Of a stretch of DNA of 64,000 bases, positions 1 to 64,000 are shown in pieces (positions within the stretch are counted from its first letter, which is position 1; every line of letters starts with the position of its first letter). Origin of the DNA: Clitopilus passeckerianus (lineage: Eukaryota; Basidiomycota; Agaricomycetes; Agaricales; Entolomataceae); contig CALYLX010000126.1 of the NCBI GenBank assembly GCA_944990035.1, positions 2,170,001 through 2,234,000 on the forward strand, in the 5' to 3' direction. The notes beneath the pieces were generated by a model that made no database searches, was not told the DNA's origin, and worked only from the letters and a program-made list of their open reading frames with translations. The translations under genes and the position numbers were made by a program.

Positions 1-6
1 TAGGAA

Positions 7-3000
7 CTATGATTCAGCAACTTTGGCTTTTTTCCGTTTTACCTTCGTCTTCTGGCCACTGGTATCCTCTTCACCAACCTGCTCAGCCTTTCGCTTCGCA
101 CCCTTGGGCTTCGCCTTCTCGGCCTTGCTTGTCTGATCGGTAGGTTGAGCTAACCGCACGATCTGCTCGCACATCTTTTTGAGCGCAGGTGATTGTTTAA
201 AGCGGGACTTGGCCAATTCTGCGTTGACACTATTCCAAGCGCTGGATCGCCAAACCTTTGACACAGAGGCAGAGTCGATACGCTGTGTCTGTCGAACGGC
301 TTGCAAGACAACCTTGAGAAGGTCCTTGAACTGGGCGCTGTTTAACGTGACGCTATCTTCGCAAGCGTCAGTTGCGAGTTTGAGTAGCGCGTTGTTCAAA
401 GTTTGCATGTAATCCAACACCTCGGAAGATGGCACATCCCCCTGAAAGCAGGGTTAGTAACGGTGAGTGATGGTGCGATGAAGACATACCATGCCAGGGA
501 GTTGTGTCACCAGCGTTTCAATCAACTGTAGCGATTGGCACCTTCGATAAACGTTCACCGCCTTTTCTGAAAGTTCAGCAAGTTCGGATCTGAATTTCCA
601 AGCTTGGGCTGGGAAACGGCGAATGAAGTCTTGGAAGAAAGCAGTATTAAGTCCGGATTGCTTGCGAGTGAGGAGATCGGCTAGTGATTCCTTGTATAAG
701 TTGGTAATAGCATCGGAGCCGAGGTGTACGACGAGCTTCGCGAGGTATGTGCTACACTGGCTGAGAAGCGGGAGTATCACAGAAGAGTGGGCTTTGCGGG
801 CACGTTCGTGGAGATCCTTTGCGATGGCTACGAGAACGTCTTCGTCAACTTCGGCGGGTATCTCCTTTGCTTTGGATATTCTTGAGCTCAGAATGCCTCT
901 AGCTTTGTCAGATAATTGACGTTCATCCTTGGTGCTCCTCGCGACGAGATCGACGAGAGGTAGAATAAATCGGACAACCAAAGGATTTGATGGCTGCTTC
1001 TTGAGGAATATATCCACGAGGTCGAGCACCCTGTTCTTGAAATGGGTTGCCTCTCTTTGGGCATCAACATCTATGTATGAGATCAGCGAGATATTCATAA
1101 AGGTTAAAAAGGAATAAATCGGACCTTTGCCCTTCTTCCTCTCATTAACCCTGGTTCTGAATACTGCCGCGAGTTGCTCATCTATTGCCATCATCTGGTC
1201 GTCGTCCAGAAGCTCCTCCTCCTCTGATTCGTCATCGGCAGCTTGAATACCATTTGCGGCGAGAGCTTCCTCTATTCGTTTCCTCAACTCGACGTCTTCC
1301 TCCTCGTCGTTACTATCTTCCTCGTCATCTTCAGGGCTCTCCTCTTCGCTGTTCTCATCCTCCTCGTCACCCTCAGCTTCGTCACCCTCGACTCCAGAAA
1401 GATCTTCCATCTCTTCGTCTTCATCCTCGTCAGCCAAGAGCTGCGAAGGGTCACGTCGCTCTAGTTGCTAAAACATACGTTCGTTAATATCCAATACCAT
1501 TTATAGCCAGGGGTCACTTACTGAGATAAGCAGGTCGACGGTAGATTCCTGGACGGCGCCTGATACGAGTGTGAAGACTTGATTACCAATAGTGCGCATA
1601 TATGCAGTCGACTTTTCAAGGAAGCCAATGATTGTGTCCACTATGACGTCCACGGGCTCTGCTTCCGCCCCATCGGCTGTGCCCTTCGACTTCCGAGATT
1701 TCTTGGCCTTCTTGTCTTCGGGGAACATACGCGATACAGCGTCAATAGAGGACTAAGAGAAGTTAGGACGCGTGAAGTGGAAAGATTAGGTAGAACCGCA
1801 CTTCTAAGGCTTCAGTGTCCCCATCTTCATCTTCTCCTGTGCAGTACTGCTCAAGTACAGTCGCGAGGAGTAACAACTGGAGGCCTCTGGCAGCGTCCTG
1901 TTTCTCGCCAGCAACCTGATCAAAATTATCGATAACTATACTCGCTAGGGGTGGGGTTCTGCATACCGCTTTGAGCCTCTCTACCAGAGACAGAGCCTTT
2001 GCGCGCAGTGCAACATCCTCTTCCTCGGGTTCAAGGAGTAGTGATACATGCTTCGTATCACTCTCAAGAATCGAAATGGTCTTGAGAACTTTGGCAATCC
2101 AGAACTCTCCATCGGACGCGACTGCTGAGACCTTAGCAGATTTCTCGCCGGAGCTGACGACGGTAACATTTGCACTGAGGTCGCCTAAAGAGGACAACAG
2201 ACGACTTCGACAAGCCACACGGTGTTCGTCAGAGAACGTTGGGGAGGGCACACTACGAATCTGTGATAGCAGAAGTCATCGATGTTTGCCTGAGGGATAG
2301 TAAACCAGTATTACCTCGTGGATAGGACTCTTTTCGGACTTTTTCTTGATGATAAATAGCCCATGAACAGTGAACCAATTGAGCACGGTCTGGACCCATT
2401 CATCACTCTTTGGTATAGACCCATTGCGAATGAGAGATCCTAGTTGGTCTATGACCCATGATCGTCGCGCGTTGAGGGCTTGGATATCATCGCTGAAACC
2501 TATTTCAGAAAAGACGGCATCCAAAATATAGATCATCCTTACCTAGAGCCATTAACTTGTTCAAGGATGTTGTGGATATACTCTTTGATCCCGTCCGCGT
2601 TCATTGATGTAAGGATTCCTTCCACGGTTTTCGTTTTCGTCAGCTTGTCGAACTGGTTGCTCCCGTTCACACCGGTCAGTTGAAGTATCAGCGCAAAGCC
2701 AAACCGAGGATTTTTTTGGACGAAAGACTGGACTTCCGATGCCTGAAAGGAACAGTCAGTACGAGTTGGAATGCAAATTGGCAAGACACACCGTCTGCCT
2801 GGCAATTTTGTGAAGGTATCGATCCTGGTGGGAGAGATGGTTGATCCAGGAACGCATGAAATTCTTGGTGAAAAGCATGGGCATATTTTCCTGGTTCATA
2901 CGGGGTAATGCCTGCTGGAACGCCTGGAAGCCCCAGTATTTGCGCTCGTCGGATGCCGTCGAAGAGAATAGTGATTCTTGATAGAGAGGGCCAGTCAGAC

Positions 3001-4180
3001 TGGGTCCTGATATAAAAATATAGAAGCCGTACCATCAACAGCAATTCTAAAGAATTCTTGGAATGACCCTTTAGGTTTTGTATGAGTATCCGGTCCCGGA
3101 AGTAAATGTTCCAATATTATAGTCCACGCAAAATGAAGTTGAGGTTTCCAGGTCCCGGCAGCAGCAGTAGCCAGGTCTTTTGAGTCGTCCTCATCGAAGG
3201 AGGCCTCCTGCAAATACTAAGTTGTATTTTATAGGCATAAAGGCTGTTGGGGTACTCACCTTCAGAATCTTCGCGACATTGTGCAGATTTGAGGCAGCAA
3301 GCAAGTCGGGATTTTTGAATCCGGGAGAGAATAACTTCTTCCAATCCCTCTCGGGGTATCTTGCTTGCAGCTTCAAGCCGACTCCAAGTTTTTCTGGTGA
3401 CCAAGTCGTGTTTTCTGTGAACAACGTCTGCAGAGAGGATTCCAGCCCCTCATCTTTCCATGGTACTTCCGAGTTCTTGAGTGTATCCAGTGCAAGTGAT
3501 ATTGACCACCATGCACTCTCCCGCAACCATGATTTTTTCTCGCCTAGAACGACGAGCTCGGCTATGATTTGGGCATAACTAGCAGCGGTTGATGCTTGAG
3601 GTGCGGCTGAACCAGACGTTGGAACTGGTGTGGTACGAACAAGCAGACCGGACTGTATCACCGAAGTGAATCCGAATAGCCGTGCAAAGAGGACGTCGCG
3701 TTCCTCCTGCCTGGACATTGATCCTTGTGGCTTGGTTCCATCCAAGATCAAGTTGACTATCTGTGAGCAAGTAACGGTATCTAACCGTGATAGAAGCTAG
3801 CAGAAAATACAAGTTTACGTTCAAATAGGTTTCTGGGACAGAAGAAGTACTGAGCTCACCTCAGTAAGGGCAACTGCAAACCCAAGCCGGCTGCTCTCCC
3901 TAGGGCTAGCCAGACCTCGTACGAGCCTTCTTATTGAATACGATACGTCCTGCGCATTCAACACATCCAGTTTATCCGATTTCGTGGTCGCCTCTTTGTC
4001 CTCATCCTCATCTTCATCGACTTCCTCCCCAGACTCCGAGTCTTCCGATTCTTCTGCTTGTTTTGGGACGAACTGCGCCTGGAACTGTTCCAAGGCTGCA
4101 ATGAGCTTCACCGAAGCGTCCAAGCGTTCTTTCTTTTGCGAAGAAGACAGATGCCAGAATAATGGCAATGTAGTAGTCAT
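7..4180 (-). CDS. POL5: DNA polymerase phi / Pol5-type ribosome biogenesis factor
   Basis: Multi-exon gene for a protein of roughly 1,200 residues. The family (yeast Pol5, animal MYBBP1A) is nucleolar and acts in rRNA synthesis and large-subunit assembly despite its polymerase name. The start (ATG complement of 4178-4180) opens MTTTLPLFWHLSSSQKKERL, the usual N-terminal helix of the family. It is followed by an acidic insert (EESEDSESGEEVDEDEDEDK) and ISYSIRRLVRGL-type HEAT-like helices with a conserved SPRESSRLGFAVALTE stretch. Late in the protein (about 1185-1437) lies the very long Asp/Glu tract typical of the family, then helices and a Lys-rich tail (KRKAEQ, KVKRKKAK) suited to nucleolar targeting. 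The stop is 7 bases from the window edge. At least ten short introns are implied by frame changes. Identification is firm; exon edges are approximate. Confidence 0.88.
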
Positions 4181-4512
4181 ATCGCCTTCCGGACCAGGAT
4201 AAGCTCCCTGCCTTGATTCAACTTTTTTTTTTTGGCAAGAGGCGATCATTTATTTGTGCTTGCTTGAAGCTCAAGCCCATGTCGTGATCAAATTTACTGC
4301 ACTGCCACAAATTGCTGGTTGCCCCTTTCTCAAATGGAGATGCAACCTCTAAACTTCCGTTCTTGGAATGAACGCGAATAGGCCAATGCAAGATTAAATG
4401 AGTATAATGGTAGCAACAAAATTCCATCGTGTATGTATGTACGTACGTATCCTTATAAGGCTCAGACTTCCAGTAGTGAGATAAACAGACCGTCAAATAA
4501 TTTCTTCAGGGT

Positions 4513-5341
4513 TCAAAAATGCACAGAATGTCCTTTAACGCCCAAACGACACTTCTCACAATCAAGTCTTGGACCCATAGTAAACCTTTGATTCTTCTTC
4601 GGGGATCTGACCTCCGGTATTGGGCTGATAGACCCTGAGGAGGTGGCCATAGGAGTCAGCTCTCCAAAAGGATCGGATTGGTACGTGGTGTCTGGCGTGT
4701 GGGGGTGTGAATGCTGGTGAATACCAAATGGATTTTGCGAGTACAAGTCGGGGGAAGGAGTTGGGGGAAATACATTGACCATGGGTCCATTCATGGTGGT
4801 AGCTAAAAAGGTTGTGCTGGGGTTGAGATGGCCATGCGATGGCTGAGTGTCATTGGACATTACTTGTAGAAAAGTCACGGATTCTGATTGGTTTGACACT
4901 TGCCCAGGTTGCTCGCCAATACTATCCTCAGTGTCCATGTTCTACAAGGAAGAAGACAGGACCAATCATCAGGTCTTAGTCGTGACAGATTGCTTTGAAA
5001 GGCACTTACAACATCCTCTTCACCGTGACCCACCTCCAAAGCTGGCGTCGCCGGGCTTTCTATCCTGAGCCCATCTGCTTGTCGTACCCAGTCTTCAGAG
5101 GAGAAACGCGAGCTGCACGCTGAGCTGAGCGGGGAAATGTCGTTGTGATGCAACCTTGCCGCCGGGAAGGGTAGAGTCATGTCCCCGCGTGCAGTAGCCA
5201 CCGTAAGTCTTTTCTGTGGAGAAAATTCTTGTTGAAGAGCTCTGCCAGTCTGGCGGAAATTAGCAAACATACCACAGGTCGTTCATGGCTATAATGGTCG
5301 TCCTCTGAGGACCGTGATCGCTTGGCAGATGAGGCTTTCAT
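4513..5341 (-). CDS. Conserved fungal protein of unknown function with C-terminal CEKCRLGVKGH motif
   Basis: Three exons splice cleanly in phase: donor GTATGT after ERPV, acceptor CACAG before KRLTVATARG, then donor GTAAGT after GEEDV and acceptor TTGTAG before NMDTEDS. The product is about 240 residues, low in complexity, rich in Ser/Pro, and begins with a basic segment (KASSAKRSRSSEDD). It ends in RFTMGPRLDCEKCRLGVKGH followed by SVHF and the stop. That tail, with a CxxC pair, recalls the end of several basidiomycete proteins of unknown function and is the best marker of this gene. The middle has Pro-rich stretches (PPTPSPDLYSQNPFG). No domain was recognised. An upstream ATG (complement of 5380) is possible; the second one is preferred because the basic segment starts there. 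Confidence 0.62.
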
Positions 5342-5574
5342 AGTATTGTATGTCGAAGGGCGAATATGAAAGTTATGCATGAAAACGTTTGTAGGTTCTT
5401 AGTGATGAGTAGAATACGCCGTCCAGGCGAGCTCAGGGATATGAGGTGGAGGTGAAAGGAACCAAAGGTGTGGCAGTGACCGCCACTGCTAACTTTGATC
5501 GGTGACCTCTAAAGCCACTGGCAGAATTACCGAGGATTCACCCCAACCACGACCAAGGCGAAATATCCAATCCT

Positions 5575-7080
5575 ATGGCAGGTGAAGAACCTAAGAGTGA
5601 AAACACTAGTTGGATTGGGGAAGAGTATTCCTTCCTTCCGGTCGATCAAGTCATAGGCCCGCTTCATTGGGTGGCAAAACGCGCAATTGACGACACAGAA
5701 GCCGAGATTGCTCGCCTACGCACAAAACTCAAGGGCTAGAGGAAGCATCTCAAACTACTCGAAGCCAGGCTTGCTCCTCATAATCGCCTGCCACCAGAAA
5801 TCTGGGCCAAGATATCCAAATACACCTTGGCAAACGTTGACGGAGAATTATACATTACAATACTTTTCTCTCGAAGAGATGGCCAGTGTATTATTCGACA
5901 AGTGTGCTCTACCTGGAGAAGTATTGCTCTGAGTTATTAACGTCTTCGAAGCCACCTCTTGCTTTCTGAACGTGGGATTGGCGAATGCGCTCGCCGAACC
6001 TTCCCGTTGCTGTTTTGTTCATAGTGAGCACTGGTCCATTAAGCGTCTGTCTCAACGCAGCATCTACGGTGTGGATTTATCTGATGCTACAAACTTTCAC
6101 CCCTCCAATAGCTGGGCGGATAGATGAGCTCAAGATTGGGTGTCGTTTAGCTGGATACTTGAATTGTTCTCTATGGCTATCTACGTTCAGCAATCGTAAG
6201 TACTTTCAAAGAGGGACCAACATACGAAGCCTTTTCCTTATCCAGCTTCGCCCACTCCTTGTCCCTCTCTTCCTCAACGTGTTTCCGTAGCACCAATCGA
6301 CCGATCTTTCCCTTGATGGACGCTGCCGATATGGAGCCTATCTTGAAAGCGATATGTTACTTTCAGTTCTGCAGGAGTGCAAGGCGCTCCGCAGTTGTAC
6401 CCTACCCTTCATGGGGCATACCCCCCCCCCTCAAGGTTATAACGAAGCCAGACGAACCATTAACCCCCACTTACGCCGTCTAGACATCGTGACGTCCACC
6501 TCCGTACCCTTCGAAGTACTCACCCCACTACCCCTTACCGAGCTCATCATCACGCAGGTGTCAACTACCGGTAGATGATCTTATAGCTACGATTGGGAGA
6601 TCTTCCTGCAAACTAGAAACTTTCAAAGACCGAGTCCCCCAACTGCCTTGGACAGCGTCAGGGGTGCCCCTCCTGTCAATGACTCTCTTGCACTGTACAC
6701 ATGCCTTCAAGATATTAGAGAATTACAAAGCCAACGCATTTGATATAGACTTCCCTATGCAGTCTTTCAATCGATATCGAATGGCACCATCAGATATATA
6801 CCTGGCGCTTGGACACGCCGGGATGGCGTGTTCCGTCCAAACGCCTCAGCAACTCGTCTTGGATCTACCATCTGGAGGTCGAGATTGAGAAAAAATACTA
6901 TGGCACTGGCCGCAGTGCTCTTCCCATGTTTGAAGGACTCCACCAGGCTTCCATGGCGGTGCATAAAATGGACATTGTCTTCCTGCGCCCGTTCCAAAGG
7001 ACGCGTCGTGGCCTTTGGAACCAGACTTGTTCTCCACTCCATTCGTCAAAGCTCGGGCTCTTCGTGCACTTGGCATGAAC
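5575..7080 (+). pseudogene. Decayed F-box protein gene
   Basis: From the ATG at 5575 one frame reads a charged helix (DDTEAEIARLRTKLKG), an in-frame TAG at 5737-5739, then RKHLKLLEARLAP and the F-box core NRLPPEIWAKI, VCSTWRSIALSY, and a second in-frame TAA at 5938-5940. This is the order typical of agaricomycete F-box proteins (short coiled coil, LPPEIW box, then leucine-rich repeats). Downstream, LRR-like scraps appear in other frames, for example LQECKALRSCTL and LRRLDIVTSTSVPFEVLT near 6370-6560. A run of ten C at 6421-6430 sits where the frame changes. No splice sites rescue the stops, so the locus is best read as a pseudogene. F-box proteins would act as SCF ubiquitin ligase adaptors. 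Confidence 0.6.
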
Positions 7081-7595
7081 GGGTCACCGGTCAACCCAGT
7101 ATACACCAGCGCATACTTGCTCAATGCAGTGGTGAAGGAATCGATGTAGCCAATCAAGAAACGGATGCCTCCGACCATGAAGAACATCCGAGCTGTGAGG
7201 TACGCGGGTAAATGTTGCAAAAGAACAGCGATGAGAGTGAGGATGCGTATTATGGTGAGAATCAGCGCAGAAAGGCAAATCGTATGAACCTACTTTTCTC
7301 GTATAATATTTAGGCACCTTTCTGCACACATACATAGCTGCTGACACGACGGATAATAGTATTTATTCCGGGGAGAGTCAAATGAAAATTCTGACATTGT
7401 GAAAGTACACTAAACCGACACCACGATGATGTGAAATAAGCAACTACACATTTTCTACAGTTTCGTTAACTCTACAGATCAAACCAAAGAACAATGTTAC
7501 AAGCGTAAGGAAAGAGGCAGAACTGGCTGGGAAGACAGGCTGTGACATCTAAAAGCCCCGCCGTATGTTCTACTTTTACAACGATATTCCGAGCT
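7081..7595. other. Intergenic stretch without recognised gene
   Basis: It lies between the F-box remnant and the 3' end of trehalose phosphorylase. Short open frames here lack coding character. It probably holds the 3' untranslated region of the minus-strand phosphorylase. Confidence 0.5.
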
Positions 7596-10419
7596 TTACT
7601 CGGCCTGGACATTGACGCTCCTGGGCAGCTTCGGTTCACCCTCGGCGTAAAGCTCCCCAGTTTCCTCCCTAAGCAGGTCGTTCAACCAAGCACCATTGGG
7701 CTTAATCTTAATGCCCCTTGAGTACATGACAGCGAGGTACATCCAAGCAGCCGTGTTGCCGACAGTGCCGACCTCGTCAGAGACGTGGGACCTGGCGTAC
7801 TTGCTGATCTTGTTCCAAAGCAGGGGATCAGTGTACAGCTCGTACAGGTGCTTGGCGACGGCATCGTTATCGCCAGGAGTGGTGAGGTAGCCGGACTTGC
7901 CGTGCTCGATCTGGAGTGGGATACCACCCGTTTGGCAGGCGATAATCGGGATGCCTTCGTGTACAGCTTCCGAAACCTTGACCTCGAAGCCTTCACGAGT
8001 GGAGAGTTGGAGGGCAATACGGGCATTGGCCATCAATGCGTTAAGCACTAGATTATCAAAATCGTGTTAGTTTCGATACTTCAGCTATCCGAAGAGTCAC
8101 ACTTACGTTGATCGCTGGGTGGCAATCTCATGACGACGATGTCCTTTGCGATATCGGCATACTTGGTATGAATGAGACTCATGACTTGGTCGTAAATGAT
8201 GCTTGCATCGGGGTCGTCGACAGCACCATGACCACAGATCAACAATTGTGGGGTATCGGTCTCGGACTTCTTTCCCAACAGAACCCTGAACTTGGCGTAG
8301 GAGTCGATAACGTTGGGAATACCTGATAAACAACTTGAGTGATAGATGAGAAGTGGTAAACGAGTGCTCTCACCTTTGGCCGGGTCGAAGCGAGCGACTT
8401 GGATGATATAGTCACGCTCAGGCCACCTGAGTTCGTTCATCTTCTCCTTGATGCAGAGATTCCTGAACTCTCCCATGTAGAATTGCGAGTCCCACGGGTT
8501 AAGGTGCTTGTTAAGACCATCAAGCCTGACACATAACATCAGCATATATATGAGATTGAGGCGACTCGGTCGAGCTTACCAGTCGGTTGCAGCACCCAAC
8601 AAAGCAAGCTTCTCGGTGGGTACGTCGCTTGGGACGAACTTGCTGACTGGGTGACCTATTGGAACGGAGCTCGTCAGCCGTTTACACATATATTCGGAAT
8701 GACTATATACGCACTGATGAAGAGATCTGCAAGTTGAATGTTGTTCCAGAGGTATTTCCAGACCTCTTCTTGTGGCGATCCGGGTTTGTGGACGAGGTCG
8801 GAGCGGATTTCGATGTGTGATCGGTAAACGATGGGAAGCTCAGGTCGGACCTTCTTGATCAGAGGAATGAGGCCAGGCATCTGAGGATCGTCTAACAGCC
8901 AAAGTCAGGAAATTACTCGTAACGAATCCAAGTAACGCCGCACCAATAAATGCAACATCAACACCGCCAGGTGCAAGTGGTCCACCCTCGGCAGTCCATC
9001 GGAGACCGTTCTTGAGAATCCAAGCATCGAATGCATCCTTGTTCTCCTGGGTGAGGCGGAGATCAGGAGCAGCGACACCTTGGAGAATGTTGTGGTTGTT
9101 CTTCGTGATACGGAACACGCTGGGTGACGGGTTCGGGACATACCTAGGAAATTCATTGAATCAATTCGTAATGAGCCACAATCATACTGTGAAACACGTA
9201 CCAGGCGGCGTCGACATCGAGTAGGTTCAGGAACCTGATCAAGGCATGACGCATCTAGTTCAAAGATAAGATCCAATCATACCATTGGCTGGAGCCAAAG
9301 TACATACCAAGGCGACGCCACCTGTTCAGGCAAAGTTGGGAGAGATCAGAATCGTGAGATACGAAGAATTGGATAGTATATACATACCTCCTTGCGGAGT
9401 GGAAGAGAAGAATCCAATCTTGACCTTTTTCTCGCGGAGTTCGTCGGCGAGCTTGATGACGGCATTCCAAGTGCTAGAGAGAATTTGTTTATTTATAGGA
9501 AGCGTGACGGAGGCGGGATACTCACCCAGGACCAACGGTCTTCTTATACTCATCGATGTCATCAATGAGGTGGATCTTTCCTCCGGCATCGACTGCGACT
9601 TGGTTTCGTGCAGCAATGCTGAGGCGAGGATTGTTGTTAGGCCCGAAATACATCAAAGCCTTACGAGCAGCAGAGTCAGCCTGTTCGTCGAGTGTCCTTG
9701 GAATCGGCAGGCGACCGGAGACACCCTGAAGTCCTTGGTCTCCGGACATGCTAGCAAGATGGGCGGACTCCACGAGGACTGTGGGCGTCTCAGCACCAGA
9801 CGGCACGTAAGATCCAGTCGTGGAAGAGATGCGATGCTTGACATTGGGACGAGTGACGGAATCTGTGTGGAAGGGCTTGATGTTGAAGACGATGGGAACA
9901 ATATCCATGTCAAACCAGAGCCTAGTGCAAAGATTGGGTGCCTATTGTCAAGTCGATTAGCCAAGTAAAAAATTTAACATATATCTAACGGACATCTCTT
10001 AGGACCGCAAGAGTGACACCAGCACCCAAGAACTTGCATAAATGCTCGCTTGCGAATTTGCGAAGAGCTTCGAGGACGAGATGCTCGACCTCCTTGGCAT
10101 TCTTATCGGGATCGTTTGGACTCCAGTCAATGACCGAGGAAGAAAAATCGGTGCTGTAGACGGAGTCGTGGATGGATAATGCCACCTCGTACTGGGTGTT
10201 GTTGTTGACGAGGCTCCCAGCAATACCAGCCCACATAGGCTGGTGGATTTGTTGTCAATCATGGATCCAAGACAATCAGAATGGACTCACAGTCAAGCTT
10301 GCAAACGTCGGCGGCACATGAGGTCTCTGGGCCGTGACGACGCTAGAAAGCCTACGCCTGATGTCTGCCGAAGGCAAAGACTCAAACTGGTGGTGAGGGC
10401 GGTGAGGATGAGGAGACAT
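7596..10419 (-). CDS. Trehalose phosphorylase (retaining, GT4 family)
   Basis: Phosphorolyses trehalose to glucose and glucose 1-phosphate, the usual cytosolic trehalose enzyme of mushrooms (EC 2.4.1.231). About 740 residues over many exons. The first exon starts at the complement of 10417-10419 (MSPHPHRPHHQFESLP, then DIRRRLSSVV) and joins through a GTGAGT...CACCAG intron to PMWAGIAGSLVNNNTQYEVA, the family's N-terminal signature. IHDSVYSTDF and LCKFLGAGVTLAVLRDVR follow. The C-terminal half has the GT-B fold nucleotide/phosphate site: STREGFEVKVSEAVHEG (the E-x7-E pattern) and IPIIACQTGGIPLQIEHGKSG. The enzyme appears intact. The 5' side faces the LRR-like gene across a 711 bp divergent promoter with two ACGCGT boxes. 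Confidence 0.93.
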
Positions 10420-10609
10420 TGGGGCGAGAAGAGACTCGATGGATTCGATGGATTGTAGATTTGAGGTTTATATATTATTATGTGGAACGCAAGGCAGTTC
10501 ACATGATTTCTTTATTCAGTAATTGGAGACCTGCAGGAGGAAGTGTTCATTTCTGGTATTTTCTGAAACCCCGCGCGTCATTCAAGATTTCTGGGGTCCT
10601 ACCCATGTC

Positions 10610-10626
10610 ACGCGTCTGTCACGCGT
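10610..10626. promoter_or_regulatory. Two ACGCGT boxes in the trehalose phosphorylase / LRR-gene divergent promoter
   Basis: ACGCGT occurs at 10610-10615 and 10621-10626, each inside the direct repeat TGTCACGCGT. The palindrome matches the MluI cell-cycle box bound by MBF-type factors in ascomycete yeasts. Its reader in this fungus is unknown. Confidence 0.45.
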
Positions 10627-10816
10627 TCGTTCCTTAACGCGACTTGCCACCGTGCTGCCACAATGCAGGGTTTAGATTGACAGAACTCTGCGTTATCGTA
10701 TTGAGATCTTCAGCTAAGCCTCTTTCTATCAAGGGCATGTTCTAGAAATGACTCTGCAAGAATTTTTATCGCTCCTCTTAGCTTGGCTGAATCCGGCTCC
10801 CCACCCACACATGTTC

Positions 10817-10860
10817 GGCGCACTGACAACGGCTGGATTTGAATCCAGAACACCAGTGCC
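10817..10860. other. Imperfect hairpin in intergenic DNA
   Basis: GGCGCACTG...CAGTGCC arms enclose a perfect 7 bp stem CTGGATT/AATCCAG with a 2 nt loop. The inner part looks like a tRNA T-arm, but the rest of a cloverleaf is missing. The stretch 10420-11130 holds no recognised gene. Confidence 0.3.
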
Positions 10861-11130
10861 TTGGTTAGAAGTCCAGAGTCCGGAAGGAAAATCCGTTGCC
10901 TACGTCGGGTCATCGTATCATCTTATGTATTTGGGCTCCAATTAACGTGGGCGCCGAGCTCCACTTTGGGGAGTGGCCAATCACTCGACCTTCCCGCGAA
11001 AGTTTGGGCTTCCTCCGATCGGAGGATATCTACATGCGTCTGTCTTTACGATAATGTAGTCTCCTATGTACCTACGCCGAGCCGGGTGAAATCCATTTAG
11101 AATGGCTTCCCATAGTCCTCGGGCCGGGGA

Positions 11131-13167
11131 ATGATTCGACGGTCACGTACCAGAACCCTGACGGCTCCTCGTACAACCGCCATGGGTGACCCTCATCAAG
11201 CGTTCCTTATTGCTCACCTGCCTTCTGAAGATAACAAAGGTTACAAATGCGTGGCAGCCCTCTACCACAATAGCTGCTATGGTATCGAGGTGTTGAGCGC
11301 TATCCGCCGGTTCATAACTCTTGCAGAACAACCCGATAACGCTGAGATTATACGAGAAGAGCTACGGAGAGCCGGGGAATCGCGACTGAAAGATAGATTT
11401 CAGAGCAGATATCTTGGAAGGCTGCTTGCATGTGCTTACTACATCGGACTAGAAGAGGAGCCGATTTGTTGTTCCTCATCCGATTTAGATTCCGGGATCT
11501 TGGATGTGAACAATGGTTTCTGGGATAATGGTAAGCCATTCTATTCGTCTGTTGTCCGAGCGGCTGAAGATTCACAATGGCTAGACACCGACCATGGCCT
11601 AAGCATAATTGACATCACAAACCTGGACATGTGTGCTTATGCTCTCATACCTGGCCCAATCACACTTCCAGGAAGTGAGGATCGATGTGTGCTGATGAAT
11701 GCCAAAGAGTATGCAACGGCTTATGCGGTTCAAGAGGATCTTCAGGGCGATGATATTGATGACTGGCAATTTGGCGCACAGATAGAATATCCTCAGCCCA
11801 CCCTCCCAGTCAAACTGAAGCCCGAGGTCGACGCTGCCATCGCGTCACTGAAAACCGTGCCCCTCCTCGACAGTAGGGCGCCACCGGATGTTTGGCCGGA
11901 GAATTTTCAGTTTTCAGTTCCCAGATATCGAGGGATATTGCGGGCTGATGAGGAAGAATCACTGCCGAACGATGAGGATAGCATGAGCAATCCAACATTT
12001 AACGCAACACCCACCGTCCCACTGTTGTCCGAACTTGCCCTACCCCTTGCCCTCAGCCAGTCTCTGGACGGCCACTCCATCGAGACTCTCAGATCCATGA
12101 TGTGGCTACCAGGAAAGGTTGAAGCTTTCCTCGAAGCTTTCCGATCGCCTCAGTTTGCACCTTTCCCCGACTCTGCTTTGGGGCTTTTAGCAGATGCCAT
12201 AGGATTGACGTGCAATGAAGATACCATCGACCTGTCGAGAATCTGCTTGAGTGATGAACAAATACTGGCGCTAGCTCGGGACACGCCAGGAGTTCAAACA
12301 CTTAAACTATCTCACAATCCATCGGTCAGCATTCGCACAGTGCGGGCTGTATTAACAAGTCTCCCCCACATCAGACGCCTTGTACTATTGAACACGAAGA
12401 TCTCGCAACAGGCGTGGGTCGGCCTTCTTCAAGAATATTCATCTTTGTTTTACAACCTTGATGCCCTTGTACATCCATGCTTCTTGGATGCGGATTATGG
12501 ATCCTTCCCAGATGCTTTGACGATCATTGGAAGTGACGACGTCGCGATCTGCGCTAAAACCATCCCCTGCTTCTCAAACGATACTCTGATCCAGGTCCTG
12601 TCTACGTACCTGCGTACCCTCGCATGCACCCTTACCAATGGTTCCGCTGGCACCGTATCATCCACCATCCTGTCGGCAGACGTCCTAAAGCCTGGTCAGA
12701 CATGGGGTTCAAGAAGCATTTCAGCCTTCGCCCAAGGCAACAGCCTCCCTTTCAAGGGCAATGGATGGATATTCATCGTCTGCACCGCAAGGTACCAATT
12801 CGGTTTCGCGAAAGTAACACGCAAGATACCGAATACCCGCAAGCCTGATGCTTCACTGAGCGACAGCATGACAGCCTCACCAGCAGACGAAGATTTAACA
12901 TGCGATGTCCATGATATAACCAGCTTTCTCTCGGAGCTAGAGAAAGAAGGCAGGCCCCCAATGCCTGAGGATGCCGCGAAGAGACTTTTCCACCTATTCG
13001 AGAATGCGGACCAGAGAGGATCGTTTGGTAAAAACACAAAGTTGAAGTTAATATCGGTGGAGACGGCTAATGATATAGTGAGAGGCAAGATTATTGAGGA
13101 CTGGCCATTTGGGATCATTGCACGGGAAGTTTTACCAGAAACAAGTACCCATGTCGACCTACCTTAG
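11131..13167 (+). CDS. Intronless conserved hypothetical protein with LRR-like centre
   Basis: One uninterrupted frame of 678 codons in a region where nearly all genes are split. The function is not recognised. The N-terminal third has an AFLIAHLP and YHNSCYGIEVLSAIRRFI region and several aromatic/acidic blocks. Around residues 370-430 there are two or three leucine-rich-repeat-like units (ICLSDEQILALARDTPG, VQTLKLSHNPSVSIRTVRAV, LPHIRRLVLLNTKISQQAW). The C-terminal part contains FAKVTRKIPN and LSELEKEGRPPMPEDAAKRL, and the protein ends GIIAREVLPETSTHVDLP. No signal peptide or membrane segment. A second ATG at 11182 (MGDPHQAFLIAHLP) may be the true start, because the first 17 residues are only basic filler. 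It shares orientation and lack of introns with the next gene, 242 bp away. Confidence 0.7.
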   Translation: MIRRSRTRTLTAPRTTAMGDPHQAFLIAHLPSEDNKGYKCVAALYHNSCYGIEVLSAIRRFITLAEQPDNAEIIREELRRAGESRLKDRFQSRYLGRLLACAYYIGLEEEPICCSSSDLDSGILDVNNGFWDNGKPFYSSVVRAAEDSQWLDTDHGLSIIDITNLDMCAYALIPGPITLPGSEDRCVLMNAKEYATAYAVQEDLQGDDIDDWQFGAQIEYPQPTLPVKLKPEVDAAIASLKTVPLLDSRAPPDVWPENFQFSVPRYRGILRADEEESLPNDEDSMSNPTFNATPTVPLLSELALPLALSQSLDGHSIETLRSMMWLPGKVEAFLEAFRSPQFAPFPDSALGLLADAIGLTCNEDTIDLSRICLSDEQILALARDTPGVQTLKLSHNPSVSIRTVRAVLTSLPHIRRLVLLNTKISQQAWVGLLQEYSSLFYNLDALVHPCFLDADYGSFPDALTIIGSDDVAICAKTIPCFSNDTLIQVLSTYLRTLACTLTNGSAGTVSSTILSADVLKPGQTWGSRSISAFAQGNSLPFKGNGWIFIVCTARYQFGFAKVTRKIPNTRKPDASLSDSMTASPADEDLTCDVHDITSFLSELEKEGRPPMPEDAAKRLFHLFENADQRGSFGKNTKLKLISVETANDIVRGKIIEDWPFGIIAREVLPETSTHVDLP

Positions 13168-13409
13168 CTAGGTCGATTCAGATCGGTGGGCCGGTGGCAG
13201 AGTGAAAAGAAGTTTAGTCCGGAGATTTACCAGTCCGTGAGGGAATTCATACTTTATTTCTTGATATCAATATTGGTATAAGCGGTCTAAGAGGCTCGAA
13301 CTCTGAATCCGCTTCTGGATATGGTGGTGGATTCTGGAAAAGCCTGAGCCAGCTAGTCACTCGATGTGTGACACAAATCACGCTCCTCCCTTGCTCTACT
13401 CCATGCATC

Positions 13410-15533
13410 ATGACTTGCTGCGAGGAGCGAGCACTCGAATGGTCAGACGAGGCGGGCTCACATATCTGCACGTCGTGCGGCTCGCTGCTAGACCCGACGC
13501 AGTCTGTGCTCTCAGTCCCTGAATACAACGTTAACGCCTTGGGTCATGCCTCATACAACCCATGGGACCACTCCAAGGAATCTCGAGACTCCAAACAACT
13601 CACTGTCATAAGACAGTTCATCTCATCGCTTTGCGTATCGCTCTCGTGTACTGGTGTTCAAGAACAAACCACAAGTCTTTTCATGCGAGCCAAAAAAGCC
13701 CCAATTCCAAAGTTTACATGGGGCAAAAAAGCAAGGCTCGTTGCCGCGGCATGCCTGTATATCACGCTACGGGAGGCCAGACAATCGTGCTCTATGTACG
13801 ACTTGTCTAATCTCTTAGCCGAAGAGAGAACATCTTCCCTTGTACGATGCATTTTTGACGTTTCCTCGGCTCTCAAACTACCCTTTGTGCCCTCAGATCC
13901 TTCAATCCACATCCCCGACCTGTTCAACTATTTATCCTCCACCCTCTCAGAACAGCCGAAGGTCCTTCCAGAGGCGATTGTCAAAGCGCTGACTTCACCC
14001 GGGTTCTCCCTACGGCAAGCATCACACACCGCCGAAGCTATCACAGCTCTCCTTGCCCGCCATGGGCCTGATCACCCGTTGTCCTCCCTACCCACTCCTC
14101 CTACTGCTTGTGCATGTTTCATGCTTGCAATTGAAGGAGAGCTCCGCGCATCCCTCAGCAACGTTGCTATGCTTGCGGAGCACCTTGGAATTCGGGTCAA
14201 AATTGGCAAGACGGCCGTTATGAAACGGTACAAGCTCGTACAGGACGAGCTGATGTCGTGTGTTGAACGTGTACCTTGGCTCAAAAGCTACGACAGCAAG
14301 GACAAAGCCGCACGGTATAAGGCGGGAAACGGCAAAAGGTCTCTTGTCGCAAAGGGTCTGCATGACATCCTGCGGTTCCAGGAGGAAATATGGAAGAACA
14401 ACCTAGTGAAGGTTGACCTACCGGTGGGGAGTCCTTCACCCGACGCAGAATCGACCGGTGATTTGGATCAACCGATACCCGCAACTACATCGCTTCCCGA
14501 GCTGGCCCAGCTTGGGCAACCGCAGGAGGAAGATACCCCTCCAAGAGCACTCAAACGACGGAAAATGAGTCACGACAAAGAAAATCGTCCAATGGACGAA
14601 GCCACTAGATTCTTAATCAACCCTTTAGAAGCGCATATACCCACCATAAATTATACGGACGATCAATACCAGGACAATTCCACGCATATTCCCCAGCATT
14701 CTACATTTCATTCTAATTCTGCGATACCTCCACCTCCTCTTACACTACCTCCAACTTTGGGACCCACCAATTTTCAATCAAATTCGGCTGTAGCTCCGAC
14801 TTCGCAGGAGAAACTGTACAAGAAAAGGTCTCGACAAGTGCCGTTGTCTTTCGCCTCTTACCTTCTTACGGCACCAACTCCCAACCCGAGCGGAGCTGCC
14901 ATCTCGGACTTGGGCGCCTTCTTCTTCGAGGACATGAAGAAGAAACCACCAACGCGACTCCAAATGCTCACAGCATACTATGGGAGCGCTGAAGCCGTAC
15001 CCGACGAAGAGCTCTTCGGTGAGGGTGAATGGCAGACGCTTCTTAGGGATGACGCGGAGCGGGACGTTGTTGAGAGGATCATGAGGGAGAGAGGAGAATG
15101 GGAGAGTGATGTCGAGGAAGAGGTGAAAGAACAACCCGTCAAAGCGCGTGTTGGGAGGAAGAGGAAGTTGAGGGAGGGTGAGCAACCGCCGCCAAGGAAG
15201 AGTCGGATCAACGTCGATGCATTGGCGTCTTTCATGACCGACGACGCTGTGGCCTTAGGAGACTATGGAGCTGATTTTGAAGATGAAGGGGAACGACGGG
15301 CTGAGTACAGCTCGATGCTCCTAGGTCTCCAGCGATTCAACAGCCAGAGCGGAAGCGAGAAGAGTCCTAGTATCCTGGGGCTCAGTGATGATGAAGACGA
15401 GGGTATGGATGATTCGAACACGCCTTCCACCAGGGCAACATCCAGTACCGATAAGGATGAAGAACTTATCGTGGACGATTGGAGACCAGCTTCACCGGTA
15501 GGAGGCGGAAACTGGGATGAGGACTGGTATTGA
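13410..15533 (+). CDS. Divergent TFIIB/BRF-family transcription factor, intronless
   Basis: A 707-residue protein on one exon. The ATG at 13410 is chosen because it begins the zinc-ribbon region: CC near residue 3, then HICTSCGSLLD near residues 20-30. The first knuckle shows adjacent cysteines rather than the usual CxxC. Residues about 55-300 form two cyclin-like helical repeats (RQFISSLCVSLSC, KKARLVAAACLYITLREARQSC, later TACACFMLAIEGELRASLSNVAMLAEHLG), as in TFIIB and Brf1. The C-terminal half is disordered and charged, with one more ordered piece (LQMLTAYYGSAEAVPDEELF, EWQTLLRDDAERDVVERIM) and an acidic end. TFIIB-family factors recruit RNA polymerase II or III; which one is used here cannot be told. 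The glycine-rich B-reader segment usual in Brf1 is not visible, so an ordinary Brf1 is unlikely. Confidence 0.7.
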   Translation: MTCCEERALEWSDEAGSHICTSCGSLLDPTQSVLSVPEYNVNALGHASYNPWDHSKESRDSKQLTVIRQFISSLCVSLSCTGVQEQTTSLFMRAKKAPIPKFTWGKKARLVAAACLYITLREARQSCSMYDLSNLLAEERTSSLVRCIFDVSSALKLPFVPSDPSIHIPDLFNYLSSTLSEQPKVLPEAIVKALTSPGFSLRQASHTAEAITALLARHGPDHPLSSLPTPPTACACFMLAIEGELRASLSNVAMLAEHLGIRVKIGKTAVMKRYKLVQDELMSCVERVPWLKSYDSKDKAARYKAGNGKRSLVAKGLHDILRFQEEIWKNNLVKVDLPVGSPSPDAESTGDLDQPIPATTSLPELAQLGQPQEEDTPPRALKRRKMSHDKENRPMDEATRFLINPLEAHIPTINYTDDQYQDNSTHIPQHSTFHSNSAIPPPPLTLPPTLGPTNFQSNSAVAPTSQEKLYKKRSRQVPLSFASYLLTAPTPNPSGAAISDLGAFFFEDMKKKPPTRLQMLTAYYGSAEAVPDEELFGEGEWQTLLRDDAERDVVERIMRERGEWESDVEEEVKEQPVKARVGRKRKLREGEQPPPRKSRINVDALASFMTDDAVALGDYGADFEDEGERRAEYSSMLLGLQRFNSQSGSEKSPSILGLSDDEDEGMDDSNTPSTRATSSTDKDEELIVDDWRPASPVGGGNWDEDWY

Positions 15534-16252
15534 GTGTGGGCGATTTACTAAGTCCTGTTTGCAGCGATATTCCCGGCCCCTCACGCTTGTTTTCTTAGTT
15601 CCTGCAGTTACATTTGGCTCGAAGTCTTTAGTGTATTTGTTAGTTTTCGATAGCGTATGGGAAAGTTGTGTATGTAGAAGATAATTAAGACCTTGTAGTA
15701 TAATCAAATAGTAGCCTAATATTGTATACGACCCTGTTTTATCCAACAAACATGTTTCAGTGTTGGAAACCCGAAAAGTCTTCCATAGCTTGCTTGACCA
15801 GGCAATTTGGTATCCTCAGTCGTCCGCCACAAGCCAGCCTAGGCTATTTCGAGCTCATACTCCATATTCGAGGCGGTTTTGACTTGTGTGACTTTGGACA
15901 ACTGCACCTGCAGGCTTTTCCTGTTTTAACGGGAATAGGAAGGACACCAGCCGCCTTCCTTTTATCTTGTCGTTATTCACAGGCTCTAGGTATCCGGTCG
16001 TGAACCCGAGGCACAGGGTTATTTCTATCTATGTACTGGACCGAGAGCAGTTTCCATGGTCGCGACAACTTGAAAGAAGTGTTACATGGTTTGTCCCACG
16101 GCGTGCGTGGCTGGTAAAGGAGAGTCGGTGCGTTCAACTTCCTATTACGAGATCATCCTTGGCTCAATGAAAAATAGTTCGAATCAGGAGGGTTACCTAC
16201 GAATTCACAACCCGCGACGGGTGGCAAAGTTTCCGGTCCTGAATGTGCATTG
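15534..16252. other. Intergenic stretch; may hold the 5' exon of locus A
   Basis: No independent gene recognised. The frame of locus A stays open upstream to an acceptor-like AATAG near 16174 and reads QPATGGKV at 16208-16231, which resembles the histone-H3-like segment of locus B with the ARK part missing. The true first exon could therefore lie here. Confidence 0.4.
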
Positions 16253-17303
16253 ATGGAGAGTCTAAGAGCAAGGGCACGGCCGAGAAAGAGACAATGCGAT
16301 CCTCTGGTAAAGCGCATGAAACAGACTGCCGAAAATCCAACTAGTTCGGTAGACTTGTTGAAGTGGATGAGGACGATCTATTCCCAGATAGCCCTCCTCC
16401 TAAGAAGGTGCGGACATTCCCATAGGCGGCCATCTTTGAAGGAGATTATGACCCAGGAATCCGATAGACCCATCCATATCCAAGAGCTATTATGAATCGC
16501 CATCAATACCACAAGCAAGCACTGTCGAGCCTTTGTTTTCGCAAGAATGGTAACAAACATATCCCATCCATAAGGATTGGCCAAACTTCCTCAAGCAACG
16601 TCTCTCGGAGAGATGACTCTCCAAGTACTAGCCTCCCTTCCATCCGCCCAGCACACACTTCAAACCGACGGCCACGAGAGGGGAATCCACCCTATAGAGA
16701 CGAACTCACCGACTCTCGTGGAAATAGTATGATGACGATTCCATCTGCCATGCCGACTCGGAACAATGACATGGACGTCGCCACCATACTAGCTGCAATG
16801 CAGCAACAATTAACGGAAATGCGAGCAGAATCAAAGATCTTCGCAGCCAATTGCAATCTAGCAATCAGGATCTCAATACACAATGCAGCGGCCTGGTAGA
16901 TAGCTTCAAAGACGGAATGTCTTCCTTCAAAGCCGATATGCACCTACTCGGTGATCCAGTGGTGTCAAAACTTCCAGCATTGGAGGATAGATTGGAAAGA
17001 AATCACCAGGCGACCCGGGAGTGTCGCGGAGAAGTACGATCCATCAGGGAGGAGATCAGTGATTTGAAGTCACAGATGGAGTCTGGGGTTCAAGAGATGA
17101 AGGATTCCATTCAGGGCGCGCAACAAATCGCATGTGACTATAGCAATTCGGTCAAGGTGGCTTTGGAAAACGTAAAGAAAGAGGCCGCCGAGGCTCGGAT
17201 ACCGCCTACCCCAATCCATGAAGGTTCACCAGAGCCTGGCCCCAGCAGAAAGAAGAGGAAAATTACGATCGCAGGAATAGATATTGTCGTTGACGCGGAG
17301 TGA
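16253..17303 (+). pseudogene. Locus A: coiled-coil protein, frameshifted paralog of locus B
   Basis: Reads MESLRARARPRKRQCDPL, then (after a possible 38 bp intron ending AACTAG) VEVDEDDLFPDSPPPKK, a GTGCGG...CGATAG intron, and a Ser/Arg-rich segment. It continues as coiled coil alignable to locus B: AMQQQLTEMRAE / KDLRSQL, ADMHLLGDPVVSKLPALEDR, RECRGEVRSIREEISDLKSQ, and the end PSRKKRKITIAGIDIVVDAE. Between GCAGAA and TCAAAG at 16830/16831 one A is missing relative to B (GCAGAAATCAAGG), which breaks the frame in the middle of a conserved helix. Either the copy is dead or this is a sequencing error. No known domain; the KKRK patch suggests nuclear location. It is the nearest paralog of locus B, about 1.5 kb away in tandem. 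Confidence 0.55.
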
Positions 17304-17725
17304 ATTGGTAAAGGGGGGGATGATATACTGAGGTCTTGCACATTTATGAATGATACTCATACGGAACAACCAGGTCGTAATATCTAATATCTGTTGTCAA
17401 CCACTCTCACGATGAGGTGGAGATGAGGCGCCTAAAGTCAATTGAGCAGCTGATAACTCCCCCCAGTGATCCCTTCCTCGAATATATATAGAAGACATGG
17501 CGGAGATTATGTCTACCCCAACCGTGATACTCGACTTGCTTGGATTTAACATTCATTCAAGAATCTCCAGATCCGGAAATGCTTTCGAGAGGGAATGTCT
17601 CCCTTTAAAGTTCATGAGATGAGGCCAGCCACGCACGTCATACTGAACGAAAAAGGAGAAATTGCCTCTCAGAACGAATCCGAAATACGTTGCCCTTTTC
17701 ATCCCATCTTACCCTTACGTCTGCC
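17304..17725. other. Spacer between loci A and B
   Basis: No coding signal. An ATATATATAG stretch near 17482-17491 could serve as a TATA-like element for locus B, whose ATG lies about 240 bp downstream. Confidence 0.35.
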
Positions 17726-18983
17726 ATGGATCTTGATAAAGAGCAACAAGTATGTTTAGACTGTGGTTTCCTATCGAACATTACACTAATATGATTGTAG
17801 CACGAAGCTAGAAGGTCAAATACGCATCCACGACGCAGACAGACAGCACGTAAAATCACTGGATCAAAACCTCCAAAGGCGAGAAACTTGTTTTGAATAC
17901 CTTAGCCGACACTCATCTTTGACCAAAAGCAGGCCACTCGTGTACCCACTGATTCGATGGCTTCAGACGCTTCGACGAATTGCGAAGCAGTCTCTACTAA
18001 ACCTCTTCGTTCTCGTCAGAGAACTTCTAAACGGGTGGGATATATCCTGGACGGCGAACTTCCGCAGAATTGAGCAGATCTGATAGGTCCCTACAAGATC
18101 TCCTACAAATAACTCTGGGTTCCCATTGCAAGCACCTTCCCAGCAGAGTTCGACACCCATCGGCCCAGCCCATGCTGTTCCCCACCTCTCGAAGGAGGAC
18201 ACAATTAATAGAAAACCTTCCCCGGCAAACGACGAAATTTTTGTAAGGCGACCGAAAACGCTTCCTTCTCATCGTCCACCGAATAACAATCCTGCTATCG
18301 GCCAAGAGAAATCTACATCAAAGACCTGCGGTGTTTCGGCCATGTCTACCACAAGCGCAAGCACGTTTTTCGTGCGGGACACTGCCAACTTCCGGAAGAG
18401 GAATATGACAACAACTCCGTCGTTTATCGCTGGGCCTACACCGAATGATGATGTCTATGTTGCTACCACGCTGGCAACAATGCAGAAGGACTTGACAGGA
18501 ATGCGAGCAGAAATCAAGGATCTTCGAACACAGTTACGATCGAGCCATCAGGATATTAGCACTCATTGTAGGGGCCTGGCATACGATTTTAGAGAGGAGG
18601 TCTCTACTTTGAAAGATGACCTTCATCTTCTTGGAGATCCACTAGCATCAAAAATCCCACTCCTCGAGGATAAGATGGAAGCCAATCACCAGGAGGCGCG
18701 GGAGTGTCATGGTGAAGTACGTTCTATCCGAGAGGAACTTAGCGATTTGAGAGCACAGATGGGCTCTGGGTTCCGGGAGGTGAAGGAATCCATCCACGAC
18801 GCTAAACAGGTCGCATGCAACTACGCCGACTCACTCCAGGTGACAATGGAAAAGGTGAAGAAGGAAGCCGTCGAGGCACAGATACCCCCAGCTCCCAACC
18901 GTGACGAGTCTCCAGAGCCTGGACCGAGTAGGAAAAAACGGAAAATCACGATCGCGGGAATTGATCTGGTCATTGACGCGTAG
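17726..18983 (+). CDS. Locus B: intact H3-tail-like, coiled-coil protein of unknown function
   Basis: Four exons, 17726-17749, 17801-17878, 17933-18034 and 18087-18983, all joined in phase 0, give 366 residues. Introns are GTATGT...TGTAG, a GC-AG intron (AAG|GCGAGA...AGCAG, 54 nt) and GTGGGA...GATAG. Exon 2 encodes RQTARKITGSKPPK, which matches 9 of 13 positions of the histone H3 tail QTARKSTGGKAPR. A disordered Ser/Pro-rich middle follows, then about 150 residues of coiled coil (DLTGMRAEIKDLRTQL, DDLHLLGDPLASKIPLLEDK, RECHGEVRSIREELSDLRAQ), then SPEPGPSRKKRKITIAGID and the stop. The H3-like part could be a substrate or decoy for histone-tail enzymes or readers; that is inference. The GC donor is the weakest point of the model: without it the frame stops at TGA 17894-17896, and translation could start at ATG 17957, leaving the H3-like exon out. 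Confidence 0.6.
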
Positions 18984-19204
18984 GAGGTTCTCCAGGAAGT
19001 GAAAGTCGACGACGTAGGTAAAGCTAGAATACGAAGAACTACTGCTCGAGATTGAAGGTTCCTGATTTCTGCTGCTAGTATTTTGATTGATCACGGAAAT
19101 GATGTATAATAATTTACACGAGGCAAAACACGAGGATGACTATACGGCAGTGCCCCCGGTCCAATGGTCATTCTCCCTAGTAGTAAACTCAATCAGATCC
19201 CCAG

Positions 19205-19869
19205 ATGTTTGGCGAAGACCAGTCCTCTGTGAGTTTATCACAACCTACTTTCAGCTGAGATTTCAGATTCAACTATCTCTGGTTGCAGAGCGGCAATGTA
19301 GATTCCGGCAAGAAACCAAGACCGAAGTAAACTGCACGCAAGTCAACTGGAACAAAGCCTCCTCAACCTCGACGTCCCAGGGCTCCGTCAAAGGTCAAAG
19401 CCACTGCTGCCGCCAAGAAGGCTACCATGGGAGCTGCGTCGAAAGGGAAAAGAGGAACCTCTAACTCCTTGAATTCCGGGGAGTCTTCCGGGGAACCTTC
19501 CGAGATCATACAGATGTCTGCGGAATCGGTAAGCCGCGATGGATGGATAGTTCAAAGTGAAGAAGTTGACGGAAGATCGCAATGCAGCTTAAAGTGCAGG
19601 AAGACCTAGTACAACTTGGTTATACCATACAGGAGGCCCAAACACCACTGAAAGCCCCTGAGTTGAAGGCAGACGATCCCCCAGCCGCCATTCTGGAGAT
19701 GCTTCGAGATATCCGTCAGGAAATGAAGGAAATGGGTGACGAGTTTCGTTACGATGTGCAAGAGGTGACTGAGAGATTGGATATGTTGGTAGGAAACTAC
19801 GCAGACCTCCATATGGACGTGAAAGCACTACGTGGGCTAGATCTTGAATACGACTTCGACCGACAATAG
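19205..19869 (+). pseudogene. Locus C: H3-tail-like coiled-coil gene with an ochre stop
   Basis: ATG at 19205 (MFGEDQSS), GTGAGT...TTGCAG intron 19229-19288, then SGNVDSGKKPRPK, TAA at 19328-19330, and in the same frame TARKSTGTKPPQPRRPRAPS. Around the stop the reading PK-stop-TARKSTGTKPP matches histone H3 TKQTARKSTGGKAP, with the stop exactly at Gln5 (CAA to TAA is one transition). A basic segment (KVKATAAAKKA) and a Ser-rich part ending MSAES follow. After a likely GTAAGC...TGCAG intron comes a coiled coil (AILEMLRDIRQEMKEMGDEF, VTERLDMLVGNYADLHMDV), then the stop at 19867-19869. Most simply a nonsense-mutated member of the family; a splice that removes the TAA was not found. Confidence 0.5.
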
Positions 19870-20160
19870 ACCGACTGTTCTTCTGACCCGACGAATAAAC
19901 GAATTTAACCAACCAGTGAGCGCATCGCGACGCGTCGATCAGATTCTAATGGGCTCTTCAACTATCCTTCTTCCACCATAGCCTCACGCTCTACGTAGTC
20001 AAGTCACTAAGTTCTTTGTGGCAGGATTTCAGCCCAGTAAAAATAGGAGAACCTCGCGCATTTAAGGTGAGCATTCAGCTGCAAGGAGTAGTGGCGCGAC
20101 TGACTCAGCTAAATGGTGATCACGTCTCTCAGCCGTCGACGACCACGGTCAACAAACCAA

Positions 20161-20860
20161 TGGTCGGACAAGGCGAGCCCGTTCGTGTGCGCCAGCCTTC
20201 GATTTCCAGAATGCCAGCGGCACCAAAGCTTTCAGCCAGAAAAAGCCAAAACACGCCAGGAATGACGACTGGAGGTAGGATGCCACGGCGTGCTAGAGCC
20301 CCACCAAGAGAAAAGGCAGCCACCGCAGTTCGAAAAGAAGCGAAGGCTGCAACTTGGAACTTAATGTCAGAGGACTGGGGCCCTGGAAGGGGATGGTGCC
20401 AGTGCGTGACTGGCGGGAGTTAAGGGAACGTCTGAAAGCCTTTGATATGAGGCTGCCATACGAGGTAGGAATCCTTATTCAATGACCACATTACGTATTG
20501 AACGTCGTTTTTCAGCTTATGAACTGCATACCAGTTGGTGAAAGGTTCCGTTTCACCCAAGAGGCGACACCATCGGGATCGGAGAGCTACCAGCCACGCA
20601 CCGACGATGCTCAGGCTGAGATTCTAACCAAGCTAGACAAGATCCAAGAAGAAATCCAGGAGCTAAGAGACAAATTTTCTTTGAGAATGGATGCCCTGGA
20701 TACAAGATTTGAAGACCTTATGTACCAATTTCAAAATAGTGCAGACGGCATCTTGGATGAAGAACTTGACCACTGGACCCAAATTTTATTTGCTCTGCAA
20801 CTTTATCCTTTACCTACACGTAGTAATAAAGTCCATATGTACTCTCCAATACTTTTCTGA
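20161..20860 (+). pseudogene. Locus D: H3-tail-like coiled-coil gene, frame disrupted
   Basis: The open frame around 20120-20360 reads PKLSARKSQNTPGMTTGGRM then PRRARAPPREK and a Lys/Ala-rich stretch like that of locus C (RRPRAPSKVKATAAAKK versus RRARAPPREKAATAVRKEAK). The ARKS...TGG(R)MPRR order matches the H3 tail with an insertion between ARKS and TGG. A different frame then reads VPVRDWRELRERLKAFDMRL, a GTAGGA...TTTCAG intron, and the coiled coil EILTKLDKIQEEIQELRDKF. No GT-AG pair was found that joins the two frames, so the copy is probably broken near 20360. The true start is uncertain; 20161 is the first ATG in the N-terminal frame. Confidence 0.42.
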
Positions 20861-21032
20861 ATGTCCCTTTGGTTTTCTTATTTAGACCAAGTTTGGACCA
20901 GGCAACGCATATTCTTTGATCAGGGTCAAAGAGCTATTTCTACCTCATTACCATACATCACCGGGTTGAAGTGTCGACCTATGCAATATAGACTCGTTCC
21001 CGAACCTCGACTTGGACCCTGGTAGCTATCGG

Positions 21033-21410
21033 ACGCGTTTCCCAAGCACTTACGCCACTAATTGACGCGTTTCTAAATTAACCCATCCCCAGACTTGATC
21101 GTAAATACACTTGATCGCGAATATAGAAACGGCTGAGGACCCCCGACACCCCTGTGACAACGCGTCAGAGTGACTGGACGCGTTTAATTTCCCACCACCT
21201 TCCAGATTTCCAACACCAGGTCGCCGGTCAATGCAAGTACCTGTCACCATACACACCTTTCGATCAACCCAATCCACGCTCAATCTCCCCCAGATCCCAT
21301 ATCCAGCATGTCGCCTGCTAAAGTAGGCCAGAGTCTTCGACTGATTGTGATATTGTGAGGTAGATCCCGAGATACATGCGGCAAAAAGACAGATCTCGAG
21401 ATACACGCGT
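21033..21410. promoter_or_regulatory. Cluster of five ACGCGT boxes in a gene-free stretch
   Basis: ACGCGT at 21033, 21065, 21160, 21178 and 21405. The last belongs to a 19 bp direct repeat (21362-21380 and 21391-21409, 17 of 19 identical, period 29). The stretch 20861-21777 lies between the 3' ends of locus D and the lipid phosphatase gene, so no annotated promoter explains it. It may mark an unannotated transcript, a replication origin or an old promoter. Confidence 0.45.
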
Positions 21411-21777
21411 TGTACACGATTTCGAGGAAGGCTTCTGTTCGCGACTTTTGGGGTACGTAGGGCTAGAGATGGTAAGGAATGCTTATTAGATGGTCTCGGG
21501 ATATCGGTAAGAAGTAGGACATGCTTTTCCTGCGCGATGTTCCTGGATTGAGTGTTCTCTCGGCATCCAGGATCTACACAGCAGTGACCTCAAGGCGAAA
21601 AACCAACTGGACAATCATTCCATTGCTGATTACCACGAGGATGTAGTCATAGAATAGAGTAGATTATTGGATGGAAATACGTGAACAACATGATTCCATT
21701 GTGTGGACATCGAGGTGCAGTCATTGGATAAATCGATTCCTGGCAAGAATATTTTATCCAAAGACATGCTGCTGTAC

Positions 21778-23665
21778 TCAAACAACAGGTCTGGACCTGA
21801 CCGTTCCGCCCTGTGCGTTTCCAGGGCTATCATGAGGGTTCTGTAGCGGCATTTGCCTCTCAGTCGAAAGTTCACCTTCCCCATCCCTCCACACATCTTC
21901 CAATGGTCCAGGATCAGGCCTTCTCACCGTCCCATCAAGCTCATACTCCTCATCACCGCCGTGACCTAACCTCCCACCTTGCTTATTGATGCTTCCCGCC
22001 CTGTTATTGTACGGGTCATTGTAAGTATTGTTATGGAACGTCGGAAGCTGAAGAGGTTTTTGCTGAGGGGTATGGGAATCTAAGTACCCACTAGCGGCGG
22101 CGTTGTCTCTCAGAGGAGTCCTAACATCCTCAGAAGGCTCGTGAGCATGGTGGTGGAACGGTAGGCGTTCTTCATTTTCGCGTTTGATTCTGGGAGAGTA
22201 TGGGCGATGGGAGAGTTCGGATGCGAGGCTGGGGTAGTATTGCCTGTACGCAAAGTATGAGACAACGGTGCCAAGGATGGAGCCTACAAGGATGTCGTGC
22301 CAGTGGTCTAAAGAAATTTGTTCAGAGGGCGCCAGGTGGAAGACTTCAGGGAAGACATACGGCGATAATCCATAGACCGAGAGATTGCAACCAAAGCTGC
22401 AGCCGCAAAGGGCCCGAGCGAGATCCAAGCTTTGCCCTGTGAGATGTGATGGTCAAATTATGATTACGGAGGTCAAAGAGAATACACACGGCATGTCCTC
22501 GCTTGTCGAAAAGGTGTAATTTACCAGCTAGGTAGAACGCCAGGAAGCCGAGTCCGGCAAAGGAGACTAGAGCGGAGTCAGATAACGTTGAATATACTAG
22601 CGAGCAAAGAAACATACGGCTGGAATGTCCAGAAGGAAAACTCCTGAAGCCATCGTTCAAGAGGTCCGTCTGAGTGCATATAGTCCACGAAGTCAACCCA
22701 AATACAGGATCGGTAGCGCCTGGAGGGGGTTGACAACGGTCAACGATGTCTATCAAAGAACGTTAGCAAACCGGCCACTGAGCATATTGGGAGCACTTAC
22801 CTGGCCTCGGTCGTCCAACCGTGATCTTTGTGAATTGCGTTACTGAACCAGTCAGTGCCAGACTGAGGATCACTAGAAATGGTCGGTTCAGAAAAGATAC
22901 CATTGTAAGGTCAAGCTGGTGGCGTACATCCAAGGGTCCCTGCGCATATAGTCAGTCCTTGTCCTAGAGATATGCTGAGGGAACTCACCATTATGTAGAT
23001 CCCACCAGGACCGTACAGTCAAGAAGTTGATGATTGGCTGTATCAATAGCGGCGCTATGAAACAAATGAGGAAGAGCCAAGTGTTCTACAGAGCACGACG
23101 ATTATGGTCAACACGAGGCTTGGTGCCAAGCGGAAATTGTTCCATGCTTACGGGTATGCGCTCGTGCACCGCATATCTTCAGGTTGGACCTTGTAAGCTT
23201 AAATTCGTGTTTAATCCAATGGAATAAACGTACGGATGGCGAAGTCTATCGAGGAGAATAAACAAACGTCGGATAAGTGAAACGCAGCGTTACTTACGAT
23301 GTATCCGCCAAGGAAAACACCCGTCGATAGCCGTTGACCTTGTCTAAAGCAAAGAAACCAGCACTTCAAGTGTCCATTAGTCTTCTATGCATCGAATCAA
23401 ACGTCCTGAACGTACGCTAGCACGATGGTGATGATCCTGTCGACGACGTCACTAAATGATACCGAGCCTTTGCGAGTCGTGTGACAAGCGGTACTTACCA
23501 GTCTGGTGCATACGAGAAAATGAGTTTCTTGCGCCTTGCTGGACTTATTGGCTGCGGACGTTGACCACCAGGTGAGCCGCTTCGAGCAAACGGGTTTTTC
23601 ATCGATGAAGGTGGCAGGGAGGAGGAATAATGGCCGAGCGGAGTGGTGAGTCGGGTATATGACAT
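21778..23665 (-). CDS. PAP2-family lipid phosphate phosphatase (DPP1/LPP type)
   Basis: Membrane phosphatase dephosphorylating diacylglycerol pyrophosphate, phosphatidate or related lipids, probably in vacuole or ER membrane. All three catalytic motifs are present: KITVGRPRP (C1, near 22810), FPSGHSS (C2, near 22635) and, after splicing GCC|GTATGT...[24 protein letters not shown] (C3, near 22300-22380). Hydrophobic segments such as [12 protein letters not shown] and [13 protein letters not shown] flank them. The first exon ([31 protein letters not shown]) joins to IITIVLAY through a GTAAGT...GACAG intron. The C-terminal tail is long, disordered and acidic. An upstream ATG (complement of 23761) would run into the opposite gene, so 23665 is preferred. 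It shares a 95 bp divergent promoter with PPP4R2. Confidence 0.88.
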
Positions 23666-23760
23666 GTACGGGTGAAGGAGACAAACAAGCGACACCCGTG
23701 GTGGCTGCTGCGGCCAAACGCGTTGATGCTGTGCGACTCCACGATTCCGTGTTACATACA
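23666..23760. promoter_or_regulatory. 95 bp bidirectional promoter with ACGCGT
   Basis: It separates the start codons of the lipid phosphatase (minus) and PPP4R2 (plus). ACGCGT lies at 23718-23723. No TATA box is visible. Confidence 0.5.
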
Positions 23761-24963
23761 ATGCCCAGTGATCAAGCGTTTGAGTGGAAGGCAGGTGAGC
23801 CGATTAGTGATATCCCCAGCTTTAGCAATGACAACGGGTGAAACAGAATACGACGCTGTACTCGAGAATATCGCAGCCAACGATGTAGTCGAGTGCGTGC
23901 TTTCTGTAAAACGGTGGATCCTCAGCCTAACCAGCTCTTGGCAGCACAGATTGGAGCATTCTACGTGACGTTATCAAGCACAAAATAAACCAAGTCCGTT
24001 GTCATAACGCTTGCTTGGCTTTTGGAGTTCGCTAACCAACTGGATAGAATATTGCTGCCTACCTAGCGGACAAACCTCCTGGCCCACCGCCTGCGTATGA
24101 GGAGCAAGCGTTACCCAATGGCGCGCTGAAACTACCGCCGTTTCCAGACCGGAAGCAGGCTCGGCCTCCAAACCTGCCTATCCCTGTAAATTATATGACT
24201 GAAAAGCAGGCGGAGGAGCAGAAGTCTATGATCTTTGAACAGCTCGACGACTTTGATTCGTGAGTTTCCCCACAGGCCCTTGAATCTTCTTTGCTGAAAC
24301 GCGCCCAGAAATCCACCATTCACAATTCAACGCGTAGCTGAGCTCTGCCTACAGCCCCGCAAGCACTACGCTTCTGTGGGCAAGTACCTACGTGCCGTTG
24401 AGAAATCTGTCCTCGTCACGTCCTCCCTATCCTCCTTCCCACCTCTCGCAAACGTCGACACCGATCCAACCGGTAGATCTGTCTTCTCCCTCGGCTCCAC
24501 GCGACAATCAGCGCCCTCTACACCTCTATTCTCCCCGATACCTTTCTTGCACGAGGATGCACGGAGATCCAAGTCGAGGAGTCCTCCGCCTAGCCCGCTG
24601 ACATTGGCTGCTACCGCTACAACAGCTGTAAATCCTATTGGGAACGAACCTACGGATATCAGGGCGCTAGGGCTGGTCGACGAATTGGACGATCCTAGTC
24701 CAGGACATATGAGTGATCATCCGGTTGCTCTTAGTAGTGTCACTACAACTGGAGAAGAGGTGCAGGGTGGAGGCTCGGCTGCTGCTGAGGAGAAGCCCAA
24801 GCCAGGTTTTATGCCTACCCTCCAGCAGAGATTTGTGCCAGCTGAGGAAAAGGTTGGAGATAAGACTGAAGAAAAACAGGCAGAGGCAGCGTCACGGGAG
24901 GAAATAAAATCCGAGGAAGAGAGTATGGTAGTTGACGAGGATAAAGAGAATGCGAAATCGTGA
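23761..24963 (+). CDS. PPP4R2: Protein phosphatase 4 regulatory subunit R2 homolog
   Basis: Regulatory subunit of PP4, which acts in DNA-damage recovery and centrosome or spindle functions (yeast Psy4). Splicing gives MPSDQAFEWKA, EYDAVLENIAANDVVD, TDWSILRDVIKHKINQ, NIAAYLADKPPGPPPAYEEQ, then IFEQLDDFDS joined to NPPFTIQRVAELCLQPRKHY and KYLRAVEKSVLVTSSLSSFP. The PPFTIQR...LCLxPRKHY...KYLRAxEKxLLVTS series is the family signature. The rest (about 190 residues) is disordered and acidic at the end. Introns are GTGAGC...AACAG, GTGCGT...GGCAG, GTCCGT...GATAG and GTGAGT...CCCAG. The stop lies only 63 bp from the stop of the convergent FYV7-like gene. Confidence 0.85.
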
Positions 24964-25026
24964 ATTCTATTAGACTGGTGTACATATTGTACTTTTTTAC
25001 ACGCGGCCGATACTGAATAGACCAAG

Positions 25027-25709
25027 TTAACTCATCGTCTGCTTGATCCTCTCCAGCATTGCGTTCATCCGTAGCTTCATGTCGGGTTGACCTCTTCCGG
25101 TTGGTCTTCCGCCTCTGTCTCCTCCACCGCGTCCTCTTCCCCTGGCGTTCTGACCCGTTTGATGACCTCCCCGTCCATGACCTGACTTGAATGCATGCAA
25201 TGAACCTTTCGAATAGGCTTCCTTTGTTAGTTCTCGTAGCGATGGTTGTGGCTCTTCCTCATCGCTCTCTTCTTGTGTCCGTCGTTGACGTTTACGATCA
25301 TGGGTCGACACAGCGTTCGGCTTGTCTTTTGACAATTGCTTCTTCTCCTGCGGACGAGGTTTGATCTTGCTCACCGGTGGCGGGGGCGATGGTGATTTCG
25401 CAGGCGAAGCATCCCTGTCCGAGTCGCCCTCTGGCTGTGAATCTTCATTGTCGGATTTTATTCCTTTAAACGTATCCTCTGTACGGGTATCGGCTTGCAG
25501 CCCAGCCTCCTTTCGCTTCTGAGCTTTCCATTGACTCTTGATCTTGGCATTCGCAACCCAAGTTTCCTTGAGCTTCTTAGCTGTGTATCCTATGTCAGAA
25601 CTGGACATTCACACGAAGTATCCGCCACTTACCCACCTCTATTGGTAGGCAGGTGCCTAAATGTCGGCGGCTTCTTTCGCTTCAACCCCTGAGGCTCAGT
25701 TCCAGCCAT
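25027..25709 (-). CDS. FYV7: rRNA-processing protein, FYV7-like
   Basis: Two exons: MAGTEPQGLKRKKPPTFRHL then PTNRG, joined by GTAAGT...CATAG to GYTAKKLKETWVANAKIKSQ, WKAQKRKE. The basic KLK-x-TWVxNxKIKSxWKAxKRK region fits the FYV7 family of small-subunit rRNA processing factors. The middle is low-complexity (acidic, SPSPPPP) and the C-terminus has an RG-rich box (GRGRGGGDRGGRPTGRGQ) followed by PDMKLRMNAMLERIKQTMS, a conserved terminal helix. RG boxes are common in nucleolar proteins. The symbol is tentative because the family is short and poorly conserved. Its 5' end faces eIF1 across 275 bp. Confidence 0.6.
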
Positions 25710-25984
25710 CTTCCGGAAATTTTCAAATGAACAATCACAAATCCCTCCAGGAATCTCCAAAAAGCCCGGGAGCGCGGCGGAGGCAGTGAGAGCGAGAGTC
25801 AATTCCAAAAGCTTAGTAATCACTGGATAAAACAGACCCAATCGCTCGCAAATCGGGTTTGACTCTTCTCAGCAACCACCAGCCGTTCGGACTTGACTTT
25901 ACACAAACTCTCAAAGCTTTCAGCTTATTGTCAAGTTAAATTTTCGGCGACCAACCCCTTTTCTTGTTACACTACACTCTTCGC

Positions 25985-26572
25985 ATGAGCGTGCAGAATC
26001 TCAACTCTTTCGGTGAGTAAGATTGACTTCAGAGTCACTTAGTTGCTGTGCTGGGTGAACAGTTGGGTTTTCTGACTTCAAGTTCTCTCTCTCTCTAGAT
26101 CCCTTTGCAGAAGAGGGGGACCCGCTTGCATCCAGCAAAGACGTCGGCTCCCAAGCTGATCACATTCATATCCGTATCCAGCAGAGGAATGGGAGGAAGA
26201 CTCTGACAACCTTGCAAGGCCTGGGTAGAGGTTAGTCCCTATTGAAAATTTCACCTGTTCCTCGTTACTGATTGCGTTCCTCAATATTACAGAATACAAT
26301 CTTAAGAAGATCCTGAAAGCATTCAAGAAGGTTAGTCTCAATACATAGTCCGTTTGCGCGGAACATGGTGCTAGGGCGTCATATCCGGCACATTGAACAG
26401 ATTCTGATGGTGGTTGTTCCCGATATAGGAATTCGCTTGTAATGGCACTATTGTCGACGACGAGAAGATGGGAGAAGTTATCCAACTTCAAGGCGACCAG
26501 CGAATCAACATCCAGAATTTCCTCCTCGCCGAGAAGGTCGACAAGGCTATCATCAAAGTCCATGGATTCTGA
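25985..26572 (+). CDS. SUI1: Translation initiation factor eIF1
   Basis: Binds the 40S subunit near the P site and enforces AUG selection. Four exons (25985-26018, 26099-26230, 26293-26330, 26429-26572) splice without gaps: MSVQNLNSF, DPFAEEGDPLASSKDVGSQ, IHIRIQQRNGRKTLTTLQGL, EYNLKKILKAFKK, EFACNGTIVDDEKMGEVIQL, QGDQRINIQNFLLAEKVDKA, IIKVHGF. About 115 residues, normal for the family, with the NGRKTLTTxQGL and FACNGT motifs. The intron 1 acceptor follows a CTCTCTCTCT tract. Confidence 0.96.
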
Positions 26573-26758
26573 GGACTTGTCCTTTCAGCATCCCACCACA
26601 ATAGACATGTTGTCTTTATTTTGTACCAATACGAGTTTCATGTCGATATATGTATATTGGAGTCTGTATTCATATCCTTTTACGAGGTTATGAGCTACAA
26701 GTTGGCGGCGGCTGACGGAAACATTGACAGGCTGCGGAGATTGTGCGCCACACCTGGT

Positions 26759-27686
26759 TTACTTGATTTTGTCCAGGGGCCTAACACAAAAATAAATCGC
26801 TGCATGTCGCTATCAGGTAATTGACGAACCTGTTGAATCCTCCTCTTCTGTTCATATACTGGCGCCATGTCCGCTGTTTCTTCACGTCCGCTGTACCTTC
26901 TTGGTTACCTTCGACTTTTTTGCCCTGCCAATAGAATGTTAGAATCGTCTACTGTAATATACTCGGTAGACGTACCTTGGTGGTACCAAAGCCAGCCATG
27001 CCCATCATAGCCATCATGGCAGCGTCGTCTTCATTTACTGCATCCATAGGCTCTTCTTCTTCGCCTTCCTCGGCTTCAGGATCCAAGTTAGGACGCGGGG
27101 GTAGCACAGAATCTGTCCCTGTTGATTATACACTTCCTCAGCCATGAGTTCAATATACCGTGATGCCGACGTACCTCTTCTATCAGCAGGAGGTCCCCCT
27201 GAAGGTGGCGGAGGACATTCACGGTCAAAGTCGTCCATAGTTGCTTTCCGAGAAGAGCCTTTGGCATCGTCTCGAGACGGCGGCGAAGGTCTTCGGTCAC
27301 CTCGAGGCCTGTCGTCCTCTCGTCTCCGACTATCCCTGCCGTCTCTTCTGCTATCCCTGTCCCTGTCCTCGCCGCGTCGGTCCCGGTCGTCGTCTCGTTC
27401 ACGTCTCCTGTCTTTCCAAAGGTTTTATTAGCATAGTTACAGAGACATAGCAAAGAAGTAATAGCGCACCATAGTCCCTTCTATCCCTCTCCCCACCGGT
27501 CCTTCTAGGACTCCTCGACCGACTCGACCTCCTTGGATACCCATTATCCCTCCTCGACGTAGTTCCACCTCTACCTCCACCCCTGCCTCCACCTCTCATC
27601 TCACGGCGGTCCCTCGGGTACCTATCTCCACCCCTGTCCTCCCGCTCCCAGCTCCGTTCCCTCCATCGGTCAGTTCTCGAGGACAT
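26759..27686 (-). CDS. SNRNP27: U4/U6.U5 tri-snRNP 27 kDa protein homolog
   Basis: Spliceosomal tri-snRNP component. The N-terminal two thirds is an Arg/Asp/Gly-rich RS-like domain (RERSWEREDRGGDR, SRSRSPRRTGGERDRR) split over several exons, with FDRECPPPPSGGPP near its end. The conserved C-terminal module is MMGMAGFGTTK, then after a GTACGT...GGCAG intron GKKVEGNQEGTADVKKQRTW, RQYMNRRGGFN, and after a second intron (GTTCGT...GTTAG) a 23-nt last exon completing R and giving PLDKIK plus the stop. The GFxTTKGKKVEGN...RxYRQYMNRxGGFNRPLD series is diagnostic. Without the tiny exon the protein would end in an unrelated tail. Confidence 0.88.
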
Positions 27687-27809
27687 CGCGTGTGTGTTCG
27701 AGGTTAGTGGGCGTGACAATAGTCACGGCTGCGTAACGCGATTTGCAAAGCGGCAAAACGAAAGGGGACCGCTTAACTTTTGGTTTTCTGACCATTTCGT
27801 CAGAGGTCA
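27687..27809. promoter_or_regulatory. 123 bp bidirectional promoter
   Basis: It lies between the start codons of SNRNP27 (minus) and the RRM-like gene (plus). It carries ACGCGA at 27736-27741, one base from the ACGCGT box found in neighbouring promoters. Confidence 0.4.
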
Positions 27810-28632
27810 ATGTCGGTTGCTGCAGGTGCTGCTGGGAGAGCCTTAAGGAATGGTGGACTAGAAAGGGCAGCAGGTGAGTGGGAATTTGTACTGATTGATA
27901 TTTTTGGAGAGCATGCTCATACCTTGAAAGGTCAAGCTGCTACAGCGGCCAAAAGTTTCGCAATTCGAGGGATACCAACTACTGCCACCGCTGCAGACGT
28001 CCTGAAGTCGATAAGGCCGAGACTAAAAGATCTGGGTGGTGCTGCAGGAGGTGTGCAACCACATATGAATTTCGCGGTACCTTATACTTATACCCCTACT
28101 CACAGTTGCACTCCAATACAATCGCTATCAACCTGTGGGACGAGCAATCGTCAAACTCAACAATCCTGATGCCCTCTCTAGCGCTGTGACAAGGCTACAC
28201 GGTAGCTATATGCTAGGGCTTAGAGTCAAAGCTGTGGCTCTAGACGGAAGGGACGAAGCGAGAGATTTAAAGATGCCTGGAAATGGTCCCAGGAGCGTTA
28301 AACCTGAGGGAAGGCGGAGTGTGGTTATATGGGGCCTACCAGGGAAGCTGCAACCTGCACAGCTGGAACTAGCGTTGAAGGAGTTTGATATACTGAGGGA
28401 TGACCGCGGGGAAGGGAGGATACTTAAGGTCCCATTGTAAGTTCCTTCTCTGCTGTTTGAGATGGACCAACGCTAAGATTCTTGTAGGCCAGAGAGAACA
28501 TTCAGCCTTTATTCAAGGTTTCGCCTAACGATGTCGACCGCAGATGAGGCTCACCGCCTGGTGCGAAATTTACATATGACACACTGGGATAGGCAGAAGA
28601 ACTTTCGTATTCACGCACGGGTTATAGACTAA
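27810..28632 (+). CDS. RRM-like protein, possibly mitochondrial
   Basis: About 220 residues over at least four exons. The N-terminus (MSVAAGAAGRALRNGGLERA) is Ala/Arg-rich without acidic residues for the first 16, which would suit a mitochondrial presequence. Two RRM-like units can be seen: AKSFAIRGIPTTATAADVLK with RYQPVGRAIVKLNNPDALSS, and RRSVVIWGLPGKLQPAQLEL with SRFRLTMSTADEAHRLVRNL. Each has a beta-1-like xxIxGLP strand and a later aromatic strand, but classical RNP1 octamers are weak. The intron near 28040-28090 could use either of two donors. Ends NFRIHARVID. A role in organellar RNA handling is inference. Confidence 0.6.
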
Positions 28633-28722
28633 TAGTATATATTTTCTGGTAAACATCATACGGATACATTGGAAAGCACAACAAGAATAGCAAATGAGCA
28701 GTATACACTGGAGGCATTGGTT

Positions 28723-29574
28723 TTACATTCGCCCAATCTCCATGTCGTCGTCCAGCCGTGTTCGATGTCCCTAGGAAAACCTGAACGTTAGCACAATGAA
28801 CCCATTGAAACCAGTAACAAAGAACGAACCGGTCGTGAAGCATCTTCCTCCTCAGGAGACCTTGCACGTTTCTTGGACTCAACCACGGGTGCACTACTAT
28901 CCGCCTCTTTCCACTCTCCACCACCACCCGCAACAGCCCCAGGCCCATCCTGCGCATCCGCATACCTCTCCTCCACCTCTCTCCTTCTCTCAATCTCAGC
29001 CCTCTGCGCCTGTGCGCCCCATCCTCCACGTCCAGGATCGTAGTCTTGCCTGTGCTCGTCACGGACCTGTCCTCCGCTTTTTCCTCGTCCGAATTGGCGG
29101 CCTTCGCGGTAGCCTAGGTCGAGGTCGCAGCGGATTATCCGCTCGTCGAGTTTGGTGCCTGAGACGTATTTCATGCAAGCAAGAGCTTCGGCATGGGTGT
29201 AGTATTCGACGAAGCAGAAGCCACACGGTGTTCTATCCGTGCAGTAAACTTTAGAGAGGGAAAAAATGGAGAAAGCGCCATGCCATACCTCGTATTCCTG
29301 TCCAAACCCATGATAATACGCTTTATTCCACCTCCTTCTTCGGGATTAGTACATTTTGAGAAGAGCTCGTATATCTGCTCTTCTGTTGTGTAGAAACTCA
29401 AATTTCCGATCTAAATGGCCATCTTAGCACCTTTCAACAATTGAATTGACTGTGCAAACTCACATATAATGTCGTGGATTTTGACAGCAAATCATTCTGC
29501 TTCTGGCGGTCAACACGCGTCTGAGAGTCCTTGTAGTTCGAAGGCTGGTCTAATGGTTGTACAACATGCGACAT
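28723..29574 (-). CDS. CBC2: Nuclear cap-binding protein subunit 2 (CBP20)
   Basis: Binds the 7-methylguanosine cap of new transcripts with its partner CBP80. Splicing gives [105 protein letters not shown] and [20 protein letters not shown], then [12 protein letters not shown]2 (LYIGNLSF), RNP1 (GFCFVEYY) and the Arg/Asp-rich cap-clamp tail are intact. The C-terminus is long and charged. Using the acceptor TTCCTAG gives the final exon [15 protein letters not shown], more plausible than reading through. It faces RPT3 across 171 bp and is tail-to-tail (90 bp) with the RRM-like gene. Confidence 0.93.
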
Positions 29575-29745
29575 TTTCAGTCAGTTCAGTGTGTATTAGC
29601 ACAGCGAGTGGACGAAGTTCGACGTCGCAGGTGGCGCGCTCAATATAGGAGTTTGTTCCCACGAAGATATGTCCGAATCCAGTCGCGCGTCCTAAGCCGC
29701 GTCAGCTATTCCAGTTTCACGTTGAGCACGACCTTTGCAGCGACT

Positions 29746-31333
<1,588 letters not shown>

Positions 31334-32017
31334 ATCTGCATTGTTACTTTTGGTACGTGTTCCGTTTCTCCCCTGTGACTTCAACCAACTAACCTCATCC
31401 TCATAGCTTTCCTGTATATTACATTCTAATACACTGCATCACAAACCGCAAACACACTGTGCCTCAAGCTCAATAATCCAGCAAACGCTCTATTTCACTT
31501 TAACCTCATCCTGCAATCTCCCACAGGGTGGCGTTCATTCTTCAGAGCAATATTGAATTCCTCTCGACAACTCTTGCAAACCTTCCAAGACATTCGTCTT
31601 TTACATGGGAGATCCCGCTGCTTGATGACTGGAGACATCTCCATAAACTACCGTTGAGTATTTCCTGCTGTATTTCTCTCCCCCTTCACTCGAATATATC
31701 TGAAAAATTTTCCGCCTACAATTGTGACCCAGCGTGAATATATCAATACCGTACTGAGTTACGGCCGCTCCTCAACACTCTGGACAGCGTATATCACCTA
31801 CACGACTGTTCTCATTTTAAGGGAGCCAGAGAGACCCAACCCATTCCAGTGAATAAAGAGCTGGGGGTGCCTACAAGTATGTCCTATCCTTCACATTCCA
31901 ATGAAGGCAGTGGAGATATGGAGGCGAATATCATGTCTATTCCTTTTAATTGTTTGCTTACATCGTAGAGATGTACAGTCTTATGATACATTGAATTGAA
32001 TACATGACGCCTTTTGA
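31334..32017. other. Tail-to-tail intergenic stretch without recognised gene
   Basis: Between the stops of RPT3 (plus) and P5C reductase (minus). No coding pattern or strong repeat was seen; it probably holds both 3' untranslated regions. Confidence 0.5.
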
Positions 32018-33221
32018 TTACTTGTTGGGCTGCTGTCCGAGTTGACTGGCGTGGTCTGTTGCAACTTGGATTGCACGAGCAATCGTTGAGCGAACACGAC
32101 CGTCTTCCATGGCCAAGAGACCTGCGATGGTGCAACCTCCAGGAGCTGGTGCCAACATCAGTAAGCCAAGTCGCCGTTAAGAGGAAGTTACTAACTAGTA
32201 ACAGCATCCTTCAACTGCGCTGGATGCACCCCACCTTGAAGAACCATACGGGCAGCACCCTGCAGAGCTGCATCATACCGTCAGAATCCAACTTATTACA
32301 ACAAAACCTACCCACTTTGCGAAGCCAATTCCAGCGCCTCGGCTCTTGGCAATCCCATCATGACACCTCCATCCGCCATGGCCTCCAAGAAGATGCATGC
32401 AAATGCCGGTCCAGACCCAGATAGGGCCGTGCATGCATCAAAGTGCTTCTCCTCGAGGAAACGGCAGCGGCCGATGGAGGAGAAGATCTTGAGGATGATT
32501 TCCTGGTCAAGTTTGGAATCCTCTCTCGGTGGGAGGTTGGTGACGATTGTCATGCCCTCACGTATCTGCAACCGACGAGGTTAGACTCGGGATAATGATG
32601 AGAGGGAAAGATGACACACTCGGCATGGGGTATTAGGCATTGCTCGGATAACTTTGGTTGAGGGGTTTACCCAACCTTGTAACTGGCTAATGGTGACACC
32701 AGCAAGGATACTAATGAGGAGCTTCCCATCCAGGGCCTCTTTCATCCCAGGTTCTTCGAGGATTTTATGAGCAAGTTGTGGTTTACAGCTGCAGCAAAGT
32801 TAGTCGATCTGCGAGATGGCATGGTCTACGGACACTCGCCAGAGGATCACCACATCTGCCTCTTTGACAGAGGCAAGGTTTTCGTTGGCAACGACCTCGA
32901 TAGATGAGGCTAAATGCCCAAGACTGCCAAAGAGCTGCGTAAGCTTATTTGCGCTTTCCGCCCGATTGACACAAGCAATGAAGCGGGTTGGAATTGTTGC
33001 GTCTGGGGCCCCATCGGGGGTGAGTGTTCCTGGGGTATGCGATTCCCATTTATTCTTTCGCCCAAAGCCCTCTGAGAGACGTGAACCCGTGTCAAGACTG
33101 GCCACAACGCCAGACAAGATCGCGATGCCCATAGTACCACATCCTAGTCAAACACATCCTCAGCATTGAACATCACAAAACTTAGAGATAATATACCTAA
33201 AACACAAAGTGTATAGCCCAT
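32018..33221 (-). CDS. PRO3: Pyrroline-5-carboxylate reductase
   Basis: Last step of proline synthesis, reducing P5C with NAD(P)H. The first exon MGYTLCVL (ATG complement of 33219-33221) joins through GTATAT...GACTAG to GCGTMGIAILSGVVASLD, restoring the Rossmann GxGxMG motif. Later segments: TRFIACVNRAESANKL, KPQLAHKILEEPGMKEAL, GKLLISILAGVTISQLQGW, KVIRAMPNTP, and the C-terminal signature LSGSGPAFACIFLEAMADGG, LPRAEALELASQ, TPGGCTIAGLLAMEDGRVRS. Ends ASQLGQQPNK. Intact. It shares a 103 bp divergent promoter with ALG13. Confidence 0.94.
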
Positions 33222-33324
33222 CCTGATTGCAATGAGAAGAGAAATTTTACGCGTTTGCACATATCCAAATTGCGATGTAATAATGTGACTCGGATGTCGC
33301 GGAGAAACATCCTAATTACGGCCG
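33222..33324. promoter_or_regulatory. 103 bp bidirectional promoter with ACGCGT
   Basis: Between the start codons of P5C reductase and ALG13, with ACGCGT at 33249-33254. No TATA box is visible. Confidence 0.5.
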
Positions 33325-33960
33325 ATGCTCGCGTTTTTCACGGTGGGATCTACTCGCTTCGACGCTCTCGTACAGGCTGCTATATCCCGGCCAGTATTGG
33401 CTGCGCTTAGTGCGAAGGGATATGAGAAACTTGTCGTGCAATGCGGGAATTCCGAGTTCGAATATGCCTCCTCGATCGCGCAAAAGGAGAGTGGAATATT
33501 AGTTGATAAAGAAGGCGTGTCAATCGAGTTGTGGAAGTTTAAACCAGGTCTGCAGGGGGACTATGAGCGGGCAGACCTGGTTGTGAGCCACGCAGGTATG
33601 TTTTATCCCAAGCCTACGATCTAGTTGCGGATGCGACGTTGTACAGGTTCTGGCACGATACTCGACGTTCTGAGGGTCCCAAAGCCACTCATCGTCGTTC
33701 CAAACCCAACTCTCCTCGATAATCACCAAGAAGAGTTGTCCAATGAATTACAGAAGCTCAATCATTTGAGATCGAGTCGAGTCGAGTAAGGGTCTAATCT
33801 TTGACCGTCGTCTGGCCAGTATTGAAACACCAGTTCTTGCCGCAGAGATCTCCCTCAAACTATCACCTCATTCGACCCGACATCTCTGACACAATTCCCT
33901 GCATTCGACGGGTCCAAGTTTGCGAGGATTCTTGACGAGGAGATGGGTCGACTGGTCTGA
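33325..33960 (+). CDS. ALG13: UDP-GlcNAc transferase catalytic subunit ALG13
   Basis: With membrane partner ALG14 it adds the second GlcNAc to dolichol-linked oligosaccharide on the cytosolic ER face. [20 protein letters not shown] is the family start; [49 protein letters not shown] and [20 protein letters not shown] follow. Intron 1 is GTATGT...TACAG. The last intron (GTAAGG...TGCCGCAG) restores [36 protein letters not shown] and the end RLV. About 175 residues, normal for fungal ALG13. TRM9 starts 86 bp downstream on the same strand, the only same-strand neighbours inside the alternating block. Confidence 0.92.
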
Positions 33961-34046
33961 ACATTGCGATAGTGGTTTGGCTAGAGATGGTTGTCTTGCA
34001 ATGGAATATACCAATTTTACTTTTTGTTCTCAAACCTCTACTATCG

Positions 34047-35031
34047 ATGGCGCCGAAAGCAGTAGCGACTACGGTCGTTGAAGGCGATCCTCAGAAATAT
34101 GAAGAGCTAAACGTCCATTCTGTATACGACGAGATCGCCCCTCATTTTTCTTCTACAAGGTACAAAGTACGTCCATGATTGACTGGTGGATGTCCTTTGA
34201 ATTAGCTGAAGAGTGCCTTAGCCATGGCCGATTATCAGCAAATTTCTTTCAAGCATTGCAACCGGATGGGTTGGATTGGACTCTGGCACTGGCAACGGAA
34301 AATATCTCCCCTTGCCCCTAGATCGACCAAGTGATATCCTGACAATTGGCTTGGACAGAAGTTTCAATCTTCTAAAAATTGCCCGAAATGCGGGGGAGTC
34401 TGGCGCATTCAGGGAGGTTGTCTGGGCTGACGCGTTGGTGGATTGCTGGAGACCCCAGATCTTTGTGAGTTTGACGCCAGATTGGGCGGGCGATCTCAGT
34501 GCTAATAGTTGGAAGGACTATGCCATATCTATCGCCACAATACACCATCTTGCAACACCTGAACGTCGAAAGCAAGCTGTCCAGGTTAGTCGAGCTTATC
34601 TCTGCGTTAGCCTCTGCTCACGACAATGGTAGAGGTTGATTGAAGCTGTATCATCCGCCCATGGCCGAATTCTGATATATGTCTGGGCAATCGAACAAGA
34701 CGAACTCTCAAAGCGTGTCATCCCGACAAATCAAGAAGGGAAAAACCAACTTGGGCAGGACGTCATGGTGCCCTGGGTGCTCTCGAAAGAGTTGATGTTG
34801 CCGAAGGAGGGAGGGCAGGGACCAGATGAGCCTCATGTGTTCAACAGGTATTACCACATGTTCTCCCAAGGCGAACTGGGACAAGTTGTCCATGATGCCT
34901 GCAGGGGGCTTGATCTCTATGTCGGCCCACGAAGCGCGGAATACTCGCGCGGGGTGGAGATCGTTGAGGACGGCTGGGAGCGATCAAATTATTACGTTGA
35001 ACTCAGGTGTTGGCAGACGAATGAGCAATAG
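34047..35031 (+). CDS. TRM9: tRNA wobble-uridine methyltransferase Trm9
   Basis: SAM-dependent enzyme, working with Trm112, that completes mcm5U at the tRNA wobble position. MAPKAVATTVVEGDPQKYEE, LNVHSVYDEIAPHFSSTRYK and, after GTACGT...CTTAG, PWPIISKFLSSIATGWVGLD lead into the SAM site SGTGNGKY. GLDRSFNLLKIA and ADALVDCWRPQIF follow. A 51-nt intron (GTGAGT...TGGAAG) has length 3n and no stop, so it is easily read as coding; removing it restores FDYAISIATIHHLATPERRK. The C-terminal part is GRILIYVWAIEQDE...VMVPWVLSKE...FNRYYHMFSQGELGQV...NYYVELRCW. ATG 34047 is chosen over 33972, whose extra 25 residues are hydrophobic and family-atypical. Confidence 0.9.
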
Positions 35032-35106
35032 GAATCTTGCAATGATCGATGTTTTGTGTGACAAAAAAGCGGATAGGGAATACAATGGTACAGACTGGGT
35101 AACAAA

Positions 35107-35809
35107 TCACTCGCTGGCAGCCATGACTGTGCACCTATATCAGCAACATGTATACGGGTGATAGTACAGATGGACGTACTAGCGTTGATGAGATCTCCGC
35201 CGCTCTCTTTTAGTACTTTCACGGCCTTCGCCCTCGAGCAGTTGACCTGGGTCATGACCAAGTCGATATCCTTAGGGTCAACACCAGTCTCATCCACCTC
35301 ACCCTCCTCCTCCGCAGCCTCGAGCTCAGGCATGTCATCATCGTCGTCCTTGCCGCCAGCACCGGACTTCTCTAGGCTGGTTGCGGGAACACCTCCACCA
35401 GATGCAAGTGACTGTGCGGCAGAGAGTTGTGCCTGTGAGTTCATGTCCTCGATCTTGGCTTCACCAAAGACGATGTAGCAGTCGCTGTTGGGCGACTTGT
35501 AGACCTCAGGGGTGGCGAGGACGAAGAGAACCTGATTGGTGGTTACGTTAGGACAGTTGCAAGAAGGAAGAAACAAGCATAACACACATTCTTTGGCCTC
35601 CTGAGAGTGACACGAGTGATATCGGGAACCCTCTTCAAACCCAAGCTGAGCAGAGCCTTCCTGGCCTTCCTTTCCGAACGGGATTGGATCTTGTCGAGGG
35701 CGGCGGCCGAAGTTGGGTCCTCATCATGGTCGTGCTCGTGGTCATGGTCATGATCGTGATCATGCTCGTGCTCGTGGTCAGAGTGGACTTCCTCGATAGT
35801 TGCAGACAT
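35107..35809 (-). CDS. EGD2: Nascent polypeptide-associated complex subunit alpha
   Basis: Ribosome-bound chaperone subunit shielding new chains. After a short start ([10 protein letters not shown]) residues about 9-31 are nearly all His, Asp and Glu. The NAC domain then runs [53 protein letters not shown] and [15 protein letters not shown]. An acidic linker and the C-terminal UBA ([33 protein letters not shown]) end, after a GTACGT...GCACAG intron, in IMAASE. The family normally ends INAIMxLx, which supports that acceptor. The His/Asp tract is an odd N-terminal addition. Its stop lies 75 bp from the TRM9 stop. Confidence 0.94.
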
Positions 35810-36095
35810 CTGTTCAGAAACGCGTCAATCAAAAAGGTTCATCCAAGGTCGTAGACTTGCATCCAGCCCAGTATGATGCGGTACAGCAGCATAATGGCGC
35901 AAAAACGCGTTAGAAACTTTAAAAAGTGCCTCTCACCTTTTAAAACGTGGGATTCAGGGACTTTTGAGCTCACCGCCGACCGCGATGACAACGACACTGA
36001 GGTTGCGTTGGAGGATTTGTTTGGTCTTGTGTGGCAACAGCCTTAGGATTGGCTCCTGATGAGCTGGTGCTGCGATTAGGTTAAAGCTTCCGCCT
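35810..36095. promoter_or_regulatory. NAC-alpha / TSC1 divergent promoter with two ACGCGT boxes
   Basis: ACGCGT at 35820-35825 (probably in the NAC-alpha leader) and 35905-35910. The interval is 286 bp between the two start codons. Confidence 0.45.
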
Positions 36096-38994
36096 ATGTC
36101 TGATGTTACTACGCTAGTTCACCAACTGCGCGCGGTGCTCGAGGGCAGCCCACATAATCTGCAGCTGCAACAACTTCTCGGGCTAGTTTACGACTTTGTT
36201 GAGGAAGTTCAACCAGAGAACGACCCTGGATCATGGTCGGAGGAGCGATTGCAGGAACGGGACCTGCTGGTGTTCAATCTTGAGGAAGAACTACAGGGAG
36301 CGTATCATGAACTTGTCGACCATTCGTCTCTTTACCACACAGAAGTCTTCCTGTCTGTGCTCGGAAATCTCAAACGAATCCTGCCCCCAACTGCAGTGAT
36401 ATCATGGTTCGATATACTCCTACGGCCAGCTTTGCGCGAACCAAAGCTTCCGACGGGTGCCGTTAACGGTGCCAAAGAGCTAATTATATCCGCTCTGACG
36501 AGCACAACTGAGGCTTATCAAAAGAAGGTTGAGGATTTCCGACGATACCTCATGGACCTATACCTCCTAGATGCTTATAACGAAAGCTCAGGAGACGACG
36601 TGCTTGAGTGGGCAGAACTCGAGGAGGAGCAAAGGGCACAAAGGGCTCGGTGGAAGTTGAATCTGGAGGATATTCTACTCAAGTTTGGTTCGGAGAGGCC
36701 AGAGGTAAGAGGGTTTTGCTTTGATAACATTCGTAATTGACCATGCCCAAGGCACTCTACACCGAAATCTACAACCACTTCATGAATCCCGGCTCTCGAT
36801 TACAACTTCTAACGTTTATGGTCAGGCATACCTCGACTCCACAGTTTCCAAATCACACGTCCCTGCTTTCCTCACATCCACTCATGAAGAGTATCATCCG
36901 TTCGCTATTTCTTGATGCCTCCTCGACTCTCTGTACAGTTGGTTTGACTTTACTGGTCAAGCTACTCCCACTAATGGCGGTCCATGCTCGCGACAAATTG
37001 AAAAGTCGACTACCAAAGCTTTTTGCTGTCCTTGCTCGTGTAATCCTTTGGAAAGAACGAGCAGCCTCCACAATCCACCAAGATACAGATGAACCTCTTG
37101 ATCCCGAATTTGAGAAGGTTATCGACAAAGACGCTGCCAATCTGCTCCCCATATCACCCGATTTTGGATGGGAGCGGTTGGAAGTTACTTTCACCGCAAC
37201 CGTGTCGACCCCACCCAATCCTCGGCACTTCTTCACTATGCTGTATTATCTCTACCCGTCCAATTTAATCAAGTTCTTCAATGATCCGGCCCAGTACGTT
37301 ATCAACGAGGATGTAACAAATCCCTATACCATTTCATGGGAGAAGGTCCTGAATCAGCACGAGATTAGGAGAAAGAGTGAGGTACGTTACCACTCTCAAA
37401 TTTCTTGATCGATAAAGTACTCATTTTTTTTTTCAAGGCCCTCATCCGGGAGCATGTCTGTCATCCCTTACTTATCTGGCGAGATGCGGAAGCTGAACTG
37501 GCCGAAGAACCATTCTGGGCCCGCTGGACCACCTCCAAGATCATCAGTGAAGCAGTAATGCTCGATGTAAGACACAATGCTATCGGCGTCATCGAGCAAT
37601 TACCACACCATAAACCGACTCCTGACGAGGAGGAGAGGCAGGAGGAGGGAGAGGCGGCAGACGATGAGCATGAAGAGAAACAAATACGTCCCATCCGTCC
37701 CATCGACCTGTCGTCAGACAGGCCGAAAGTATCCCTGCAAGACATGGTGGACATCACTGTCGCTCTCAGGTCAAAAGTCGATATCGAAATTGATATGCCG
37801 CCTTCCCACCGAATTACAACATTCCTCTCCCCTGCCACAACACCTGGGGATCCCGACATAAAGTCAGTGCGGTCTTTCGCCGTTTCGCAGGCAGAAGTAC
37901 CTCCCCATATTGTGGAGGTCATCCATGGTCTGCAAAGAGAGGTAGTTCTGCTCAGGAACGAGCTGAACTTCCAGCTTTGGTTGGCAAGAGAGAACGTGAA
38001 ACACATTGGCCGGCTGTATCAGGATCGTGTTCAACAAAAGACAGCGGAAGCTGAACGGCAGGGCTTGGTGGGTTCCCTTATTTTTTCCCGAACGTATTTT
38101 GCCTCTGATCACTTGTTCGTGCAGTACAACAAGCTTCGTAACTACAGAAACGAAGTCACCAACCTCGAGACCCAGCTTCGAGAGCATCGGCTCCAAGCCT
38201 CATCTGCGAAGAACAAATACGCTGATTGGAACATGGAATTACAAAAGAAGCTCAAGGAGTTTAGGGAGGAGAAGAAGACTTGGATATCCGAAGCTGCCCA
38301 GCTCAGAACCACGGAGAAGGAAACACAAGCCTTATTCGCAGCACAGGGCAACCTACTCGCCGATGCTCAAGCCCAATTATTTGTACTGCAGACGCAGAAG
38401 AAGGAAGTTCAGCACAAGATCGACCGTCTTGAGGATTATGAAAGTCAGATAGCTCAGCATATCAAGATGCAGAAGCTGTGGTATGACTTCTTTCATAGTG
38501 TTCAATATCACCACACCTGATGCGCTTATTGATAGGGACAACGACTTCCATAAATTCAACGAAAGGGCCGAGCAAATCAAGTTGATGCAGAACCAGTATA
38601 AGCAGCTTGAAATGCGCTTGGATGCGTATGAGCAGACGCAAGCAGAAATGGATGATGAAGCACGGTAGGTCACCCTCCCACCTTGCCCTCTGGTCTGATC
38701 TAACTGCTTTCCAGCCATGCTCGTCGCAGGATACAAGCCCTTGAAGCTCAATTAGTCCAAGCACACACACAACGACAGAACAACAGGCGGCAGACCATGG
38801 CTGGTGAAATCACCACCTTGGTCGAGGAAAAGAGCAACCTCCTTGAATCAAACAAGACTCTGAAGAATGAAAACAACGAACTCAAGGACGAAATCGAGGA
38901 GTTGCGAGCGATGATGGAAGTCTTGAAGGGCCAAATCAGCGGTCGGAGAGGTCTGATCTCGGAACCAAGAGCTAGCCCTGTTCAATTCGTCTAA
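36096..38994 (+). CDS. TSC1: Hamartin homolog (TSC complex subunit 1)
   Basis: With tuberin (TSC2) hamartin restrains Rheb and TORC1. About 850 residues. The N-terminal alpha-helical hamartin domain reads LRAVLEGSPHNLQLQQLLGL, YHTEVFLSVLGNLKRILPPT, ALYTEIYNHFMNPGSRLQLL, TFMVRHTSTPQFPNHTSLLS and LMKSIIRSLFLDASSTLCTV, then TLLVKLLPLMAVHARDKL. A disordered middle and a long C-terminal coiled coil follow (YNKLRNYRNEVTNLETQLRE, FREEKKTWISEAAQLRTTEK, LVEEKSNLLESNKTLKNENN). Introns include GTAAGA near 36702, GTACGT near 37382, GTGGGT near 38069, GTATGA near 38480 and GTAGGT near 38667. The gene looks intact. Identification rests on the helical N-terminus plus coil architecture. Confidence 0.83.
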
Positions 38995-39193
38995 TCAATG
39001 TAATGAATACTGGATTATGGATGTATGGATCACGTTTGTATAATAGATACACTGTAGCAAATGTCTTGTCACAAAAACACTGCATGAATAATAAAGGGGT
39101 AAATCGAAAGCAGGCGGTATATGCTGAGATGCGAAGGGGAAAAAATGATTGTGTGTACAGTGTCCAGTGAAGGGTTCGTGGCTAAGACCAGCC

Positions 39194-41121
39194 TTAGTCC
39201 GTCTGCATTGGTTCGCCCGCGGATTCCTTTTTCCAGGAGACGAAATCGTCCAAGAGTGTCGGCCATGCCTATCCAACAGTTAGCAAGGACGAAGCAATCA
39301 GCCAGATTGGATCACTCACTCCGTCGCTCTCGTAATCAGTCAGGTTAGGATTGACGGTCTCGCAAAACTCGAGCATCTATAAAAAAAAAAGTGAGATATG
39401 AGGGGTGGTGCGGAGGGCCAAAACCCACCATGCTCCAAAGATCCTTGTTGGCGGCCTTGTAGGTACCCTGTTTCTCCTGCACAGAACCAAGATGAGCTCA
39501 GAGCATAACTATAGTGAAGAACCTTACCCCAATGAACGCCAGGATATCTGTCATTATCGGGAATTTCGGCACTAGCAATACGCTCCACATAGCAGAAGCC
39601 GTCTATAAATAGCTGTGAGATGAGGATTCCCTTGAAGACGGGCGCAACTGACCTCAATCTCGATATTTCTCGAGCCCCTAAGGAATAGGTATCAGAGGTA
39701 TGAAAATTGTGAACATGGGGACGTCACATACTCGGGTTTGGCAAGCGTAAAGCAGAAGAAATAGAACTTCTTCAATGCCTCTTTCTTGTTTTCGCAGTAC
39801 TTCCAGAAGTCCGTGCGATTGTAGGGCTCTGGTGACTTCTTAGATGGTGGAGGCTTGTCATACAGGAGCAGACCCTCCAGTTCATTTAGGGCCAGAGATA
39901 ACGTCGGTAGGGATGATATCCTAAAGAAGCGTCAGAAAAAAGCCAGAAAAGAGAAAAATGTGGCGTACTTCAATACCGACGTCCCTGAATCCCATTCCTG
40001 CTTTGTTATTTTGGCCATTTCTGTGCACCCAAATTGCCATGCTAGTATCAGTGGAAGAGCACCATCCAGGGCAATGTTTGCGTCATTGCAGAGTGTTTCG
40101 AGACCTTCAGGGGCAATCACAGTGGAGTCGTCGCTGTCTGCATATTTCTTGAACAATTCCTCCCCACGTGCGGGGTTGTAGGGCTCAGCTGCAACTGGGG
40201 CTTGAGTCTTGGATTGCCGTTTGGTTGAAGTCGAGATTTTCGAGGTAGTTTGAGGAACAGAGCTGACCTTCGAGTGCATTAATACGAAAGCAAGCTGTTA
40301 AAAGGGAATAGGCGATCACCTCGGTCAGTGAAGGCTTGTGTGGTCCAGATTCATCGTCATCACTGTAAATATGTTTCTGCCGGTTAGACAAGCAGCACAA
40401 AAGTGATGAGAGTGTCATTGGTAGAAGAAACGGAAGCCCTATGGGCTGTATTTAAGCAGAATTGCTGGTTACACCAGCTGTTAAGAGGGCGACGACGACA
40501 GAGTTGTGGGTAGGACCCTTGAGGGCGTTTGTTCAGGAGCACTGGTTAGCCCAGCCACAAATCAAGCGAAGTGCCTGCTTATGTCATCGCCCCTTTAGGA
40601 CGGTATATTGCAAGGAAAACGGTTAATTATGAATATGAAATGGCCAGCTCAGGGTGTGAACAAAGGGAAAAGCTGGCAGTGGACAGCAACATAATGTCGG
40701 ACACGTCTGTTGCGAATTGTGCCAATGAAAGCTGAGGGAAGAAGGACTGACCCAGATTTTGGTGCGGCCTTGCCTCTTCTTGTTCCAGTCTTTGTTGTGC
40801 CCTTTGTATTTGCTCTTGACTTCTTCGCAGGAGGGGCCTAGTTGAGGGTCAGTATTCTCTACCATGAGGACCAGGTTTGGTACAAAAAGCTCACAGCAGC
40901 ATCTGTATCCATTGGTATCGATCCATTCTCTCCTGATTCACTTGTATCCTTCGCTAGCTTGCCGCGTGCCGAGCTACGAGTTGCTCTGGAAGTTGTAGTG
41001 GTTTCTGTGGCAGCTGTTGCCTCATCCCCTGCGCGTTTTCTCTAGATTTGCATTAAAGGCCCAATTAGAACAGCTGTTTATGAATCTCATGAGAAGTGCT
41101 TATGCTCACTTTCGGCGCCAT
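39194..41121 (-). CDS. DCN1: DCN1-like cullin neddylation factor
   Basis: Scaffold-type E3 for NEDD8 transfer to cullins. The PONY domain is clear: PYNPARGEELFKKYADSDDS, LILAWQFGCTEMAKITKQEW, FWKYCENKKEALKKFYFFCF, VPKFPIMTDILAF-like segments, KQGTYKAANKDLWSMV-like, MLEFCETVNPNLTDYESDG and AWPTLLDDFVSWKKESAGEP, then MQTD. The N-terminus is extended: MAPK (complement of 41119-41121), RKRAGDEATAATETTTTSRA, APPAKKSRANTKGTTKTGT, then a long intron (about 345 bp) to KHIYSDDDESGPHKPSLTE. The basic Thr/Lys-rich leader suggests nuclear targeting. The long intron makes the 5' model less certain; a second start at the complement of 40418 is possible. Confidence 0.85.
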
Positions 41122-41332
41122 TTCTACAAAAGCTCAGGCTAAGTTTCCAATTGAATCTAGATATAGAACCGGTGGTTGTACGAAGTTAAGCTCTTGGTGC
41201 CAGGCAGAAACGTTGACGGCTAGTAGGACTTCGTTCAGACGCGACGGTGTTATTTGCGCGTGACCCGTGACAGATACGCACGGAACCACGGTCCGGCAAA
41301 TTGACTAAACCTTTGGCTTTCTCCAGAACATC

Positions 41333-42045
41333 ATGGCTCCAGAAATCTTCAATCCCAATCCAACCGTCTTCTCGTCAACAAAGACTGCTGGAAGAAAGTC
41401 AGATATTCTTTCGCAGACACTCTGGGCAAACGAAATCGAGGAAACCGATGATAACGCGGAGGAAGTTGATCCCATAAACCAGGACGAGATCTTTGGTAAG
41501 TCTTGGTTCTTCTTGCGACATTCAGCACGACCGGTGGATGTATTCACGATAGCAACTTTGCGAACTTGTTCCCAGATCTAATCCGGTCGATCAGTGACCC
41601 TGAACATCCCAATTCTCTGGAAGAGCTTCGCGTTGTGTCTGCCCCGCAGATTACCGTGGAGGGCAATCATGTAGTTGTCGAATTTACTCCGACTGTTCCG
41701 CATTGTGGGATGTCCAGCATCATCGGTGTGTTTTATCTGTTCTTGTACTTCAGTTTAATTTCATAGTTTTACATAGGTTTGTCTATACGGGTACGCCTCC
41801 TGCGCAGCCTCCCGAACAGATTCAAAGTGGACATCTATCTGAAGCCTGGATCACATCAGAGCGAGCGAGAAGGCGTGTTCTCCCCGAATTTGATCCTGCT
41901 TCCGATCGCTCATGGTTTCTATCATGCAGTGAACAAACAGCTGAACGATAAGGAGCGAGTCGCTGCTGCACTTGAAAACTTGACCTTGCTCTCGACTGTT
42001 GAGCAATGCCTCTCGACTGCTGGCCGAAGAGGTGTTGAAGACTGA
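41333..42045 (+). CDS. CIA2: CIA2 / MIP18-family cytosolic Fe-S targeting factor
   Basis: Part of the CIA targeting complex that delivers Fe-S clusters to nuclear and cytosolic enzymes. [105 protein letters not shown]. The HCxMxxxIGLxIRxxLxRxLPxRFKVD block holds the reactive Cys. The next junction is best read as a 57-nt GC-AG intron (GAAG|GCGTGT...ATGCAG, 41873-41929). Removing it gives [20 protein letters not shown], the expected spacing; keeping it adds 19 residues in frame. Ends [11 protein letters not shown]. Confidence 0.9.
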
Positions 42046-42935
42046 AACTTGTAGACCCAGCCTTATGGGACGTATGTATCATACTTGTTTAACTGTATTA
42101 TCTTAGGACACGTAATATCAGCCGACCTCATACTCAGACCCACGACTTGCCGTTATTCTTCGTGGTTTCAGTTTCCATCGAAATACTAATTACAAGGGTA
42201 TTTTGTCCAGTTTCCCTAGACACACTTGGCGCTTTTTTGGTCCCTAACTAGTCCACGACTCCTCACGGAAAATAATACCCGCCTATAACTATAGCTACTG
42301 TACTTGCCCGCAGCCCATTGAGCTGCGACCGCTTTCACGACGGCGTCGGCTAAACCACCAGGATAATCGTGATCTCTCCGCTCATTCCTGACTTTAAAAC
42401 GAAACTCGGTTTTCTCTGGATACATTCAAGATATGCGAAAATTAAGCGATGTTGTATTGTAACTCAAGTGCGGCCCAGCCCACATCGACAAAGTACGGTT
42501 TCCAGAGAAACGATCGAAGCAGTGCACTCAGGTTAAATACCGGGCTTGATCGAGATGAGCTATTCTCTCGCATTCGCACTCCAAAGGGATGGATGAGATT
42601 GAGGAACATGAAAGCATAGGATTGCAATACGTTGAATTCTAGCATAGGAAGATGCACTAGTACTGATACATGATATATGGTATGATAATGGCAGAGGCTA
42701 CAGAGCGTGCTGGGTAATAAGGCTACAGTTGGATGTGTCGTAATTGATACATGGTTGCGCGGGAGCAGTAGATGGTTGAGATGGAAAATGCAAAGGAGTG
42801 ATCAGAAGCGAGAAACCTGATGAAATCGAAGAGAAGACAAGGGGCGAAGCAAATAAACGCGGCATTCAAGGGAGGCCAGGCGTCCGATAATACGAGAATA
42901 GAACCCAGTGAAGAGAGAAAGGGGAAGAGGAACGT
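42046..42935. other. Tail-to-tail stretch, one weak small ORF at 42216-42425 (minus)
   Basis: The minus-strand ATG at 42425 opens 69 codons (MYPEKTEFRFKVRNERRDHD, GGLADAVVKAVAAQWAAGKY). The amino-acid composition looks protein-like, but there is no family match and no supporting splice sites. The rest shows nothing recognisable. Confidence 0.25.
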
Positions 42936-43716
42936 CTAGTCCTCCAGTAGAAAATCCCAATCCATAGCGGTCTCAGGTGCCTTATTCGCACAGCAGAATA
43001 TCCGCTTGAACACCTCCTTCTTCGTGTTCTCCGGTGCGGATGCCTGCACATCCCACATGCGGAAGGTGATGGTACCACGAGTGTTCACGAATACGTCGTC
43101 TTCCATCAGGTCCTCCTTGTAACTCGCTTCGTTCAACCGTGCGTTGCGCATTATCCGGTTCGTGAAACCAGCTGAGAAGTTAGGCTTGCCCGAGTAGTGG
43201 ATCTGGCCTTTGAAGTCAGAAGGTAGCCAGACTGTAACGTCCGAAGACTCGGCCTGAACCTCGAGGTAGAATCGTTGGCGGGCGTTCTGTCGGCACTGAG
43301 CGGATTTATGGTCAAAACGTGTTTCGTTCGGGAAGGAGGGAATTGTGACTTACGACTTTTGTTTTCACTGGAGAGTTGTGAGCACTTATGAACATGTTCA
43401 TTCGGTGGTTGATTGGCTGATGGCGTGCACGATAGTGGGGCATTGCCAAGGCCAAGTTTACGGGCTCATGCATAGCATCGAGATGGAAGTCCCAGTCCTC
43501 TTCGGGCTGGTATTTGACCTTGCGGGCGCCATAGGTGAGATGAGAGTCCTGGAAGAACATGAGCTTGGGTTGAACTTTTAACCGTTCGATTTTACATACA
43601 ACGTGAAGCAGGCTCGATTTTTCGGAATGGTCGTAGGAAAACTAGAGTAAGCGGTCAGGGAACGGATTATGTGAATATGCGTGGTCTGTACTCACTATTG
43701 AATGAGCGGAAGACAT
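42936..43716 (-). CDS. DUF7330-like protein of unknown function
   Basis: MSSAHSI joins by GTGAGT...CTCTAG to FSYDHSEKSSLLHVVCKIER, VQPKLMFFQDSHLTYGARKV, and after a further intron to FYLEVQAESSDVTVWLPSDF, KGQIHYSGKPNFSAGFTNRI, LNEASYKEDLMEDDVFVNTR, GTITFRMWDVQASAPENTKK and AMDWDFLLED. The VWLPSDFxGxIxxSG...FxNRI...TRGxITFRxWD pattern is that of the small beta-rich proteins I know as DUF7330, common in agaricomycetes; the label is from memory and tentative. No signal peptide. Function unknown. Confidence 0.55.
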
Positions 43717-46593
43717 TGTTATACCTTAGTTTCTAATAGGGCAACGTGCTATTGAGCACGGTCTAGTGGGGAGGACGGCTATCATCGTGGATTTGGTTGG
43801 GACCAAGTATATGAGGCATTGTAAAGTTCCAAATCCGGTACAAGAAAATGTCATAAGTATAAGCCTTTCCTTTCTGGGATACTGCACTGCGTTTCCCCAT
43901 TTAGCACCGCCCTTTTGTTCACCGCGTTGAGACAATAAGGACGACATGCACCCACAAGCCGAACACCGTAGTTGTAACAAAAAGCTAGCAACCACGAGGT
44001 TTGCAAACACAATAGCTGTTCTAATTGTCTTCAAAGCCTTTGCACTTTGAGAAGAACAACGATTCATATCGCAGGACTGTTCTATTATGACGCTCTTATC
44101 GTACTACAACATTTTTGGCTTCATTCCACGGGTAGAAACCCACCATCTCCGTCTAGGGGAGCTGATTTATTTCGCTCTCCTGCCGTAAGGTGAACACATG
44201 TCCCGGTACGTAGGAACAAGCTGCCTGTAAGCCCCTCATCTCATCGATACTTGTCCACATACCCTGGTCCCTGAGTTCTCCGCGGTGCGAGATCCGTTAC
44301 TAACCTCCACCGTAGTCCACATTCGCATTCCCTCTGTCAAGGTACTGCATCTATAGATCGATGAACTCGTGCCAAATGCATGCCTCACACTAGCCAATAG
44401 CATGAGGCCATCCAGCTTCTCTCAAAGCTTGCCAGCAGACTCTCCTACTTCGGACCCTTTTCACATCGGCTTCCCGGGACGTTTAGCCCTGCACTCACAA
44501 CCGCCGGTTCTGCCTGTTTCCTCCCACTCTTCTGGCTGCGTAAAGGAACCCGACCGTGGATGAGATGGTTCGCACTGCAACAATGGTTCACCCCCACGGT
44601 GAGGCGGTAGAGTGGTATTGACGCCGAGACTAAACCTCTGGAGGCAATGGCACTCACGCTCCTTCGGACTTCGTAGTTCCCACTCTGGAGACCTGTCGCA
44701 TCATGACAAGCTACGACAGACTCTGCGTTGCCAATGCTGCGAGATGCTCCTTCAATTCTGCGAGGAGCGGAAGCACAAGGCTTTTTGCGGAGTGAAGGAG
44801 GCTCGGAACACCACCCACTCTTTGCTCCGGCTCACTGCAATATCGTGATACTGAGCAATACTCAAGCAACGTTCCGCTAGTTTTACGTGCTGGCGTATAC
44901 CGGCAGTTCATCTTGAGATAATGATGTGAAATCATGCCAATTCAACGCGAGGAAAGGCTGGAAAGTCATCATTCTTGCCTATGACTGCTTCCGAACCAGG
45001 AAACCTACAGCTGTGTAGTGGCTCTTCCTCTCCCGATGACCTACGAGACGGGATCAGTTCTGGGCTACCACAGTATCAGGAAATTGGCTCCCCTTGAGAG
45101 TCTGGGCACCTCCCATCTGGAGACGTCAGGGATCAAACTGGTACCCTGAATCGCCTTTCTTGTGAGCCCCCTCCCTCGTACTCACCTCACCAAAGGCACC
45201 AGACTGGAAGCTTTTCCATTCTCATGTCGCATGACGTAGACAATCCATGGCAAGTCTGCCTGAATCGTCTCATGTCCGAGTCTAATTTCCGCAGGAAAGT
45301 GGGCATCTGGATATGCTCGCAAAGAGGCAAAGCCGATACATGGCTGCCCTTACATTCTCTATATTCCAGGTGCCAGGAGGACTATTGGCGTACGTACAGG
45401 CGAGTCCGGACGTTGGAACCGTTGGCGGGAAATGCTCATTGGTTCGCTAGTCTGTTCCGCTGATTGGCCCTGAAGGTGACGACAGAGGTTGAGTACATCT
45501 TGATCACCGAGGAAGAGAGGTAGACTCTAACAAAGGTCAGGCGATGAGCATGCAGTCTGGACCGCTGAGATCCCAGTGCTTCCCCTACCTATTGATAGGC
45601 TGATTCAGATAGTTATCGCCGAGCAAATAGACGCTGATGTTACCGCCCCGCGCCCCGCCAACTCTGTGTTGGAGCCGGCTTGTGATAGAGTCGCACTCAG
45701 TTTTCGAGGCCGTCTTCTGAGGCCCGGCTCCGAGTGATTTCGCCAACGCAATTTTCCTCGTGACATCACTGGCAACACGATTCTTCACCGCGAACTTTGT
45801 CGACTTTACCGCTCAACATCCCAAAGCCATGTAAAAAAAAAAGCTGGGAAAGGAACGATAAAGCGTGGCCGTAAGCTTGAGACCTATGGGTGTTCCAAGG
45901 ATTCGGACGCTAAGATAACCGTAGAATCAAATGGAAACACATTGCCGGTGTGTACGCTGGGGTACTCCCTGTAGAGAAACATTCGGCGAAATACCGGTTC
46001 CTGTTGTCAAGTCTGACTTCGCTCGGTGCATTGATTTTGGTTTTGTCGAAGCTGCCGACCCCGTAATTAGCAAAAGCGCCACTTTAGGCATGCGACTATG
46101 CGGGGTATTCCAATTGCACCCATGCACCAACACATGGTGAGGTCACGGTGGTCACTCAGCTTGGGTCACTTCGACATCATGCAACCAGGCGTTTTCCAAC
46201 GATCATCAATCTACGAGGCCCCGACGGTTGAGAAGAAACTACGAAGAAACATTATTGACCCTGCTGACCGCAGTGTTCGACAGCCTCACATGCGGAGACG
46301 GTTTCTCAAATTTGACGCATCCCTACCCATGACGCCCTTGAGGTCACTATTTTTCCGTTGACAACAGCTGGATTCTGGCCAAATGACCGCTGAAGCTCGA
46401 CAACTTGGCTCAATGTGCCATATGTGTGGTGGCTCTTCTTACACTCGCCCCCCCTCTTCGCGCTAGTACTTCGGGGCCGCCTACTTACACTTGACCTGCT
46501 ACTTCGTCGAGTTCAGCCCTGGCACAATTTTCCGAGTTTACCTTGACAAGCGTCCATCGTTTCAGACCCGCTCCAAGGATGCTTATGGCCGCA
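43717..46593. other. 2.9 kb stretch with no recognisable gene
   Basis: Largest gene-free interval. Short frames exist on both strands (for example LRCQCCEMLLQFCEERKHK near 44730-44790), but none extends, splices or resembles a known family. A run of ten A sits at about 45833-45842. It may be a decayed element or a long upstream region of the secreted hydrolase gene. Confidence 0.4.
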
Positions 46594-46600
46594 TATAAAT
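46594..46600 (+). promoter_or_regulatory. TATA box of the GH26-like gene
   Basis: TATAAAT, 65-71 bp upstream of the ATG at 46665. Secreted-enzyme genes in this window have TATA boxes at 50-70 bp, unlike the housekeeping genes. Confidence 0.6.
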
Positions 46601-46664
46601 ACACTCTTTACCTGCTCACTAAAGGTTCAGCAAAAACTAAAACCCCAGTAGCTCGATTCCAAAG

Positions 46665-48079
46665 ATGCAACTTCGCGTCTCTCTCATTAGTATCACCCTC
46701 CTCGCTGTTGGCTTCGCCAACGCGGCACCGTCTGCAGCAGCGAAGACCCCCGGTCAGCCGCTGTTCGCGCCTCCCTCTGGAAAGACCTACTTCGTTGTGG
46801 GTCAAAACTACGAGTCTGAGGTGCCTCCCCCCTCCGCCTTGGTTTTGCCATGTTCCTAACTGTTATTCTCTATCAGTGGAACGGATTTGCATCTGGAACC
46901 GGCAAGACACCAGCTGGTATCTCAGTATACGGTGACATCTACTCGTCAGTTGCACTTTCTGAATAAGTTTGATTCATACCGGCTAAAGTTAATTCCTCTC
47001 TAGCGGTGCTTTGAACACGGATTCGCAATCTATGCTGGCTGATTATGCTGCCAAACACTCGGGAGTAGTCGAGATTGGCTTCTCGTGGAAGGACGCTGCA
47101 ATCTCCAATGGCTACACCGTCTATCAGGGTACGAGATACTGTGATCGGAAAGGTCTGAGATGCCAATTTTGATTATGCAGGTGCTAGGCTCAACAATGAT
47201 ATCGCTGGGGGGAAATACGACAACCAACTTCGTAATTTCGCCACCTACCTCAAGAAGTACCCCAACGTAAGGCCGGAAACCCCGAACAAATACGATAAAT
47301 CTCTGACGGCTCCCTCAGGTCAAGTACTTGATGCGTGTGGAATACGAGGTGTCTCGCAATATCTTCGCCAACGTAAGCGTACTTGTGCTCTGAGCTATTG
47401 GTATCCTGAACACGACTGCTCTCAAGACCGCATCCGGTACCTTTGACCCTAACACTTTCGACCTCACCGCCTACCCCAAGGCTTACAACCACGTTACCAG
47501 CCTCATTCTTCAAGCCGGCGTCAGTAACATTGACTTCGTCTACCATGCTGTAAGATTTTATCGGGTCAAGAAGGCGCAGTGCTAATGCCTTTTACAGGTT
47601 CGTGGTGAAGGTCACTACCTGTACCCCGGCTCCAACCAGGTTGACTGGATCGGCTTCTCCGTCTTCAACAACGACGTCTGCATGATTGTCGGATCGACTT
47701 CTAACTGTGTCGGCGACACCCTCGACCCCAACCTCAAGAATGACCTTGTCTGGGCTCAGGGCCAGAACAAACCCCTCATAATCGCCGAATCCGCTGTGCA
47801 ACCCCCTCCCTCTTCCAACCCCAACGACTTCACCACCTATCTGTCTAGGTTGTTCAATATTGTTGGTACCTATAACTTGTCTTCCGTTTCATACATCAAC
47901 AGCAACTGGCCTGAGTACGTTCTTCTCGGATGTCAACTGGGTTCACAATACTGACTTCTTCGTACAGACACGGTTGGGGAGCAGACGTCTGGGGTGACTC
48001 TAGAATCGAGGCTAACCCCTCCGCTAAGTCTTGGTTCAGCTCTAACATTGCCAACAACGGTCGCTACATCTTCGGTTGA
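46665..48079 (+). CDS. Secreted GH26-like glycoside hydrolase
   Basis: Signal peptide MQLRVSLISITLLAVGFANA is cleaved before APSA. Mature region: SGKTYFVVGQNYESE, WNGFASGTGKTPAGISVYGD, NTDSQSMLADYAAKHSGVVE, IGFSWKD, NQLRNFATYLKKYPNVKYLM, RVEYEVSRNIFAN, VSNIDFVYHAVRGEGHYLYP, GSNQVDWIGFSVFNNDVC, KPLIIAESAVQPP, WPEHGWGADVWGDSRIEANP. Strand order and the YPGxxxVDWIGxS and PLIIAES motifs fit clan GH-A, closest to GH26 (mannanases and relatives). Putative acid/base is the Glu of VEYEVS (canonical GH26 has HE) and the nucleophile is the Glu of IAES. Substrate not determinable. Several short introns. Confidence 0.62.
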
Positions 48080-48638
48080 GAAGCCTCTAACTGCTGTCCT
48101 TAGTAGAATGAATATTAATCAAATCCTATAATGCAAACTATGAACTCAGCGAGGTTCTCGAGATCAGAACTGATAATCACAGATCATGCCGAAAAGGTGC
48201 TTGCCATTCAGTTCAATTCAATCCACAGGCTGCCATCATGCTTCCGAAAGAGTTGGAATCAATATACTGTAAGTATCAAAATTGTGGCATCGGCGGTCTT
48301 TGTAGTTTTTGAGGCAAAGCGTTCTCAGGCACGTCACACAAGCTCCGTTATTCTCTGATTTGGTTTGTTGGAAAGGTATGTATACATTTCTGACAGCTGT
48401 AAGATAAGCAAAGTTCCCAACTGGTAACAAACGTCGGTCACAAAGCGCGAGTCGGGTAGGGTCCCACCGTCAAATATTCCTGGAATGAATGTTGTATCGC
48501 ACCGGCCGCCGTCCTTCCCCGCACATTCATTCCCACAAGTCACTGAATAAGGCAAAAATGAAGGAGAATTGACTTGGCGTGCATTGGGATAGCTAATGTG
48601 GCTGCCACCAATAACATGATGGAGAGATCATATGAACA
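48080..48638. other. Tail-to-tail intergenic stretch
   Basis: Between the stops of the GH26-like gene and RAD18. No gene-like frame; one AT-rich segment near 48350-48420. Confidence 0.45.
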
Positions 48639-50194
48639 TTATACATATCCTCCTTGTCTCTCTTCCTCCGAGTCAACTACAATTACATCTTCGGAAGGTA
48701 CCTGAGCTGCACTCCACTTCGCTCGTGACCGTGGTCGCTCTGCCGCCTCGGAAGCCTCAGCATCATTGTGGGGGGCTGGCTTGTCTTTGGGTGCTGTAGA
48801 TAGCGGCTTGTTACCCCGTGCCGCAGCAATGAGTTTGGCGAATTCATCCTTATGCTGTTTCTGAAAACAACGCTATGAGCACGAATACCCATATTGGACG
48901 GATATGAAAAGACTTACCTCGTGCACCACTGCATCATCCACAACAACTTTTTTCCTTTTCCCTTTCTCATCCTCCCACCTCTTCAGCTCTTTCTTCAGTT
49001 CCGACTTCGATTTTCGGTGGTTCTTGGATCTATCGAGGTTGCTATTGAATATCATCACCCATCTGGGCCACAACATTAAAGTCAGTCTTCAGACAAGGCG
49101 TGAGCAGGCGGAGGACTGACCGTTGATGGCGTTGTACCATGGTATTGCGATCACCGTTCGTAGGTAGTCCTTGCTCAGTGAGCATCTCCCGCAATTGCTT
49201 GTCTTTCAGCGTCCCGTATGACGCCTTTGGGAGCCGGTGCTCCTCTTCACCATCGCTACTTCCCTCTCTACTCGCCATGTCAGGTCCCGGGTCTTAATAG
49301 AGAAATGAATTATTACCGACTTCTGTTTTCCCTTCTTCGCACCTCCCATGATCTTCTTCCAATCCGATGTCGCAGACCGTAATGGTATCGGGTCTTTGCA
49401 TCCCTTATCAATGTGTTGGTTGATGCTTATGTGCTTGACCTGTTGGCCACATATAGGGCATGGTACTAGGTCGTCGGCTAGAAATGTAAGGTGAGCATTG
49501 AGCATGTACGCAAGGAGACATTTGGTCTAACGCTGTGGATTAGCGGTAACCTCTTGTTCGTCGAGGTCCGATGACGGTATGGAGTCGAACTCGTCTGTTG
49601 AAGGCTCTCTACCTCTCTTTGGCTTCAAAGGGGTAGAGCCAGCACCATTAGTGCTGGATGATATTCTGTTGTTGGTAATTCGTGATCTGGGGGTCTCATG
49701 GTCTATCCGTCGTCTTTTGGCTTCCGGCGTTTCAGGGGAGAGAGTGGGAGTTGTTTTTCGACGTTCATCGTCCTTGGCCAAATCCAATATATAGGACCTA
49801 GTAGAAATTTCATAAGGTGAAGCCCGATCCGAATAAAGAGGGTGACTCGTACCTGCATTGTTTCCATGCAACGACAGCTTCCTCAACGATAGGGTTTGGT
49901 CTCAGATGACCATCATTAGCCGCTTTCCGGCATGCTGGGCATTCCTGTTTCTCCGCTAATGAAGCCCTCAGACACTTTACAGTGGTATGTCTGAGTAACT
50001 CTATCAAGATTAGGAGATTGAAAACCCACAAATGAGCAAAAGCAGTGACCACATTGGAGTGTAACTGGGGCGTCATATAGTTCGCCACAAATGGTGCACC
50101 TCAAGGAGGCGTCAAGTATGCGCAGCCCAGGGGCTGATGAGTTTTCAGGAAAGTCTGTCGGGTCAGCTACATTAGAGAGCAGCAGAGAGTTCAT
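48639..50194 (-). CDS. RAD18: E3 ubiquitin ligase Rad18
   Basis: With Rad6 it monoubiquitinates PCNA at stalled forks. The ATG at the complement of 50192-50194 gives MNSLLLSNVADPTDFPENSS. RING finger: LRCTICGELYDAPVTLQCGH, CFCS, then CLRASLAEKQECPACRKAAN. UBZ-type finger: LVPCPICGQQVKHISINQHI, DKGC. SAP-like domain: LPKASYGTLKDKQLREMLTE, QGLPTNGDRNTMVQRHQRWV. The C-terminal basic segment (ELKRWEDEKGKRKKVVVDD) probably contributes to Rad6 and DNA binding, and the protein ends in an acidic tail with a SIM-like VIVVDSEEE. All zinc ligands visible. Multi-exon. Confidence 0.92.
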
Positions 50195-50312
50195 AGCACC
50201 GTTCAAAGGCAAGTTAGCGCTCTGAGCTGGTCGCGGTCGACAGCAGACGCTGCTTGACTCGCGTCGCGTAACGCATCACGCGAGAAGCACGTGATTTTGA
50301 TCAGGCATCATG

Positions 50313-50901
50313 TCACGCATTCAATTGACTTGCTGGACTTTCAGCAGGAATCAAAGCAGCTCCTTGTCTTCCTTCCAATCTGTCAAAAGCACTTGGACCA
50401 CAGAATTCTATGATACTTCGGCCTGCATTTGTTTTGAATATGAGGACAAGATTCTCCGGTATCTCCTCCCAATCACCTGACCGCAAGGGAGCTGCGGAAG
50501 CGCCCGGCCATCTTTTTTGTGCAAGAAATCCCAAGCTGCTGGATCAAAGTCGGAGGACGAGGGTTTCGCCCACGTTGTTTTATCAGCTCTTCTATTGAAT
50601 CTCCTGAAATTCTGAGCTTCTTCGTCACTTTCTCGGAACACTCTACCCTGTTTCAGGGACGTATTTACTACCTCTCGGATCCTACAACGTGAGCTCGGGT
50701 GACGTCGAAGCCTGGCCACGCGAACGAGGTCGACATTTTGTCGATCAATAATTGACCAGACACCTGATCAGATTGCACTTCTATCTTATACACTTGGCAA
50801 TGCCAATGCATGGGCCGATGCTGCCAGTACGCCTGCCATCGCGCTTGGCTTTGCGGGGTCGTCTGTAAGTCGACCCAGCTTTCTGTACCTTTGCTAGGCA
50901 T
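50313..50901 (-). pseudogene. Possible decayed gene between RAD18 and xylanase 1
   Basis: Three partial frames with protein-like composition follow one another: WVDLQTTPQSQARWQAYWQH, then FRESDEEAQNFRRFNRRADK with PSSSDFDPAAWDFLHKK, then GDWEEIPENLVLIFKTNAGR with SIIEFCGPSAFDRLEG. No GT-AG pairs join the frames cleanly and there is no known family, so this is either a pseudogene or chance. It occupies most of the 896 bp RAD18-xylanase interval. Confidence 0.25.
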
Positions 50902-51040
50902 CCTTGGCGCAGGTTTTCATCCGCCAAGACAGTGTTTTGCGCGAGAATAGACCGTGATTGAATGGAAAACACTGCACGTTTGCAGGTAAATGGCAGAAAT
51001 GTCGGTTAGATGGGTTGTCGATCGGGGAGGCACGGCCAGG

Positions 51041-51047
51041 TATAAAG
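51041..51047 (+). promoter_or_regulatory. TATA box of xylanase 1
   Basis: TATAAAG, 50 bp before the ATG at 51091. Confidence 0.6.
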
Positions 51048-51090
51048 GCTGAGTGGATGGGGTGGAAACCCACAGCGAAATTGTCTCAAC

Positions 51091-54340
<3,250 letters not shown>

Positions 54341-54347
54341 TATAAAA
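54341..54347 (+). promoter_or_regulatory. TATA box of xylanase 2
   Basis: TATAAAA, 61 bp before the ATG at 54402. Confidence 0.6.
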
Positions 54348-54401
54348 AGGCGTTGAAAGGGTCCACATTCTCCGTCTCCGAGTCAATTGGAAATTCAGGC
54401 A

Positions 54402-56545
54402 ATGCTCAAGCTTGTATCATTCGTCTCACTTGCTCTCTTGGCCTCCCGCGTCAGTGCTGTCGCCGTTTGGGGACAATGTAAGCATTTGTGTGCTTTGCAT
54501 GTCACGATTCTTACTCGGACAACATAGGCGGTGGCATTGGATACAGTGGAAGCGTAAGTATCAGAATCCGGGCGGCCTGAACAAACATTGTTAACCTTTG
54601 CCGCGTTCTCTTTCGATTAGACCGTTTGTACGTCTCTTCTATTTTAGTCGTCAAACAGATTCTGAGTTTAACGTCCTCCCCATAGGTGACGCCGGAAACC
54701 ACTGCGTCTATCTCAATGATTACTACTCTCAGTAGGTTATCCATTCATCTCACAAGTGAATGAACTGCTAATCGTTCTTTCAGATGCCAACCTGGCTCTG
54801 GCACGACTACTCCTCCTACCACCACGCCACCCACCACCACACCCCCACCGACCACGACCCCACCTCCTGGAGGAGGAAGCGGTCTTGACGGTCACATCAA
54901 GGCCAAGGGCAAGAAATACTGGGTAAGGCGCAGATCTCTAACACATCCGTCATTATATCCTAATCTTGTCTCTTATAGGGTTCTTGCGCTGACCCCAACA
55001 CCCTTAACATCGCTGGTTAGCCGAAGAATGCTCTCTCTAGCTGACGACAACTCTAACGGTGAATAACCCATTCAGCCAACGTGGCCAAGCTCAACTCTGA
55101 CTTTGGTCAAGTTACTCCTGTGAGTGAGATACCTATGAAATTGCAACTTGAAATGACCCTGTCCCTAGGAAAACTCTATGAAGGTATAGTGGAAGAACGC
55201 TTTTCTATCTTTTCTCGGACTGATTGATCTGGCCGTTCCAAGTGGGATGCTACCGAACGTGAGTTACTCCGAATCCGTCCCAACCCTTTCATCTTACTTA
55301 CAACCTATCTTAGCCTCTCGCGGTAGCTTCAACTTCGGAAACTCCGATCAACTTGTTAACTGGGCTACTTCCAATGGCAAGCTTATTCGTGGCCACACAT
55401 TGGGTGAATGAACAAATACGTAACGGGGACAAAAGGAATCGTTTGGCTGACTTTTCAACCTTTAGTTTGGCACTCTCAGCTTCCTTCCTGGGTCAGCTCC
55501 ATCAATGACAAGACCACGCTTGTACGTTGCCATTCCAGAGATTCACAAAATGTGTTGACTAAATCTAACCCTTCGGACCTCGGTCATCCAAACCCACATT
55601 TCCAACGTTGCTGGCCGCTACAAGGGCAAGCTGTATGGTAAGCCCATTTCTCAGAACTACCGTCTAACATCTGCTAACTGTTTGGCTCAGCTGTAAGTAC
55701 TCGCTGCAATTAATAGGAAGCTCCGCTGAACAGATTCGTTGTTCGGAAATAGTGGGATGTTTGCAAGTGAGATCTTAATTCCTCAGATGATCTATCTTAT
55801 ATACGCCTTTACTAGTGAGATTTTGAACGAAGACGGCTCCCTCCGAAGCAGTGTCTTCTCCAATGTTCTCGGCGAGGTAAGCGCCTCCTAAGCTTCGATG
55901 ACAACTATGTCTGACTTTGCCACAGTCCTTCGTCACCATTGCATTCGCCGCCGCCCGGGCTGCAGATTCGACCGCTAAGTACGTCAAGATCATGATTGTC
56001 AGTGCGAAGGGCCAAGGAAACTGACTGAAACATAAGGCTGTACATCAACGATTACAACTTGGACTCCAACAACGCCAAGGTCCAGGGTATGGTCGCCCTT
56101 GTCAAGCGCACCAACGCCAACACCAAGTATATCGATGGTATCGGTACCCAGATGCATCTCAGTGTTCGTGCCCAATCCTTCCAAGTGAATCTTGCCTAAT
56201 GTGTCCTTGGTAGGCTGGTGGTGCCGGTGGTGCTCAAGCTGCTTTGACCGCTCTCGCAAGCTCTGGTGTCGGCGAAGTTGGTATCACTGAGCTCGACATC
56301 GCTGGTGCAGCCCCCAACGACTATGCCACTGTTATCAAGGCTTGCTTGGCTGTTCCCCAATGCGTTGGTATTACTTCCTGGGGAGTCAGCGATGCTGTAC
56401 GTACTTCTATCTCCTGCTTGCAGCTTATTGAGAGTCTTACAATGTCGAACAGAACTCCTGGAGGTCCTCTTCCACCCCACTCCTCTTCGACAACAACTAC
56501 AACCCCAAGCCTGCTTACACTTCGGTCATTTCGGCTATGTCCTAA
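54402..56545 (+). CDS. GH10 endo-beta-1,4-xylanase 2 with N-terminal CBM1
   Basis: Tandem paralog of xylanase 1 with the same layout: signal peptide [23 protein letters not shown]1 ([15 protein letters not shown]...[13 protein letters not shown]), a Thr/Pro linker, and a GH10 domain ([109 protein letters not shown]). Both catalytic Glu are present. The intron equivalent to the GC-AG one in copy 1 begins with GT here. The two-nucleotide exon is at 55691-55692. Xylanase 3 resembles this copy more than copy 1 ([20 protein letters not shown] shared). Confidence 0.93.
55691..55692 (+). other. Two-nucleotide exon CT, xylanase 2
   Basis: Context CTGTATG|GTAAGC...GGCTCAG|CT|GTAAGT...AAATAG|TGGGATG. 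Same position and same two bases as in the other two copies. Confidence 0.75.
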
Positions 56546-58001
56546 TTGTTCAAACTACGGCTGTAGAGCTCAAAAACAGGGGTTGTTTCCTGGGGTGTTC
56601 TTGTTACTGGTGTTTCGCTATTTACCTACAATTTGTGTATCAACATGTGGAATACGAGTTTTCTTGTGGGATTACAACCAGGGTGCTTCTACATCTTTGT
56701 CGCCCATCGTGCCATGTGCTTTGAAAGGACGTATGTTCAATTCTGAAGGACCAGCGATTACACTGACAGTGCCACACTGATTTAGATTTAATCAACGGAG
56801 CGAGAAACGCGCCTGCTTTTTTTATTAGAGAAGTTCAGCAGTCCACGTCGACATGACCCAAAATTGGAGCAAATTTGTGGAGTCATCCCCTAAAGCGAGG
56901 AAGTGCTCTGAACACGTCGACCACTGCAATACGGCTTTGACCGTTGATCAGCTACATACATCGCTCGCCAATCATGCCTACGATAACTAGCAACGCATAC
57001 GCCAGCCAGAATGGCAGAGCACGGCGGTCAAGGAGATATATGTATTGGACTAATTTCTTCTGTGCCTCTGTTGATTTGCTCCAAACTCCCTTTTAGGATG
57101 GTCAAGCTTCAAGGAGCAGGCCGCTCAAAGTCGAGCGAATTTCCCTCGGTCGAAACGAATTGATGTGGGCTGCTGAACCTCTCTACTCCGACCTCCACGA
57201 TCTACATGTCCATTGTCGATCGCTTCCAGCCTGCTCTGGCTCGACTGACAGCCAGTTGACACATTCAAGCTTGTTACTATCTGCGGAGAATATCCTGCGA
57301 AGCTTTACTCGTCAAAATTATGTAACCTTCAAGTTCTGCTTTCATCGATGCGACACTCACGAGGTCCAAATCACCAAGACCTGTCGTGGTTACTCAGGCC
57401 GGCCCGGCAGGTGTCGACTAGGAGTAGAGTATGAGAAGATCTCTGTGGTGCATTTGTATGCGATCTTCGCACCGACCTTTTACCGTCCGGGATGAAGCTT
57501 TTTCGAGGGATACATGGTTTCGCGTCCTACGAGCCAACGTCGTCAAGGAAGCTCTACTATGCATTTGAGCCATCCTATCTTATGGGCAAACTCAACAGAA
57601 GTAAGGGTGCTTCAGGCTTTCCCTGCGCCCCATTGACCACAAACGCAGCTCATTCGATTCCTTGGCTTCAGACCTGGCTTCCATCACAAAGTGCTCCACC
57701 TCGGATAGGGTACTCCACCTCAAGTGCACTGTGGGGGATCTCCCTTTCTTTGATGAAACACGCCTCCAGCGTTTCCGAAGGATGTTTACGACTTTTTTTG
57801 GTCCTTTTTGTTCATACTTTGAGCGAGATTCCACCGGGTTCATACAGTTTCATTGGTCATTTATCGATATCCCATTCATTCTTACATGGGTTCTGCTCCA
57901 CGACCTGCCGGACGAACCTGTAAATCCCAAGAATTTCGGAGACTAAACGGATATCCTCGTCTGAATGCATTATCCGGACCTCTTGCCTACGTTCTGCGAG
58001 G
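56546..58001. other. 1.5 kb spacer between xylanases 2 and 3
   Basis: Frames of up to 143 codons occur (near 57492-57923), but they start without family resemblance, overlap each other on several frames and do not splice. Treated as non-coding. Confidence 0.4.
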
Positions 58002-58008
58002 TATAAAA
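58002..58008 (+). promoter_or_regulatory. TATA box of xylanase 3
   Basis: TATAAAA, 62 bp before the ATG at 58064. Confidence 0.6.
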
Positions 58009-58063
58009 GGGTTCATCAACCCAGAGGTCCTAGCATCCAACAACTGACCTACAGATTTCCAAG

Positions 58064-59883
<1,820 letters not shown>

Positions 59884-60011
59884 ACCAACTTGCAGTTTGG
59901 CAAAAAAGGGAATGGATGTACGATGTGCCGTAGTATTTATTGTCGTTCTTTACTCACCGAGTTGTTGTTCAAAATTGATGATTGCCATCCTAGTAGGTTG
60001 CAGGACGGATA

Positions 60012-60319
60012 TCACAGTGGCGTGCGCATAAAATGACCTGTTACCATCCTAGCAAACTCGTGAGCAAAACAGTGAATGAGCGACTCTATGTATAGTGCCG
60101 GAATTCCGTTGAAGGGTTTTAAAAGGAGGAGTATCGCTTGGGGTTGCCTGTCCATCACAGACTACGAGTCACGTTAATACCATCGCCCCACCACTGGGAA
60201 GCAGCGGCCACTTACATCTGAGCGTTCCAACCACATCTGAATCCACCACCTGCAGTCCAAGTTGCTATAGCATCGTAGGGGATAACTCGAGGTGCATCGC
60301 AGACGGTCGGGTCACTTGA
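60012..60319 (-). other. Two candidate exons of an unidentified gene
   Basis: Minus strand: acceptor CTTTTTAG, then SSDPTVCDAPRVIPYDAIAT with WTAGGGFRCGWNAQ, donor GTAAGT at 60215, acceptor GGACAG, then QAILLLLKPFNGIPALYIES, LIHCFAHEFARMVTGHFMRT and the stop at 60012. The 68-nt intron is of normal size and the splice keeps the frame. No upstream exon with a start codon was found and no family is recognised. A diverged copy of the second exon lies at 60.94-61.11 kb. Confidence 0.32.
60024..60186. repeat. Diverged duplication, copy 1
   Basis: Direct duplicate of 60940-61114. Aligned blocks include CATCCTAGCAAACTCG / CATTTTAGCAAGCTCG, ACGACTCTA-like segments, and GTTGCCTGTCCATC in both. Overall resemblance about 65-70% by eye. 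Confidence 0.55.
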
Positions 60320-60939
60320 CTAAAAAGTAGCCTCTCCTAGGCTCGAACCTTTAGCTCTGCGTCCTATTCAACCACCCCCACTAAGTTATAGACTTTTGCG
60401 CTGAATAATGTTTTTGTTCGGGACGTATTCGTCACGAAGAACAGATTGCAGACCGTAGGAATGAAGTAGTATCCTCGTCACATAATGATTGTTCAAAAAC
60501 AAAACGTTTAAACGAAACTCAAAAAATTCTGTTCAGCCATCTCGTCCATGCAACAGTTGCAAGATATTACCACACTCCTTGATCAGGCATAGAGAAATGA
60601 TGCACTCTTGCATCGGCCAGCGCAGGACTTTAGGTCTTCTCGGAGAAGAGTTTGCCGTTAGATTCACAAGGTATGAAAGGTAGAGACCGAAAGGAACGTC
60701 AATGTGACTTCTCTTAGAAAACTGGGGCCAATTGCAGAAGCACCCTAACATAGAGTCGTCTTTTTGTTATTTCGATGCGAGAAACAAAGAATAGTCGAAT
60801 CTTTGCCTAAAGCTTTCAACAAGGCGAAGGACGATCCGTGCAACAATGCAATGGTGAAACGGGGATTGTTCCAGTGTGCTTAGCTTCTAGGACGTACGTA
60901 GGGGAAGGATTGCCCCGAAAACCTCGGGGAGTTCGTATG

Positions 60940-61114
60940 TATGCACAAAGGATCATCTGTTATCATTTTAGCAAGCTCGCGCACAAGACAACGAATGTAT
61001 GACTCTAATTACAATACTAGGGTTCCGTAGTAGGGTTCAAAACGGAGGATCATCGCTCCTAACCACCTAGTTGCCTGTCCATCCCTTGGGCTACAGGCAA
61101 CGTTAGTACAATCG
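60940..61114. repeat. Diverged duplication, copy 2, in BUB3 3' flank
   Basis: Same orientation as copy 1. On the minus strand it reads ESYIRCLVRELAKMIT beside the ESLIHCFAHEFARMVT of copy 1, but with a stop (VL-stop-LESY). It lies immediately beyond the BUB3 stop codon. Confidence 0.55.
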
Positions 61115-61119
61115 TCTCG

Positions 61120-62394
61120 TCAGACAGAGACTTGTGCACGAACCTTGACCTCATCTCCAAGTTTCCTAACCACGACAGCTGGTGGCTCAGCTGTCTTTAA
61201 TCCGGCTTCGCCCTCGTCCCATGTGTAACTGACGCCCACAGCCAACTTCGTTCCGTCGCAGTTGAATGAAAGGGACGAGACTGGATTCTGGAATTTTGGG
61301 TATTGACGAAGCCTCTTTTTCACTTTGTGGTCCCAGATAGAGACCGTGGCATCCGAACCACCAGAAGCAAATGTGTTAAAGGTAGGATGGAAGGCGAGGG
61401 CGTTCACGGGCCAAACGTGATCCACGTCGTCAATGGTTTGTCGGTGACATTTGAAAGCGTATTTCTTCTCCTGGGCAGCAGGAGATGGATCGAAATATTC
61501 CACTGCTATTCTCCCCTCGACTGATGCTGTTGCATAGCCTGTCTGAAGTGAGCATGAATAATGGGTTTATTGAGCGGAATGGTCGTACCTTCTCCGCCAG
61601 GCATGCAAGCCAATGACCTGGTCATGTACTTGAGGCTGCTTTCTCTCTGCTGAGCCGGTGCGTCCATCTTGCGGATGTCGTAGATGTTGAATAAACGGCT
61701 CGCCATTGCGACTACAAGGGTGTTCTTGACCAGGTCTAGTGAGTAAATTCTTTCAGGGGTTTCATGAGAGGACTGGTGGGCTTCAGCAGCCCTCGAGTCC
61801 CAAAATCGGAGAGTTCGATCCCATGAGCCCGTTATAAGGGTATCTGATGGTGTAGGTCAGAATTCGTAGTTGGCATTTAGCACGGAAACCCACGACATAC
61901 TATGTTCGCTTGAGTAAGCCATAGTTGAGATACTGTCTTTGTGGGAGCCTAGGTTCCGGATGCTCTCTGTGCCGAGGTCTAGTCTAGCTAAATTAGCTAC
62001 ATACGCCAGTATGAAGCCATCGAAAAATGCTCACTCTCGTACTGATGTATCAAGGCCCCCGCTGTAAGCATGGGTTGCATCCCCAAAGCAGCAGGCAAGG
62101 ACGGCAGCACGATGGTCAAACTTTGCCCTGGCCTCGCTTTCTTTGCCTCCCTTCTCTCCTACTTCATAGAAGCGAACGGTCTAAGGAATGGTATTAGATA
62201 CTGAGGGTAGTTTTGTGCTAAGGATTGTCCTCACCGTGTCCCATGACGAAACTAAGAGGTGGTCTGGGTTATACGGCGAAAACCGCACAGCTGAGATGCT
62301 ATCGAAAGGCGGAGACGGTAAAGTAATGCTTTGATCGTCTAGATTGGGAAGTTAAAAAGGGAAAAAGCGGCAAAATTGCGCTCGTACCGTTCAT
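61120..62394 (-). CDS. BUB3: Spindle checkpoint WD-repeat protein Bub3
   Basis: Seven-bladed WD40 protein that docks Bub1/BubR1 on kinetochores. MND joins by GTACGA...ATCTAG to DQSITLPSPPFDSISAVRFS and PYNPDHLLVSSWDT. The later exon QRESSLKYMTRSLACMPGGE matches the Bub3 RRESSLKYQTR site. The C-terminal exons give VEYFDPSPAAQEKKYAFKCH, RQTIDDVDHVWPVNALAFHP, NTFASGGSDATVSIWDHKVK and LAVGVSYTWDEGEAG, then VRKLGDEVKVRAQVSV. The YAFKCHR and GGSD segments separate it from the related mRNA exporter Rae1, though the two families are similar. Intact. Confidence 0.87.
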
Positions 62395-63095
62395 TTTTCC
62401 GCGACGGGGTGGTCGAAGTACTTGAGGTTATAACCTTCAAGCAGGTGATGAAGCAGCCAATGTCACACCCTGTCACAGCTTCGAATGATTTCGACTATAC
62501 AACAGCGTTAGTCAATGGCAGTGGATGTAGCTGTCAATCTCAAAGTCCATCGAAATGACAACTTGAACCGATTCAACAAAGTGCATTGCTAGTTATGGCT
62601 CTTTTGCCTACTTTCCTACTGACACGACTCCCATTGTACGCGACATCGGTCACCTTTGACTTCGCTCAAGATCATCGACCTAGTTCCACTGTTCTCGCTT
62701 CAGAGGGAAATTGCTCTTTCTGGCTCGAGTTCGAAACGGCCACAATTTCTTCGCAGTATACGCAAACATTGGCTGGCCAGAATCTCATTTGTTCTACGAC
62801 TGGTAGGCGGTCTGAACAAACCCCTTACCTGCTTGACGGCTGGAAACTTGCTGCTACACGGAAACTAGAGATAACCTTGTGACAATTCATCTAGGTGAAG
62901 TTTCCAAGCTATTCAGACTTGGAAAATATGGCGAAACCCGTGTGACGGGTTGAATAACGGGACTTGATGTTTCTCAAACCCACCAGCCTCAGGCTAGGAA
63001 GATAGATTCGCTCACCTCCCTAGCACCTATCTTCTCTCCCCGTTGAGCCACCCCCTCCGTTCTCTGCATCTCTCCTTCCGCCATTGTAGCCATTC
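62395..63095. other. Divergent interval upstream of BUB3 and the terminal gene
   Basis: The 98-codon plus-strand frame at 62586-62882 has a hydrophobic start (LPTFLLTRLPLYATS) but no other support. A TATAA-like signal was not seen. Confidence 0.35.
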
Positions 63096-64000
63096 ATGGC
63101 TGCGATGCCCGCCCCCAACCCGCCGAGACTCACGGCACTCTCGTCGATCCAACAGGCTGGATTCACCTATGGACCCACCTTTTTGGACTTGCTCGTTCAA
63201 TCCAAACAGCGGCCGGACGGCACCCCGCACAAACCACGCCAAGGCGGGGAGACAACAGGCGATCGCCAGGAAACCTCGGGCGAGGGCTTCGAAGACGGGT
63301 TGCGAGAGGAGAATCCGGTGGGGGATGCGGAGGAAGGAAGAGCCAACAAAGCGAGGTTCGACGAGGTCGAACTCTCCTCCCAGGAGGAAATGCAAGCTCA
63401 TGCAACACTCGACTTGATCGTCGCCAACTTTATCTATCATCGCCAGCCCTTTCGACACTTTCAGCATCTCCATGTATTCGCCGTTCCTTATCTGACATCG
63501 AGTTATTACTGACCGCCCATTTTGCAGGATACCACCAAGAAGCTGACCTTGGACGAAGCCTTACAGGCTTGCATCAAGCACTCTGGGGCCGATGACCTGG
63601 GACTTCACCACTTCCGTTGCTCAATGGTCCAGCACTTGACCGGTTCACCCGTCGCCCAATTGGAAAACATTGGCCCGCTCATGGAAGCAATGCTTCCATG
63701 GGCCCAGCAGGAGTAGGTTCACTTTCTGCGAGCACTTCCTTCACTGATCACGTCTTCTACAGCCTCCCACCTTCAATCCGGATTAACCTTGCCATTCCTT
63801 GGACACCACCTACCAATAGTGAAATTAGGCTCAAGGCTTTCAGCCTCATGAAGGTACATGCAGAACTCGAAAGGGGGGAACCCTATGTACAATTCCGCTC
63901 AACACCGAGCCAGCCCCGTCAAGCCGTGGATTCGATTGTCCCAAAATGTCGGAAAAGGCACTTCTTTTCTCCCCGTCTTCGTAAGATCCAGGCGAACATT
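63096..64000 (+). CDS. 5' part of an unrecognised multi-exon gene, cut by the window end
   Basis: Exons splice in frame: MAAMPAPNPPRLTALSSIQQ, AGFTYGPTFLDLLVQSKQRP, acidic middle, LDLIVANFIYHRQPFRHFQH, donor GTATTC, acceptor TTGCAG, DTTKKLTLDEALQACIKHSG, ADDLGLHHFRCSMVQHLTGS, donor GTAGGT, acceptor CTACAG, LPPSIRINLAIPWTPPTNSE and FFSPRLRKIQANI. The soluble, helix-rich composition and the absence of known motifs fit the many large agaricomycete proteins of unknown function, some of which are transposon-derived. No transposase residues were identified. The open frame continues past base 64000. Confidence 0.45.

What the first reader, a model, noticed from the sequence alone, without database searches (positions are those of the whole stretch)
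17726..20360. Histone H3 tail mimicry in an array of coiled-coil genes
Locus B encodes RQTARKITGSKPPK near its N-terminus, locus C encodes PK-stop-TARKSTGTKPP, and locus D encodes KLSARKS followed by TTGGRMPRR. Histone H3 begins ARTKQTARKSTGGKAP, so B matches 9 of 13 positions from Gln5 and C matches T6-A-R-K9-S-T-G12 exactly. These genes are not histones: no histone fold follows, only disordered sequence and coiled coil, with a KKRK patch in B. Histone mimics (ARTK or ARKS-like sites in non-histone proteins) are known as substrates of SET-domain methyltransferases and ligands of chromodomains or PHD fingers. I do not know of a described fungal family with this layout. Function as decoy, substrate or chromatin tether is inference.
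Basis: partly seen in the sequence, partly recalled or inferred. Interest (0 to 1): 0.82.

Follow-up and report, generated by a model that had tools for sequence, protein, structure and literature searches.

The report
Fungal genes mimicking histone H3 tail
A fungus carries a small cluster of changeable genes whose proteins bear, near their start, a close copy of the histone H3 tail around lysine 9 joined to coiled-coil segments, which suggests that they engage the cell's own gene-silencing machinery, although nothing has yet been shown by experiment.

Summary
The genome (64.8 Mb, fungal) holds a second, collinear copy of the array on contig C32 (L009), most likely the other haplotype. There locus C reads KQTARKSTGTKPP with no stop, and locus D reads RQTARKTTGGKMPRR. 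In the window, C has a stop exactly at the Gln5 codon and D a 7-bp deletion inside the motif. B is open on both copies. In six frames genome-wide, QTARKxTG occurs 12 times: 8 at histone H3 genes, 4 in this array; reversed-pattern control 0. A profile of the B/C/D first exons against PDB sequences lists histone H3 (or H3 peptides and fusions) in all 60 rows shown of 136 (best E 2.2e-5). B shows purifying selection between copies (dN/dS 0.39, p 4.5e-5). No histone domain was found, only disorder and long helices. The genome encodes a Pre-SET/SET (H3K9-type) methyltransferase with two ARK(S/T) sites just upstream. Best explanation: nuclear coiled-coil proteins with an H3K9-mimic tail, probably a methylation substrate and chromodomain ligand (inferred, untested). 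No homologues found, but the database seems to hold no close relative. A new variant of a known kind.

The parts
13413..15533 (+). Left flank: TFIIB/BRF1-like gene (stop-to-stop ORF starts 13218)
   Evidence: Pfam TFIIB repeat 21.7 bits, just under the cut-off of 23.6; only database hit 'Transcription initiation factor IIB [Psilocybe cubensis]', 38% identity; BRF1 is my own reading
16048..16113 (.). Short stretch inverted between the two copies, at the expected first exon of A
   Evidence: 66-bp match at 97% in the orientation opposite to the flanking alignment
16770..17303 (+). Locus A: coiled-coil remnant, paralogue of B (61% identity), ending PSRKKRKITIAGIDIVVDAE; its upstream part lies in another frame in the window copy; no ARKS motif
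17726..17749 (+). Locus B exon 1 (MDLDKEQQ)
17801..17878 (+). Locus B exon 2; holds the H3-like block
   Evidence: identical block in the second copy
17840..17878 (+). H3-like block of B: QTARKITGSKPPK (H3 Q5-R17, 9 of 13 identical)
17933..18034 (+). Locus B exon 3 (reached by a GC-AG intron 17879-17932, phase 0)
   Evidence: splice sites present in both copies
18087..18983 (+). Locus B exon 4: disordered stretch, two long helices, basic KKRK, C-terminal KITIAGIDLVIDA
19205..19228 (+). Locus C exon 1 (MFGEDQSS)
19289..19528 (+). Locus C exon 2; in the window copy it carries a stop at 19328-19330
19328..19363 (+). H3-like block of C: stop-TARKSTGTKPP here, QTARKSTGTKPP in the second copy
19588..19869 (+). 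Locus C exon 3: short coiled-coil-like segment
20160..20186 (+). Locus D exon 1 (MVGQGEPVR), inferred
20236..20300 (+). Locus D exon 2 start and broken H3-like block (7-bp deletion after 20259 relative to QTARKTTGGKMPRR in the second copy)
20516..20785 (+). Locus D coiled-coil-like exon, related to C exon 3 (28% identity); the frame stays open to 20860 in the window

Best explanation
A small, changeable, possibly lineage-restricted family of nuclear coiled-coil proteins. Their disordered N-termini imitate the histone H3 tail from Gln5 to Pro16, with the block [KR]QTARKxTGxKxP kept and little else. Shown: the sequences, their conservation between copies and paralogues, their rarity in the genome and the lack of a histone domain. 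Inferred: the lysine matching K9 is methylated by the cell's own H3K9-type (Pre-SET/SET) enzyme and then bound by chromodomain proteins of the HP1 kind; the coiled coil makes the protein oligomeric, so that it acts as a many-handed scaffold or tether for heterochromatin factors; and the basic KKRK patch may take it to the nucleus. The array looks like birth-and-death evolution: by the models, B is open on both copies, C on one, D keeps its motif on one (its later frame is unclear), and A is broken at least in the window.
For: Collinear second copy with intact C and D motifs. QTARKxTG only at H3 genes and here, 8 + 4 of 12, control 0. Looser TARKxxGxK pattern: 15 matches, 5 in the array, 5 at H3 and 5 elsewhere, control 2; of the five others four keep only part of the motif (TARKWHGLK, TASKNSGLK, TASKPLGDK twice) and the fifth, TARKTTGLK, lies in an Hsp70-like frame (label recalled). 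Among B, C and D the block is invariant at 8 of 11 columns against 6 of 33 outside it, p 0.0017, with synonymous changes in 3-5 of 10 codons and amino-acid changes only at the two free positions, so recent copying does not explain the likeness. Profile search of PDB: all 60 rows shown of 136 are H3, H3 peptides or H3 fusions, best E 2.2e-5; D alone best E 0.005, the 60 rows shown of 129 likewise. Purifying selection on B: 36.5 synonymous and 48.5 non-synonymous changes, p 4.5e-5; C p 0.023. Helices at 120-179 and 186-264 of exon 4. Candidate writer: Pre-SET over cut-off on two contigs with a SET match about 560 bp downstream on each; the open frame just upstream has IARKT and IARK(S/T)MG sites.
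Against: B has Ile at H3 Ser10 (ARKI), outside the G9a/GLP motif [GCSAKLN]RK[TGQSVMALNKER] used in PMC10611923. B's N-terminus alone finds PknB before H3 in PDB (H3 E 1.5), and C alone finds H3 only at E 0.24. The block is internal (starting at residue 16-22), not N-terminal as in H3. Selection is not significant in B's first 34 codons alone (p 0.31) or in C's exons 1-2 alone (p 0.40), and B's codons 35-68 look neutral (dN 0.162, dS 0.167). B needs a GC-AG intron. D's frame closes soon after the motif in the second copy. The window copy has lost C and D, so those may be dispensable. No expression data and no homologues. No HP1 chromoshadow domain was found, though that search proves nothing.
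Confidence: 0.45

Rival explanations
1. Chance likeness: one ancestral basic, disordered exon happened to contain QTARK-like letters and was duplicated with the genes; it has no dealings with H3 enzymes.
For: Basic low-complexity tails throw up ARK motifs; QTARK alone is not much commoner than its control (35 against 25); by my own arithmetic, with equal base frequencies, about 0.24 QTARKxTG matches are expected by chance in this genome, so one origin is not absurd; B alone is not significant.
Against: The block stays fixed while the rest of the exon diverges, through synonymous change; the likeness runs on to K14 and P16, and in D to PR (11 of 14); the profile search lists only H3 in the rows shown.
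Confidence: 0.22
2. Decaying relics: the family once mimicked H3 (perhaps by capture of an H3 exon) but is now mostly pseudogenes with no present role.
For: A broken in the window, C and D broken in the window copy; motif codons of C are about as close to one H3 gene as H3 genes are to each other (C to H3_L027 5 of 27 bases, H3 pairs 2-5), so capture is possible.
Against: B is open on both copies with dN/dS 0.39 overall and 0.22 over codons 181-366; C is open on one copy.
Confidence: 0.18
3. Decoy: the proteins bind chromodomains away from real H3K9me, for example those of chromodomain integrases of Ty3/gypsy elements, and so limit or misdirect insertion.
For: The genome is rich in chromodomains: 150 matches, all that were scored of 245 candidates, 35 of them in frames of 800 aa or more (hand count); the one piece examined holds integrase core, SH3_Tf2-1 and chromodomain. 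That chromodomains guide integration into heterochromatin is stated in PMC2864245 (passages). Fast turnover fits a conflict.
Against: No direct link; no sign of diversifying selection in B or C as a whole; only one of the 150 chromodomain frames was examined; known mimics in the papers seen mostly act inside silencing complexes.
Confidence: 0.08
4. The H3-like tail serves another H3-tail enzyme or reader (acetylation at the K14 match, a kinase at the T11 match) rather than the K9 pathway.
For: K14, T11 and G12 are kept beside K9.
Against: Position 10 varies (I/S/T), so phospho-Ser10 reading is unlikely; the free N-terminus and ARTK needed for K4 readers are missing (recalled knowledge).
Confidence: 0.07

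Closest known systems
ATF7IP K16 (H3K9-like mimic methylated by G9a/GLP, read by the MPP8 chromodomain; PMC6172828, passages)
   Same: Non-histone chromatin protein with an H3K9-like site near the N-terminus (FKARKT, K16)
   Different: Vertebrate; the likeness is essentially ARK(T), here it spans Q5 to P16; not described there as a gene array
G9a/GLP automethylated histone mimics (G9a K185/K239, GLP K205; PMC9768651, passages)
   Same: Short H3K9-like sites outside histones; HP1 binding after methylation
   Different: Sites lie in the enzyme itself. The fungal Pre-SET gene L068/L069 noted here is the nearer parallel
Swi6 (fission-yeast HP1) auto-inhibition by an H3-mimic sequence (Canzio et al. 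2013 as cited in PMC7192584, passages)
   Same: A fungal, self-encoded H3 mimic
   Different: Acts within HP1 itself; no coiled-coil gene family
Histone H3
   Same: Tail residues Q5-P16
   Different: No histone domain found, extra N-terminal residues, coiled coil instead

Membership tests
Histone H3 | Histone fold (Pfam core histone domain) | tested here: not met
   No histone family among Pfam hits up to E 0.01 for spliced B, C (second copy) and D (second copy), nor up to E 0.1 for single exons
Histone H3 | ARTKQTARKSTGGKAPRK at the very N-terminus | tested here: not met
   Only Q5-P16-like, with 16-21 residues before it
H3K9-type histone mimics | ARK(S/T)-like site in a non-histone protein | tested here: met
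   C ARKS and D ARKT (second copy); B has ARKI, a departure
H3K9-type histone mimics | Likeness beyond chance | tested here: met
   for the family; B alone fails
H3K9-type histone mimics | Site is methylated by an H3K9 methyltransferase | not testable with these tools
   A candidate writer exists: Pre-SET plus SET on two contigs
H3K9-type histone mimics | Methylated site is bound by a chromodomain | not testable with these tools
   Chromodomains abound, but an HP1 protein was not identified
Known coiled-coil families | Pfam match over the curated cut-off, or fold match | tested here: not met
   All listed Pfam hits of A, B, C and D are below cut-off; Foldseek best E 6.3 on a low-confidence model of B exon 4

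The most novel reading that the evidence does not exclude
A fungus-encoded family of oligomeric H3K9 mimics that compete with, or assemble, the H3K9me reading machinery, perhaps as decoys for chromodomain integrases of its many Ty3/gypsy elements, with haplotypes that differ in the number of working mimics.
Probability: 0.1. Interest if true: 0.85.

Novelty: new variant of a known kind. Interest (0 to 1): 0.62.

Why it matters
The histone mimics in the papers seen here match H3 over a few residues (ARK plus one or so) and sit in single proteins. A self-encoded gene family that keeps about 12 residues of the H3 tail while the rest diverges would give a natural experiment in what the H3K9 writer and readers require (positions 10, 13 and 15 are free; 5-9, 11, 12, 14 and 16 are kept). 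It would also be a way by which a fungus could scaffold or titrate heterochromatin factors. The two copies, with and without working C and D, make this testable by genetics.

Tried and rejected
Homologues: B (366 aa) and C (179 aa, second copy) gave none among 1694 and 201 candidates. As a control the flanking TFIIB-like gene gave a single hit, Psilocybe cubensis at 38% over 45% of the query (only the 7991 candidates sharing most words were scored). This suggests that the database holds no close relative, so the absence means little.

Other paralogues in the genome: C exon 2, B exon 4, C exon 3 and D exon 3 found only the array and its second copy, apart from one marginal hit (C80, E 0.57) (counts there are lower bounds). 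D exon 3 finds C exon 3 only at E 0.385.

A/B versus C/D coiled coils: hhalign probability 13%, E 0.0021; common ancestry of the two pairs is not shown.

Fold search: no usable match. HP1 by chromoshadow: nothing, uninformative. A 104-residue frame next to the Pre-SET part of L069, which looked SET-like to me, matched nothing in Pfam or PDB; the SET evidence rests. A third Pre-SET match (C98:526899) is below the cut-off; I listed the frames of its locus and did not pursue it. The QTARK codon match at window 9797 lies apart from the array and I took it as chance. A GTAAGA donor inside D was considered, but a 54-base intron from it would leave the frame unchanged (reasoned by hand).

Literature: nine searches listed no fungal gene family of H3-tail mimics in the rows shown; most lists were partial (for example 25 of 247, 12 of 141). 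I saw listings with starts of abstracts, and passages in PMC6172828, PMC10611923, PMC10135481, PMC9768651, PMC7192584 and PMC2864245; no paper was read whole.

Full report
Setting. The window is part of contig C125 of a 64.8-Mb, 160-contig assembly. The flanking gene's one hit is from Psilocybe cubensis, so the source is a fungus, probably an agaricomycete; I did not place it further. Contig C32 carries a collinear copy of the array and its flanks at about 88-95% identity, running to the contig end. I read it as the other haplotype ('second copy'); a recent segmental duplication is not excluded, but the Pre-SET gene also occurs twice over cut-off, as in a two-haplotype assembly.

Gene models. 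The two copies were aligned base by base and models read by eye from conserved splice sites. B: exons 17726-17749, 17801-17878, 17933-18034 and 18087-18983, 366 codons, open on both copies (367 in the second). Intron 2 is GC-AG, the others GT-AG; if intron 2 is not removed, a stop follows within 18 bases. C in the second copy: three exons with GT-AG introns, 179 codons, MFGEDQAS-RGNVDSGKKPRPKQTARKSTGTKPP..., joined to a helical exon. In the window the Gln codon at the start of the block is TAA. D in the second copy: MDGQGKPIS-PEQAKIRQTARKTTGGKMPRRVK..., closing at 53 codons; the helical exon further on is open, but how it is joined is unclear. A: paralogue of B's helical part (61-65%), with its coiled coil split between two frames in the window and no ARKS. 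B, C and D share a first exon of 8-9 codons ending in phase 0 and the H3-like block early in exon 2.

Is it H3-like beyond chance? QTARKxTG, 24 bases degenerate, six frames: 12 matches, 8 at H3 genes (L014, L018, L019, L020, L025, L027, L034, L035, as translated; L014 by its likeness to L025), 4 here (B on both copies, C and D on the second), control 0. The shorter QTARK gave 35 against control 25 and is not informative alone. TARKxxGxK gave 15: five in the array (including C of the window), five at H3 and five elsewhere, control 2; the five others were read and none is a comparable mimic. Among 954 stop-to-stop frames of 40 aa or more in the window, the best scorer against H3 Q5-K18 is the broken D block (B's exon 2 frame is shorter than 40 and C's begins after the stop at Gln, so neither full block was in that list). 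Shuffling each of four proteins (B of both copies, C and D of the second) 2000 times never reached the observed score.

Database comparison. A profile of the first exons (B exons 1-3 of both copies, C exons 1-2 and D exons 1-2 of the second) against PDB sequences listed histone H3, H3 peptides or H3 fusions in all 60 rows shown of 136, best E 2.2e-5. Single sequences: D 0.005, C 0.24; B reaches H3 only at 1.5, after PknB. So the likeness is strong in D, fair in C and weak in B taken alone. I chose the exons for the profile knowing the motif.

Constraint. Between B, C and D, 8 of 11 block columns are invariant against 6 of 33 other ungapped columns (p 0.0017; three sequences, so a modest test). 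Codons differ synonymously at 3-5 of 10 positions and by amino acid only at the two free positions. Between copies, B dN/dS is 0.39 (366 codons), 0.22 over codons 181-366, but about 1 over codons 35-68; C 0.38 (178 codons); tests p 4.5e-5 for B and 0.023 for C, but not significant for B's first 34 codons (0.31) or C's exons 1-2 (0.40).

Protein. No histone domain, no family over cut-off. The model of B exon 4 has mean pLDDT 55.6, with residues 1-120 at low confidence, helices 120-179 and 186-264, and two short C-terminal strands; no fold match. The KKRK patch before the C-terminus is kept in A and B on both copies; its nuclear role is inferred.

Machinery. Of three Pre-SET matches two are over cut-off, on C98 and C105, each with a SET match about 560 bases downstream. 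The open frame just upstream of the Pre-SET frame (joining inferred) holds two ARK(S/T) sites on both contigs, QRIARKT(T/A)RR and KSIARK(S/T)MGHRVP. In the window's six-frame ORFs of 40 aa or more ARK(S/T) occurs 5 times in 69218 residues, at least two of these in this array, so two in 272 residues is unusual, allowing for the basic make-up. This recalls G9a automethylation (PMC9768651, passages). Chromodomains are abundant; one piece examined is a Ty3/gypsy-type integrase, and I infer that many others are.

Mechanism. I think it most likely that the tail is an H3K9 mimic used within the fungus's own heterochromatin pathway, made many-valued by the coiled coil. The kept residues (Q5, T6, A7, R8, K9) are those that, from general knowledge, the HP1 chromodomain grips; this is recalled, not tested. 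Ile at position 10 in B is the main sequence argument against. A decoy role against chromodomain integrases is the boldest reading.

Verdict. It looks new as a self-encoded, extended H3 mimic family (within the limits of nine literature searches), inside the known kind 'histone mimicry'.

Noticed in passing
L068:287-1102 (+) and L069:2211-3026 (-): The open frame just upstream of the genome's Pre-SET (H3K9-type) methyltransferase frame has two ARK(S/T) sites, IARKT(T/A)RR and IARK(S/T)MGHRVP, on both contigs, like G9a self-mimics; that the two frames are joined is inferred.
   Followed up: partly
16048-16113 against L009:6952-7017: About 60 bases are inverted between the two copies just where the first exon of locus A is expected, giving A different candidate starts.
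   Followed up: partly
19328-19330 and after 20259: On the window copy both lesions in C and D fall inside the H3-like block itself (a stop at Gln5, a 7-bp deletion), which may be chance or may mean loss of the mimic was favoured.
   Followed up: no
L086 (C125:94000-98000) and the 150 scored matches: Very many chromodomain matches; the one examined lies in a Ty3/gypsy-type integrase (integrase core, SH3_Tf2-1, chromodomain).
   Followed up: partly
about 18915-18980 and 17235-17297: A and B share an almost unchanged C-terminus, EPGPSRKKRKITIAGID(L/I)V(I/V)DA, the best kept stretch of the A/B pair; its role is unknown (the model draws two short strands).
   Followed up: no
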